From Periplaneta americana (taxonomy: Eukaryota > Arthropoda > Insecta > Blattodea > Blattidae): a stretch of DNA of 64,000 bases. The notes under the pieces were generated by a model. The model was not told the DNA's origin and ran no database searches. It saw nothing but the letters and a program-made list of their open reading frames with translations. Below, one piece after another: positions 1 through 64,000 of this stretch. Location: the NCBI RefSeq assembly GCF_040183065.1, contig NC_091126.1, positions 139,537,204-139,601,203 on the forward strand. Reading direction: 5' to 3'. Positions within the stretch are counted from its first letter, which is position 1; each line of letters begins with the position of its first letter. A program made the position numbers and the translations under genes.

Positions 1-890
1 TTGCTTATTTTATTAACTTCTCTTCCATTCAAACGCTCACCTTTCTTTCTGGTCTCATCATTAGCACCCCCTACACTCACAGTGCAATCAGATCCCATGA
101 CAATTGATGTAACCGTACATCTCACTTGACGATATGTTGTGTTAGAGAAAGATCAATATTGTTTGTGTACATCTGAAGTACGGGGTAGTGTAATATGTTA
201 CTAGCCAGCGAGGTATGCAACGGAGGAAAGGAACTGGCCACACTACCCAATTATCTCTTGCCTTAGTTGCCTCATGAGTGATGCATTATTGGTGTAACTT
301 ACGAAGTTCAAACCCGTCTTCGGACAGTTCACTGAACAACAATTTACTTGAATTTTGCAAACATACCACCTCACTATAATGCACGAGTCAGCTATAATGG
401 AGCACATGCAATGCATTTTGGAACGCTAGTTTCTACGGTAAGCCAACTGTGATTTGTCGGAAGTGACACAGTCGTGTTTGATTGTGTTCAGTTTGTGAAC
501 ACAGTTGTTCTTTAACTCAATTTTTACATTACATTATACACGAGAAATACATCTTTTTATCGGTATGAGTATACTGAAATGTGCAGATGATTCTTCTAAT
601 GGCAAAACAAATTTATATTCATTTGTTTTCTATTTTGTGGACGTCTCTTTTGAAAGTTTGCGCCTCATATATTTTCTCGATAGTTCCATTTCAAAAATAA
701 AAATAGAGAGGTGCCGTATAAAATAAATTGAAGCAACATTAACATAGTATTTAGTTAATGTGTAGATCTGTTAATCTACAGTTACCCTCACAGCACGTAA
801 TTAACTCTGCGAGCAAGTAAACAACAGGGTTGGCAGATTTTGTTTAGTGCTAGTCGCCGATTTGGAAGTTGCCGTAATCTATTTTTAAGT
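1..890. other. Unassigned AT-rich sequence
   Basis: I see no gene, RNA gene or clear repeat boundary here. Short ATG-initiated frames exist (for example 505-726), but they have no recognisable domain and a composition typical of random AT-rich sequence. Confidence 0.5.
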
Positions 891-1131
891 GATTATTTAA
901 CGACGCTGTATCAACTACTAGGTTATTCAGCGTCGATGTAAATGGTGAAAGTGAGATGGTATTTGGCTCGATGAGACCGATCATTCGTCACAAACGATGA
1001 CGTTCGTCGTACGATTGAGGAAAACCTGCAAAGAATCCCAACCAGGTAATCAGCCCAAGCGGAAATCGAATCCACGGCCGAGCGCAAGTCCGGATCAGGA
1101 GGCAAACGTGCTACCGTCTGAGCTACAGTAA
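891..1131 (-). repeat. tRNA-derived SINE, family A (minus strand)
   Basis: Read on the minus strand, this begins with a tRNA-like head (a box A GTAGCTCAGAC-type motif and a box B resembling GGATTCGATTTCC). It continues with an AACC..GAAT-type body and ends in a tail close to CGACGCTGAATAACCTAG followed by GTCGTTAAATAA. The same head, body and tail occur at 21736-21966, 25566-25816 and 44201-44436. This copy is diverged and lacks a functional tRNA fold. The family assignment rests on the shared order of head, body and tail. Confidence 0.8.
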
Positions 1132-1483
1132 TTGTAATCCGAGGGTTTGTTGTAACTTGAAAGATATTCCCAATATTTAAGATTAAGTCGTATCGTCTTT
1201 AATGTTTAGGACTTGTGGCGACTAAAACCAGTGCGACAGAAACAAGCGAACAATACCAAACTGTGCAGAATGTGAACCAAGTGAACAATTCCACTCTTAC
1301 GCGGAGTAGCTCACCGCGTGAGACAAATAGAGCTCTCCCTCTATAGGAGGAGACCTTTGCCCTTAACGGGACATTTTTAGGCTAATCATTTCATCATTTC
1401 ATTTCAATTGGATGCAATGCAAGTAGTGATAATCCTAGATTAAAACTGTTTATTATTTAATTACACTTATACAATTATCTGCC
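1132..1483. other. Unassigned spacer between SINEs
   Basis: No gene seen. The interval is AT-rich, with one GC-richer patch near 1300-1350 and no coding signal. Confidence 0.4.
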
Positions 1484-1755
1484 ACAGTGGTCCAGTGGCT
1501 GGAACGCTGGACTTGTAATCCTATGGACCAGGGTTCGATCTCGATTTATAACTTGTGTTGGCCAAGCTCGTGGTCTAGGTAACACAGCGGTTTTTTTTTC
1601 AGAAAGTTTCGATTCCTCTGTAGCATCCCAAAAAATTTCCATCATCTCATCGCATCGCGGTTCCGTAGAGGTAGACCATTTCCTTTGCATCACACTGGAC
1701 AACTAAATTGGTCTCCATTCGTTCCAACCAAAGACGTAATAATGTATAGTATAGT
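1484..1755 (+). repeat. tRNA-Thr-like SINE, family D
   Basis: The head resembles a tRNA-Thr(UGU): a box A-like GTGGTCCAGTGGCTGGAACG, an anticodon region CTTGTAATCC and a box B GGGTTCGATCTC. The acceptor stem is not paired and a non-tRNA body follows, so this is a SINE or tRNA-derived repeat rather than a working tRNA gene. A related head occurs at 55893. The 3' boundary is uncertain. Confidence 0.6.
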
Positions 1756-1920
1756 ATGAACGAATTACACTGGATCTTCATTTCTATTCAGCGATACCTT
1801 TCGTTCGATACTACAGTATTTACTTCACGTTCACTTTTTGCTCACTAGATGACAGCACATTACAGTTCACGGCATTAGTGGAAAATTGACAAGGTCGAAG
1901 TATTAAAGACATAGTAGTAC

Positions 1921-2035
1921 CACAGTCTAGTATATACAGTCACGAAGCTTGGGATGATTTTTTGCATTTCTCGCTATAGTTGCTACCCGCTTTGAGCGCT
2001 GTGAGTACTAGGAACAACAGACTGTGCTACTGCCA
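1921..2035 (+). repeat. Left half of a ~185-bp MITE (CACAGTCTAG family)
   Basis: The terminal motif CACAGTCTAGTATATACAGT followed by CACGAAGCTT matches the left end of the full copies at 44531 and 27947. The right terminal repeat is missing, so this is a truncated copy. Its internal segment (GTACTAGGAACAA then AGACTG) also matches the other copies. Confidence 0.65.
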
Positions 2036-2201
2036 TCGTGATCCAATACAGACCGCAAGGCAGACCACGTGACTCGCTTAACCCGATCATGAAGGGCGGC
2101 GTTTCAATCATATAAATTAGCTGGAATGCATAAAGACATAAAGTGTAATATATATTTCTATAAAATGTAGTGTAATTGCATTAATAAAATTTAAAACAAT
2201 G
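2036..2201. other. Unassigned flank of the hAT element
   Basis: Short AT-rich interval ending in the left copy of the 8-bp duplication (ATTATGAG, 2202-2209). No gene seen. Confidence 0.4.
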
Positions 2202-2316
2202 ATTATGAGCAGACATCGGATTCTAGGGCAAATGCCTATTTTGTTTCTTTAGGAGAAAAGTAAAAATAATTATTAATATTTGTGTTTCATGGAAATTGAA
2301 AGGTATTCAAAGAGTT

Positions 2317-2395
2317 TTATAGTGCCCTAAAATGCCCTAAAACGGTTATTAGAGCCTAATTTGTTAATATTCGCCTAAAAATGCCTAACTCACTG
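2317..2395 (+). repeat. Left subterminal GCCTAAAA repeats of the hAT element
   Basis: At least four copies of a GCCTAAAA/GCCCTAAAA-type motif lie here. The matching cluster is at 4955-5056 near the right end. hAT transposases are known to bind subterminal short repeats, so these are candidate binding sites; that role is inference. Confidence 0.7.
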
Positions 2396-3015
2396 TAAAG
2401 TTTCGCATTTTACTCTTACTTTTTATAATTTATACATGCATTCACTGCGAAATTTAAGACATTTAAAAAGTGGAAAGTTTGCTTCACACCGGCCATGAAA
2501 CCATTGATAAAGGAAACAAAATGTTTTGAATCTCACGACACTCGCAATAGATTTCGCCGAATTTAACATGTTTGGAGGCATAAATGCCGACAAAGAACCA
2601 ACCTTAGTTTTGAAGCAGGCAACAATCACAACATGTGCTGCTACCGATTCAGAGATATACTAGGCTATACTATAAAAATGACTGTTTTCGGTCTGAAACC
2701 GATTAGCTGTACTGCCCTTCAGAGTGTCATAAAATCACAATTTTTGGAGAAAGAGTGTTTTTGAAATATTTATGAAAAGTCGTAAAACTGCGAATTAGTA
2801 GGGTAAACCGTTACAAAATATTTAAAAGAATGGCCCTCCTAGTGTTAACACTACCAGGAAATGCAACAATTAGTGGAACTTTGTATTTTTGTCCAATTGA
2901 ATCTCAATAACAACGGTTCATTTGAATGCTCGTTAACAGTTGCTCTTTTCCTCACCTTATTTGTGTTGAGAAGTTTTGAGAGGTAGGACGTTTTCCTGTG
3001 AAGTTTAACGCGATA

Positions 3016-4753
3016 ATGCCGAAAAATATAAGTGCAAAATCTACATTGATCCGGCAATGGCTAACAGAATGTTCAGAATTCACTTATGATGGAAAAATAA
3101 TATTCTGCAAGATTTGTAGCAAACAGGTATGTAACAATAGTTGAAATATATAAATTATATTAATTTTAATGAGTAGGCCTATAATATTTATACATTGACT
3201 GAGCTATCCTGAGGTATAATTCTTTTTAAGACCATTACACTTTAACCTTTTAAATTCCGATAGTTAAAGTATTTGCAGGTCATTAAAATTTTGATTGTTC
3301 GAACCCACTAACTTTGTGATAGAAATACGGCAATACAACAATTAGGATTCTATTTTAATTCAGTTTACTTTACATTTTTAGATTTCGCAAGAAAAGAAGT
3401 GCCACCTAAAGCAGCATGTGCAAGGAGCGGCTCATAAGGCTAAAGCTCAGCAGAAAAATCAACTGCAACAAACTTTACTAACAGAGCCTACTTCATCCAA
3501 TCTCAGCAGCAATTTCTATGCTGATTTAACCAGAGCGTTTGTTGCTGCTAACATTCTCTGGAATGCAATTGAAAATCCGGTTTTAAGACAGATTTTACAA
3601 AAATACTGCAAACAAGATATCCCATCTGAGTCGACCCTAAGAAAAAATTACTTAGAATATACAATGAAACTTTAGCTTCCATTCGGGAGGATATAGGTGA
3701 TTCTTACATATGGGTCTCTGTGGATGAAACCTCAGATCCTATGAATAGGTATATAGCAAATATGGTAGTAGGAAAACTTAGTCCTGATGGACCTTCGATT
3801 CCACACCTCGTATGTGTTAAGGAACTTTCGAAAGTGAAGAGCCAAGCCATTGCTTATTTTGTAAATAAAGGCCTACAGTCTTTATACTCAGGTAATATAG
3901 ACGATTCTAAAGTTCTGTTGTTTTGTACTGATGCTGCCTCATACATGGTTGCTGCAGCTCCACTTCTTAAAACATTTTATCCTAACCTCACGCATGTAAC
4001 CTGTCTAGCACATGGCCTTCACAGGGTTTCTGAAACAATCCGGAATGAATTTCCTCTTGTCAATTCGTTTATTTCTAACACAAAAAAATGTTTTTGTAAA
4101 GCCCCATCCAGGATTTCAATATTCAGAGAGAACTTTCCAGATATCCCACTCCCACCTCAGCCGGTTGTTACACGATGGGGAACCTGGATTCAGTCAGTGG
4201 TGTATTATTCTAAGTATTTTAAAGAAGTGGTCACAGTTATTGATAAATTACCTGAAACTGATAGTGCAGCGTGTGTGAAAGCAGTGAAAGATTGTCTGAA
4301 TGACTCACGAGTGAAAAACGATATTGCCTACATAACATCAAACTTTTCTTTCATGCCTGCAAGCATTGAACAATTAGAACGTGAAAAACAATCTCTTTGT
4401 AGCCAAATAGCAATAGTAAAGGAAGCTCAAGTGAACATACATTCTGCTGAACATACATACAAACTGGGAAAAAAGTTAAAAATAAGTGGGACAACGTATT
4501 AAATAAGAATGTAGGATTTTCACTGTTGGAAAAAGTATCAAGAGTGATATCGGGGGAAAGTGTAAATGTTCCAGTAAGTATTGATGTTTCTATTGTACCT
4601 AATTTAAAATTTGCGCCTCTCACATCAGTTTCGGTTGAAAGAAGTTTTTCTGCTTTCAAAATGATTCTCAGTGACAAAAGGCAAAGGTTAACTGTGGAGA
4701 ATTTAGAAAAAATTCTGGTGGTGTACTGTGCAGATAATTATAATAAAGTCTGA
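3016..4753 (+). pseudogene. hAT transposase, BED finger type, two frameshifts
   Basis: DNA transposase of the element at 2210-5067. Exon 1 (3016-3126, 37 codons) starts at the ATG of MPKNISAKST and contains the first half of a BED-type zinc finger (FCKICSKQ). A consensus donor (CAG/GTATGT) and acceptor (TTTTTAG) join it in phase 0 to exon 2 at 3382, which supplies the paired His residues (CHLKQH). Downstream are the hAT core motifs VDETSDP (about 3718), LLFCTDAASYM and HVTCLAHGLHRV, then VVTRWGTW. At the C-terminus is the dimerisation segment SVERSFSAFKMILSDKRQRL (about 4635). Frameshifts lie near 3651-3660, and in the A-run at about 4468-4475 after YKLGKK. Apart from these two shifts the protein looks near full-length for a short hAT transposase. 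The family call is firm; function is lost. Confidence 0.88.
3127..3381 (+). other. Predicted intron inside the hAT transposase BED finger
   Basis: GTATGT donor and TTTTTAG acceptor. Splicing at these sites keeps frame and brings the CxxC half of the BED finger next to the HxxxH half. The unspliced sequence stops almost at once, which supports a genuine intron of 255 bp. Confidence 0.75.
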
Positions 4754-4954
4754 GCATGGAACTAAATTTCAATAACTTAAAATGAGTAATCTTGATATCA
4801 ATAATCATTATTTCATTAGTTTCAATATATTAAATTTGTGCAACTCTGTTTATAAATATAATATAGTATTCTTTTTTAATGTTTAAACATACTTTTTTTG
4901 TGCGTATTTTAGTGTATAACTAAAAATTTCAGTGAAAGAAATAAGTATGATACC

Positions 4955-5056
4955 TTGATGTGCCTAAAATGCCTATTTTCATTAAAATAGAGCCTAATTT
5001 TACAAATTTTGAGCTTATTTTAGGCGCCTAAAACTGCAATTTTTAGTGCCTAAAAA
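4955..5056 (+). repeat. Right subterminal GCCTAAAA repeats of the hAT element
   Basis: Copies of GCCTAAAATGCC, GCGCCTAAAACTGC and GTGCCTAAAAATCC precede the right TIR. They are the counterpart of the cluster at 2317-2395. Confidence 0.7.
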
Positions 5057-5075
5057 TCCGATGTCTAATTATGAG

Positions 5076-6206
5076 ACACTTCAGACATAATTCACTTGCG
5101 AGTTAACGTGTAATATTATTTTTGGTGTGAAAATTACGTTATGTGTAATACCTGCCTTTATGTCGATTAAATATTGCGAAATTCTTGTACATTCATTTAT
5201 GCACGATTCAATAATTTTCAGTTGCACCGCACGGATATTTAGATATGTTGAAATTATAGGTTATGTTTACTGTACCAGTTGCCCCTTTCTGTCTAATTTT
5301 AGTAGTCTCCAATGCCCTGCCATTACATATGTATGTTATGTCCAGGCTTTGGCCTAGGGACATGGAGTAACCAGTTGAAGTTTAGAGTACACGGAGTATA
5401 AATGACGTCATGACCCGTGTGCAGTCACCCGACTGCAACAGCACAGGTGGGTCCGTAATGTGCATTACCTTTGTGTGTATTACTGCTTGGCTGCGGTACG
5501 TGTAGGTCTAACAGGCTTCGGCGTAGGGACACCTGATTGAAGGTTACAACTCACGAAAATACTTTAATAGTAGACCTTTATTGTCTACACTAGGAATGTA
5601 CTATATATGCTGTATCTGTACAGAGTGAAATATATTTTGTGCCGTACTATGACGGACTGTTTACATGTTGAGACACGAAGTAACGGTGCGCTACAACTCC
5701 AACTCCACTCCACCGACAGAACACTATCATCTGTGCGTTCTGAACTTCATACGTTTCTGTGCCCAGGACCGAACCCTGGTTATGTCATATGGAAATTATA
5801 GGCTATGTTTACTATATTTAACTTATATTCCTATATTCGCAAATACACATTATAATTAAACATAATGTCATGTATGATACCACGCATATTCAATTTTTAT
5901 TTTAATACTACAATTGAGTACTGAATTACTTTATTTATCTACTACCTAAGAAACGAAGTAACACAATCGTACGTACACTAATTTCATAGGAGTGATATGG
6001 TAAATTTTCCGTCTACAATTAAGGAAGGTAGATGTGCTAAATTAAAATTACAATATTTTTTTTTATTAAACCTGAAAATAGCTTCTATTCTAAACTTAAA
6101 ATGTTGATGCGAACAGATTAAGTTGGCATGGCAAATTCTCTTCACATTAAAATAACTCAGTTTGTAAATTATTTCTGCAACATTTTATGCAACAAGAAGT
6201 AAACGG
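5076..6206. other. Intergenic; weak local duplication
   Basis: No gene seen. Two short segments, near 5344-5392 and 5512-5555, share the order AGGCTT.GGC.TAGGGACA followed by GTTGAAG or TTGAAGG, which may be a decayed duplication. Otherwise AT-rich. Confidence 0.35.
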
Positions 6207-6415
6207 AACGTATGTACAGTTGTCAAAAAAAAGTGGCCGCACTCGTGAACAGCGAATATTTTCAAAGTCCACTTCGGGTCGCGGCGATGTTACACGATGC
6301 ATGTGCTTGTACAAGCAGTTCCGGAACTATGAAAGTGTTTCACATCTGCGCCTCGTAGACCAGCGGTAGAGTGCTTGTTTAATGATTCGAAGGTTGTTGG
6401 TTCGGGCCTTATTGA
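6207..6415 (+). repeat. tRNA-bearing dispersed repeat, family E (plus copy)
   Basis: A conserved block (GTACAGTTGTCAAAA..AGTGGCCGC, then CTTCGGGT and GCGATGTTAC) is followed by a tRNA-like segment at about 6343-6415 (CTCGTAGACCAGCGGTAGAG, box B GTTGGTTCGGGCC). A minus-strand copy with the same order lies at 12020-14640, interrupted by a transposon. I infer a SINE-like or composite repeat. It is unusual in carrying the tRNA part downstream of the conserved block. Confidence 0.55.
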
Positions 6416-6439
6416 AGTTTCCATTTTATTTTTTAATTG

Positions 6440-6592
6440 TTCTTTAGCTATATAAATGATATTCAAATTATCATTTATATCCAGTTATCGTTCTTTATGG
6501 CTACTACGTTATTTATATTTTGTTATCGTTCTTTAGAGACATGAATAAAATTCAAGTCATCATTTGTATTCTGTTATCGTTTTATAACGATA

Positions 6593-6624
<32 letters not shown>

Positions 6625-7575
6625 TATTATTATTATTATTATTATTAATATTATTATTATTATTTTTATTATTGTATCTCCAATGGGGGTTAGCCCTATT
6701 TTACATATGTATGTTAGGGCTATAGTTTTATACACAAAAAAGATAAGCATAAAGAGAAATGGAGAAGAAAATTAAATTAGCTTACACGATGTAAACAAAA
6801 CATAAACAATCCGTAAATTAGGTATTGCGATTGCAAAAGAAATATCAGGTATCAATTTGAAACATACAAAAACATTAACAACACACATACGTAACACTTC
6901 TATAACACAAATATGCAGTTTTCCGTACCATACATCATAAATTATTACACAATAGTCACACAAACACAATCAAACTATAATTACGACATTGCGACATCAA
7001 GCATCCCATAACTGACTCACATTCATAACAAATCAAGCATCCGTTACAACACATACACTTCAACATAGTAACCACACTTTCAAAAGTTACAAATTTGGCT
7101 CCAAGAAGAATAAATAGGACACTGTTACTAATTACTATTCTTCTACAATTTCTTAAATACATCTGTAATAAATCTGTGAAATTCCGATATGAATAATATT
7201 CACGTCTTTTATATCCTGTTATCGTTCTTTAGCGATATAAATAATATACAAGTTATCATTTATATTCTGTTTTCCTTCATTAGCATTATAAAATAATATT
7301 CAAGTTATTTATATTGTTATTCTTCTTTCGCAATATAAATAACCTGTATTTTATGTAAGTAATTATTATAACACAAATAACCACCTTTCTTTGTAAAATA
7401 GGTTATTTTATTTAGATAATTAAATACGGTATTATATAATATCTTATATTAATTAAACAAACCGATATTTATCATTTATATTCTGTAATCGTTCTTTAAT
7501 GATACTGTATAAATAATATTCAAGTTATTTATATTGTAATCGTTCTTTAGCGATATAAATAACATAAATTCAATA
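6440..7575 (+). repeat. Diverged ~60-bp tandem repeat in two blocks
   Basis: The motif TTATATTCTGTTATCGTTCT followed by TTAGCGATATAAATAATATT and a CAAGTTATCATT segment recurs at 6440-6600 and 7180-7570. About 580 bp of unrelated sequence separates the blocks. Individual copies differ at many positions, so the array is old. Confidence 0.6.
6596..6675. repeat. (AAT)n/(ATT)n compound microsatellite
   Basis: About eight AAT units run directly into about eight ATT units, so the tract is self-complementary and could form a hairpin. Confidence 0.9.
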
Positions 7576-7682
7576 TTAGGTTTGGAAAATCCAGTTGCAT
7601 AATACTGCTATTAGTTTTTCTTTTTGTATTATTACATTATACTATCTTGAACCACAATAAAATGAAAAGGAGTAACGAGGAA

Positions 7683-7745
7683 TTGAAACTGAGACGTTGA
7701 CATCTAAATTCCGACGTTCGTCCGCTGAGCTACGAGGGCAAAAGT
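7683..7745 (-). repeat. tRNA-like fragment (minus strand)
   Basis: On the minus strand, GCCCTCGTAGCTCAGCGGAC is a good box A, and GTTTCAATTCCTCG about 40 bases further resembles box B. The anticodon arm is not convincing, so I call it a tRNA-derived repeat, not a tRNA gene. Confidence 0.5.
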
Positions 7746-8035
7746 GTGGAAACATTTTCGGAAAAATTGGCCCAATCACACTCTAAGATTTTCTGATGAT
7801 TCGTAGGAGCTAGTCCAGGATGCGGGGGGCAAAGGCTAATTGGGATTTCCCGGTCTCTGATCGGGTCAAACATCCTGATAGAACTAATATTTAACCCTTG
7901 CTGTGACTTTCGGTGAAGTCCGGAGGGCCCAATTAGTCAAATCCACTCTCCTCATCTCCACGCTTGGGCCCCCTGGAATCTAATAAGATGCGAAAGAGAT
8001 GGTGGTGTGCGGAAAGCAACGGGATGTTACTGCAT
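7746..8035. other. Unassigned interval
   Basis: Moderately GC-rich patches at 7800-7990. The minus-strand frame at 7933-8160 has no recognisable domain. Confidence 0.35.
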
Positions 8036-8112
8036 TTATAATCTTTTCGTTGTAAGAAAAATCCTAATGTAAACAACAGCACGTGACTGAAGTGAGGCGT
8101 CATTGGCCACTG
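8036..8112 (+). repeat. ~75-bp repeat, inverted relative to 11112-11188
   Basis: The segment containing GTAAGAAAAATCCTAA, TGTAAAC and AGCACGTG matches the reverse complement of 11112-11188. The pair brackets the transposon at 8319-10825 at unequal distance, so it is probably two copies of an unrelated dispersed repeat. Confidence 0.55.
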
Positions 8113-8318
8113 TTTGGAGCCATAGATTCTCAGTACGTGTTCCCGCCTACTGTTGTACATTCTGTTTCATAATAAACATTTCCCGTTACTCCTCAAGTAG
8201 GCCTAACCTCACTATGCATTCATTTGCTTAGGAAACATTTACTTTATAATTACGGTAATTAAATTATTTTTTAAGTCTTATGTCTTCACAATGGACAGTT
8301 GAGGATACAGAAGCCATA

Positions 8319-10825
8319 CTGCCCTCCCAAGCCAAAAGGGCGTATCTCAAGGATTTTCTGAAAATCAGTTTTTGACATAATTGGAGAGTTCAGATGCTAA
8401 TATATTTATTTCCTAAAGGAAATGGCCGTTTCTCAATGAATTGTGCCTTTAAAATGTGATTTAATGAAAGTCGTATCTCAAAATTAATATAAATTCCTAA
8501 GCGAATTTGGCGGAAGTTCATTTTTCTAAGCAAAATGGCCGTTTCTCAGACATACGCTCTTTTCGCTTAGTATTTCCTATTTGTCATTCTAGTCAAATTA
8601 GACGTAACTGCATTAGTAACAAGTCCTTCGTGTTTTAATCCGTTCTCAGCAATGTAATCGCCACTAACCGAATGCTTATTTCCCATCCTTTAAACATAGT
8701 TCTTATAATTATTTCATTGCTGATCATGAAAATTAATATGCAAGGTGTGTTGCGATTAATTTTTCTAGCTTATTATTGAAAACATGTCACAATTTTCATT
8801 TGCTTGTTATGTAGTCAAGGCGCAGAATATTGATTCTGCTCAATCTTATTTTAGAAACACCATTATAATCACCACATAAGTAAAATAATATTTATTGTTA
8901 TCACTATTGGACTGATAGTTTATATGCACAAATATTTTAGAGACAAAAAAATGGACAATGAAATTATTCGTAGACACATAAATTCATTTAATCCTACCAT
9001 ATCACATTAGTACATTACCGGAGGGAACATGCACCTAATTGTCTTTATTTGCCAAGTGATATAACTCTGACTGCCATCCATCGTGATTTTATTACTCATA
9101 ATGTTAATTACAAATGTTTATATGAAAAGTACCGAATGGTAGCCAGTGAAGTGGACATATCTTTTGCTAAACTGGGGCATGAGGAATGTGAAAATTGTGA
9201 AATCTTCAATGTGTATAATAATAGCCACATAAAAGAAAATTTGGACACTAATTTTTAAACTTGTAAAATGTGGAAAACACATATTGAGAGAGTAACAAAA
9301 TCTCGGGCCAAATACAGAGAAGATGCTGAAAAAATTGAAGAGGTTAACAAAATAATTTATTGTGCAGATCTTCAAAAAGTTATCTTGTTGCCAAGACTGG
9401 ATACATTTAAGGTAGCTATATTCACAAGTGTTTGGCTCTCTACATGGGAGCTTCGTTCCTGTTGGGAGAAAACAAAAAAAATGTGCAAGCCGTTTGCAGC
9501 TTTCTGGCACGAGGCTCTCTTTAAAAGAAGCAAAGAAGAAATCGTAAGCACTTTATTCAGTTTTTTTCAAGTACAAGAGAGATTATTAAAAAAATTACTC
9601 TATGGTTGGACAACTGCACGGCCCAGAACAAAAACTGGACATTATTTTCATTTTTGATTTACATTGTGAATTCAAATGATGTAAGTGCTGATGAAATTTT
9701 GATAAGATACTTTGAACCAGGCTGCTGATCCTTTCATCACAAAGTAGAACAGTCAGTGAAAAAATGTGGATATAAAATATATGATTTTGCAAACTTTGTA
9801 GATGCAGTAAAAGCAGCATCTTACCAGACTGAGGTACTGCCAATGGAGCTTCAGTATTTTTTCATTTGGTCTGACTACTCATCACAATATAAATTGAACC
9901 TGATTCATCCAAGAACCTGTCTGCATGATATGGTTGAAATAACGGTTTCCAGAGAATCATACAGTAAGTTATGTAGTACAAAAATGATTTTGATGGTACA
10001 TCATTGAACATAAATTTCCTGACTGGAAAAGTAAACTAAAGAAAGGAACAGTTACCACGTCCTGAGCAGCAACGAAAACCCCTTGGATTCCCTGCTTGAA
10101 AAAAGAATACCATAATTCGCAATTTGGGTGGAATAATGAAAAACAGACTGACATTTTGGGAGAATCTTCCAGTAAATGATGACTAAAATTTTATTGTGTT
10201 CAAGTATCAATTATTTGGTATAAACTAACTTTTCAGTGTTTTGTTATTTTTTAGTTAATTTATTTACCTCAGTAATATACGTAGAAGTATTTAGTGAACA
10301 GTGTACCTTAGTAAATATAACCAAACATTTATTTTCAACTTCAATGTTGTATCTTTGTATCATTAATATATTAACAGAATGATTGGCAAATGAATTCCTG
10401 TCTCTTCACTAATTTTCTAGGCAATATTTGTCTTAGATTGCAGTATTTTTTGCAATACTGCTATGCAGTATGTGTTGTAATTTAATAAAATCAAAAAATA
10501 ATTAATAAAATAAACCAGAATTAAATTCACTTACTGGTTTCTTATGTACAATATGAGATATGCCTAATTTTCTAAGCATATCAGTATCTTTAACAATTAA
10601 TATTAATACTTAGCAAATTAGGCGTATCTCAAATTGTGCATAAAAATGTAAGCTAATTAGTCTAAAAATTATATTCGACATATTTTGAATACATTTCAAT
10701 AATGAATATGCCGAAAATTCCAATAAATTAACTTTAAAAGTAGGCGCGCTTTGATCATTCACTAAATCCTCAATACTCAAAAATATTCAAGTTCTGAGAT
10801 ACGCCCTTTTGGCTTGGGAGGGCAG
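8319..10825 (+). mobile_element. DNA transposon with 31-bp perfect TIRs and 4-bp TSD
   Basis: Both ends carry the same 31-bp inverted repeat, beginning CTGCCCTCCCAAGCC and ending GGGCGTATCTCA, with no mismatch. The flanking bases are CATA on both sides (8315-8318 and 10826-10829), giving a 4-bp TSD. The GTATCTCA portion of the TIR recurs in direct and inverted form in both subterminal regions. A broken transposase-like coding region lies at 8951-10004. A 4-bp TSD with a long TIR fits Sola-type elements best among those I know; that assignment is inference and less secure than the element boundaries. Confidence 0.9.
8951..10004 (+). pseudogene. Transposase of the CATA-flanked element, multiply frameshifted
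   Basis: From MDNEIIRRHINSF the sequence can be followed through several frames. After an insertion near 9008-9013 it reads HYRREHAPNCLYLPSD, then ISFAKLGHEECENCEIF (a Cys pair) and YREDAEKI. Next comes a first acidic motif, YCADLQKVILLPRLDTF, then FWHEALFKRSKEE. Another frame gives WLDNCTAQNKNWTLF, probably the second catalytic Asp. Around 9718-9735 a short deletion shifts frame before FHHKVEQSVKKC. Breaks: stop at about 9256, frameshift at about 9590, stop/frameshift at about 9725. The layout resembles a family of invertebrate proteins with Cys-rich N-terminus and D-D core that I regard as transposases. The N-terminus may be incomplete. Clearly non-functional. Confidence 0.75.
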
Positions 10826-10839
10826 CATACTTCAGTACC

Positions 10840-11111
10840 ACGTGCTTACGTGAACTACGGTACGAGCTCAAGTGACGCCAGCTTTTTACAAGAACAGACT
10901 ACCTCGGTATTACTGTTGGTATTCATCCGCGTTCATACTACATAACAACATATAAAAGTAGGTTTTCTTTTACATAGCGTTTTACATATGAATGAAGTTA
11001 AATATTTAATTGTATTTAACAACTAGAATTCAATTTTTTATTTTCAAATAATACAAGATTGTGGTTTCCAAATACAAGCTATATTTTCCTGCGTAATGTG
11101 AGTGTTTCGAC
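10840..11111. other. Unassigned interval
   Basis: AT-rich, no gene seen. Confidence 0.35.
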
Positions 11112-11217
11112 TGGGAGCCAATCACGGGTATGACAGCCACGTGCTTATGTTTACGTTAGGATTTTTCTTACAGCGAAAACAGTATAGGCCTATCCTTCCC
11201 AAGAGAAACTGCAAACA

Positions 11218-11625
11218 TGAACAAAGACAGCTTTTAATAGAAGAAGAAGGATCTTCTGCGGACCTCTGGAATAAGAACTAAGGAAGAGACTAGTGAAGTG
11301 CTTTGTGTGGAGTGTGGCATTGTATGGGGAAGGAACATGGACATACGACGAAACGAAGAGAAACGAATTGAAGCATTTGAAATGTGGATGTGGACAATAA
11401 CGGTGCGTTTGAAGTGGACAGACAGAATAAGAAATAAAATTGTGTTTGAAAAAGTGAGTGAAGAAAGAATGATGCTGAAACCGATTAGAAAGAGAAAAAG
11501 GAATTGGTTGAGTCTCTGGTTGAAAAGAATGATAGACAACATTAGGATATGTGGATCATATGCGGAGACTAAGAGGAAGGCAGAAAATAGGAAAGATTGG
11601 AGATTGCTGGGTTTGCATTGAAAGA
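11218..11625 (+). pseudogene. 3' part of a LINE reverse transcriptase ORF
   Basis: The 107-residue frame at 11298-11621 contains EEKRIEAFEMWMW, KWTDRIRNKIVFEKV and EERMMLKPIRKRKRNWL, and ends KRKAENRKDWRLLGL. This is the well-known C-terminal tail of an arthropod non-LTR retrotransposon ORF2, downstream of the RT core. Another frame just upstream gives ELRKRLVKCFVWSVALYG, so one frameshift lies near 11310-11320. A segment after RNWLSLWLKR seems deleted. No RT core is present, so this is a 5'-truncated fragment. Confidence 0.8.
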
Positions 11626-11639
11626 CCTGCCCATGGGCA

Positions 11640-11797
11640 GAACACTTATGTATGTTCAGAATGCCTGGAATACCGTGTCTAAGAACAGTCGCTATTTGCA
11701 AAGACTAGTCGATTCCATGCCCACTCGACTGCAAGATGATCGAGATAAGAGGAAGATAGACTAAATATTGAATTGTGGCTTTTTGTTTTGTTTTTTG
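11640..11797 (+). pseudogene. C-terminal scrap of a Tc1/mariner transposase
   Basis: The segment reads NAWNTVSKNSRYLQRLVDSM then PTRLQ. A one-base shift then gives IEIRGR, a stop, and TKY, matching the usual Tc1 C-terminus (..SMPxRLQAVIxxKGGxTKY). It directly abuts the RT tail, and the junction lies between about 11621 and 11640. No other Tc1 motif is found upstream, so only about 45 codons remain. Confidence 0.6.
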
Positions 11798-12019
11798 AAC
11801 GCTTAATTGTCTGAATGTTTTAAGGCCGACGCCAGTAAATTTGTTTTGTTTATGCCACGAAAGATATTTTTATCGAGATTAAAATATTTTTTTCTTTCCA
11901 TTTGCAGCCACAATATCATAATGATAAAGTCATGGCATAATATATTAATGAACCTGATGTTAATTACCAAAATAATCGTAAAAGAGAAAGGAGCCATTAT
12001 GTATAGTTTGTCTCTCTCA

Positions 12020-12174
12020 AAAACAGAACAAAAAAGAACATAAAAAGCACGAGGTTGTAGTCGAACGCAGGACCTCATGAATAAGAGGCCGGAACGCTAC
12101 CATTACGCTATCGAATAACACACAGAATATTTCAATTATAACTGTAGATATCAGGCAACGTGGTCCAAAACATG
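12020..12174 (-). repeat. Family E tRNA-bearing repeat, 3' portion (minus strand)
   Basis: On the minus strand a tRNA-like segment (GATAGCGTAATGGTAGCG, box B GTCCTGCGTTCGACT) lies at about 12035-12112. The rest of the repeat resumes at 14533-14640 on the far side of the transposon at 12177-14529. Removing that transposon gives GCGATGTTACATG, matching the uninterrupted copy at 6280-6300 (GCGATGTTACACG). This supports insertion into a pre-existing repeat. Confidence 0.6.
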
Positions 12175-12176
12175 TA

Positions 12177-14529
12177 AGGTAAAGTACCCAAATAAGAGAC
12201 ATTTTTTTAACTGCTTATAAATGAGGATGCGAATAGACATTTTTAATCTGAATGAGTGGAATACATGCAGCATTTCGTCTATTTTTAGAATTGACAATAC
12301 AAATTTTAGTCAGTTTTTATTATTATTTTAAATTATAAAAAGAAGTAAAACTGGGAAATAATGATGTTTTGGAAAGAGGTTCCAAATAAGAGATACGTGT
12401 CTTATTTAACGTTATTTTTTAACATAGACAAAAATTATTATCATTGGGTGAAAATTGAAGCAATATATAACATTGTTAAATCATGTAGATACTTTAATAA
12501 ATTCAGGAACATTTTAAAATGGAAGGGGATAGTGCAACAGTGGTCTAAGTCCTCTCTACAGAAATTCCGCTGCTTATTCGAAATGTTTCCAAGTGAAATT
12601 AAAATGGTTTACTAAAATAACACAAAGTCGGTAAAATCGGACATTAATCTACTAATCTTACTTAGGCTGCTATTGCTAACGTCAGTATTTTACTAGAGAA
12701 AGAAAAAATGGTAGAATATTAAACTTCGATCTCCATATTTTTTGATTGCACCTATTTTGTGACCCCTTTAATCGACACAATTCTTATTTCGTTGTATTGA
12801 GCAAGCTGGACAAATAAAAAGTTCTTCATCAGAGCCGCAGTCTTCATGTGCCGAACGACGACATTTTGAACACTGAGTCTATTTCTCCCCCCTGGGTCCT
12901 GATGTCCTCCGAAAAAAATCCAGTGCAAAACAAGCACTCTCCATCATCATAATTTTCTCAATATTCCGAGTCACTAGAGTTAATTAATTGCATTTCCACA
13001 TCGGATTCTTCACTACTGGTCGAACTCAAGCAGTGCTTCTTGGACTGATTTTTTCTGTGCTTTTTGTTGTTTTTCGAACAAGTTCTTGCGAGTTCCATAT
13101 TTTCTTTGTTTTTATCTAAACTCTTTCTCATTTGTTTCTGTTAAAGAGTTGGTATTATGATAGCTTCTTTTTCTGCCCTGGATACTTTACTCCTCACTGG
13201 TTGAAACTTGCGGGTCTTGAGGTGGTTGTTGCTACTTCTGTAACTATGATATAACTAAAGTCACCGTTTCTGGCACGTGAAATAAGTAATGGGAACGTTG
13301 AGAGCGAATAACTTATCTTTTCCACAGTCTGTGGGCATGAAAGCTGACAACTGTGATTTGCAGATTGTTGACGTCACATCTGTTTAGGAGTTGGTACCAC
13401 TTTCAGCCGAAATGGTAACAGGTGCCACTGACTAGACAGTGTACTCAAGGACACATCCTAGAAACGCAAAGTGCGAGTGTCTTGCCTTTGACGCAATCAG
13501 TGGCCAATAAGACTGACAACTGTGATTGGCAGATTGCTTACATGACGTGTTTGGTGTTACCGTTCTCAGCTATACTGGCAACAAGTGCTCACTGACTGGC
13601 TTTTTACTCAAGGACAAGCGCTACAAACGCTGGCACTGGCTGTAGTGGCGATATTTACACAGATCCAACGAAATTTTCAAAACCAGGAATCAAAATTAAA
13701 TTTAATAGTTTTAATAATTGCACAAGATTTTTACTTGAATTATGTGGAGAATATTTCACGAATTACGCAATTATGTTTTGATCTTTAAGTAAGGTAAATA
13801 TTGTCGGACTAGCCAATTTTAATTGATTTTAGCTATTGATATTATTTTCATCTCAATGAATAATTAATTTTAATCATTAATAATGATAACAATAATTTCA
13901 ATAAGTAATTTTTGTAATGAATAATTGAGGACAATGGATAATTAACGATTGACCTAATTCGTAATTAGGCCTAATTTTAATTAATAGTTCAATTAATCTT
14001 TCATTGGTTCTTATGTAATTTATGGCAGACTAACTGACACGACTAGAAGCATTAACGCCTTTCGTAAATCCTCAAAGGTGAGCATCATAATAAAACCAAA
14101 TAAGGGATCTAAATAAGAGACACTATCTCTTAATAGGATCCCTAGGTATCTCTTATTAGGGAACAGAGTAAGTATAAATGAAATAGCTACCCAAGGTCAT
14201 AAATTATTATCTTTCTTATTAGCAATCTACCTTATTATATGCAACATTTTCCCAGCAATTTTATAAAATTAATAATAATTTTGTTGTACCTTACATTAAC
14301 TGCTGTTCACTTCCTCAACAGAAACCATCAAAAAGTTCAAAATGTGAAAAATTACTTTGCTTGCTCTCAGCTTCGTTGCTTACTTTCAACTGAGGTTAGA
14401 CAAAGAACACAATGTCTTAGAAGCACACACATTGATTTCCTATAGTTGTCGAGAGATGGCAAATTATACCGGAGAAATTAACAATGTATCTCTTATTAGG
14501 AACATGTCTCTTATTTGGGTACTTTACCT
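12177..14529 (-). mobile_element. TA-flanked DNA transposon, pogo/Tc1-mariner type (2.35 kb)
   Basis: Terminal inverted repeats AGGTAAAGTACCCAAATAAG continue through AGACATGTT-like sequence and are flanked by TA on both sides (12175-12176, 14530-14531). The TAAGAGAYA part of the TIR recurs internally near 12380-12410, 14105-14160 and 14485. The coding remnant is on the minus strand (12768-13140). TA target sites point to the Tc1/mariner/pogo superfamily. No DDE core is recognisable, so the middle is decayed or replaced. Confidence 0.85.
12768..13140 (-). pseudogene. C-terminus of a pogo-like transposase with PHD-like finger
   Basis: Translation on the minus strand gives a Ser/Lys-rich linker (SKNNKKHRKNQSKK, then SSEESDVEMQLINSSDSEY), a stop, then ENYDDGECLFCTGFFSED. 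After a frameshift at a G-run (12890-12897) it reads QCSKCRRSAHEDC, then DEELFICPAC and a stop at 12768-12770. The C-x2-C, C-x2-C, H-x-x-x-C, C-x2-C order is a PHD-type zinc finger. Such a finger follows an acidic linker at the C-terminus of some pogo/jerky-like transposases. The upstream catalytic domain is not found. Confidence 0.7.
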
Positions 14530-14532
14530 TAA

Positions 14533-14640
14533 CATCGCCTGTCTCCGAATTGTAGCAAAGATACCCGAAGGGAACTTTGTTTCAGGAGAGCGGCCACTTT
14601 TTCTTTTGACAACTGTACACATTACACTAAATAAAACTTA
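14533..14640 (-). repeat. Family E repeat, 5' portion (minus strand)
   Basis: The reverse complement of GACAACTGTACACATT and GCGGCCACTTTTTCTTTTG matches 6207-6240. It is separated from its tRNA-like part (12020-12174) by the TA-flanked transposon. Confidence 0.6.
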
Positions 14641-15077
14641 ACATTGATACGCAATAAAGTTATAATATATTATTTCACTGAGCTCCATCCACTGAAATAG
14701 AAAACCCGAACATACATTACGGCCTGGTCTCGATCGAAAAGGCATTGACTGAGCCGTATTTCGCATTGTTGTGAAAAGTTGTGTAAACTGTGAAATGTTC
14801 ATTATCGGTTGTAATAATTGTGAATGGCTAAAATACAACAATTTGAATAATAATTTGGGTCAAGGAGATGTTTGTAGTACTATAAATTGTAAGAAAATGA
14901 GGTCAGAGTTATTTTTCTTCCGAAAGATACAGGAAGGCGAGTTTATAAAATATAATATATACTTTATGGAAGTTATGTGTAAACCTTATATATTTCTTAT
15001 TTCAATTGTGGAAGGAAGGTGTTAATTTTTTCGAAATTAATGGTGCAATACATTTTATTGTCTGCTAGGGAAAGGCT
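14641..15077. other. Unassigned AT-rich interval
   Basis: No gene recognised. The 84-residue frame at 14771-15025 has scattered Cys residues but no identifiable domain. Confidence 0.35.
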
Positions 15078-15176
15078 CTGTGGTGAGGTGATAGTAGCGA
15101 TCCTGGTGGTTAGCAACTATCTATGGATGCATATTTAATAAGTATTGAACTTTGTGACTGTATATACTAGACTGTG
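15078..15176 (+). repeat. Right half of the CACAGTCTAG MITE
   Basis: The segment from GATAGTAGCGATCCTGGTGG through TTAGCAACTAT to the terminal GACTGTATATACTAGACTGT matches the right half of the copies at 44531 and 27947. The left terminus is missing. Confidence 0.7.
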
Positions 15177-15667
15177 GTAATACATAAACTTAAAGAGCTA
15201 AAGAAATGGGTACCGGTATATAAAATATGCTTAATACTATATCCTACATTACCGGTACGTGACTGTACTGAAATGTTATAAAGTTATAATATTTAGGCTA
15301 TATAATCATTAATCAGTAATGAAAAATACAGATAAATAATTAAAAAGGTCCAGATTTTACAATTTGAACACCAAAAGGAAGATAAGAAAATTTTAATAAA
15401 ACATAAAATTCTAGGAAATTTAACCTAATTGGTGTGTGTGTTTTACCTATCTCTTTTACATTTCATTGTCTAAAAATATTATACAAATGGTACAGTTTTT
15501 GCGTTACAATATTCACACGTTTTGTGCTTGCATTTTCCTGTAGGCTTAATTTGATATTTTTAAACTTATTGCAGGCTACATTTCCTACATTTCATAAATG
15601 GTTGGCGATTTTATCTTATTCTGTTTAGTAATTTACAGTTCATTTTTGTTCAGATAAGTCTAGTAAT
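15177..15667. other. Unassigned AT-rich interval
   Basis: No gene, tRNA or clear repeat seen. Confidence 0.35.
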
Positions 15668-17086
15668 ATAGTACAAAATATATAAAAGTTCAATCATAAG
15701 ATATATCTCTTTGCAAAAGTTTATTTGCTATGAATGTATTAAATATATATTACCGTTTTCGCCGTATTTGGCATCATCAGATATAATAACATACGTGATC
15801 TGAAACTTGAATAAATTGATAAACAAACAGTATAATATACATGATAATGAATCTTCATGAGTTTTATGTATGAAACTATATATAAGGTTGTTATAATTGA
15901 TTTTAATATAAATGCAAGTTTAAAAGAATTGAAAGTAATTGTATATACATATAACTCATGTTACAGGTATACATACAAATTAATAGTGAGCAATTAATTA
16001 TGCAAGTATCGGCGGTGTTAAAAACATCAATTAAAATTTGGTTATGAATAAAAATGAAGAAATCATAGAATTAAAATTTGCAAAGGATAAAATGTGTTAA
16101 AATATTGTATAATTAGTGTAATACTATGTTACAAATCTTGTGTTTTATGTTGACAATTAATCATTATCAAGAAGATATACTTGTGGTTTCTGCTGTGACG
16201 TGGTATGTGTACGCTTAGATTTGGACATGAATATTCTAATTGTAGTTGTCATTGGTGGTTTGTTGTGCGTACTCTACGCTTCAAACCACCGAACAACACA
16301 CATCTACAAACAAATAGAGGCACATATATACAAAATATCTCCGTATATACATTTCCTGGTAATTATGACTACGCACAACAAACCACCAATGACAACTATA
16401 TTAACACGCATTAAATAGAATATTGATGTCCAAATCTAAGCGTACACATACAAGGTATCTCCGTATAGACAGTTCCTGGTAATTATGACTACGCACAACA
16501 AACCACCAATGACAACTATCAATTAGAATATTCATGTCCAAATCTAAGCGTACACATACCACGTCACAGCAGAAACCACAAGTATATCTTCTTGATAATG
16601 ATTAATTGTCAACATAAAACACAAGATTTGTAACATAGTATTACACTAATTATACAATATTTTAACACATGTTACCTTTTGCAAATTTTAATTCTATGAT
16701 TTCTTCATTTTTATTCATAACCAAATTTTAATTGATGTTTTTAACACCGCCGATACTAGCATAATTAATTGCTCACTATTAATTTGTATGTATACCTGTA
16801 ACATGAGTTATATGTATATACAATTACTTTCAATTCTTTTAAACTTGCATTTATATTAAAATCAATTATAACAACCTTATATATAGTTTCATACACAAAA
16901 CTCATGAAGATTCATTTATCACGTATATTATACTGTTTGTTATTCAAGTTTCAGATCACGTATTTTATTATATCTGATGATGCCAAATACGGCGAAAACG
17001 TTAATATATATTTAATACATTCATAGCAAATAAACATTTGCAAAGAGATATGTCTTATGATTGAACTTATACATATTTTGTACTAT
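15668..17086. mobile_element. Giant fold-back element, ~0.6-0.7-kb arms
   Basis: The sequence from 15668 (ATAGTACAAAATA) inward is repeated, inverted and with few differences, from 17086 inward. Landmarks found in both arms include GTTCAATCATAAG, ATTTGCTATGAATGTATTAA, CGCCGTATTTGGCATCATCA, CACCGCCGATAC and CCACGTCACAGCAG (or complements). The centre (about 16260-16560) is asymmetric because the inner right arm is duplicated. No transposase is encoded; short frames crossing the centre are palindrome artefacts. The TSD is unclear, possibly TA. Confidence 0.88.
16365..16560 (+). repeat. Tandem duplication of the inner right arm of the fold-back
   Basis: The order ATTATGACTACGCACAACAA, CCACCAATGACAACTAT and TCCAAATCTAAGCGTACACA occurs twice in tandem (about 16363-16450 and 16477-16557). 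Only the inverted counterpart at about 16200-16270 is single. Confidence 0.8.
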
Positions 17087-17892
17087 TATTCTGTTTACAG
17101 TAGGTCAAATATATTTTTTAAGTACATGATAAGGAATACTATTTTTCGTATCCATGTTATTAATTTAGACGTATGAATATGAACAAGTTACCCTATGTAA
17201 GTTTAATTAAGACCATCATAATTTTATTAAGCTGGAATGGCACCGGTAATTCAAAAATAAACAGTTGATGTAATGCGAACAATTTTATTTTCTACCCGTT
17301 TTAAAAATAAATGAAATAGATATTCTACAGTAGCACTTCATTATAATTCAAACATGGCATTGACAACTAGAGATGGAAGAAGAAATCACTAGCAGCGATT
17401 TTTCACCGGTGATTAAAAAATCACTTTGACTCCAGTGAGTGAACTTTTCGTTAAGCAGTGAAACAGTGATCAAGCGGTGATTTACTAATTGCACCAGAAA
17501 CAACTGTAACGAATCACTATTTCCTCAGTGATTTCAACATACAATGTCTTACATTGCAGTCCTCTGCCACCTGTTGAGCAATTGTTGAACTGCTTGACAT
17601 TACTTGGATTTTTGTTCTTTGTTCGTGTCGACGGAATTTAGATACCATGCAGATACCAAAGTTTATAATATGCTACATAATTGAAGAGGAAGGGTTGATA
17701 TCAACTGAAACTCTAACCAATCAACAAGATAGACGACTTGTGTTGTTCTTTGTAAGCTTGTATGATTTGTGATGAAAGAAAATATACTGTACAACTGCAA
17801 TTTCAGTGCCGAGTTGAACAACTTAGTGATATGGCATAACTTTCTTTAGTAGATTTTTAAGAACTAGGTTACTTTCAACATAAAAATAGTTG

Positions 17893-18012
17893 TCGACTGG
17901 TTGGCGAGTTGGTATAGCGCTGGACTTCTATGCCCAAGGTTGCGGGTTCCATCCCGGGCCAGGTCGATGGCATTTAAGTGTGCTTAAATGCCACGGGCTC
18001 ATGTCAGTACAT

Positions 18013-18015
<3 letters not shown>
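17893..18015 (+). repeat. SINE family C, 5' part (split by a LINE)
   Basis: tRNA-like head with box A TTGGCGAGTTGGTATAGCGC and box B GCGGGTTCCATCCC, then the body GGCATTTAAGTGTGCTTAAA. It matches the intact copy at 42721-42942 as far as ..GTCAGTA.ATTTA. The remainder lies at 21321-21425. Confidence 0.88.
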
Positions 18016-18049
<34 letters not shown>

Positions 18050-21000
18050 TTTATTTTAGCTGGCAGAGTTAAGGCCGTAAGGCCTTCTCTTCCACACAAC
18101 CAGCAAAAAGTGTATATACATATGCATGAACTTACAAAGAATTCAACAAATTGATTTAGATAAGAGTTACATGTATACAAGAGTTATTTACGAATTAAAC
18201 AACAAAATACTATGAACTATTAATTAAACACTGAAATAAACTGGGTAGCAGAATTAAACTAAAATACATAGAATGTTAATATATTTCAAATTATATTAGA
18301 TAATAGAAAGTGATTATTATGAGACAATTTTGAAAATGCAGCACCATCAGGATGATGTCTAAAGAAAAAAAGCAACAGTGTAGTCAGTAATATTTTAAAT
18401 CAGTATGATTGGAGTGAAATGCTAATAAGGTTATCTTTTAAGCTGTTCTTAAAGGTGTTTGTTGTCTTGCAGCCCCTAATACTTTGTGACAAGGAATTCC
18501 ATTGACGCGAGGTGGATATTGTAAAAGATGAGGAATAACAAGATGTTCTATGAAGAGGTATATTTAGCGTGCCACAGATAAGTGATCTGGTATTTACGTC
18601 GTGGTTAGAGTATAGATAAGAGAAACGAGACGAAAGGTAATTTGGTGTTGAGGTGTGCAGAATTCGAAAGAGTAAAGACAAAGAGTGTAAAGTTCTGCGT
18701 TCTTTAAGTCGGAGCCACGAGAGACTTGCGAAGGACGGTGATATGTGATCATATCGTCGGATGTTGCACACGTATCTGATGCACATATTCTGAGCTCGCT
18801 GTAACTTGACTGACAGTTCAGAACTTAGATCACTTAACAAAACGTCACAATAATCGAAGTGCGGCATTACTAGGGTTTGTACTAGGGTAAGTTTTAGTTG
18901 CTGGGGCAAGAAGTTTCTCAAGCGACTCAAAGAGTGAAAGGAGGAACAGATTTTCTTTATCGTTTCTTTAACTTGAAAATTCCAACTTAGATTATTATCA
19001 AAAAAGAAGCCAAGATTTTTTACGACAGATGAATAAGGGATTAGCGTGTTGTTAAGGGTAACAACTGAAAGATTACTGTTATTAAGGGAGTTAACTACAC
19101 GCTTATGTCCAATAATTATGGCTTGAGTCTTACTTGGGTTAAGTGCGAGTCCGAAATTGGCCGCCCAAGTGGAGACAGTGGCTAGGTCACAATTTAACTT
19201 GTCAATCGATTCATTGATCGTATTGGGTCTGGAATGTATGTAAAGTTGTAGGTCGTCGGCATAGAGGTGATATCGGCAATACTGTAAGTTCTTTGATACG
19301 TCATTAATGTAGATAGAGAAAAGTAGTGGTCCTAATACGGAGCCCTGCGGCACTCCCGCCTTTGTGTATCGCCATTGGGAGAATTGATTATCAAGTGAAA
19401 CACACTGTTGGCGGTCCCGTAGGTAGGAGTCCATCCAGCTCAAGGTATTGTCTGATAGGTGCAAAGTTTTCATCTTTGCAAGAAGCAAGTCGATATCAAC
19501 AGAACCAAAGGCATTGCTGAAATCGAGAAGAGTTAGTGCCGTTACTTCACCCCTATCCATAGCTTCACGGATGTCCTCGGTCACTTTAAGTAGGGCTGTA
19601 GTAGTGCTGTGTCCATGCCTAAAACCCGATTGATAGTCATCGAGGAGTTTGTGTTCGTCGAGATAGTTCGTAAGTTGTCCGTGTACAATATGTTCTAATG
19701 CTTTTGAAAGAGTGGGAAGAATTGATATCGGTCTGTATTGGTTTACTGTAGAAGGTGTGTTAGATTTAGGTAAAGGTTTCACTAATGCCATTTTCCAGAG
19801 TGAGGGGTAGGACCCAGTCATAATAGATGCATTGAATATATGGGTGACGGTCGGCAGAATCACATCTATTATTTTATACAGGAGAGTGATATTTATATTG
19901 TCTACACCTTGGGCTTTAGATTTCATACATCGCAGCGTCTTCATTACGTCAGTCGGGTTAATGTATTTAAAGAAGAATTTATCCCATACAGGTTGGGGGC
20001 AAGATCTGAGAAATTCAAGAGTCTCTTTTTTATGTAATGGTTCAGGTGGAGCAGTGACGAAATGTTCATTTAGGCTATTGAGTGACAAGTTGATGTTATC
20101 TACCAGAGGCTTTGCTTTTGTTAGACCCAGGTTATTAAGGTTACGCCACAATTCTTTCGCACTGACCGAAGGTATAATAAGGGAATGTGCATGGCGTAAT
20201 TTAGCATTTCTTACTGCTTGATTACATTTATTTCTTAAAACTTTGTAAGTATTAAAATCTAATTCGTCCTTGCTCCGTCTGTATTTACGATAAGCAGTGT
20301 CTCTGTCTGTCATGAGTAATTTTATGGCATCGCACATCCAAGGCGCAGGGCGTCTACCAACTCGTCTGGTTTTCAAGGGTGCGTGTTTATCGTATAACTG
20401 GATTACTAGGTCGTTATATTTTTCGATTTTGTCGTCAATGTCTGGTAAATTCCACACTTCAGTCCAAGGCAGGCTAAGTGCATCGTTGATTAATTTATCA
20501 TGCTCAATATGCTTCAAGTCACGGTATGATGTGATGTGAGGTTTATATTTTGGACAATACAAGGAATATTCTAGAAAGATTATGTCGTGTGCTGAGATAC
20601 CCGGCGCTGGTAGTTGTCCATTCGTTAATGCTAACTGAGGATTAGTCGTGGCAATAATGTCAAGAAGTGTCTCCGATTCCTGGGTGTGGTGGGTAGCTGC
20701 GGAAGGAAGGATGGATATATTGTAAGACTCAAACATGTTCTTAAGTTGAACTGTAGCGTAATTACTTGAATTTAATAAGTTTGTATTGAAATCGCCTAAA
20801 ATAACAGTATGGTCATAGTGAGGCACAAGATTAAGCAAAGGTGTTTCAAGATCACTTAAGAATCCTGATTTAGGGGGTTTGTATACAACTCCAAGGAGGC
20901 ACTTTTTGTTGCTTGCACCGACTTCGATGAATAGATATTCAGGATGTTCTAAGACTTCATTCGAAGACTGGTAGACAATTTTAAACGGTAAGTCCGATCG

Positions 21001-21320
21001 CACATATATCGCAACACCACCTCCGCGTTTACCAATTCGGTCATTTCTACAGAGGGTGTAATTATCTAAACTTACTAGAGAAGATGATAGGGAAGGCTTC
21101 AACCACGTTTCAGAAATAAGAATAGCATGAAGAGACAAAGGAGAGAAAATAGACTGAACTTCATTGAAATGACAGAGAAGGCTTTGAGAATTTATGTGGG
21201 CTACTTTTAAAGTGTTAGGATGCGAGCTGAAAGACGATTTTAACAGGGCACTGGTCGAAGTAGCAGGTAGTGGGTTAGGGGTGGCTGGGGTGGGTGGGGG
21301 TGAGGCTGTGGAAGGGAATT
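18016..21320 (-). mobile_element. Non-LTR retrotransposon, 5'-truncated, inserted in SINE C
   Basis: The LINE lies on the minus strand between the two halves of a SINE C copy. It has a (TTA)n 3' tail (complement of 18014-18047), a 3' UTR hairpin and one long ORF with endonuclease and reverse transcriptase. No ORF1 is present and the 5' end stops just upstream of the endonuclease, so it is 5'-truncated. No clear long TSD is seen at the junctions (ATTTA on the left, GAATT on the right). RT and C-terminal motifs suggest the CR1/L2/Jockey group. Confidence 0.9.
18071..18086 (-). terminator. 3' UTR hairpin of the LINE
   Basis: AAGGCC-GTAA-GGCCTT is a perfect 6-bp stem with a 4-base loop, 25-40 bp from the (TTA)n tail. 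Related hairpins precede the tails at 33179-33215, 33323-33358 and 60863-60885. I infer an RT-recognition structure rather than a true terminator; terminator is only the closest available category. Confidence 0.55.
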
Positions 21321-21363
21321 CTGGCATGTAAAAGAACTCCTGCGTGACAAAATTCCGGCACAT
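18400..21363 (-). CDS. Non-LTR retrotransposon polyprotein (AP endonuclease + RT), 987 aa
   Basis: The only long intact ORF in the window. The APE-type endonuclease starts at about residue 53 (KVAHINSQSL) with E85 (SETWLK), RGGGVAIYVR and GDFN (D191). A SAHD motif (257-260) stands where SDH is usual. The reverse transcriptase includes YRPISILP (543-550), motif A LLDFSNAFGSVD (D614; G620 replaces the common second Asp), PQGSVLGPLL (672-681) and the catalytic YADD (701-704). A C-terminal region with LQRAQNMCIRYVC and FRILHTSTPNYLSSRF resembles CR1/L2/Jockey ORF2 proteins. It would nick target DNA and prime cDNA synthesis from the nick. Residues 1-14, including both early Met codons (M1, M13), are encoded by antisense SINE sequence, so the native start is missing. 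The open frame implies a young copy. Whether it is expressed is unknown. Confidence 0.93.
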   Translation of the reverse strand: MCRNFVTQEFFYMPEFPSTASPPPTPATPNPLPATSTSALLKSSFSSHPNTLKVAHINSQSLLCHFNEVQSIFSPLSLHAILISETWLKPSLSSSLVSLDNYTLCRNDRIGKRGGGVAIYVRSDLPFKIVYQSSNEVLEHPEYLFIEVGASNKKCLLGVVYKPPKSGFLSDLETPLLNLVPHYDHTVILGDFNTNLLNSSNYATVQLKNMFESYNISILPSAATHHTQESETLLDIIATTNPQLALTNGQLPAPGISAHDIIFLEYSLYCPKYKPHITSYRDLKHIEHDKLINDALSLPWTEVWNLPDIDDKIEKYNDLVIQLYDKHAPLKTRRVGRRPAPWMCDAIKLLMTDRDTAYRKYRRSKDELDFNTYKVLRNKCNQAVRNAKLRHAHSLIIPSVSAKELWRNLNNLGLTKAKPLVDNINLSLNSLNEHFVTAPPEPLHKKETLEFLRSCPQPVWDKFFFKYINPTDVMKTLRCMKSKAQGVDNINITLLYKIIDVILPTVTHIFNASIMTGSYPSLWKMALVKPLPKSNTPSTVNQYRPISILPTLSKALEHIVHGQLTNYLDEHKLLDDYQSGFRHGHSTTTALLKVTEDIREAMDRGEVTALTLLDFSNAFGSVDIDLLLAKMKTLHLSDNTLSWMDSYLRDRQQCVSLDNQFSQWRYTKAGVPQGSVLGPLLFSIYINDVSKNLQYCRYHLYADDLQLYIHSRPNTINESIDKLNCDLATVSTWAANFGLALNPSKTQAIIIGHKRVVNSLNNSNLSVVTLNNTLIPYSSVVKNLGFFFDNNLSWNFQVKETIKKICSSFHSLSRLRNFLPQQLKLTLVQTLVMPHFDYCDVLLSDLSSELSVKLQRAQNMCIRYVCNIRRYDHISPSFASLSWLRLKERRTLHSLSLLFRILHTSTPNYLSSRFSYLYSNHDVNTRSLICGTLNIPLHRTSCYSSSFTISTSRQWNSLSQSIRGCKTTNTFKNSLKDNLISISLQSY

Positions 21364-21425
21364 CCGGCGACGCTGATATAACCTCTGCAGTTGCGAGCGT
21401 CGTTAAATAAAACATAACATAACAT
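21321..21425 (+). repeat. SINE family C, 3' part
   Basis: Continues the SINE interrupted at 18015: CTGGCATG, CTCCTGCG, CAAAATTCCGGCACATCCGG, CGACGCTGATATAACCTCTG, then a GTCGTTAAATAAAACATAAC tail. Collinear with 42841-42942. Confidence 0.9.
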
Positions 21426-21735
21426 AAAAATAGTTCTATAGTTAGCTATATATTCTACTGCACTGTTATAGCCCTTCTGCCCCCTACTTGTTTCAAATAT
21501 AACACTCTAAAGGTCCATCACGCAATTCTAGAGAAATGACCATTTCTCTATTAATTCGTCCTGGACCTCTCATGTTTTCCTGGTAATTAGCGGGGCTTTA
21601 AAAATGTTATGGTGGTTCACCAGTGAGGCAAAAATTTCACTAGTCAGCTTGGTGAAATTACAGAAGCACAATTAAAAAATCGGATTTTTCTTTCATTAAA
21701 GAAAAAATTAATCAGCCCTAGCAACAAGAAAATGG

Positions 21736-21966
21736 TCACCGGCGTAGCTCAGACAGTAGCGCGTTTGCTTGCTGGTCCGGAGTTGCGCTCGGGTGTGATT
21801 TCGATTCCCGCTTGGACTGATTCCCAGATTTTTCAACCGTAAGGTGAATGTCAGGTAACCTATGGCAAATCCTCGAACTCATCTCGCCAAATACCATCTC
21901 ATCACCAATTCCATCGACACTAAATAACCAAGCAGTTGATACGGCGTCGTTAAATAACCAAAAGAA
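21736..21966 (+). repeat. tRNA-derived SINE, family A
   Basis: Box A GGCGTAGCTCAGACAGTAGC and box B TGATTTCGATTCCCGC are followed by the family A body (ACCGTAAGGTGAATGTCAGG) and the tail GTCGTTAAATAACC. It is nested inside the hAT element at 17368-22734. Confidence 0.88.
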
Positions 21967-22742
21967 GGAAGGCTACAACACAAAAGTGTAGTATAATATA
22001 CTGACAAACATACAACGATTTATATTTTGAAAGTATTTGGTATTTGTACCTGCAAACTGAAGTCACTTGTTTATCATTATATATAGACCTATATCATGGA
22101 AGCCAGTTAAGCTATAGAACATTTTGCCTTCGTAGATTCCTGGAGAATTACCACTAATATTTACCGTATATTGTATTAGTTTAACCATACTATAACTGTG
22201 GAATTCGTGACTAAAAAGAAGGGAGAGGCTAGAATTATGCAGGCCTACAAATAACACTTTGTTCAACCACACTTATCAGTTTATCACCTTTATTATGCAT
22301 GTAGCCAAATGAAAATTACATAATGCGGGTATTTAAGTTAAATATTCTTATTTTTAAAATCCGCAAATAATCTCAACTATGTGTCCGATTTCATCATAAT
22401 ATATAGTTCTGTTTTTTCTCTGCATTGTCAATGCACCCATAATGTCGTATTCCTTTCATTATTTTAACACTAATGCATCTACGATCATAATCACATTCAC
22501 CAATAATTCAAAACAGTTGATTGCTCGCACTTAGTAGTGAGAGATCACTTCCAATCGCCCCCACTCACTAGATCACTGCTCTACTAGTGATCAGCTGATC
22601 CGGTCTCTCGTCGTCATCACTGGCAACTGGAAATCACCTCTAATCACTGGATCACTGGTTAAAATCACCGTGATCGAAAATGAACTGTCACTGCTTCACC
22701 GGTGAGTGAAAAATCACGTTTTACCCCATCTCTATTGACAAC

Positions 22743-23223
22743 TTAGATACATCGTTCTGTGCGATTAATAACAGCTGATTTTAATAATATTCCTTTACCA
22801 GCTACCAGATGTCGCACATATCGCTGCGTATGAAACGAACACGTCTACTACTGAGCGGACCTAGACCGATAAGGGACCTGAATTCAGAAGTTTCAATGTA
22901 GAAGACGATTCATAACGAGTCAGAACCGAGAAGCCGTTCGATTCAACTTTCGATTCAGGAAGGAATCGATTTATTTCGTTTACTGAATCATAATTCGTTC
23001 GTTCAGTTCAATGATTCGTTCATTATGAACGACTCGTTCATAAACTCCCCACCACTACGGCAGAGAGTAAAACATTTTCCCCACAAACTGTCGCTACGAA
23101 TAGACCTAAATCTATTACAAATACGGGTAAACCACGATGCCTTTAAAGTAAACAATTACGAATAACAGCCTACTAGAAATTTGAAATGACACTTATTAAT
23201 ACTGTAAAAAAAAGTCTTAAACA
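22743..23223. other. Unassigned; possible decayed hAT end near 22910-23056
   Basis: Dense GAATCGATT/GATTCGTTC repeats ending ..GACTCGTTCATAAACTCCCC look like the terminus of another hAT-type element, but I cannot find its partner end. No gene seen. Confidence 0.35.
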
Positions 23224-23462
23224 AAATACGATGGTAATTAGTAAGATACTGTCGGACTTTTACAAAGTATGTGGCAAGGTTAGCGGGTTAGTTGAAGGGA
23301 TATTTAAGTGATGTGAGACCGAGGATCTTAAATCATTGAAATCTTTTTACATATTCCTCGGCTTCACGTCACTCAGATATCTCCTCAACTACCCCATTAA
23401 CCTTGCCACATACCTTGTAAAAGACCGGTGGACCCATTGCTAATTATTACCAATACGTTTTA
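23224..23462. mobile_element. ~240-bp fold-back MITE
   Basis: The left arm (GACTTTTACAAAGTATGTGG, CAAGGTTAGCGGG, AGTTGA) is inverted in the right arm (CCTCAACTACCCCATTAACC, TTGCCACATACCTTGTAAAA). Arms are about 100 bp around a short AT-rich loop. No coding capacity. The outer limits (AATACGATGGTAATTAG versus CTAATTATTACCAATACG) are approximate. Confidence 0.75.
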
Positions 23463-25565
23463 TGACAAAATGGCACCAGCCATTTTCCAGTTAGACCCCT
23501 TGAATATTTACAAGTAAACATTTTACACAATAAACGTCAAACTGTATTCTGAAATCTCTTTCTACAAAGTACAACACCTAAATCACATTTGAATAGTATG
23601 TAGACCTATAGTATATTCTCAGAATACCAATGTCAGTCCAGCAGGTTTTTCTTACCTTTCATTTGGAGTTGCAGATTGACAAACTTTCACATTACCCAGT
23701 AGTTTGATAGCTGCAAGAATGCTCTCTGTCACGAAAAACGATTCTTCATACAGTATTTACTTTGGATTAAATTCATATTTGCCGTCACGTAAAAGAAACA
23801 GAACACCGGTATTCAAACATAAACAAAACAGACTCCTTTACAGAACTGTATGCTATCCCTACGTTTATCACAATCATACAGGACAAAGAAAAATCACTAA
23901 ATTCTTGTTAATGCGATTAAATACAAACTAGATAATTGGAATTCAAATATATTATAAAATAATTATAACGCACGAAACACAACGAACGACCACACCGTTC
24001 AGCGAGTGCGTCAGTATTGTCCATTTTTCGTTTGACTCCCGCTAGAGGTCGCATAAATAGTACTGTTACAGTGTGTTACACAATTATTTAAACATTTCAC
24101 ATATTTATTCTAATACCTACTAACAAGAAATGTGAATACTGTGCTCTTTTACAGTATGTGAAACCATATTACGGACAGTTAATAGAAATTTGGTGTTAAA
24201 ATAAGTTGAGGAGACTTATTTATCGTCATGTATAACAACAGACCTAGTCTGTCTAAAATTTGTCTTTGTACGAGATATAGGCCTGAATTATAAAAATTAC
24301 GATTTGAACTATTCGAAAAATATTCCTAACAAGTAATACAAAGTATGAATGAATAAATAACTATTATATATAATTAAGTAATGAAATGTCTTTGCCATTG
24401 GTGCTGAGAACGTGATGAAATAAAAAAAAATGTTCTTTTGTGATACTAATATGATTACTGCACCAAGGGAGTTGTTGTTGATAACTTATATAGCTTTTTA
24501 CATTGGAAATATTCGTTAATAACATATTTGAATGAAAGGAAATTCCTTAGAAGATACAATTCACAATAGCAGCACAATAAATAAACAAATTGAGAAACTC
24601 GAATCCAATTCAAATATTACGTAAATCAGCAATTCCAGAAGCATATGAAACATCTGATAGCAACATAATCAGAATCAAAGATGAAAACACTAACAGATTC
24701 CACTGGCTTCTTTTCAATTAATATTGATTTTAAAGATAATAGTTCAGGGCATGTCAATCTCTTCCAAAAGACTAATTTAAAGAAACCTTATTGGGCATTA
24801 AAATCGACATATTTTTAAATATTACCAAGACGCAATTGAATCTTTAAAATCTGATCTACTGGTTTACACAGCTTGATAAAATATATCGCGACAAAAAGTA
24901 AAACATTGGCATTAAAGTGTACAAATCTAAATTTCCTGCTCAATACATACTGTACTTTCCAACATTCAAACATATCTTCACGTTTCGAAATCTGTAGGTG
25001 CCACTGGTAATCACGTGAAGAAACTATACAGAAATAGGCCAACAAAGGAACTCAATCTTAAATTTCTCGCTGTGATACCCTCATATAATTCTGCATATAT
25101 GTAATTTTAGTTGTTTATTCATACAGTTCTTTGTTATTTTAGATTTCTTGTAGAAACGTTAATTTATTGTGTATTATAGTGAAACCATTTCTAAAATTTG
25201 GAACGACCAAATAAATATTTTAAAAACTTCCACTAAAAATGAGAAATGTGCGCAATACTAATTGAATTGTACGTGAAAAATTACTTGTTATAATATTTTC
25301 TCTCTTCAACATTTACCAAATATTTCAGGATGTATAATAAATGAATCTCTAAAGAAAATTGATAGAACCATTGCTGAAAAATAAAGAAAACGATTACTCT
25401 TAGTTAAAGGAACTACTACCAACGTCCATGTTTTCTTGTTCGTTTATGTAAAATATTTCCTCCAATTTTGCTAGATAGACAAACAAAAAAATTACACGCA
25501 CCTCAAAGAATTAGATTGCACTTACTATACATTCCGATAAGAAAATCCTACATCATGGCAGATAT
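23463..25565. other. 2.1 kb of AT-rich sequence without recognisable features
   Basis: Several 60-80 residue frames occur on both strands (for example 23704-23931 and 24815-25045). None has a recognisable domain or codon bias. I see no tRNA, SINE or inverted-repeat boundary. Confidence 0.45.
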
Positions 25566-25816
25566 GAGCCACTGGTGTAGCACAGTCGGCAGAAGTGCTT
25601 GCCTTCTGATTCGAAGCTGCGCTTGGGCGTGGTTTCGATTCTCTCTTGGGATGATTACTTGGTGGGTTTTTCCGAGGTTTTTCACAACCGTAAGGCGAAT
25701 GTCAGGTAATCTATGACGAATCCTCGGACTCATCTTGTTAAATACCATCTCTCTATCACCACTTGTATCGACGCTAAATAACATAATATTTGATAGAACA
25801 TCGTTAAATAACCAAC
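25566..25816 (+). repeat. tRNA-derived SINE, family A
   Basis: Head with box A CTGGTGTAGCACAGTCGGCA and box B GTGGTTTCGATTCTC, body ACCGTAAGGCGAATGTCAGG, tail ATCGTTAAATAACCA. Same family as 21736 and 44201. Confidence 0.88.
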
Positions 25817-25876
25817 TGAAGAAAATACTGATCTGAGGTTACCATTTTCATCATTACATTTATCAGAACCAGATCC

Positions 25877-25911
25877 TTAGTGTGTGTGTGTGTATGTGTG
25901 TGTGTGTGTAC
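25877..25911. repeat. (GT)n microsatellite
   Basis: A run of GT dinucleotides with one GTAT interruption. Confidence 0.9.
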
Positions 25912-26248
25912 TGTACATCGGTTAGACAGCTTAAATTTAACCCTTATTTGAATAGTCACCTTAGGAAAAATTCCATTTGCTACTCGAAAGGAAGTTTGTT
26001 ACAATTTTTTTATTATATATTGTAGTAAGTGAAGTCCTTCCTTCAGAATTCATAAACTTGCAAGTACATTACAAGACCATAAACTTGCCTGCCATCTTGT
26101 CGTCCTCGTTAGAGAAAGTTTAAATTTTGCAGAGGGACAATATTGCAAACATGTCGTGTTTCTGCAAAAAATAAAAAAGCAACTTTGTGTATTTATAGCA
26201 ATTTTTGGGAATTGTTAAAATGTGTGATGTAGATACTTTAATTATACT

Positions 26249-26865
26249 GGGTGTTCATTTCAAAGTGTGTCGTGACGTCACTGTTGTAGAGTCAGCGATT
26301 TGAAGCGAGTTTAAGCTTTTATGTCAGAGAAGTTGCCTATTATTCAAGGCGTTCAATATGAACTTGAGGATGTATATGGTATAACTTGAACGTCATAGCA
26401 ACAGACGGCGGTCTGTACGGTCTGTGTGCTACCATAACCTCTTTCGAACTGTGTTTTGCGCGGGCAAGTCGTACGCAGGGTATATGTATGTTATCATCGG
26501 CTGCGAACGGCAACACTCCACAACACAAATCAAATGCTCCGTGTCCATGTTGACCGTCGAAGTTATTGTCCACAAATACGTAAGTAATCGTCTTAACCCT
26601 CTTCCCATGTACCGACAGTAAGAAAAAACTCACCTCACCTCAGTACGTGTTTCCAAATAGTTCACATTCCTGCCACTACTGACGTTACCGTACGTATCGA
26701 TATGAACTCTTCAGAATGAACGCTGTAATTGGTAGGCAACTTCTCTGGCTCACAGGTAATACACCTTTGCAGAAGTGTAGGAAGATTGAATTCTCTAGGC
26801 TCATCGGCTAGCCACATGACAGCATACATCGAGCCATGACACACTTTGAACTGAACACGCAGTAG
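26249..26865. mobile_element. Non-autonomous TIR element (~0.6 kb)
   Basis: Left end ACTGGGTGTTCATTTCAAAG continues with TGTGTCGTGAC. It is mirrored by the complement of ACTGCGTGTTCAGTTCAAAG and TGTGTCATGGC at the right end. The interior has no transposase; the 97-residue minus frame at 26340-26633 has no known domain. The right end lies directly beside the TA target of the next element. The TSD is not resolved. Confidence 0.65.
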
Positions 26866-26867
26866 TA

Positions 26868-27939
26868 CAGGGACATCATTTTATTTTTACTAACATTTTT
26901 AATATTAACCTGTCTATACCTTTAGAGAAACGGAAACACCGCTTGCTCCCCCCTCCAAGATTGGAGTTCGATGATACTGGCGTAAAACACAAATCACTCT
27001 ACTAGGTATAGGATGGAAGGAAAGTAGTTCATCCATTTACGTAAACTAGGAAATATCGCGATTTTGAGTTTGATAATTTTTATTGGGTTTTTTTTTAATA
27101 AAAGTACAGTACTATATTAAGAATAAGTGTTTCTACTCACGAAGTGAGTTATCCATGCGAACGTATTCATTATGCAGTGTATACTATCTACAGCACATTA
27201 GCGTACAATATAGAGAAAGAAGTTAAATTGAAAAATAATCATAATATGAATATTTAAACACAATTTTGAAAATGGTGGCCGTTCATTTCGATACAGGCTT
27301 CAGTTCTTTTGTGCATATTATCGCACTATAGAATATTGCATCTAATTCCAATTGCCAGTTTCGTCCTTCGTACTAGTAACTCATGTTGAAATAATTCTGT
27401 ACCTACTCTACGTACTGTGAATTCAATCTTCACTTCTGCCCGACCCGAAAATATAAAATTACTCAGACATGCTATCTACTGTCCGTCCAAGTGGTTATGC
27501 CGCAGGATTGTAGAAAGGGAGGAAATCTCGTGACAGTTAATTACTTAACGAGGCCCTTTTATTTAAGTTAAATTAAACAGCTGTATAATATTACGTAAAC
27601 GTCCAATTCCTAAGAGAAATTAATGTTTTCAGAAAAGAGCTAAGACAGCCCAGCTTTTACAGATGGGCGAGCAGAAGCAGGTGGGGGAAATCGGGATGCG
27701 ACGTAGGCAAACGGACAGTACCTGTGCGAAAATATGATTCAATATTGAAAGCTCTTTCGTCACTGGAAAACGTGAACATATTTCTGGAACGTACTATACT
27801 CAGTAACTCAGTACTGCTTACTATCTGCGGTCTTGGTTTGTGTGGAGTTGGAACTTCCTTAGTAGAAAGGGTGGGAGTGAAGTACATTCAAAAACTCAGG
27901 TACAATAAAAATTGAAGTAAAAATAAAATGATGTCCTTG
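26868..27939. mobile_element. TA-flanked non-autonomous transposon, copy 1 (1.07 kb)
   Basis: TIRs start CAGGGACATCATTTTATTTT; the right end has one change (AAGGACATC..). Both ends are flanked by TA (26866-26867, 27940-27941). It is near-identical in the same orientation to 48626-49703, with a few substitutions and small indels. No transposase is visible; the longest frames (60-76 residues) look fortuitous. TA target sites fit the Tc1/mariner/pogo superfamily. Confidence 0.9.
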
Positions 27940-27946
27940 TACAATT

Positions 27947-28125
27947 ACAGTGTAGTATATAGTCAAGAAGCTTGAGTTTTTGAGGGTACTAGGAACAATA
28001 GACTGTGCAGGTACTATTTCGCATTGTCTTTTATGAGGCGATAGTAGCGTTCCTAGTCGTTAGCAACTATTTATGGATGTCTATTCCCTACGTATTGAGC
28101 TTCGTGACTGTATATACTAGACTGT
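27947..28125. mobile_element. ~180-bp MITE, CACAGTCTAG family
   Basis: Left terminus ACAGTGTAGTATATAGTCAA and right terminus GACTGTATATACTAGACTGT are inverted repeats around an interior shared with 44531-44712, including GGTACTATTT..CATTG and GAGGCGATA.TAGCG. It lies only 5-6 bp from the end of the TA-flanked element. Confidence 0.8.
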
Positions 28126-28511
28126 AGTACAATGAAGGACGTATAAATGATGAAAATGAAAATTCGAATTATCATGAAAATACGAATAGTTGCGTAAATA
28201 CTGAGGTCCTTTCAAGGAAATCAATTGGAGTAAGGCTGTGGTCACACTACATCCGTATTTGGCCGATTTTACCACTGATTTACACTCCCGGCAACGCGAA
28301 AGGTAGATTAAACACGTATGAGTAGGCTTATATTGAGTGAGGAGGTGGAGACTGTCGCTGTAGAGCCATGCAGTATTGGCGTGCAAGGACAATTTTCACA
28401 GACTGACATGATGGTGGAAACATTTTTTTTCCGGCAGTGTACAGTGTACATCAGTCTGTAATGAAGTTTGATGGTAAGCACACAGCTGGAATATCTGTTT
28501 TGTTTTCGTTT
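28126..28511. other. Unassigned interval
   Basis: No gene recognised; sequence leads up to the left TSD (CTTTAATG, 28512-28519) of the deleted hAT. Confidence 0.35.
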
Positions 28512-28519
28512 CTTTAATG

Positions 28520-29536
28520 CAGCCATGGCGAAAATGCGACTCACGAGCACATTGTGGCTCGCATTGATAGCTGTGCATTTCCTTTGATTCCTACCTTCCC
28601 CAACCCCCATCCTCTCACTCACTGGAGTCAAACTCCGTTCCATTTCTATTTGTCTCTCACCTGCGAGTAACGTATCGTCGTAATGTCTCTTTCGAAACCA
28701 TGTACCTCTACAAAAACGAAAGTTCCAAGTAGGATGGGAGGACACATTTTTTTGCTTCAATATGATGAGAACATTAAATGTAGGCTATGATTTGTTCACA
28801 AGTTATTACGAGGAAAACGGTTGTATAACAAATCGGCATTATAAGTTACTACATGTTACTGATGAAACATTAAAAGATTAATTGTTGTTATTATCATCAT
28901 CATCATCATCATCATCATCATCTCTGTACGTCGATCCTTTTTCAGCAGATGTACGAATAATGCGGTTAGATCTTCAATTTAAACTCGCAGATTTACAATA
29001 TGATGTCAAATGAAAGATAGATGTAAGGACTTGACAAATGTTGAACTTTTCAAATCTTTGCCAAAAAATAAATATCCGAACCTTCGTTCTTTCGCTTGCT
29101 CTTTTGAAGCCACGTTCGCTACAACTTACGTTTGTGAAAAATTATTTTCAACAATTAAAATAGTAAAAACCAAATTTAGATCTCGACTGACAGACAAATA
29201 CATTTGTGATCAACTACGACTGGCAGTAAGTGACATAATTCCTCATTTTGAAACTCTGTCGCAGAGACATTCTGAAGACAATTAATTTTAGGTTATGATA
29301 ATGTGTCCTATGTTTTCTTGTTCATTTCTTTCTTCGTTACACGTACTAAACATAAGTTTGTAGCCTTGTACTCTATAAAATTTTATTTAAGTGCTTGACG
29401 TAAGGAAAATGAAAAACCGTTAATAAATCAGACAGTTGCTTCACTTCCCCTTCGGGTGTCCACCTCCTCCATAGGCGCTATGCATGTTGCAGGTTACACA
29501 GTGGCTCGGCGCAAGATCGCATTTTCGCCACGGCTG
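28520..29536 (+). mobile_element. Internally deleted hAT element, copy 1 (1.02 kb)
   Basis: 20-bp TIRs CAGCCRTGGCGAAAATGCGA sit at both ends, with an identical 8-bp TSD CTTTAATG (28512-28519, 29537-29544). The interior joins an N-terminal transposase remnant (about 28690-28850) to a C-terminal remnant (28985-29284) across a (CAT)n run at 28895-28922. The same structure occurs inverted at 37432-38382 with a different TSD, so the deletion derivative has moved at least twice. Confidence 0.93.
28950..29284 (+). pseudogene. hAT transposase C-terminal fragment (ZBED5/GTF2IRD2-like)
   Basis: RIMRLDLQFKLADLQYDV lies in one frame. After a frameshift near 29006-29010 it continues as KDRCKDLTNVELFKSL, NLRSFACSFEATFATTYVCE, KLFSTIKIVKTKFRSRLTDK and DQLRLAVSDI. 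The YVCEKLFSTIKIVKTKFRSR block is the hAT C-terminal dimerisation region, as found in ZBED5- and GTF2IRD2-like transposases. The catalytic core is absent. A decayed BED-finger segment lies upstream at 28690-28850. Confidence 0.82.
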
Positions 29537-29544
29537 CTTTAATG

Positions 29545-30595
29545 AAATGGTTGATAATGATTTCTTTGGTACCAGAACGTCTTGGATTCCATTGTACTGA
29601 CAAAATTTAAGTGGCTACTCCATCAGTGTTCGGAACAGAGTATGGAATGGCATGGAATATTCTGGAGGAGGTACTATGACCCAGCACTGCGACCTTTTAC
29701 GATCTATTGCGCATTCTCAAACACACACCGACTGACTACAACAGACCTCTCCAAGGGAGATGCTCCGAACTGCCTCTCGGGGCACGGGGGAGAAGGCAAG
29801 TGAACGGGTGCACGAGGAGGTGTGAAGTGGCGGACTCAAGCCCAAGTCGTGTTTTAGTCAGTAGAGCGGCTTTTATTTATATTTTCAAATAAATGTTTCT
29901 CAGATAACAATTGTCAGTTTAAGTGTATGCACAAGAATTCCTCTAAACATTTATTTAATAGGCCTATTTGTATTATTCCTGAAGAATACGTGCCCTTGCA
30001 TGTACAAAAATAAATAAAATAATAAGATTAGTTTAATCCAGAGATTACAGCATACTTAATATATAAACACCATTTCTCTTGACTACAAAAATTTCCACCA
30101 TATTACACAACGTGTGTATCTGTGCTATGAAATGTGAAATATCTGGATATAGCCTACAGACTTAGAAGTTAGAGATTAAATGTCACCGGTCGTACGCCGG
30201 GATCTCTAATAGCTAACATCAGTCGTCAGACTTGCTAAACATTATTATCATTGGTACTATTAATAATATTTTCCATATTTCCATAGAGGGTTTCTAAACA
30301 TAATAATTGCACCTCACATGATGTTTAAAAAAAATTAATAAGAAATCTCGTTCTAGAAGTCTACAGTAATATATCGTGTGCTGTGTTACCACAAGCTCGG
30401 CAGAGGATGGTCGACATATGAGTCCACCGTGTATGGCAGTAAATCGGTCAATTGCGAAATGCAATATTTACCTAAGAGTTACATTAAACCATAGTACTGC
30501 TGGTACTGAAGCTCAATATACATAAAAACTGCGTGTTTGCAACGATATGATGCGCTGTCAATGTACTCGAACCTGAGACATGTAGAAAAAAAATG
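29545..30595. other. Mostly unassigned; short dispersed repeat at 29646-29720
   Basis: A segment near 29646-29720 (GGAGG.ACTATG, AGC.CTG.GACCT, GATCTATTGCG) recurs in the same orientation at 38496-38545. The rest is AT-rich without a recognised gene. Confidence 0.4.
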
Positions 30596-30803
30596 TCTTA
30601 TTTAACAACGCTAGTAACTGCCGAGGTTATATCAGCGTCGCCGGTGTGCCGGAATTTTGTCCCGCAAAAATTCTTTTATTTACATGCTAGTAAACCTGCT
30701 GACATGAACCTGTCGCATTTTAAGCACACTTAAATGCCATCGACCTGGGCCTGGATCGGGCACAGAAGGCCAGCGCTGTATACCGACTGCGCCACCCAGG
30801 GCG
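30596..30803 (-). repeat. SINE family C (minus strand)
   Basis: On the minus strand: a diverged tRNA-like head (CCCTGGGTGGCGCAGTCGGT), the body GGCATTTAAGTGTGCTTAAA, then ATTCCGGCACACCGGCGACG and a GTTGTTAAATAAGAC tail. Same order as 42721-42942, but older. Confidence 0.85.
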
Positions 30804-30892
30804 ACGGGATATGTAAAAATTATTGTCATCAGGGGAGCACTGGAAGCGTTATGAAGGAAATAGCAGATAATACAGGAGCTCTGCATATTTTT

Positions 30893-30940
30893 AGTAGTAG
30901 TAGTAGTAGTAGCAGCAGCAGCAGTAGTGGTAGTAGTATA
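30893..30940. repeat. (AGT)n/(AGC)n trinucleotide run
   Basis: An imperfect AGT run interrupted by four AGC units. Confidence 0.85.
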
Positions 30941-31040
30941 TTGTATAGTACAATATTATTTAAAGACGTTTTCGAATTCAAATATTTTTCGGAGTAGAAA
31001 TTAAAATGAGCGAAGGATTCTTTTAATTGCTCCGAACGTA

Positions 31041-32450
31041 CAGTGGGTAAAAGAAAAAAGTGTTTGGACACTTCCGCCAAAAGTAAAAATGTTATATTTC
31101 CTAAATAACTTACATAATTTCATGTTATATTATTTAGGCAATTACTTATAAATTATATATTTTATTTATATATGTGCAAATATTAATATTCACATAAAAT
31201 TTACATCGTAATATAAAATTAAACTCAACAAGTGGCTTCATTACAACAAAATAAATATTTGGACAGAATGTAAACAGATAATAAACAATCATAGTTAATT
31301 TCAGTACCGGTACTGGGCCTGATAAACCTTGGTTGCAATAACCGTTTGAAGACGTATTGGCATTGAATTTACGTATTTCCTGCAACTTGTGAAACCAATT
31401 TTCTCCCATTCTTCTTTTCTATTAGAGAATTGACGTTGGCGTACTTTTTTCTTTAATTCACACCAATTATCCTGAACAGGATTAAAATCCCGGGATTGAG
31501 GGGGAATTTTCAAGTAGTGGAGTGTATTATAGAGTATCCATTGTCGAACATTGTAAGCAATATGCTTTGGATCGTTGTCCTGTTGGAATATCCAGCTGTC
31601 ACGCAACCCAAGTTTAACTGCAATTTCCTTCAGTTATGCTTTAATATATCCAACTATTGCTACCAATCGATATTACCGTTCAAAATCTGAATGTTACTCA
31701 CCCTGTTAGCATTGCACAACCCCAAACCATAACTGTATTCCTTCCAGATTTAACAGTTGGAACAAAGTTCTGTTTCTTGAGAGTTTTATTCTTCTTTCTC
31801 CATACATGTTGATGTTTATCATTTCGATATTGTTTCATTTGGGTCTCGTCTGTGAAAATTACTACTTCATGCCATAATTCCAAAGGTTCATTCCGGTATT
31901 TCTTGGTAAATGCTAGCATTTTCTTTCTGGTACAGTTTACGTCAGATATGTATAGTTTTTTCTAGCAGAACATTCTCGGTATCCAGATTTTTTAAGGGTA
32001 TTTCGAACTAATTGAGGCGTTAACACTTACTTTCATTTCCTAAGAGAGTGAAACAGCCACTTCCCTAGCACTTATTTTTGGATTTTCCTTTACTTATCGA
32101 AGGATGCAGTTTTCATTTCGGGCATTGTTTCTTCGGCCGGCTCGAATGTGTTTTATTTTGCAGTAACCCCTCTGTTTTATACTTCTTTATGATATACCCA
32201 ATAGTAGAATGTGGTTTGCCAAGAAGATTGCCAATTTCTCGGAAACATTTTCCTTCCCCATGTAATTTTATAATCAAGTTTCTTTCTTCTAATGTAGTTT
32301 CTCTTTTCTTGTTTTTCATTGCTTTGTGTTTACTTCAAACGATGTGAACTGCTTCGCTGTGCTGTACTTAGTGATGTAGTACACCTTAGGAAGCCTAGAA
32401 ACGTTTGTTTATGACTTGGAATAGGGCTGTCCAAATACTTAATTTACGCT
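31041..32450 (-). mobile_element. Decayed Tc1/mariner element
   Basis: The left end (TA)CAGTGGGTAAAAG..AAGTGTTTGGACAC resembles Tc1-type termini. A degenerate inverted match (complement of AAGTATTTGGACAG) sits near 32425-32440. A broken transposase lies on the minus strand between them. The right boundary is approximate because that terminus is eroded. Confidence 0.8.
31301..32319 (-). pseudogene. Tc1 transposase, three fragments, catalytic Glu lost
   Basis: Read from 32319 leftwards, the N-terminal paired-like HTH (EERNLIIKLHGEGKCFREIG, STIGYIIKKYKTEG) is followed by a linker SSRPKK in place of the usual GRP(R/K)K. The middle fragment (31698-31919) holds the first catalytic Asp in FTDETQ, then VMVWGC. 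The last fragment (31301-31606) has the second Asp in IFQQDNDPKH. The expected SPDLNPIENLW is SRDFNPVQDNW, so the third acidic residue of the DD34E triad is Gln. It ends YVNSMPIRLQTVIATK. Stops and frameshifts separate the fragments. Inactive on three counts. Confidence 0.88.
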
Positions 32451-32550
32451 TAATTTATCTCATAAGTGAAGTGTAATTAAAATTAAGGTAAGACAAATTG
32501 AAATTATAAATGAAAAACATTAAAGAGCGTGTCAACATTATCGAAATAAG

Positions 32551-32551
32551 A

Positions 32552-32594
<43 letters not shown>

Positions 32595-32595
32595 T
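32551..32595. repeat. (ATT)n microsatellite
   Basis: About 15 ATT units. Confidence 0.9.
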
Positions 32596-32757
32596 TAAAC
32601 AGTCATTACTTTGTTCCTTCCATCAATACTAGTATCTAGGTAATTGTCATTGTCTCAATGTAACCCATGCTGATTATACTAATTGTACTATTCCTTTAGT
32701 TGTGTGATTATATTCATATGTATTAATTCTTTTCTTTTAAATTAACACTTGTATACT

Positions 32758-32995
32758 TACTTACTCACTTACTTACTTGCTTACTTACTTACTCACTTAC
32801 TTACTTACTTGCTTTTAAGGAACCCGGAAGTTCATTTCCGCCCTCACATAAGCCCGCCATTGGTCCTTATCCTGAGCAAGATTAATCCAGTCTCTATCGT
32901 CATATCCCACTTCCTTGAAATCCATTTTAATATTATCTTCCCATCTACGTCTCGGCCTCCCCAAAGGTCTTTTCCCCTCCGGTCTCCCACATTTG
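32758..32995 (-). mobile_element. LINE 3'-end fragment with 13-bp TSD and (TAAG)n tail
   Basis: Minus strand: a 5'-truncated LINE 3' end encoding a decayed GRPEGKRPLGRPRRRW-like tail, ending TTCCTTAAAAGC and a long (TAAG)n run. It is bounded by the direct repeat ACACTTGTATACT at 32745-32757 and 32996-33008. Same family as 37041-37220 (minus) and 39020-39715 (plus). Confidence 0.9.
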
Positions 32996-33059
32996 ACACT
33001 TGTATACTAGAATATATTTTCCTCTTTGTGGTTGCATTCATATGTATTCAATCTCTCTT

Positions 33060-33078
33060 TTTTATTTATTTATTTATT

Positions 33079-33118
<40 letters not shown>
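33060..33118. repeat. (TTTA)n then (ATT)n microsatellite
   Basis: Seven TTTA units followed by ATT units. Confidence 0.85.
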
Positions 33119-33227
33119 TTTTAAGTTAATACTTGTATACCGGTATGCATTTTTCTTTATGTGCTTTGATCCAGGTTGAGCGGAAGAGAAGGCCAGATTG
33201 CCTTAAGTCTGCCAGGGAAAATAAAAC

Positions 33228-33271
<44 letters not shown>
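33119..33271 (+). repeat. LINE 3'-UTR unit 1 with (ATT)n tail
   Basis: TTTTTAAGTTAATACTTGTA then TGTGCTTTGATCCAGG, GGAAGAGAAGGCC..CTTAAGTCTGCCAGG, GAAAATAAAACT and (ATT)n. This is the same 3' end as the LINE at 18016-21320 (GGAAGAGAAGGCC..TTAACTCTGCCAG). It is tandem with unit 2. Confidence 0.8.
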
Positions 33272-33371
33272 TTTTAAGTTAATACTTGTATTTTTCTTTA
33301 TGTGCTTTGATCCAGGTTGAGCGGAAGAGAAGGCTAGATGATGGCCTTAACTCTGCCAGGGAAAATAAAAC

Positions 33372-33470
<99 letters not shown>
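33272..33470 (+). repeat. LINE 3'-UTR unit 2 with long (ATT)n tail
   Basis: Second copy of the unit described at 33119, followed by about 33 ATT units (one ACT interruption). The run ends at the TSD of the Merlin element. Confidence 0.8.
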
Positions 33471-33554
33471 AGAATTCGGTTGAACGAGGATTGAGCGTAT
33501 TCTCTTCCTGCACTTTCAGCCGTCTTACATGTCTTACCAACATAACTTACGAGG

Positions 33555-33667
33555 CATTACGAACGTTCCGCGCTAGTTTGCAATGTTCCTGCGGGATGGT
33601 TGAGCGGGTATTTTAAATGTATATATTCATAGCTATCGATATAACATTACGAATGTTTCGCGCTAGT
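33555..33667 (+). repeat. Direct repeat in the Merlin 5' region
   Basis: CATTACGAACGTTCCGCGCT at 33555 and CATTACGAATGTTTCGCGCT at 33645 form a near-perfect 23-bp direct repeat with 90-bp spacing, upstream of the transposase start. Possible transposase-binding or promoter sites. Confidence 0.65.
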
Positions 33668-34011
33668 GGTGCCGGGAGAAAGGTCTGCTTCCCGCAAATA
33701 TGGAATGTCCACTTTGTGGGAAGTTGCTGTATCCTCAGTTTGGCAGGAGAGACAAATACGGTTTCTTTCATTCTAAAAAAAAAAAAATGCGCTGGGCATG
33801 AGGTTTATGGAACATGTAAGTTGTCTGCTGCAAATAACACATTTTTCAGTCTGCGAGATTGTCAACTATGAGAGTTGTTCTTATAATATACGGTTTTGCT
33901 GTGAATTTTTCGTACTCCGAAACAATAAGGGAGTGCGATGAGACGAATGTACCAGATATAGCGGAACAACGATCGCGGATTGGTTTTCATACTTGAGGGA
34001 AGTGTGTAGAG

Positions 34012-35643
34012 GTAAGAAAATGAACTGTTATGGCAGATTAGGTTATTTTAGGCTTTTATTATGTCTTTGGTTATTATCTGTGACAGGTCAAGTTAGTTTA
34101 GTATTTTACTGACAGGTTAGGTTAGTAAAGGATTTTACTGACAGGTTAGATTAGGTTAGATAAGGTTAGTTTAGAATTTTAGTGACAGGTTAGGTTAGTT
34201 TAGGTTTTTATGATGCGCTACGTAATTATTTGTGACAGGTTAGGTTAGGTTAGTTTAGGATTTTAGTGACAGGTTAGCCTAGGTTAGTTTAGAATTTTAT
34301 GATGCGTTTCATAATTATCTGTGACAGGTTAGGTTAGGTTAGGGTTTTGGTGAAAGGTTGGGTTAGGATTTTAGTGACAGGTTAGGTTAGTTTAGGCTTT
34401 TATTATGCGTTTCGTAATTATCTGTAACAGGTTAAGTTAGACTAGTTTAGACTTTTATGATGCGTTGCATAATTATCTGTGACAGGTTAGGTTACGTTAG
34501 GTTAGGTTAGGTTAGTTTAGGGTTTTGGTGATAGGTTGGGTTAGCATTTTAGTGACAGGTTAGGTTAGTTTAGACTTTTATGATGCGTTTCATAATTATC
34601 TGTGACAGGTTAAGTTAGGTTAGTTTAGGGTTTTGGTGATAGGTTAGGTTAGTTTAGTTTGGGATTTTAATGACAGATTAGGTTAGTTTAGACTTTTATT
34701 ATGCGTTACGTAATTATCTGTGACAGGTTAGGTGAGGTTAGTTCAGGGTTTTAGTGACAGGTTAGGTTAGGATTTTAGTGCCATGTTAGGTTAGTTTGGA
34801 CTTTTATTATGCGTTGCGTAATTATCTGTGATATATTAGGTTAGGTTAGTTTACGGTTTTAGTGACAGGCTAGGTTAGGTTAGTTTGGACTTTTATTATG
34901 CGTTGCGTAATTATCTGTGATATATTAGGTTAGGTTAGTTTACGGTTTTAGTGACAGGCTAGGTTAGGTTAGTTTAGAATTTTAGTGACAGGTTAGGTTA
35001 GGTAGGGAAAATTAGGTTAGGTTATGTTGGGGTATTATTATGGTTTCATATACCAAACTGGCAGATTTGGTTAGGATAGTTCAGGGTTTTGTTATGTCTT
35101 GTGTACGCAAATCTGTGGCACATTAGATGGTGTTAGTTTAGGCTTTTAGTGACAGGTTAGGTTAGGTTAATTTAGACATTGTGTTTTGCATATACGAAAC
35201 TGTTTTGTTATGCCTTGTGTAGGCAAATCTGTGACAGGTTAGGTTGGGTTAGTTTTGGATTTTAGTGAGAGGTTAGGTTAGGTTAGTTTAGGCTTTTATT
35301 GTGGTTTGCATATATGAAACTGTGACAGATTAGGTTAGGATAGGTTAGGCCTTTTCATGCCTTGTGTAGGCAAATCTGTGGCAGGTTAGGTTGGGTTAGT
35401 TTAGGATTTTAGTGAGAAGTTAGGTTAGGTTAGTTTAGGCTTTTTTATGCTTTGCATATACGAAACTGTGCAAGGTCAGGTTGGGATAGTTTAGGTTTTT
35501 ATTATGCCTTGTATAGGCGTATCTGCGACAGGTTAGGTTAGGTTAGTTTAGGCTTTTATTATGGTTTGCATATACGAAACTGTGACATGTTAGGTTAGTT
35601 TTTTGTAGGCTTTTGTTTGCTATAAGTTTTATTTTTCTTTCAG
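34012..35643 (+). other. Predicted intron of the Merlin transposase
   Basis: GTAAGA donor and a polypyrimidine-CAG acceptor. Splicing preserves frame across a conserved junction (LREVCR/DILDRR). Almost the whole intron is the TTAGG-rich minisatellite. Confidence 0.8.
34080..35610 (+). repeat. TTAGG-rich minisatellite inside the Merlin intron
   Basis: About 1.5 kb built from GACAGGTTAGGTTAGGTTAG followed by TTTAGG.TTTTAGTGACAGG blocks. Higher-order units of about 100-130 bp are marked first by TTATTATGCGTTGCGTAATT (34.1-34.95 kb), later by GCATATACGAAACTGTGACA or TGTAGGCAAATCTGTG (35.1-35.6 kb). The core GGTTA repeats equal the insect telomere unit TTAGG in the same strand sense throughout. 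Confidence 0.9.
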
Positions 35644-36648
35644 ACATTCTCGATCGCCGTTACAATAACGAACCTAGAATTGGAGGGCCGAATCATATAG
35701 TAGAAATTGATGAATGCAAGATTGGACGTAGAAAATTTGAGGCTGGTCGTGTTGTGGAGGGTTCTTGGGTTTTGGGCGTGATAGATCGTGAGACGAAGTA
35801 AGTGCGATTGGAGATTTGTCCGAATAATAAGAGGGACAAAGATACTTTGCTTCGTCTTATTCGGAAACATGTCGCCGCTCAAACCACAATAATGACGGTC
35901 TGCTGGAAGGGATATGAAGGCCTGGATGTTAACAATTTCCGTCATTTGACTGTGAATCACAGCCTCAACTTTGTTGATCCGGAAAGCGGTGCATGCACGA
36001 ATTTGATCGAAAACGCATGGCGTAGACTTAGGGCACGTCTTTCTCGGGGAGGCGTGCGCAAGGAAGACCTCAGTGACCACTTTTGTGAATATTTATGGAG
36101 GAAGGATTGTTCGAGGCTAGCGCGCGATCCTTTTGAGCCTCTGCTTGAAGATGTAAAATTACTCTATCCCGTAGCTGTCCGTTTCGAAGAAGGAGAAAGC
36201 GTGAAGTAGTGATTTTTTGTTTTTTTTACGTTGGCAGTTGAAGTGCGTCATTGTCTATCATAATGGCGGGCTTCGAAAGAAAGTTCAGTTGTGAAATTTA
36301 TGTGTTTATTGTAGTATTATATGCTCTAGTTGAGTGTTTTTCAGTGCGTATTGAATTAATAACAGTTCTGCGTTCTTCACATTACATCGCATCGTGTGTT
36401 TCATATGATTACAATCGTTTCATTAACTAGAAAACAGAACGTTTGCACTCACATTACGTTGGACGTGTCATTTCACAGGTAATTTGCCGCATATCTCTAC
36501 AATTAGTTTACTTGTAACAATTACCAATAGAATGCTTAAGTTTTAAAATGCATCTCCATAAAACTTCCATCAAATTCGCTTTGTAATTCGAAGATTTTCT
36601 ATTGCAAAATCGTCGGAATCCGCTCAATCCTCGTTTCGACAAGAATTC

Positions 36649-36964
36649 TTATAGAAACGAATATTACGTGTAAGTATAATTAAATTTTATCTTTATTGGA
36701 ACTATAAAAATATTAGTTTACCCATTGCAGAACCCGTGACACACACATTTCTTCCTGTCCCGAAGCAAGTGATGTTAAAATATTTGTATTAGATTTATAG
36801 TTTGGGTTTGAACATATTAAACACTATTTAATCTGTATTCACTCTCAATTTCAATTTTATTTTTGTCTGTATTAGAATCCCCTCCTGAGCACGAGTCGTA
36901 CTAATTCAGGAGTGGGCTAGTTTATCTTTCATTCTATTTATTAACTTGTATTCATTTCAAACTT
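36649..36964. other. Unassigned interval
   Basis: No gene seen; AT-rich. Confidence 0.35.
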
Positions 36965-37001
36965 ACTAGCAATAAAATAAATAAATAAATAAATAAATGA
37001 A

Positions 37002-37040
<39 letters not shown>

Positions 37041-37220
37041 AAGGGTTTTAAGGACCCGCTAGTTCATTGCCGCCCTTACATAAGCCCGTCATCGGTCCCT
37101 ATCCTGTGCAAGATTAATCTAGTTTCTATCATCATATCCCACCTCCCTCTAATCCATTTTAATATTATCCTCCCATCTATGTCTCGGCCTCCCAAAGGGT
37201 ATTTTTCCCTCTGGCCTCCC
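36965..37220 (-). mobile_element. LINE 3'-end fragment with (AAAT)n tail (minus strand)
   Basis: Same LINE family as 32758-32995: on the minus strand a decayed GRPEGKIPFGRPRHRWEDN peptide, then DLREVGYDDRN-like remnants and TTAAAACCC. Here it ends in about 18 TTTA units (36967-37040) instead of TAAG. Confidence 0.85.
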
Positions 37221-37431
37221 AACTAAGACTATATGCATTTTTGGATTCTGTAGTCCTTTAAAATCCGTCACTTTCAGTCGAGGTTGAACCTCACATTCAT
37301 TCGCTGGAATCACAGCTATTAGATCTCCTAAGACCAGCAAATACGTATAAATAAACATGCTCCAACTTTATACAAGCTGGACACGGGTGTAGTGTGACTC
37401 GAAGAAAGAAAAACATTCTGTGGGAATACAG

Positions 37432-37963
37432 CAGCCGTGGCGAAAAGGCCATGGTGCGCCGAGCCACTGTGTAAGCTGCAACGTGCATAGCACCTATGGA
37501 GGGAGGCGGACAACCGAAGGGGAAGTTAATGTTTAGGACGTGTAACGAAGAAAGAAATGAACAAGAAAACATAGGACACATTATCACAACCTAAAATTAA
37601 CTGTCTTCAGAATGTCTCTGCGACAAAGTTTCAAAATCAGGAATTATGTCACTTACTGCCAATCGTAGTTAATCACGAAGGTATTTGTCTGTCAGTCTAA
37701 ATTTGATTTTTACTATTTTCATTCTTGAAAATAATTTTTCACAAACGTAAGTTACAGCGAACATGGCTTCAACAGAGCAAGCGAAAGAACGAAGCTTCAA
37801 ATATTTATTTTTTTCCAAAGATTTGAAAAGTTCAATATCTGTCAAGTCTTTACATCTAGCTTTCATTTAACGTCACATTGTAAATCTGTGAGTTTAAATT
37901 GAAAATCTAACCGCATTATTCGTACATCTGCTGTAAAAGAATCGACGTACAGAGATGATAATG

Positions 37964-38014
<51 letters not shown>

Positions 38015-38382
38015 GTAATAATAATAATAACACTTAACCTTTTAATGTTTCATCAGTAACATGTAGTAACTTATAATGCCGTTTTATGTTATACAACCGT
38101 TTCCTATTAATATTTGTGAACAAATCATACATTTAATATTTTCATCACATTGTAAGCAAAAGAATGCATCCTCCCATCCTACTTGAAACTTTCGTTCTTG
38201 TAGAGGTACATGGTTTCGAGAGAGATATTGCGACGATACGCCACTCGCAGGTCCGAGACAAATACAAATGGAACGGAGTTTGACTCCAGTGAGTGAGAGG
38301 GTGGGGATTGTGGGAGGTAGGAAGCAAGAGAAATGCACTGCGAGCCACAATGTGCTCGTGAGTCACATTTTCGCAGCGGCTG
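37432..38382 (-). mobile_element. Internally deleted hAT element, copy 2 (0.95 kb, inverted)
   Basis: Same TIRs as copy 1 (CAGCCGTGGCGAAAA on the left), with a different perfect 8-bp TSD GAATACAG (37424-37431, 38383-38390). The interior is collinear with 28520-29536 on the opposite strand. The centre is replaced here by a long (AAT)n run (37960-38030) where copy 1 has (CAT)n. Confidence 0.93.
37600..38220 (-). pseudogene. hAT transposase termini fused by internal deletion
   Basis: From the right: KFQVGWEDAFFCLQCDENIK then CMICSQILI (about 38200-38090) is the N-terminal BED-finger region. After the (AAT)n tract, MKARCKDLTDIELFKSLEKN and YVCEKLFSRMKIVKIKFR (37866-37669) are the C-terminal dimerisation segment. 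The catalytic middle is absent in both copies. Stops and a missing codon before RLTDKY show decay. Confidence 0.82.
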
Positions 38383-38390
38383 GAATACAG

Positions 38391-38640
38391 GCATAGCTCG
38401 CTGTTGTTACTATGCCAGGCCAGGTTCCAGATCGCCGCCGTATGCAGGGTTGCCAGACTCTCATCAGGAATCCAGGACAGATGATAATGAAATGACATGG
38501 AATTCACGGAAGGAGGCACTATGGCTTAGCGCTGTGACCTGTTATGATCTATTGCGTTAACCTTCAAGATCTGGCCTGCAGAACCCGTAAGTAGGGGAAA
38601 TATGACGTCAGCCTCGCTCCACTTCTATTGAGGATAATTG
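38391..38640 (+). repeat. Dispersed repeat segments flanking the deleted hAT
   Basis: 38496-38545 matches 29646-29720 in the same orientation. 38575-38635 (GTAGGGGAAATATGACGTCA, GCCTCGCTCCACTTCTATTG) matches the reverse complement of 55595-55650. Nature unknown. Confidence 0.5.
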
Positions 38641-39019
38641 ACTTCTACGTAGAGTTGTTGACATTCTTTGCATGTGGAAAAATCTCAGTGACGGCACTGT
38701 ACTTAAAAAAAAGATTGTAATGAAGTCATTGTATTTATAGTGCGTTATGTCCTTTCAAGGTTTACGATTATGCTAGATTTCCTGTCGGTAGTTTCTTTGG
38801 GATTTCTTTGCACCTAGCCTGCTTTAGATTTTCCAAAACTTTCCTTCTTTCATCACTTACGGAAACATAAATTTCTAGCATTTAAATAATGAACCTTGAA
38901 AGTTAACATAAATGTCACTATTCATTTCAATACAAAATGAACACAAAGAGTGACGTCCTTAATTTAACAATATATAAATAAATAATCAATATACAACAGA
39001 TAGGTTTAGAAGTAATCTC
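38641..39019. other. Unassigned AT-rich interval
   Basis: No gene seen. Confidence 0.35.
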
Positions 39020-39715
39020 GAAAAGATAAGGAATATGATAATGTCTCGCGACCAGAATATTGTACGAAACGGAGATAAAGAAATTGAAAATTTATCCTTT
39101 GAAGAGGTGAAAAAATTCAATTATCTTGGAGCAACAGTATCAAATATAAACGATATTCGGGAGGAAATCAAACTCAGAATAAATATGGGAAATACCTGTT
39201 ATTATTCGGATGAGAAGCTTCTGTCATCCAGTCTGCTCTCAAAAAAGCTGAAAGTTATAATTTGTAAAATAGTTATATTATCGGTTGTTCTGTATGGTTG
39301 TGAAACTTGGACTCTCACTTTGAGAGAGGAACAGAGGTTAAGGATGGTTAAGAGGGATGAAGTTGCAGGAAAATGAAGAAAGTTGCACAAAGCCCAACTG
39401 CACGCATTGTAGTCTTCATCTGACATAATAATTAGGAACATTAAATCCAGACGTTTGAGATGGACATGGCGTGTAGTACGTATGGGCAAAACCAGAAATG
39501 TGTATAGAGTGTTAGTTGGGAGGCCGGAGGGAAAAAGACCTTTGGGGAGGCCGAGATGTAGATAGAAGGATAATATAAAAATGGATTTAAGGGAGGTGGG
39601 ATATGATGGTAGAGACTAGATTACTCTGCTCATGATAGGGACCGATGGCGGGCTTATGTGAGGGCGGCAATGAACCTCCAGGTTCCTTAAAAGCCATAAG
39701 CAAGTAATCAATATA
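39020..39715 (+). pseudogene. LINE ORF2 3' portion (post-RT region)
   Basis: The 113-residue frame reads MIMSRDQNIVRNGDKEIENL, FEEVKKFNYLGATVSNINDI, INMGNTCYYSDEKLLSSSLL and VILSVVLYGCETWTLTLREE. After the stop at 39374-39376 the tail continues in other frames with SRRLRWTW and GRPEGKRPLGRPRCR, then MDLREVGYDGRD, ending in TTCCTTAAAAGCCATAAGCA. This is the segment just after the RT core (KFNYLGATV thumb region) to the 3' end of a non-LTR element. It is the longest copy of the family also seen at 32758 and 36965. 5'-truncated and frameshifted. Confidence 0.88.
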
Positions 39716-40559
39716 TAATTCGTAATAATGAATTTACCCGAAAGTTCGTCTATTCCATAATTCTTAATATGGACTTTGTTTAAATGTCGTTTAATGTTGA
39801 AATAACGAGTAGAAATAAATTAGATGGGACACAGTAAACAAGCAATTCTTTCGTATTCTTCAACAACAAAATAATGATATTCCCATTTCCTTTGGAAGTA
39901 GCTTTTCTTCACAGGTTTAGATTTTGCCATGTTTCAGTTCTCTTCGAACTGCAGTACGCGTATTGTGTACTTGCCGCCGCTAGGATGAATGTTGATATAG
40001 CTGAGCGCAACTATAGCGCTTTCAGAATAAGAAGGCATATGGCCTACGCCAATCGAGAATTAGCAACAGTGCGACCTTGTCACACGGTGCACGGTGCACG
40101 AGACGTGGAAGACAGAGACAACAGATGACAGAAACTATCAGTCGCTGCTGGCTACAGCGAGCGTGCAGGTCGAGACCTGTTCATTCTTTGTGTGTAATGG
40201 TTAAATATAATTACTCTTACTGAAGTAATTTTCATCCCAGTCTTTATTACTTCTTCGCTTCACAGATCAGTAGATTTTGGAGTCACTAACTTTCGAAATA
40301 AAGTGACATAATTATGTAGAAATTTACTATGCTAATGTCAGACAAAAAGAATGTCTTCATTAAAAAAAATGAATGCTGCATATTGTATTGCACTATCTGA
40401 TATGTGGAAATATCCTCCTGAAAAAATTGAAGGCGACAAAATTTATCCAATTGTTCAGACTTCCTTGTACAGCAATGTTGAATTTATTATTGTTTATTTC
40501 TCCAGAGGAAATATGAGATAAAGTTTGTTTGTAGGGGCAGCCTACGAATCTAGCGATAA
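39716..40559. other. Unassigned interval
   Basis: No gene recognised. The 84-residue frame at 39874-40128 lacks a known domain. Confidence 0.4.
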
Positions 40560-41330
40560 TAAAACGTAAACATATATGTTGAGGGTGGGTGCGTCTCGGT
40601 GTTGCGTGAGATTCGCTCAGGGTAGCCGAGGTACGGTTGTGGTGTAGGATGATGTCGGGAATAATACCAAGCCGGCTACTTATATAAAAGGCAGTGTAAA
40701 CTCCAAAACTATGAGTTTATTGTCGTATTCACTTGGTAAACCCTAGAGTATGTATTTCCGGCTGACTTATAATTCAATCGTTGGTCGCACTTCTGTATCG
40801 ACTCTATGGCGGCTCTGAATAAGCTCTGTCCGATACTATAAATTCAATACTCTGTCCAGTACACTATGATCGAAACTCCTAAACGTTGACGAGTGGTCTC
40901 GCCGATGACAAAGTTCTATCTATCGAGTCTTCGCCGGAAGAAAGACTATTAAGTTGGGCCGCCGACACAAAAAAAAAGATGTCGCGCCGTCTACACGAAG
41001 AAAAGTAGTTATTCTGTCGACACGAAACGAAGTAGTTATTCTGCCCTGTATGTAGGGCCGTCGACACGAAAAGGAGTAGTGATTGTGCCCTGTATGTAGG
41101 GCCGCCGACACGATGAGATGTTGTGTTCATCTCCGCTCCCCGTCACCCTTATTTATAAAAACCTACCCTACGCTAAAACTAACTATCCTATTGGTTAAAA
41201 ACTACGTCACTTAACCGGCCTAAAATCTATTCTCTATTGGTCCAAAGTGACCTCATAAGCTGAACCACGATCTCTTCTTATTGGGCGCGAAATATGTCAT
41301 CTCTAAATTTAAACTTTGGATTTCCCATAA
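40560..41330 (+). promoter_or_regulatory. Possible promoter or LTR-like segment with TATA box
   Basis: A GC-richer stretch contains CTTATATAAAAGGCAGTG at about 40678-40695, a good TATA-like motif, and further downstream TTTATAAAAACC near 41151. The compositional break and the TATA-like sites suggest an LTR or promoter of a lost element. I find no matching partner LTR or ORF, so this is weak. Confidence 0.25.
41003..41112 (+). repeat. Short tandem repeat with GTCGACACGAAA units
   Basis: CGACACGAAA..AGTAGTTATTCTG and TGCCCTGTATGTAGGGCCG alternate two to three times. CCCTGTATGTAGGG is itself a hairpin. Confidence 0.7.
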
Positions 41331-41649
41331 CATCTAATTAGTTTGTATATCTCACAAGAATACCCGTTCTTTGGAAAACCCAAGCTTGGCAGTATCTTTC
41401 CCACGGGTCTAGTCCGACTTTAGGATTTTACGCTTGAAAGGATGTCTATGCAAAACCCTGCCCAAGGTGGCCCTAAATCTGTCCGATGCTGACAGGTGAC
41501 GAAAAGATGCGAAACATTTGTGTGGGAAGCTAATTCTAACGAAGTCGCCAGAACATCCCCGCGAATACATGTAATAGAAATATGGAGATATCACTTCGCT
41601 AATAAATCGGTCTCTCCCTCTCCTAATTACTGCTTCAATGTAGATACGT

Positions 41650-42115
41650 AATTTAGTATTGATATTGAAGATGAGAAGTATTCTATTTTTCTTCTGCTGA
41701 ATTAAGCCTATATACAGTAATTTAATTTAATTTTCAACCTTATACCTACCTAGGGGTCCAGGGTTCTTTATTCTTGTTGCGAATCTGGTTATAATGCAAC
41801 GTAAGCATAGTATGTGATCATACATAATTCAGTATTCATATTGAAACTGTAGATTATTTTATTTTTCTCTGTTAAACTAAGTCTATCTAATTTAATTTTG
41901 TTCTCTTACTTTTACGTATCTAGAGGTCCAGGATTTTATAGTCTGGCTAAGAATCCGGCTATAAGAATATAAGCATAACTGTAGGCCTAATTCAGTACTC
42001 ATATTGAGATTGAAGATTACTTTCTTTTACTTTGTTAAATCAAGCCTATCTAATTTCATTTAATCCCCAAACTTATACCTACTTAGAGATCCAGGGTTCT
42101 AAGTTCTATCACTCT
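41650..42115 (+). repeat. Three diverged tandem units of ~165-180 bp
   Basis: Each unit carries TTCAGTAYTCATATTGA-like sequence, then ..GAAGATTA.T.TTTTT, AAGYCTATCTAATTTAATTT, TTATACCTAC.TAG..GTCCAGG and GGCTATAA. Units start near 41650, 41828 and 41991. Confidence 0.75.
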
Positions 42116-42344
42116 GGCCTGGACAGTATAAGCCTACGAGTGAAAGCAGTTATATATAAGTGAATATGAAAACCGTAACCCAATAATATAGTTAATATAT
42201 TGAAGGTAAATTTGTATATTAGGGAAGGTATACTCGTATAATGTAACATATTATACACAACGCAAGGTTTTTAAAACAGAAATTGGGTTTTGGAATTATA
42301 AATTCTCGTTTCTAGCATTCCTGTATTTATTTATATTTTTGAGT
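42116..42344. other. Unassigned interval
   Basis: AT-rich; no gene seen. Confidence 0.35.
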
Positions 42345-42578
42345 AGGTTATTTCACGACGCTTTATCAACATCTTAGGTTATTTAGCGTCTGAATGAGAT
42401 GGTGATAATGCCGGTGAAATGAGTTCGGGGTTCAGCACCGAAAGTTACCCAGCATTTGCTCATATTGGGTTGAGGGGAAAACCCGGAAAAACCTCAACCA
42501 GGTAACTTGTCCCGACCGGAAATCGAACCCGCCTGGTTACGCTGTCAGACACGCTAACCGTTACTCCACAGGTGTGTA
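42345..42578 (-). repeat. tRNA-derived SINE, family B (minus strand)
   Basis: On the minus strand: head GGAGTAACGGTTAGCGTGTC and box B GGGTTCGATTTCC, then TTGAGGTTTTTCCGGG, AACTTTCGGTGCTGAACCCC, and a tail of TAAATAACCTAAGATGTTGA and AAGCGTCGTGAAATAACC. The partner copy is at 57057-57296. Confidence 0.85.
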
Positions 42579-42720
42579 CCGCCTGTATTTATTTTAAAAG
42601 TGAAATGTAATTAAATTGCTTCATCTTATAAAGTTTTTAATGCTCTTAAACAAGAATGTTGTTAATACTCTTCGTATAATTCAACGAAAAAGAGGCAGGA
42701 GTGTTTATGTTTACAATATC

Positions 42721-42942
42721 GACCTGGTTGGCGAGTTGGTATAGCGCTGGTCTTCTATGCCCAAGGTTGCGGGTTCGATCCCGGGCCAGGTCGATGGCAT
42801 TTAAGTGTGCTTAAATGCGACAGGCTCATGTCAGTAGATTTACTGGCATGCAAACGAACTCCTGCGGGACAAAATTCCGGCACATCCGGCGACGCTGATA
42901 TAACCTCTGCAGTCGCGAGCGTCGTTAAATAAAACATAACAT
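42721..42942 (+). repeat. SINE family C, full-length reference copy
   Basis: Complete copy: box A TTGGCGAGTTGGTATAGCGC, box B GCGGGTTCGATCCC (close to consensus), the hairpin GGCATTTAAGTGTGCTTAAA, middle TTTACTGGCATGCAAACG, CTCCTGCGGGACAAAATTCC, then CGACGCTGATATAACCTCTG and tail GTCGTTAAATAAAACATAAC. It shows what sequence the LINE at 18016-21320 interrupted. Confidence 0.92.
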
Positions 42943-43800
42943 TTATAACATTGAACTAAATATCTCATACGTATAAGCAGTATTTCGTCTTATACCATGT
43001 ATAATATTCCAATGAAAAGTGAAAATCGTATCCTTGGTTATTCTCAGCTTTCTTCTTGCTTTCCATGTTCTATAATGTCACTGCTAACACATACACTAAT
43101 ATAGTCTATTTAAATATCGTACGATGAAGTAATACACGATTCTGAAAATCGTCCAAATAATTAACACGTTTTGCGTTATTTTCCAGGAGAGGTAAATACA
43201 GGTACAGTATACACCTATTTGAATTATCTCTTTGCCCTGTCCGAGAATACGAGATAACGTATGTACTTCTAAACCACACGCCTCTGCAGTCAGATTCTTT
43301 GTTTATAAAAAAAACTGACACGCATCATAAGCAGAAAAATTATAATACAGAAAATATAATACTCCTCGCCTGTGAGTGTAGGACTATCCTTTTGCGTATA
43401 ACAGATGAAATACCAGAGCCACATGCAATCCCTTCAAGAGACATTGTTACGGTAAGTTACACATTACACAAGACAAAACAGTTCACATCTCAATTTGAAA
43501 ATAAACAGAATCTATCTTCGTTTACAGGGAGGGACTCCAGAGCAAAATATCTTGTATGCTATAGGTTGGATATCTCTGTTTAGTCTTAAAGCGATAACAC
43601 GCGAACCAGTTGACATACAATTGCCATTCTTGTACTATTGGATTCAGAATTCGGAGCTCTATCGAATGGCACAGCTTAAAATTCATTCCTAGCCATAACT
43701 ATTTTCCGCGCAAGAAAGAAACTAATACGCGACGCTTGAGCGAGACTTCGCGACGATTTAACTAGGCAACACAGCTTCCCTGTTACTGGCTAGTTGAGCT
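42943..43800. other. Unassigned interval
   Basis: No recognised gene. Frames at 43299-43583 and 43495-43692 overlap each other and have no known domain. Confidence 0.4.
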
Positions 43801-43801
43801 A

Positions 43802-43955
43802 GACCGGCCTGAACTAACCCCGCCTTATATGCCTTCTTATTCTGAAAGCGCTTTAGAACGCCATGACCACACTGGTAGAAAAGGTGGGTGGGGTAGAAGG
43901 GGGTAAGAAGGCAGTCGCTCTGAGGAGCTACAGTTCTGTAGGTCCGCTCAAGATA
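43802..43955 (-). repeat. ~110-bp repeat, inverted relative to 55455-55560
   Basis: The reverse complement of this segment (AGAGCGACTGCCTTCTTACC, CCCACCCACCTTTTCTACCA, GTGTGGTCATGGCGTTCTA) matches 55477-55550. It is an unclassified dispersed repeat. Confidence 0.6.
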
Positions 43956-44023
43956 GACCCATTCCCAGACCCACATCGGCTGATTACACTAAGATTCAAT
44001 CCGGCATCGAAATTTGAATCCGG

Positions 44024-44090
44024 TGTGGCTTAGTGAACAAAGAGGTAGCACGTAGAGCTGGAAACCCGGGTTCGAATCCCTGTGTCGAAG
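44024..44090 (+). repeat. tRNA-like fragment
   Basis: GGTGTGGCTTAGTGAACAAA resembles box A, and CCGGGTTCGAATCCCTGTG is a near-perfect T-arm/box B. The anticodon arm is not evident, so this is probably tRNA-derived rather than a gene. Confidence 0.5.
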
Positions 44091-44200
44091 AGAATTTTTC
44101 TCCGTACTACCCATTCTTCACCATATCGTACTACAGAATTCCTGCACGTAAATATCATATGTACTTCGGTACATCATTGTAATGCACTAAGATTCTCTTT

Positions 44201-44436
44201 GAGCCAACGGCGTGGCTCAGTTGGTTAAGGCGCTTGCCTGTCGATCTGAAGTTCCGCTCGGGCGCGGGTTCCATCTCCGCCTGGGCTGATTATCTAGTTG
44301 GGGTTTTCCGAGGTTTTCCCCAACCGTAAGGTGAATGCCAGTTAATCTATGACGAATTCTCGGCCTCATCTCGCTATCACCAATCCAATCGACGCTAAAT
44401 AACCTCGTAGTTGATAGACCGTTGTTAAATAACCAG
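44201..44436 (+). repeat. tRNA-derived SINE, family A (best copy)
   Basis: Head AACGGCGTGGCTCAGTTGGT, GCGCTTGCCTG, box B GCGGGTTCCATCTCC, body CCGAGGTTTTCCCCAACCGT and AAGGTGAATGCCAG, tail CCAATCCAATCGACGCTAAA and GTTGTTAAATAACC. Closest of the four to a consensus. Confidence 0.9.
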
Positions 44437-44530
44437 GTTTCGAGCAGGCAACTTCATTCCTCCGTAAACCAGTCCCATGCCTGCGTCGCCAACCTGAGTT
44501 CAGGGATTGCTATGGAATCATAATGGAATC

Positions 44531-44712
44531 ACAGTCTACTGTATACAGTCACGAAGCTTGAGTTCTGAGGGTGCTAGAAATAATAGACTCTGCCGGTACT
44601 ATTTTTCATTGCCTATAATGAGGCGATAATAGCGATCCTAGTGGTGAGCAACTATCTAATGTTTGCATATTTACTACGTATTGAGCTTCGCGACTGTATA
44701 TATTAGACTGTG
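44531..44712. mobile_element. 182-bp MITE, CACAGTCTAG family (full copy)
   Basis: TIRs CACAGTCTACTGTATACAGT (left) and GACTGTATATATTAGACTGT followed by G (right), plus the extension CACGAAGCTTGAG/GAGCTTCGCG. A direct repeat ATGGAAT flanks both ends (about 44523 and 44713), a likely 7-8-bp TSD. It is the reference for copies at 1921, 15078 and 27947. Confidence 0.85.
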
Positions 44713-45550
44713 ATGGAATGGAGATTTGACAGAACGAAGTTGATTTCTAATGTGGAGAAACGTGAACCCCCCAGCACTAGAACTGCGACCTCGCCCGCCA
44801 AAATTATCATTATGGGTGTTTCAATCCCACGCCCGACCGAGACTCGAACACGCTGAAGGGGTGAATAAATGAGCAACCGCGAGATTGTAACATCGATCTT
44901 TCAAGATATTTCCAATATTTCTATTATTACTTATCCTTGTGAACCTCGAATCGCGCTAACTTTTGTCATAATTTCCTCCACCAGTCGCTTCTGCAAGTGA
45001 CGGTTCCCCCTGTTCTAGTCACTCTATTGCTACAGGCATAATACCATAATTAGCCCGTTATTCTAGGCTTTCTCACAAACCGCCGAGAAACGATCGTTGC
45101 AAAACGGCAGAACTGACAAAGCTGAAGAAGATAGTAAAATAAGCCACTTCCATGTTAAATGAATAAAAACATACAATTATACCAAGACTTGCAAAACAAT
45201 AAATTTTAAGACAAAACAAGGTTCACGTGAATCCATATTTTATGAAATGCATACAAAATTAACAAGAAATAAAGTATGCGGCTGGATTAAAAAATTTAAT
45301 TGCATGAACATCCTCAGTCCAGTAATGAGTTATTACAGAATGTATCCACTATGATGTGAAAGTCTGTTGAAGTGTAGAGGTGTTTACTGTCTTTTAAACC
45401 TGATGTCAACAAAACAAATTTTATTCATTCGTAATCGATGTCTGTGATTGAAACAATATCGCGTCATTCTGGTAGGCCTACTACTTTAAAATCTCACATT
45501 TGGCAGGGTACGTGTACTGCATCACTAAAATTATACTGTATAATTGTGAG
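44713..45550. other. Unassigned interval
   Basis: No gene seen. A minus-strand box B-like GTTCGAGTCTCGG at about 44850 hints at another tRNA-derived fragment but lacks a box A. Confidence 0.35.
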
Positions 45551-47935
45551 CGCTATAAGATTAAGATCATTAAAATACGATCGCTGTAAAATTAAGATCA
45601 TTAAAAATTACGATCGCTGTAAGATTAAGATCATTAAAAACTACGATCGCTGTAAGATTAAAATCATTAAAACTATGATCACTGTAAAATTAAGATCATT
45701 AAAAACTACGATCGCTGTAAGATTAAGATCATTAAAAACTACGATCGCTGTAAGATTAAAATCATTGAAACTATGATCGCTGTAAGATTAAGATCATTAA
45801 AAACTACGATCGCTGTAAGATTAAGATCATTGAAACTATGATCGCAGTAAGATTAAGATCATTAAAAACTATGATCGCTGTAAGATTAAAATCATTAAAA
45901 CTATGATCGCTGTAAAATTAAGGTCATCAAAAACTACGATCGCTCTAAGATTAAGATCATTAAAAACTACGATCGCTGTAAGATTAAAATCATTAAAACT
46001 ATGATCGCTGTAAGATTAAGATCATTAAAAACTACGATCGCTGTAAGATTAAAATCATTAAATCCATGATCACTGTAAGATTACGATCATTAAGAACTAA
46101 GATCGCTATAAGATTAAGATCACTAAATACTATTATCGCTGTAAGAATAAGATAATTAAAAATTATGATTGATGTAAGATTAAGATCATTAAAAACTATG
46201 ATCGATATAAGATTAAGACCACTAAAAATATGATCGCTGTAAGATTAAGATCATTAAAACCTGTGATCGCTTTAAGATTAAGATCATTAAAACTATGATC
46301 GCTGTAAGATTACGATCATTAGAAACTATGGTCGCTGTAAGATTAAGATAACTAAAAACTATGATCGCAATTAGATTAAGATCATTAAAAACTATGATCG
46401 CTTTAAGATTAAGATCTTTAAAAACTATGATCGCAATAAGATTAAGATTACTAAAGACTATTATCGCAGTAAGATTAAGATCATTAAAAACTATGATTGC
46501 TGTAAGATGAAGAACATTAAAAACTATGATCGCTATAAGATTAAGACCACTAAAACTATGATCGCTGTAAGATTAAGATAATTAAAACAGTGATCGCTGT
46601 AAGATTAAGATCATTAAAAACTATGATTGCTGTAAGATTAAGATCATTAAATCTATGGTCACTGTAAGATTAAGATCATTAAAAACTATGAGCGTCCTAA
46701 GATTAAGATCATTAAAAACTATGATCGCTATAAGATTAAAACCATTAACAACTATCATCGCTGTATGATTAAGATCATTAAATCTATGGTCGCTGTAAGA
46801 TTAAGATCATTAAAAACTACGATCGCTGTAAGATTAAAATCATTAAAACTATGATTGCTGTAAGATTAAGATCATTAAAAACTATGACAGTTGTAACATT
46901 AAGATCGTTGAAAACTATAATAGATGTAACATTAAGATCATAAAATCTATAGTCGCTGTAAGATTAAGATCATTAAAAACTATAATCTGTCTAAGATTAA
47001 AATCATTAAAAGCTATGATCGCTGTATTATTAAAATCACTAAAAATATGATCGCTGTAAGATTAAGATCATTAAAAACTATGAGGGCTCTAAGATTAAGA
47101 CCATTACAAACTACGATCGCTGTAAGATTAAAATAATTAAAACAATGATTGCTGTAAGATTAAGATCATTAAAAACTATGATCGCTGTAAGATTAAGATC
47201 ATTAAATCTATGATCGCTGTAAAATTAAGATCATTCAAAACTATGATCGCTGTAAGACTAAGACCATTAAAAACTATGATCGCTGTAAGATTAAGATCAT
47301 TAAATCTATGATCGCTGTAAGATTAAGATCATTAGAACTATGATCACTGTAAGATTAAGATTTTTAAAAACTATGATCGCTGTAAGATTGAGATCATTAA
47401 AAACTATGATCGCTGTAAAATTAAGATCATTAAAAATTATGATCGCAATAAGATTAAGATCACTAAAAATATGATCGCTGTAAGATTAAGATAATTAAAA
47501 ACTATGATCGCTGTAAGATTAAGATCACTAGAAACTATGATCGCTGTAGGATTAAGATCATTAAGAACTATGATCGCTATAAGATTAAGATCACTAAAAA
47601 TCTATTTCCTCTGTAAGATTAAGATCATTAAAAACTGTGATCGCTGTAAGATTGAGATGATTAAAAGCTATGATCGCTGTAAGATTAAGATCGTTAAAAA
47701 CTATGATCGCTGTAAGATTAAGGTCACTAAAACTACGATCGCTATAAGATTAAGATCATTAAAACTATGATCGCTGTAAGATTAAGATCATTAAAAACTA
47801 TGATCGCTGTAAGATTAAGGTCACTAAAAACTACGATCGCTGTAAGAATATGATCACTGAATTTGTTATCGCTGTAATATTAAAATCATTAAAAACTATG
47901 ATCGCTGTAAGATAAAGAGCATTATTCAAAATTAA
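45551..47935 (+). repeat. 33-bp satellite, ~72 tandem units (2.4 kb)
   Basis: Monomer consensus ATGATCGCTGTAAGATTAAG followed by ATCATTAAAAACT, 33 bp. Early units mostly read TACGATCGC; later ones read TATGATCGC, with scattered single-base changes and a few indels. Each unit contains an inverted pair ATGATC..GATCAT, so a hairpin can form in every monomer. Because 33 is a multiple of three, frames of 88-112 codons (45438-45776, 47504-47770) encode an 11-residue repeat (IAVRLRSLKTM). These are by-products of the period, not credible proteins. Confidence 0.95.
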
Positions 47936-48625
47936 TGAATTTGATATTACTCGCATAAGAGTCGCTGTCAGTTTGTGGAATGATGCCTTCTATATCTGTA
48001 AGTTCACTGTTCCTTTTCAAATTTTTCCCTCGTTTTTGTTTTATTACCGAAGGACCAACTGACATATCTATCGATTTTCAGATTGTTGTTCTATTAAATA
48101 ACTTAAATAGTGATACAGCACCTATAAAATCTCCTATATGTAAGTAGGCCTATATATCTTTATTTCGAAATGTAAGAATTCAGTCTCCTATGTACGGCTG
48201 CCAAAGGATGATTAAATGGGTTTTTCCCTCCTCCTGAAAGATCTTATGTTTTGCACATAGGAGTTATTGCAGAAACAACGATGATATAATTGATCAGCGT
48301 AACAAAGCCAAGAATAGAAGCTGAGCTGTTCGATGTTGGTAAGCGCGCTACGCTTAGATTTACTTCTTCAAATATTATTAGACGAAAGTCAAAGAAGCGA
48401 TTTTGGCGAAATTACAACTTAAAAGGTTCATTTTCGCATAACAGTGTCGCTATTATAATGGCAGTGATATACTTAAGCAGTTTGAGAAGTTTTATACTTG
48501 GATGCAGTTATTTTCAAACTATTTATTTGATATTCAAATTTACAAGTAGGTATTGGTTCGTTGTTCAAAGTTACTTATGTGATATCTTCTGTTGTGGAAT
48601 AATTTTATTGCATTTATTAAAAATA
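47936..48625. other. Unassigned; frame at 48290-48769 is not convincing
   Basis: A 159-residue plus-strand frame starts at 48290 but runs into the TIR element at 48626, so its C-terminal third is transposon sequence. Its N-terminal part has no recognisable domain. I do not call a gene. Confidence 0.4.
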
Positions 48626-49703
48626 CAGGGACATCATTTTATTTTTACTAACATTTTTAATATTAACCTGTCTACACCTTTAGAGAACCGGAAACACCGC
48701 TTGCTCCCCCCTCCAAGACTGGAGTTCGACGATTCTGGCGTAAAACACAAATCACTCTGCTGGGTATAGGAAGGAAGAAAAGTAGTTCATCCATTTACGT
48801 AAACTAGGAAATATCGCGATTTTGAGTTTGATAATTTTCATTAGGTTTTTCTTTAATCAAAGTACAGTACTGTATTAAGAATAAGTGTTTTTACTCACGA
48901 AGTGAGTTATCCATGCGAACGTATTCATTATGCAGTGTATATTATACTGTCTTCAGCACATTAGCGTACAATATAGAGAAAGAAGTTAAATTGAAAAATA
49001 ATCATAATATGAATATTTAAACACAATTTTGAAAATGGTGGCCGTTCATTTCGATACAGGCTTCAGTTCTTTTGTGCATATTATCGCACTATAGACTAAT
49101 GCATCTAATTCCAATTGTCAGTTCCGTCCTTCGTACTAGTAACTCATGTTGAAATAATTCTGTACCTACTCTATGTACTGTAAATTCAATCTTCACTTCT
49201 GCCCGATCCGAAAATATAAAATTACTCAGACATGCTATCTACTGTCCGTCCAAGTGGTTATGCCGCAGGATTGTAGAAAGGGAGGAAATCACGTGACAGT
49301 TAATTACTTAACGAGGCCCTTTTATTTAAGTTAAATTAAACAGCTGTATAATATTACGTAAACGTCCAATTCCTAAGAGAAATTAATGTTTTCAGAAAAG
49401 AGCTAAGACAGCCCAGCTTTTACAGATGGGCGAGCAGAAGCAGGTGGGGGAAATCGGGATGCGACGTAGGCAAACGGACAGTACCTGTGCGAAAATATGA
49501 TTCAATATTGAAAGCTCTTTCGTCACTGGAAAACGCGAACATATTTCTGGAACGTACTATACTCAGTAACTCAGTACTGCTTACTATCTGCGGTCTTGGT
49601 TCTGTGTGGAGTTGGAACTTCCTTAGTAGAAGGGGTGGGAGTGAAGTACATTCAAAAACTCAGGTACAATAAAAATTGAAGTAAAAATAAAATTATGTCC
49701 CTG
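48626..49703. mobile_element. TA-flanked non-autonomous transposon, copy 2 (1.08 kb)
   Basis: Same TIR (CAGGGACATCATTTTATTTT) and same orientation as copy 1 at 26868-27939, flanked by TA (48624-48625, 49704-49705). The copies differ by scattered substitutions and small indels such as ATACTATC versus ATATTATACTGTC. No transposase. Confidence 0.92.
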
Positions 49704-49705
49704 TA

Positions 49706-50090
49706 TAACGAAAAACGTAAGACATTATTACAATTCGATTTTATTTAAAGTTCATTTTGTTCACCCTTTTCCTTTAATCACTGCTACCTGTACAGCAATA
49801 TACACTGCAGCCAGAAGCACGCAGAGTAATCGAAGATCCCCTGTCTGAAGTAACAGACTTGTTATATTAAACAACTCGTTAAGCTGCAGTAACATACGAA
49901 CGTTCGGAGAAAAACCAAGGGAAGGAATGTAATAAGTGAGTAAGCTACCGAAGCAGTGGTTGTTGTAACACAACTCGACACTCGACTAAGCAAGCAGCGT
50001 TGCAACATCTACTAGAGTACGACACTTAAAAGTCCCACTTACGATCTATGTTTAATTTCATTAATAACATTTGTCATTCTTGTTAGCCTG

Positions 50091-50091
<1 letters not shown>
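49706..50091. other. Unassigned interval
   Basis: No gene seen. Confidence 0.35.
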
Positions 50092-50133
<42 letters not shown>

Positions 50134-50150
50134 TACTACTGTTATTATTC
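50092..50150. repeat. (ATT)n microsatellite
   Basis: About 13 ATT units, then ACT and GTT interruptions. Confidence 0.9.
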
Positions 50151-50293
50151 ATATTACTATTGTTAACCTGCCAGTGAACGGATCATGAAAAGCTATGAAA
50201 CAGCACGGGTTGGGGCTCTCAGACCCATTTTATAAATATGAAAAAAATAGTATATTTATTTGAGTCATATAACAATAGTTTTATTCTCCTATC

Positions 50294-51046
50294 CAGCGTT
50301 TCTCAAACTATGGTCCGCGGAAGACCTGTGGTCCTCGATGTCTAGCCTTGTGGTCCTTCGAAAGAGGCAGAAAAAAAATCAAACGAATTACGTATCACAC
50401 TATAGCTGAAAATCTGAGTTTGTGGCACATGGCAATCGCCTTTCATTTTTTCTCCCAGTATTGACATTTTATGAAATTTATTTACCCTACTCGTCCATTG
50501 ACTTCCCACTCTACTCTCAGCAACAAAAGAGAAATTTAAAGCACTATGAACGTGGTGTTTCTCGCTATCTTTTCCGTGCACATCTGGCGTCGTGTCTGTA
50601 ACCCAGCTAGGGACTACCCGAATTCATAACAGGACCAAAGTACCGAACCTTTTCATGTATTTATGACTTTCTTAATAGTTTGCACATTGAAATGGTCACG
50701 TACTGTACGTCGTACACCAATAATATAACATGCAAAATTGCATATTTACTTGTTGAAAATAGGGCATGTTTCTGCAATAATATTTTTTATTTCTGTTTTT
50801 ACAGATGACTATATAAGACAATTTCTTCTATTAGCATTAACTTAATTAGTTAATACTAATATAAAATTAATTGAATTAAATTAATTTTAATTTTTTATTT
50901 CTACATTAAAATGTAACTATACTGGTATTAAAATATGCTACAAAAATGATAAATTTGCTTTCGATAGGAACAAGTGTAAGGTGGTCCGCGTAACTCTTCT
51001 GACTTAAAAAAGTGGTTCTCACTTCAGAAAAGTTTGAGAAACGCTG
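50294..51046. mobile_element. hAT element remnant (CAGCGTTTCTCAAAC TIR)
   Basis: Left TIR CAGCGTTTCTCAAACTATGG with a TCCGCGG extension; right TIR AAAGTTTGAGAAACGCTG. TSD: TCCTATC on the left, TCCTATAC on the right (one base lost). Subterminal TGGTCC motifs recur on both sides. This TIR type is typical of hAT elements of the ZBED/GTF2IRD2-like group. The minus-strand 79-residue frame at 50342-50581 may be a transposase scrap. Confidence 0.82.
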
Positions 51047-51054
51047 TCCTATAC

Positions 51055-51485
51055 CATGGAAGGGCACCCTGCGACTCAAAGTACAACAACCAGTGGTACA
51101 GGGAAAAGTTGGGAGGGATGGAGATGTAAACACAGCTGTTTCGGGGCGGATTCCGGTACGCAGCCGTAGCCTCATTACTTTACTTTCTGCAGATGTCTTC
51201 AAAATCTATTCTTCATTCATGAGAACAATATTTAATATTGGTAACAAATGTTCATTGCTCAAACGAAACCTAAGTTCTGATTTAACATATTTCATTAAGG
51301 AAAATAATTGTTCATATAGATATGTGGAGCACAACTTGGCTAACATTTTGGAACCAAATTTACGAAGATTCGGGTATTTTGAGTTTGGCTGTATTTAAAA
51401 AATACTTGAGCCATATAGACATTTCGCTAGCCAGCGCTACGAGCATGCTAAACTAGCCCAGGCTATAGAGTGATTACTTGTACAC
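51055..51485. other. Unassigned interval
   Basis: The plus frame 51012-51398 begins inside the hAT terminus and has no recognisable domain. Confidence 0.4.
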
Positions 51486-51611
51486 GATTCATATCGTATC
51501 ATATCATATCATATCATATCATATCATATCATATCATATCATATCATATCATATCATATCATATCATATCATATCATATCATATCATATCATATCATATC
51601 ATATCATATCG
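51486..51611. repeat. (CATAT)n pentanucleotide array
   Basis: About 23-24 perfect CATAT units. Confidence 0.95.
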
Positions 51612-51762
51612 CTAACACTGGTTTATGAATACGAAAAGCGTTACTTCGCTGATCAACCACAGGAAGCCCGGGCTAGGAATGTCTATTAATAATGCCCTAT
51701 GTCATTTTTCATTTCTATAACTTCAAACTGTAAATTCAAATGCCCACTTCGCACATCAACAG

Positions 51763-52345
51763 TCATCGGATTAGCAAACAATAAACAATCATTTTAGATT
51801 TTTGTTGGAAATTTCTAAATCGCTGACAGTTAAATTTTATATGTAGGTTTTCTAATAGATTACTGTAATGTTGTAGTTTGTGTTGTGTCACATTTCCTAA
51901 AGAGTTGAGACTAGGAAAGTGATACATGTTGTTTTCTAAAATTTGAGATTTCCACAGATCTAGTTTCGAAATGAATGCTTTCACGTCTCCACACGCATCC
52001 ACTACAAATGCATATTTAACTGATTCAAATGTTCACAAATATCGATCAGCAATGCCAGGTCATTTAACCAATCTTCATCTTCTAACTCATAAACAGATAA
52101 TTCCTGTGTTCGCATTAATTCAGCAATTACCTCACGAAGTTCGAAGAATCTGTTTAGCATCCGGTAGCATCCAGTGTAGTAAATTAAATCTTCATAATGT
52201 TGACCCATATATTTCAGAAATGCTCGAAACTGACGGTGCTTAAGTGCTTTAGATTTCATTTTATTGATTGTCTTTACAACACCTTTCATGACGTTATCCA
52301 TATTCAGCATTCAGTAAATTTGAGCTTGTATGAAGAGGTTGAAGG
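51763..52345 (-). pseudogene. hAT transposase fragment (GTF2IRD2-like)
   Basis: Minus strand: NMDNVMKGVVKTINKMKSKA, LKHRQFRAFLKYMGQHYEDL, GCYRMLNRFFELREVIAELM and EDEDWLNDLALLIDICEHLN, QLNMHL (52310-52002). After a frameshift: GDVKAFISKLDLWKSQILEN and YHFPSLNSLG (51985-51900). This order matches the central region of GTF2IRD2-like hAT transposases (NRFFELRxEI, then the DWxxDLAFLxDIxxHLNxLN block). The usual WLSRG before NRFF is reduced to CYRML, and both ends are missing. Only about 170 codons remain. Confidence 0.82.
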
Positions 52346-53019
52346 TTTTGAGAGAGGCATTGTAAATGTTAAACCTCCACGGCTTGTTGACTGTTTTGAA
52401 GTAGAGCTTTGCTTGTTTCGATCCACACCGCACAGTACCTCGTTCGAGACTGCGACTCAAATTGAGTCACGATACAACGATTTCCCATCTATGGCCTATA
52501 CAGTTAACACAATATTTGTGAATTTCACGAATTTCAGAATAATATAACAATTGAGTCTATTTTTCACTAATACAGCAATTCGCAATCTGTGCCTTGTATC
52601 ATTTCTTGCACTCCACTTAAAATTAATTCCAATGTAGGAGATATGTGGTTGTTGTAACATTCATAACATATGAAAAGAATATGGTTGGTGATCACGTTTC
52701 TTTCGTTTCCCTAAGTCCATTATGCACTACAGGTAGTCACAACTCAAGAGACAAGAGAATATTGAAGAATTGTGAACAGTTAACTAGAACCCTCACTCCT
52801 TCACCTCCACTCTGCGCTCGCGAGTTACTTTTTGAACTCTCCTCCTTCAATTGAGTGCTCGTCTTCATTGAGTACCGTTTGGACAGGGTTTCTCTACAGA
52901 TTCCAGAAACTAAGTATATAATGAAGTGAAAATATCCCTCTCACAGCGAATACAAATTTTCGTTGTTGTATGGACAAGCAACTGATATGTTCGCATTCGC
53001 TGCGCCGTCCATATCAACC
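52346..53019. other. Unassigned interval
   Basis: No gene recognised. Confidence 0.35.
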
Positions 53020-53065
53020 AATTGAAGGGTTCAGAACGATAGTGGGCCAAGTGCCATATATTAAA
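53020..53065 (+). repeat. ~40-bp repeat inverted at 54432-54480
   Basis: AATTGAAGGGTTCAGAACGA, TAGTGGGCCAAG here versus the complement of CTTAGCCCACTATGGCTCTG, AACCCTTCAATTTA at 54440. The pair brackets the LINE fragment. Confidence 0.6.
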
Positions 53066-53211
53066 GACGTAGAAAACAAGGGTTAAAATTAAGTTATTAC
53101 CATAATTCGATGAAAACATATAGCAAGTAATATAAAGTATGCACATTAAAACTAAATGATATGTGAATCTTCATTAAACTATGGCATTCACTTACCTCTA
53201 ACACTTACTTT

Positions 53212-54419
53212 TAGATAGGAAAAAGAAAGTTGAAATCAATACAACTATGAAATCTGCATCGACATGGGGAACTATTAATAATGGAATTCCTCAAGGAACA
53301 ATATTATGTTCCCTACTTTTTCTAGTGTTTATAAATGATCTTGCCCCCCCTAATAAAAGATGTAGCTCATCCCATATTATTTTCAGATGACACAATTATA
53401 GTAATTACAGCCAATAACTCCTACACATTCCAATTTTCAACAGAGGAAATTCTCTTCAAAATATGTGACTGGTTCTCAGTCAATAAATTGTTATTAAATT
53501 GTAACAAAACTAGCATAATTCAATTTAAATCCTTTCCAAATTCAACGTCGTAAATTTCTAGCGCAATAATTAACAATAGATCCCTATTAGAAACAACAAC
53601 CAAATTTCTTGGCTTAAAAATCGATAATGTGTTAAATTGGAACAATCATATTAAAGAAATTACCCCCAAACTAAATTCAGCTTGTTTTGCTATTAGATCC
53701 ATGCAAAAGATAGTAAATATCAATACCTTAAAAATAATATACTTTGCATACTTCCACTCGGTAATGAGTTTTGGAATAATATTCTGGGGAAATTCCACAG
53801 ATAGTAACAATATATTTCTATTACAAAAAAGAGTGATTAGAATAATAGTAGGTGCCAAATCTAGGGAATCGTGTAGGACTATTTTCAAAAAACTACAAAT
53901 AATGCCCATGGCTTGTCAGTATATCTTTTCATTAATAATCTTCCTCTTTGTAATCGTGAAAACTTTGTAACTAATTCAACAGTTCATAGCATAAATACAC
54001 GTCAAAAAATGACTTTCATACTCCATCGGCAAGTCTTTCGTGCTATCAAAAAGGAGTGCCTATAATGGCAGTAAAAGATTTTAATAGCCTCCCTATCGAT
54101 ATAAAAAATGAAACTCAAAACATAAAATTATTATGGCCTAATTAAAGAAGTACCTAATTTCTCACGCCTTCTATTCTGTAGGTGAATTCATGACATTCAA
54201 TAACACTTCATGAAATTGATACTAAAATGTTGTGTTGTGCTAGTAGACTATATTGTAAATCTCGTCTGTATATATTTCATCTAGACTGTGACTATAAATT
54301 AAGACTTTATAATAGTATTAAGTTTTTTGACTTGTTCCATATTCTAGCTGTAAGCAATGTATGAATGCCATGGAATGTTAATAAATACAATACAATACAA
54401 TACAATACAATACAATACT
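53212..54419 (+). pseudogene. 5'-truncated LINE: RT palm to 3' end with (AATAC)n tail
   Basis: Begins in the RT domain: WGTINNGIPQGTILCSLLFL then VFINDLA. After a slip at a run of seven C (53344-53350) it gives the active-site motif as FSDDT (normally FADDT or YADDT). A stop at 53551-53553 interrupts the frame, which resumes in phase with TTKFLGLKIDNVLNWNNHI, LNSACFAIRSMQKI, YFAYFHSVMSFGIIFWGNST and LQKRVIRIIVGA. The end reads in another frame as NRENFVTNSTVHSINTRQK. The 3' UTR closes with GGAATGTTAATAA and about seven AATAC units. A widespread insect non-LTR family; I do not assign a clade. Confidence 0.88.
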
Positions 54420-54609
54420 TTCTCCGTTTTTAATAAGTGTCGCTTAGCCCACTATGGCTCTGAACCCTTCAATTTAGTCTGCAGTCACATTCATTCTTTG
54501 TTCGTTAGCCTCACGTATAACTTCCTGGAATTTTTGTCACCAGTAAACGAGTGTCCATTTATTCCTTGAGTGTGGACATATCTCTGACATGTCAAGAACA
54601 CTTGCTATA

Positions 54610-54866
54610 ACTAAACTGAAGACTGGGCATAAAAGGGCTGTAAGTGCCAATATCGTTGAAAATTAGTTTAAAAAAGAGTATATGTCCCTGGCTCAATCTA
54701 CTAACAAAAATTATAAGTCCCATTGTAATTTTATTTAAGCCCTAGCTTCTCCCATAGATGTGCAAAACGTGTAATATTCTATTACCAGTTTCCCATGATA
54801 ACTCTGTTTTCTATGGTTTGTCCCTTTGGCACTTACAGCGTTTTTTATGTCCAGTCTTCAACTATG
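54610..54866. mobile_element. ~257-bp fold-back MITE
   Basis: Left arm AACTGAAGACTGGGCATAAA, AGGGCTGTAAGTGCCAA; right arm TTGGCACTTACAGCG, TTTTTTATGTCCAGTCTTCA, ACTAT. Arms of about 40 bp. Short GTCCCTGGCTC/GTCCC motifs in the loop. No TSD resolved. Confidence 0.72.
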
Positions 54867-55892
54867 CCCCAGATAAGAATAACATTAATTTCTTATTTCT
54901 GAAAATCTTCTCCCTTGTCTCTCATTTTTATTTACTTACTTGTTAGTTGGTCAAAAGTGTCGAATTGTCTATACATTATGAACAAAATACAGTATGCTAT
55001 CTTTCATATTTCGTGTGACACAATACTGACAAATAACCTATACTTTCAAAATTTGTCTCAGGACAAGATTGTGGATTCTACATCCTTTTCCAGGAGTGTG
55101 AATAAAAATGTATGCTCTAGAGTATAAAATTAAACAATATTCGAATAAAATGTAATGATTACAGTACCATCCGAAGACTAAGCACACGTAACACGCTAAA
55201 TAAAATTTGTCTATAAAGCATAAAAGCAGTATATTCTTTATCAAGAAAGGCAAATACTGTGTGTAAATTCAATGGGTCGCTGGATGTTCATAAAGTTATG
55301 TATAGGAATATTTATTATCGTGACAAATAAACAGCACAAATATTTATAATTACAAATACATAAATTAAAAATTCGTAAAAAAACAGGTTTGTTCATTTAA
55401 GCGAATGATTTTTTTATAATTACCGAGTTTTGTGAACAACTTATTTAGCCTATACCAGACCTGCAGAACTCTAGCTCTTGAGAGCGACTGCTTTCCTCTC
55501 CTTTCTTACCCCACTCACCTTTTCTACCTGTGCGGTCACGGCGTTCTAGTTACGCTCGGCTGCATCAACATTCATTCTCGCGGCGGAAGTCGATCATCCC
55601 CAATAGAAGTGGAGTGAGGCTGACGTCATATTTCCCCTACTTTGCGAGTTATGCAAGCCTGGCCTATATTAAGCTTTTCTGTATAGGCCTAACGCCTCCT
55701 CCTCTTCCACAGAAGTAGCAAGGGAATCAAGTACATTTATTTTAAATGAATTTACATGAACACAGCAAAAGATGGAAAAAGAAAAACTTGTTTTTTTTTA
55801 CTTAGTTCAAATATGATTTTGTAAATGTAGGCCTAATATTTTGCAGGAATTCTAATGACGAATTCTCTTAACACCGCATCTGTACTAGCTGC
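54867..55892. other. Mostly unassigned; two dispersed repeat segments
   Basis: 55455-55560 is the inverted partner of 43802-43955, and 55590-55665 is the inverted partner of 38575-38640. No gene seen. Confidence 0.4.
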
Positions 55893-56050
55893 CGCGTATA
55901 TGGCTCAGTACTAGGATGCTGATCTGTAATCCAGAAAGTCAGGGTTCAATTGCCGGCCTGGTAGTGATGGAAATTGTAGTATACCAAACAGACGTTGTAC
56001 AAGGGTTTTCTCGGGGTACTCCCGTTGCCCTATTTCATGACTAATTTATG
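55893..56050 (+). repeat. tRNA-like head with SINE body, related to family D
   Basis: TATATGGCTCAGTACTAGGA, CTGATCTGTAATCC and box B CAGGGTTCAATTGCCGG, followed by TGATGGAAATTGTAGTATAC. The anticodon region and spacing resemble 1484-1560. Confidence 0.55.
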
Positions 56051-56063
56051 GGAAATACAATGT

Positions 56064-56380
56064 ACTCCCGATTATCCGTTTTGCGGATTAGCCAAGAATG
56101 ATTTCATACAATAATCAATATTTTTAAATAAAAATTTATGGTCGTACATCCTGATCTGCTCCTGGACATACCTAAGCCTTCAAAGGAAACAGTGACAATT
56201 AGGCCTAAGTGTTGTGAAAGTACTTCAGAGGACCACATAGTGGATCTGCTCCATTGGAAATACCTTTACAAATATTTAAGTACAGTAAAAGCAGGATTTT
56301 GGATTATCCTTGATTCCTGATTATATAATAATTAGTCTATCATTATTTATTCTAGCGAACATTACCACGGATAATCGACA
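56064..56380. mobile_element. Possible pogo-type MITE (GATTATCCG termini)
   Basis: CTCCCGATTATCCGTTTTGC on the left and the complement of TGTCGATTATCCGTGG on the right resemble pogo/Tigger termini. The 60-residue plus frame inside (56138-56320) has no certain homology. Termini are imperfect and no TA duplication is evident. Confidence 0.35.
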
Positions 56381-57056
56381 GTTCACTCCAGTTAGAATGA
56401 TTGAAATATGAGTTGGGTTTTTGGATCGGGTGAGGCTAGGCCTACTATACGAGCATGACCTTGATTTAGAGTAGCGGATGAGCACCCCGAGGTGCCTGGC
56501 GGCCATTTTGGACGTAGGCCAGTATTTCCAGTTAGTAGAAGCCGTTCCAAGGTGGTTGAAGCAAGACGACGGGCTGTGTACGAAAATGATTTTACTCCGT
56601 AAGATTTCCATGTGCCGCCGCCCACATACCTTGCGTCACATGACTAGGCATGCTTCAACTACGGTAGAACGGCACACAGTGTGCAATTTACCCAAACTAG
56701 GTGTACAAAAATCAAATTTCGACTTGTTTAGTTAGGCATAGATGAAGATGAATTCATGTTCTTTAACATTTAGAGAATGTTGTGAGGAATATATTTCACT
56801 GTTTTATCAGCGGCAAGCTACTTTTAGAAAGGTATGAACAATGAGTCCTCTCTGAAATTTCTCGATCGTGTTCAGTCGTAGACAGAGAGGCTTACTATAT
56901 TGGTCAAAAAGAGCCAATTGTTTGTGATTTATTGAGTTGTGAGATATGGAATCTGTACAAATAGGTACGTTCTTACTAACGTAATTTCAATTTCAAGTTT
57001 GTAAAATATTTTTCTTTGTACGGTACAGTTTAAATATTACAATTTTTTATTTTAGT
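56381..57056. other. Unassigned interval
   Basis: No gene seen; short overlapping frames around 56320-56735 on both strands are shadows of a GC-richer patch. Confidence 0.35.
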
Positions 57057-57296
57057 AAGTTATTTTACGACACTTTATCAACATCTTAGGTTATTTAGCA
57101 TCTGAATGAGATGAAGGTGATAATGTCGGGGAAATAAGTCCGGGGTCCAGCACCGAAAGTTACCCAGCATTTGCTCATATTGGATTGAGGGAAAACCCCG
57201 GAAAAAACCTCAACCAGGTAACTTTCCACGACCGGGAATCGAACCCGGGCCACCTGGTTTCGCCGCCAGACGCGCTAACCGTTACTCCACATATGT
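57057..57296 (-). repeat. tRNA-derived SINE, family B (minus strand)
   Basis: Minus strand: GGAGTAACGGTTAGCGCGTC, box B CCGGGTTCGATTCCCGG (very close to consensus), CCTGGTTGAGGTTTTTTCCG, CTTTCGGTGCTGGACCCCGG, tail TAAATAACCTAAGATGTTGA. Better preserved than 42345-42578. Confidence 0.9.
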
Positions 57297-57691
57297 GGAC
57301 ATAAATATTACAATTTAAAAAAATATGTTTTTAAAATTTTCCAAATATAATGTGAGTTTTAGTATAGCCGGTCACTTCCAGTTACAAAAATTCTTTTCCG
57401 ATCTAATGCAGCATCATTAAAGTCTTGAATTCTTCTTTCAAAATTTGCGCGTTTTTGCTTATTTACCAGTAATTAATTTTTTTCTATGGTGGGGCATACC
57501 ATAACGGGCGGCAACTATTTCATGTTTAGCTTAAAAGGAGAAAAGAATCATGGAATGAGGAAGTTTTTAAATACTGTGCGAGTGTTTTAGGCCTGGAAAA
57601 TTATTCGCACATCGAACATCGGGTTAAAAATATATTGGACACATTTTGTCTAACTTTAACAAACGCACCGTGGTTCAGAACGCAAATGTAG

Positions 57692-58175
57692 TAACTGGAA
57701 AAAATAAAAAACTTCTCTGCATTCTAACTGATTGTTATCAAACTTTATACAGGGCTTACAAGTGGTACATATTTTTCTTGTACAACTCTGATTATGTTTT
57801 CACAAGAAAAACTACCCCTTTATAGCTGGTACATTCAGATAGAATTTATTAATAACTTGTCTCCTATCTAACAGATTTTTATGAAATATTGCACGGAAGT
57901 GACTGATAGCATATATTTTATGCGTACAAACTATATTTACAGTTCCATAAGAGGAACTATCCCCTTATAGTGGTACGTTTAAACAAAATTAATAACTTCT
58001 ATCCTATCTACCAGAGTTTTATGAAACTTTATACAGAAGTTACGAGTACAATATATTTTTCGTCTACAAAGTCTGATTATGTTTCTATAAGAAGAACTGT
58101 CACTTTATACTGGTGCATTTAGACAAAATTAATAAACTATCTCCTATATAATATATTTTTATGAAACTTTGTATA
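57692..58175 (+). repeat. Left arm tandem units (~140 bp)
   Basis: Each unit runs AATTAATAACTT.T.TCCTAT, CTAACAGATTTTTATGAAAC, TTTATACAGAAGTTAC, TATATTTTTCGTCTACAAA, CTGATTATGTTTC, AAGAAGAACT, TATAGTGGTACATTTAGACA. Units start near 57692, 57845, 57990 and 58125. Confidence 0.85.
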
Positions 58176-58188
58176 ACAATTAGGCCTA

Positions 58189-58395
58189 CAGGTCTGGAAT
58201 TCGCTACCTGTTAGCATCAGGGACTGTCGAAATAAAATTGAATTCAAACGCAAATTTACTAGGCACTTGGTCAGTAATTGATTTCTTGTAAATAGTTTCC
58301 TTAATCTATCACAAAATATTTCAATATACAGTAATTTCATCACTATACAATTTTGTTATTCTGCGTTTAATTTGTAATTCAGTAAATAAAAAATA
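58189..58395 (+). pseudogene. LINE 3' scrap inserted in the left arm
   Basis: Reads WNSLPVSIRDCRNKIEFKRK then FTRHLVSN and a stop: the closing residues of a CR1/Jockey-type ORF2 (..LWNSLPxxIRxCxSxxxFKRxL..). It is followed by an AT-rich tail with TTTAATTTGTAATTCAGTAA. Confidence 0.65.
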
Positions 58396-58827
58396 TTCTT
58401 TGTTTTTCTATGGTCGTCAAGGTTTTCTTCACAAGAAATCTGATTAGTGATTCTAGTGAAGTTTTTCATACTGAATTCAGATATGTAGTCAGAATTTTTC
58501 CATCAGGCACAGTTTTTTTGTGACAGCTACTTTTTAAAATTGGATTTTAGCGTTTTCTTTGACCTGTCATAGGAACCGTTACCTCATATGTAGCGATTTT
58601 ATCCAAGCTGTATTTAAGGAAATGATTTGTAATATTATGCTGAAGCACCATAAAACAATCCTGTGCAGATTCATTAATGTTTGGACATGCTCAGACCTGT
58701 TCATCTGGCATTGTGATGTGTCAGTATCGAGCTGGCCGTGAGTTTGTTCAGTAGTGAAATAGTTCCTTCCATTCTTTTCGGAATAAGTATTGTGTATGTA
58801 GTGTTTTAGTGCTTAGTATTGTTCATC

Positions 58828-60486
58828 ATGCGAAGAAAGTGTGTAAATCATGTAGACAGTTTCTGCTATATTTGTGGTGAGCTGACCTTCAAGACTCAGA
58901 GGCGACATTTGACCCCACTTGTAAAGAAGTGTTATCAACTTTACTTTGGCTGTCAGGCTGGTGATTTTGATAAGAGCTGGGCCCCAAATACATGTTGTGT
59001 TTCGTGTGTTAGATTGCTGACTGGATGGAAAAAGGGTACACATCGTATGCCAGTTGCAATTCCTATGATTTGGAGGGAACCGAAGGATCATTTAAGTGAT
59101 TGTTATTTCTGTTTGACAAATATTACAGGAATCACATCTAAAATAAGACATTCAGTTAAGTATCCTAATTTGAAATCTGCAATAAGACCTGTTCCCTGTA
59201 CCAATATATGCCGATACGACCTTAGGTAATAACTCTGATTATGACCTAACTGAAACTGAAGATGCTTCAGATGAAAATAAAAATGATCCTACATTTGAAG
59301 CCAATACCTGTTCATCAGAACCATAATTTCCCAATCACAAAGATCTTAATGACCTGATTCGGGATTTAAATCTGTCTAAACAGCAAGCTGAAGGTTTAGC
59401 TTCCAGACTCAAAGGGTGGAATCTACTCCAAAAAGACGTAAGAATATGTAGTTATCGTGGCCGCCATAGTGATTTCAAGGACTGCTTCTCTGAAGAAAAT
59501 GGTATTGTGTTCTGTAATGATATTTGTTCAGTTATGGAAACTCTTGGACTTCAACACCGGCCAGATGAGTGGCGACTATTCATAGATTCGTCTAAAGTTA
59601 ATTTGAAGGCTGTGCTGCTACATATTGGCAATGAACTTCCATCAATACCTGTACCGCATGCCGCTGATATGAAAGAGACATATCAAAATATGAAAGTAAT
59701 TCTAGAGAAAATACAATATAGAAAATATGAATGGTATATATGTGGCGATTTAAAGGTCATTGCTTTATTGCTTGGTTTGCAACATGGGTTCACCAAATTT
59801 TGCTGTTTTTTGTGCCTCTGGGACAGCAGAGATAGGAAGACTCACTATGTTACAAAATCATGGCCTAAACGTGAATCTCATATCCCTGGCCAGAAAAATG
59901 TGTCATATGTCCCTTTAGTGAATCCTGAAAAAATATTGTTACCTCCATTGGATATTAAGTTAGGAGTAATGAAAAATTTTGTCAAAGCTATGGATAAACA
60001 GTCTGATGGATTCTTGTACTTGAAATCGAAATTCCCAAAGTCAGTGATGCTAAACTGAAAGAAGGAATTTTTATAGGGCCACAAATCCGGTCATGAATGG
60101 GTGATGATAATTTCGAAGGACTGTTAAATCCACTGGAGAAAGCAGCCTGGCAGTCTTTCAAAAGTTTATGTTTCAATTTTCTTGGAAACCATAAAGCAGA
60201 AAACTATCGTGACATAGTGACTGATCTTCTGCATTCTTATAAAGCTATGGGATGCAACATGTCTTTAAAAATTCACTTCTTGGACTCTCACTTGGACTTA
60301 TTCCCCGAAAATCTTGGAGCTGTCAGCGATGAGCACGGTGACCGTTTTCATCAGCAAATTTCTACTATGGAAAAGAGGTACCAAGGCAAGTGGAGTTCCA
60401 ATATGCTGGCTGACTACTGTTGGACCAAGAAGAGACACGTTCCAGATGCAAAATATGCCCGAAAATCACTATCTACCACTTGCTAG
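58828..60486 (+). pseudogene. Cys-rich putative transposase of unclassified element
   Basis: No introns. The N-terminal part (58828-59229) reads MRRKCVNHVDSFCYICGELT, NTCCVSCVRLLTGW, PKDHLSDCYFCLTNI: three Cys-pair motifs, likely zinc-binding. A frameshift near 59210-59225 leads into an acidic linker (DYDLTETEDASDENKNDP). A stop lies at about 59324, then LNDLIRDLNLSKQQAEGLAS. The 183-residue core (59507-60058) has WRLFIDSSKVNLKAVLLHIG, WYICGDLKVIALLLGLQHG, TKFCCFLCLWDSRDRKTHY. A frameshift near 60038 and a stop at 60094 precede NFLGNHKAENYRDIV, LDSHLDLFPENLGAVSDEHG and DRFHQQISTMEKRYQGKW. I recall near-identical unnamed proteins, often multicopy, in many arthropods. Asp in LFIDSSK and ICGDLK and the acidic SDEHGDRFH are candidate RNase H-fold catalytic residues; this is inference. 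Confidence 0.75.
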
Positions 60487-60734
60487 GTAAGTCAGAATGA
60501 GTAATTATAATGTTGAGTTAGATGGCTAGTTACAGATTTTTTTAGAATATTATAAAAATTCAAATGAATATCACAAAAAACTCCTGCCCGATGGGGAAAA
60601 ACTGAAATTATATTTGAATTCAGCACGAAACATTCTTCTAGAAAATGTTATTTTACTTCTTGTGAAAGAAAAAAAGTTCATTTTTGTCGACTACATAATT
60701 ATCTAGCTTTAATTAATCAGGTAATCTTTTCGTA

Positions 60735-60925
60735 CTTTGATTCTTATTGTAATTGTAATTTTAAATTTAATACTAATTGTAATTTTATTTGTAATTGTAA
60801 TTCTAAACTTAATACTAATTGTAATTTTATTCTTCATATTATAGTTGGAATCTCCTGGTAGAGGGGTAGAGAAGGCCTGACGGCCTTATCTCTACCAGGT
60901 TAAATAAATAAATACTAGGCCTACT
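60735..60925 (+). repeat. LINE 3'-UTR scrap inserted in the right arm
   Basis: TAATACTAATTGTAATTTTA occurs twice, then CTCCTGGTAGAGGGGTAGAG, AAGGCCTGACGGCCTTATCT, CTACCAGGTTAAATAAATAA. The nested hairpins (CTGGTAGAG/CTCTACCAG and AAGGCC/GGCCTT) parallel the LINE 3' end at 18071-18086. Confidence 0.75.
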
Positions 60926-60949
60926 ACTAATATTACTATAAGTATCATA

Positions 60950-61185
60950 CAGATGTAATCAGAGTTTATACACAAAAAAAATGTTCTACCTGTAACTTCC
61001 GAACAATGTTAGGTAGGAGAGAAGTTATTAATTTTGACTAAAACCGCCCCCTACATAGAGGTAGTTTCTCGTACACGAACGTAATAAGAATTCGTACACA
61101 AAAAATATGTGTTAGCTATACGGTCTGTACAAAATTTCGTAACAATCCGTTAGAATTCAGAGAAGTTATTAATTTAGTCCACTTA
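60950..61185 (-). repeat. Right arm tandem units (inverted)
   Basis: About one and a half units of the 57692-58175 repeat on the opposite strand: complement of ATTAATAACTTCTCTGAATT, CTAACGGATTGTTACG, TTTTGTACAG, then TTTTTTGTGTACGAATTCTT and the next unit from AAAATTAATAACTTCTCTCC. Confidence 0.85.
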
Positions 61186-62125
61186 GATTAGCGATTTTGC
61201 ACACTGTGCGGCGTGTATATCTAGCAACTTCGATGTACTAAAGCGCTGAATTATTTTGCCAAACGAAATATCTCGTCAAGATCTCTCGATTTAAAAGGGA
61301 CATATTCACGTAAAACTTACGGCCGTGTCTTAGACGGAGCCACCGATTTTATTTTATAGAAATTACATTTTTTGTAATCACAAGTGTACTCTCTTTCAAT
61401 TTAATCTGCACAAACACCAAGGGAATTCACTATTCAATTAGAGGTTCTTTGATTATTCAACATACCTCACGAGAGGGGCCTTTGTCTAGTATTGGTCGAG
61501 GGAATACACTTAAAAGCAAACCCCATTCTGGGCATGGGACACCATTTATAACCATCCCTTCAGTGATCTGTCTCCTCCGAAATTTGTTTGGGCTTGTGTG
61601 GAATGTTCCTCAGATCTGTGAAAATAGCGTCCCAGACGGAGTGAATAACTACAGAGCTTCTCCCATTTGTTTTCCAAATGGAGAAGGATCAATGTTATTC
61701 AATCCGAATACCATTAATAGATTACACCAAAGTTATCTAATTTTTGATTGGTAGAAAAATCATACAGAATATAATATTCATTCGTAGCAAATTTATGTTA
61801 CATGATTTTTCATTCGCTAAAATTCGTGTTATTTGGTAAGATTCCTATTAATATTTAAACTACTTTTTCTCTACTTTCATCTACAAATCATACATTTTTA
61901 CTTCCATTAAGAGCAAAAATAATCTTTCAAAATGAATGCACTTACGTCCCTTCCATTTTCAACTCCTAATCCATTTGCGGAACTTTAAAGAAAATGGTCA
62001 TTTAACAATTTTTCAAAGGAATATAAGAATTTTCAGGAGCTAAGACATAATTTTAGGTTGCATAAGTATTTATTTCCTTACTGTTAAATACTTTATGAAA
62101 TAATTTATTTTTATTTTTCATAAAT
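61186..62125. other. Unassigned interval
   Basis: The 101-residue plus frame at 61449-61754 has no recognisable domain. No tRNA or repeat boundary seen. Confidence 0.4.
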
Positions 62126-62875
62126 AGGGTGATTCAAAATCTCTGCGACAAATTCTGAGGGTGATCGATCTAGCAATAAGGAACCCTTTTTGTTAAACAA
62201 CCTATGTCTTTTGACGCGTCGTTTCGAAGTTACCGTTGAAAATGTTTTTGCGCGGGCGTATGTCAATGTATGCGAATGTATGCACCCCTGTTTGTTTGTC
62301 GAGATGTTCGTAAGAGACGAGAAGGGTTGTTGTTTGTTTACGTTTGATGTTCAATATCTTTTCCTTTCAGTTCAGTCTAATCATCAATTGAGAATTAATG
62401 TCTACACTTTTCCCGAGTTAGCCGACATGGTAATGTGTTATGGGGAGGCTCGCGGAAACGGAAGAAGAGCTCTCCACATGTACCAACAACAGTTTCAAAA
62501 CAGAAATCACCCTCATTACACAATGTTTGCTCGACTTTATCAGCCCCTTCGAGACGATGGGTCTCTTCATCACCGGCTCATTGGTGGAAGACCGCGCAGA
62601 CATCCATTCTCAATTGATGATTACATTGAACTGAAAGGAAAAGGTATTGAACATTAAACGTAAACAAACAACAACAACACTTCTCGTTTCTTACAAACAT
62701 CTCAACAAACAAACAGGGGCGCACACATTCGCATACATTGACGTACGCCCACGCAAAAACATTTTTAGCGGCAACTTCGAAACACGTCAAAAGACATTGG
62801 TTGTTTAACAAAAAGGTTTCCTTATTGTTAGATCTATCACCCCTCAGAGTTTGTCGCAAAGGTTTTGAATCACTC
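62126..62875. mobile_element. Fold-back MITE with ~270-bp TIRs and HTH remnant
   Basis: Left arm 62126-62395 begins AGGGTGATTCAAAATCTCTG, CGACAAA; right arm 62602-62875 is its inverted copy (AGAGTGATTCAAAACCTTTG on the complement). Between them about 200 bp encodes, on the plus strand, PELADMVMCYGEARGNGRRA, LHMYQQQFQNRNHPHYTMFA, RLYQPLRDDGSLHHRLIGGR. This is a helix-turn-helix domain of the DUF4817 type, found at the N-terminus of mariner-like transposases. The rest of the transposase is missing. Confidence 0.85.
62395..62601 (+). pseudogene. DUF4817-type transposase HTH fragment
   Basis: Open for about 65 codons inside the frame 62190-62657. Its upstream and downstream extensions are arm sequence. 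Key pieces are MCYGEARGNGRRA, the Arg/Gln-rich helix LHMYQQQFQNRN and GGRPRRHP. An autonomous relative would continue into a DDE core; none is present here. Confidence 0.75.
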
Positions 62876-62879
62876 TGTA

Positions 62880-64000
62880 TATGAGTATAAGAGGACACAT
62901 CTCAAAAACAATTAATTGTGTAAGGAGCTATACTTTTAACTGATATTTCCTAATAACTAAGATAATCTTTAACATGTACTATTACGATAGTGTTTGAAGA
63001 AGCAGTTTCCTTCGTTTGATATCAAAACTCAATCTAATTAAAATTCATAATTTCTGTAAAAGTACATGAAATTCTTACATCAATATTTGAGTAGTAATTG
63101 AGTTCTGAAATGCACAGAGAATTTCAGCTTTCTGACATTAATTTATTTTCGAGATATGTGCACTAATATGAAATTTTAAGAATATGTTTCACATAATATG
63201 TATTAGTGAGTAAATATAGAAATCTGCTCCTAACAATTGTCTCACATATTAGTATAATCCTAAATGAATCTTCGTAAGGCTCTAAAATCTATATCAGATT
63301 ATGGCTGCAAATTTTTATACATTTGCAGTTTCAATATTAGCGAATTTTGCACATGCGTTCATGTACAATTCTCCTTAAGTAAATGAATAAGAGTATAAAT
63401 GACAGTTTTCTTATTGTATGAACACACGGAAAGGATTGTGTGTGTTTTTCACATTTTTAATTCAATTAAAATATTTATTAATTGTGAAATAACTGAAAGA
63501 ATTCTTAAAATTCTAACGAGAATATTTTATGCCAATTTCATATCGAAGAGTAAATACGGGTTTTAAATTATTAGAAGAACTGTGTGGACAATAAATAATT
63601 ATCTTAAAACATTTATGTTAAAATGTATTTCTCGGATTTTCAATCCAATGTACAGAATATTCTCTCTATAATAATGGGTTAACTTCATGGACGGTAAAAT
63701 GCTTGGGCAGAAAATAATTATTGTATTCTGAATCCAATTGTGACGTATGTACCATTCAGTATTGCGTTTATCTCGGAGATTGTAGCAAAGAACATTATTT
63801 CATACGAACAAAAGCATTAATTTCTTTCCAGGAGAGGAATGTTTGAAAGCTGAATGCATAAGGAGGGTAAAGGGTTCTTTGGATATAGACAAATTTATTG
63901 GCAACTTACAAAAGACTAGGTTAACTTCACGAATAGTGCAAAATATATACACAGTATATAAGGAATAAATTAAGCATTGCATAAATACTGGGTCTTCAGT
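62880..64000. other. AT-rich sequence without recognisable features
   Basis: Only very short frames (up to 60 codons at 63800-63982, minus). No inverted repeats, SINE heads or tandem arrays noticed. Confidence 0.45.

What the first reader, a model, noticed from the sequence alone, without database searches (positions are those of the whole stretch)
57692..61185. Poorly classified transposon: Cys-rich gene between inverted arrays of ~145-bp tandem units
The 58.8-60.5 kb gene belongs to a family I recall as an unnamed, often multicopy arthropod gene. Here it sits between long inverted repeats whose outer parts are tandem ~145-bp arrays in opposite orientation, and the inner flanks (58420-58540 vs 60545-60705) are also inverted copies. 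This is the architecture of a DNA transposon with complex TIRs and supports reading the gene as a transposase. Candidate acidic residues (LFIDSSK, ICGDLK, SDEHGDRFH) could form an RNase H-like active site.
Basis: partly seen in the sequence, partly recalled or inferred. Interest (0 to 1): 0.82.

Follow-up and report, generated by a model that had tools for sequence, protein, structure and literature searches.

The report
Decayed Chapaev3 transposon in nested repeats
The gene is a broken copy of a cut-and-paste jumping gene that looks like the known Chapaev3 kind, and the striking inverted arrays around it belong to an older, different repeat into which it came to be nested.

Summary
The gene is a transposase-type gene, but the "complex TIRs" are not its own. 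In 20 of 20 close copies (~95%), homology to the window stops at ~58411 and ~60693, giving a ~2,289-bp element (58408-60696) with CACTRG..CYAGTG ends in other copies. The 140-bp arrays belong to a separate fold-back repeat: 26 of 39 other scored loci have both arms 24-83 bp apart. A retroposon lies between the arms; the transposon lies in the retroposon. Target duplications are 3 bp in 14 of 28 copies (shuffle mean 4.6, 0 of 5000 as high). Eight of 29 have TWA on both sides, all as A-TWA..TWA-T. The ~558-aa protein has D, D, C(2)C, LH, H(4)H and E in order, and a Cys-rich N-terminus. This fits published Chapaev3 (PMC4079192). Against: half of those copies lack a duplication, and five junctions read against uninserted repeats gave no clean one. 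The window copy is dead. Ordinary; a new member of a known kind.

The parts
58408..60696 (+). Whole Chapaev3-type element, ~2,289 bp; homology with other copies runs 58411-60693, the outermost 3 nt on each side are the CAC/GTG positions (here CTA and CAT)
   Evidence: 20 of 20 close copies share this stretch (starts 58405-58412, ends 60693-60701)
58408..58523 (+). Left terminal/subterminal inverted repeat (CACTGGTCGACAAGG in other copies)
60571..60696 (-). Right terminal/subterminal inverted repeat (CACTAGTCGACAAA on the minus strand in other copies)
58828..59229 (+). Transposase reading-frame piece 1: Cys-rich N-terminal part
59330..60057 (+). Transposase piece 2: D1 (59585-59587), D2 (59747-59749), C(2)C (59804-59815), LH motif with H read as D in this copy (59951-59953)
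60097..60486 (+). Transposase piece 3: H(4)H (60274-60291), third acidic residue E (60331-60333), C-terminus
58190..60915 (+). Host retroposon-like repeat (TAAA-type tail) interrupted by the element; direct repeat TAGGCCTAC at 58181-58189 and 60916-60924
   Evidence: uninterrupted copy in L022 8047-7627; the direct repeat is read from the sequence
56672..61212 (.). Outer, older repeat that carries the ~140-bp arrays in opposite orientation (not part of the transposon); interrupted by the retroposon and by a SINE-like repeat
   Evidence: matched piecewise in L091 and L092 up to 61212/61210, in L093 up to 60982
57701..58170 (+). ~140-bp tandem array, 3.3 copies (part of the outer repeat)
60954..61185 (-). 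Inverted, shorter part of the same array (part of the outer repeat)
57046..57302 (.). SINE-like repeat nested in the outer repeat, flanked by AAATATTACAATTT (57032-57045, 57303-57316)
   Evidence: homology 57043-57300 in several loci; flanking repeat read from the sequence

Best explanation
The gene is the transposase of a ~2.29-kb cut-and-paste DNA transposon of the Chapaev3 group (CMC/CMCT megafamily), present here as a dead copy. An intact ~558-aa protein would bind the CACTRG terminal repeats, perhaps through its Cys-rich N-terminal part (inferred), cut with a D-D-E active site stabilised by a zinc-binding insert with C(2)C and H(4)H (inferred from motifs), and insert preferentially into A-TWA-T targets leaving a 3-bp duplication (shown for part of the copies). 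The window copy landed in a retroposon, which itself had landed between the inverted arms of an older array-bearing repeat. That nesting made the arrays look like the transposon's terminal repeats.
For: Fixed ends in 20 of 20 close copies; CAC..GTG ends, where readable, also in ten copies of other subfamilies at 51-62% protein identity (identities; ends) and in more of one of them. Three-bp duplication in 14 of 28 copies, shuffle mean 4.6, 0 of 5000 as high; lengths 2, 4, 5, 6 and 8 give no excess. By subfamily: window's own 7 of 19 (mean 2.95, p 0.012), others 7 of 10 (mean 3.2, p 0.016). Identical TWA on both sides in 8 of 29 (p 5e-5), all 8 as A-TWA..TWA-T; left TWA preceded by A in 11 of 11, right TWA followed by T in 11 of 12. 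Eight uninserted copies of L028's target repeat, fetched from a longer list, each have one TTAT where L028 has two. Of alignment rows with a letter: D1 17/17, D2 17/17, C(2)C 14/18 and 18/18, LH 17/17 and 13/18, H(4)H 11/11 and 11/11, E 10/10 (one row in the C(2)C counts is a misaligned frameshift tail). Between subfamilies dN ~0.4 with dS saturated; one within-subfamily pair has dN/dS 1.02. Published Chapaev3 features match (PMC4079192; PMC12730594). Array repeat separate.
Against: Half of the copies with intact CAC..GTG show no 3-bp duplication. In the window's own subfamily TWA/TWA is 2 of 19, against 6 of 10 in the others, and with altered ends included the adjacent 3-mer is only slightly ahead of a neighbouring offset (7 against 3.2 expected, and 6 against 3.2). 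Five junctions compared with uninserted repeats already in hand gave no clean duplication: the window and L013 lack ~12-13 target bases, L022 has no duplication and a missing left terminus, L019 and L025 are ambiguous. L028's duplication is 4 bp. No library matched the protein. Direct homology to a deposited Chapaev3 transposase and the fold were not tested.
Confidence: 0.87

Rival explanations
1. One reading: one transposon whose complex terminal repeats include the inverted 140-bp arrays.
For: Arrays are inverted and flank the gene in this window.
Against: None of the 20 close copies has a match to the arrays in the fetched 10 kb; matches outside the element are dispersed repeats, family fragments in L027, and an uninserted host retroposon in L022. 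In 26 of 39 other scored array loci the arms lie 24-83 bp apart, leaving no room for the gene between them (several of these loci lie close together on one contig). L091, L092 and L093, read in full, have no match to the element. The joined window flanks match one continuous repeat in L022.
Confidence: 0.02
2. A separate, unnamed lineage of the CMC/CMCT group (related to EnSpm/CACTA, Chapaev or Transib) rather than Chapaev3 itself.
For: No match to the curated families searched; CAC..GTG ends and 3-bp duplications also occur in EnSpm (PMC12730594). TWA is rare in the window's subfamily (2 of 19).
Against: A-TWA-T targets in 8 copies, ~2,289 bp, ~558 aa, single frame, C(2)C-LH-H(4)H order and Cys-rich N-terminus match Chapaev3 as published. 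No EnSpm domain (PF02992) found in this genome, but the control also found nothing.
Confidence: 0.1
3. A multicopy host gene family spread by other means, not a transposon.
Against: Fixed ends with inverted repeats, target duplications and uninserted sites; the one within-subfamily pair tested shows no constraint.
Confidence: 0.01

Closest known systems
Chapaev3 (Garfield, Merrow and Conan families; CMC megafamily), PMC4079192
   Same: CAC..GTG ends; 3-bp TWA duplication between A and T; C(2)C, LH and H(4)H motifs; transposase of 556 aa in Garfield_BM against ~558 here; Garfield_BM consensus 2,289 bp as here; single exon in most Chapaev3
   Different: The window's subfamily shows TWA/TWA in only 2 of 19 copies. 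Garfield and Merrow have two exons.
EnSpm/CACTA (CMCT), PMC12730594
   Same: CAC..GTG ends and 3-bp duplication in the families described there; C(2)C and H(3-4)H motifs between second D and E
   Different: No PF02992 match; A-TWA-T targets fit Chapaev3
Transib/RAG1 (CMCT), PMC4411706, PMC12730594
   Same: D-D-E with C(2)C and H(3-4)H, CA..TG type ends
   Different: The TransibSU duplication named in PMC4411706 is 5 bp (CCAGG); here 3 bp. The genome search with the RAG1 model (PF12940) did not complete; hmmscan of 21 members against Pfam gave no RAG1 hit

Membership tests
Chapaev3 | 5'-CAC ... GTG-3' termini | tested here: met
   both exact in 29 of 50 copies examined (one duplicate dropped; others altered at an end or with an end not found); absent from the window's own copy
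Chapaev3 | 3-bp TWA target duplication flanked by A and T | tested here: met
   as a group tendency: 14 of 28 any 3-mer, 8 of 29 TWA, all in A..T context; weak in the window's subfamily (2 of 19) and not seen in the five junctions
Chapaev3 | C(2)C, LH and H(4)H motifs between second D and E | tested here: met
   the H of LH is D in the window copy and F or Y in 4 other rows; order relative to D and E read from the alignment
Chapaev3 | DDE catalytic triad on an RNase H fold | tested here: inconclusive
   three conserved acidic residues; fold prediction switched off
Chapaev3 | N-terminal 'Chapa' complex zinc finger (PMC4411706) | tested here: inconclusive
   C5, C13, C42, C56, C57, C60, H88, C92 and C95 are kept in all rows with a letter there, C16 in 8 of 9; no Chapa model to compare with
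Chapaev3 | Sequence homology to deposited Chapaev3 transposases | not testable with these tools
EnSpm/CACTA | Transposase_21 (PF02992) domain | tested here: not met
   no such hit in 21 alignment members; genome search found none but its control was silent
Transib/RAG1 | 5-bp target duplication | tested here: not met
   5-mers 1 of 28, shuffle mean 0.6

The most novel reading that the evidence does not exclude
The protein belongs to an undescribed CMCT lineage that only shares Chapaev3's target and ends, and the window's subfamily has relaxed target-site and end processing: duplications of varied or no length, terminal CAC/GTG often changed, target bases lost.
Probability: 0.08. Interest if true: 0.4.

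Novelty: new member of a known kind. Interest (0 to 1): 0.18.

Why it matters
It settles an apparent oddity: nested insertions can imitate a transposon with complex terminal repeats. It also gives a likely classification (Chapaev3) for an abundant gene family in this genome that Pfam and NCBIfam do not name, which would help to mask it in annotation.

Tried and rejected
Pfam, NCBIfam and PDB sequence searches of the pieces and of the alignment gave nothing meaningful. The phage collection and viral contigs gave no relative; the single viral-contig hit (L001, 35% over 37 aa) lies among phage-type genes and I take it as chance. Scan of prokaryote contigs: none. Duplication lengths 2, 4, 5, 6 and 8 were tested beside 3 and show no excess. 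EnSpm domain in the genome: none, control silent.

Literature: PMC4079192 abstract, passages and section 3 part 3 read; passages only of PMC12730594, PMC4411706, PMC4455052, PMC4298943 and PMC3630058; all other papers seen only in search listings. PMC3093488 is not held.

Full report
The window lies in a 3.23-Gb genome held under number (91 contigs).

Observation. The gene, the arrays and the inner inverted copies are all in the sequence. The gene is broken. Pieces 58828-59229 and 60097-60486 are in one frame and piece 59330-60057 in another, with stops at 59324-59326 and 60094-60096: two changes of frame and two stops.

Ends. A search with the middle piece listed 151 matches from 10,098 loose candidates, of which 150 were scored, so copy number is a lower bound. 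I fetched 20 of the closest copies with flanks. In 20 of 20 the homology to 54-64 kb of the window begins at 58405-58412 and stops at 60693-60701; the other printed matches (over 150 bases) are a dispersed SINE-like repeat, fragments of another family member in L027 and, in L022, part of an uninserted host retroposon. Aligned ends read CACTGGTCGACAAGG ... TTTTGTCGACTAGTG in most copies. Ten copies of other subfamilies (51-62% protein identity) have left ends CACTAGTCAACA, CACTGTACAACA, CACTGGTCAACA or CACTGGTCGACA in 8 of 10, and matching right ends in 8 of 10. The element is thus ~2.29 kb and the inner flanks are its terminal repeats.

Target site. Fifty copies were examined at the ends in all: 20, 10 pairs, 10 and 10 pairs. 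Twenty-nine had both CAC and GTG exact after removal of one duplicate (L072); the rest had altered ends, an end not found, or were of another subfamily (3 pairs). Among 28 (L028 also dropped there by the duplicate filter) the 3 bases outside CAC and GTG are identical in 14, against 4.6 in shuffles and 0 of 5000 as high; lengths 2, 4, 5, 6 and 8 show no excess. Split by subfamily, the window's own gives 7 of 19 (mean 2.95, p 0.012) and the others 7 of 10 (mean 3.2, p 0.016). Among 29, eight have TWA on both sides, p 5e-5; all eight read A-TWA[element]TWA-T. TWA/TWA is 2 of 19 in the window's subfamily and 6 of 10 in the others, which I cannot explain.

Uninserted sites. Five joined flanks matched repeats already in hand across the junction. 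None gives a clean duplication: the window copy and L013 lack ~12-13 bases of the target, L022 has no duplication and its left terminus is missing, L019 and L025 are ambiguous in AT-rich repeats. A genome search with L028's joined flanks found its target repeat uninserted many times; the eight copies fetched each have one TTAT where the filled site has two, a 4-bp duplication there. For L023 the best uninserted copy is diverged at the junction, but its length agrees with a 3-bp duplication.

Arrays. The array unit searched alone gave 40 scored loci of 2,256 loose candidates. I paired the listed matches by hand: of the 39 loci other than the window, 26 have an opposite-strand arm 24-83 bp away; four of these lie within 140 kb on contig C10 and may be copies of one another. 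No listed pair lies 2-3 kb apart. Locus L091 matches window 56672-57011, 57331-58193 and 60942-61212, and L092 matches 56675-57044, 57302-58193 and 60955-61210, without the retroposon, the SINE-like repeat or the element (L092 has one more array unit at the centre); L093 matches 56675-57044, 57302-58193 and 60919-60982. The window stretches 58193-58407 and 60702-60913 match one continuous repeat in L022 and are flanked by TAGGCCTAC on both sides (58181-58189, 60916-60924). So an array-bearing repeat was hit by a retroposon, and the retroposon by the transposon. A SINE-like repeat (57046-57302, with a 14-bp direct repeat around it) is a further nested insertion.

Protein. Aligned copies keep D259, D313, C332-x2-C335, L380-H381, H489-x4-H494 and E508 (L003 numbering), with the exceptions counted, plus N-terminal cysteines. 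In the window copy all are present except that H381 is D. Between subfamilies dN is ~0.4 with synonymous change saturated; the one within-subfamily pair tested has a ratio of 1.02, as expected for a formerly active gene now decaying. No fold could be predicted.

Comparison. PMC4079192 gives Chapaev3 as: CAC/GTG termini, TWA duplications between A and T, motifs C(2)C, LH and H(4)H, usually one exon, and for silkworm Garfield 2,289 bp and 556 aa. PMC12730594 gives C(2)C and H(3-4)H for the CMCT clade, with CA..TG ends in most cases and 2-5-bp duplications. PMC4411706 states that Chapaev3 carries the zinc-finger Chapa domain. The features I could test fit, with the weak points named above. I therefore file it under Chapaev3 with the reservation that no deposited Chapaev3 sequence could be compared.

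Verdict. An ordinary, decayed DNA transposon of a known group; the arrays are a nesting illusion. I searched the held papers with cockroach-type terms only because the contig pattern suggested such a host to me; no statement is made on whether this family is already in Repbase.

Noticed in passing
56672-61212: Older array-bearing fold-back repeat with ~140-bp units in opposite orientation and CACACAGTGTGCAA-like ends (56669-56710 against 61173-61214); 2,256 loose candidates in the genome search.
   Followed up: partly
L010-L049 (window's subfamily): Terminal CAC/GTG altered in about a third of copies while the adjacent TGGTCGAC is mostly intact, and TWA/TWA duplications in only 2 of 19; end processing may be looser in this subfamily.
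   Followed up: partly
45547-47924: Satellite of a 33-bp unit, ~73 copies.
   Followed up: no
34081-35621: Complex arrays built of TTAGG-like words (AGGTTAGGTTAGG), resembling degenerate insect telomere repeat (recalled).
   Followed up: no
26866-27944 and 48624-49708: Direct repeat of ~1.08 kb, 97% identical, 21 kb apart; could be LTRs or two insertions.
   Followed up: no
62118-62403 and 62598-62884: Inverted pair, 88% identical, close together; another fold-back repeat.
   Followed up: no
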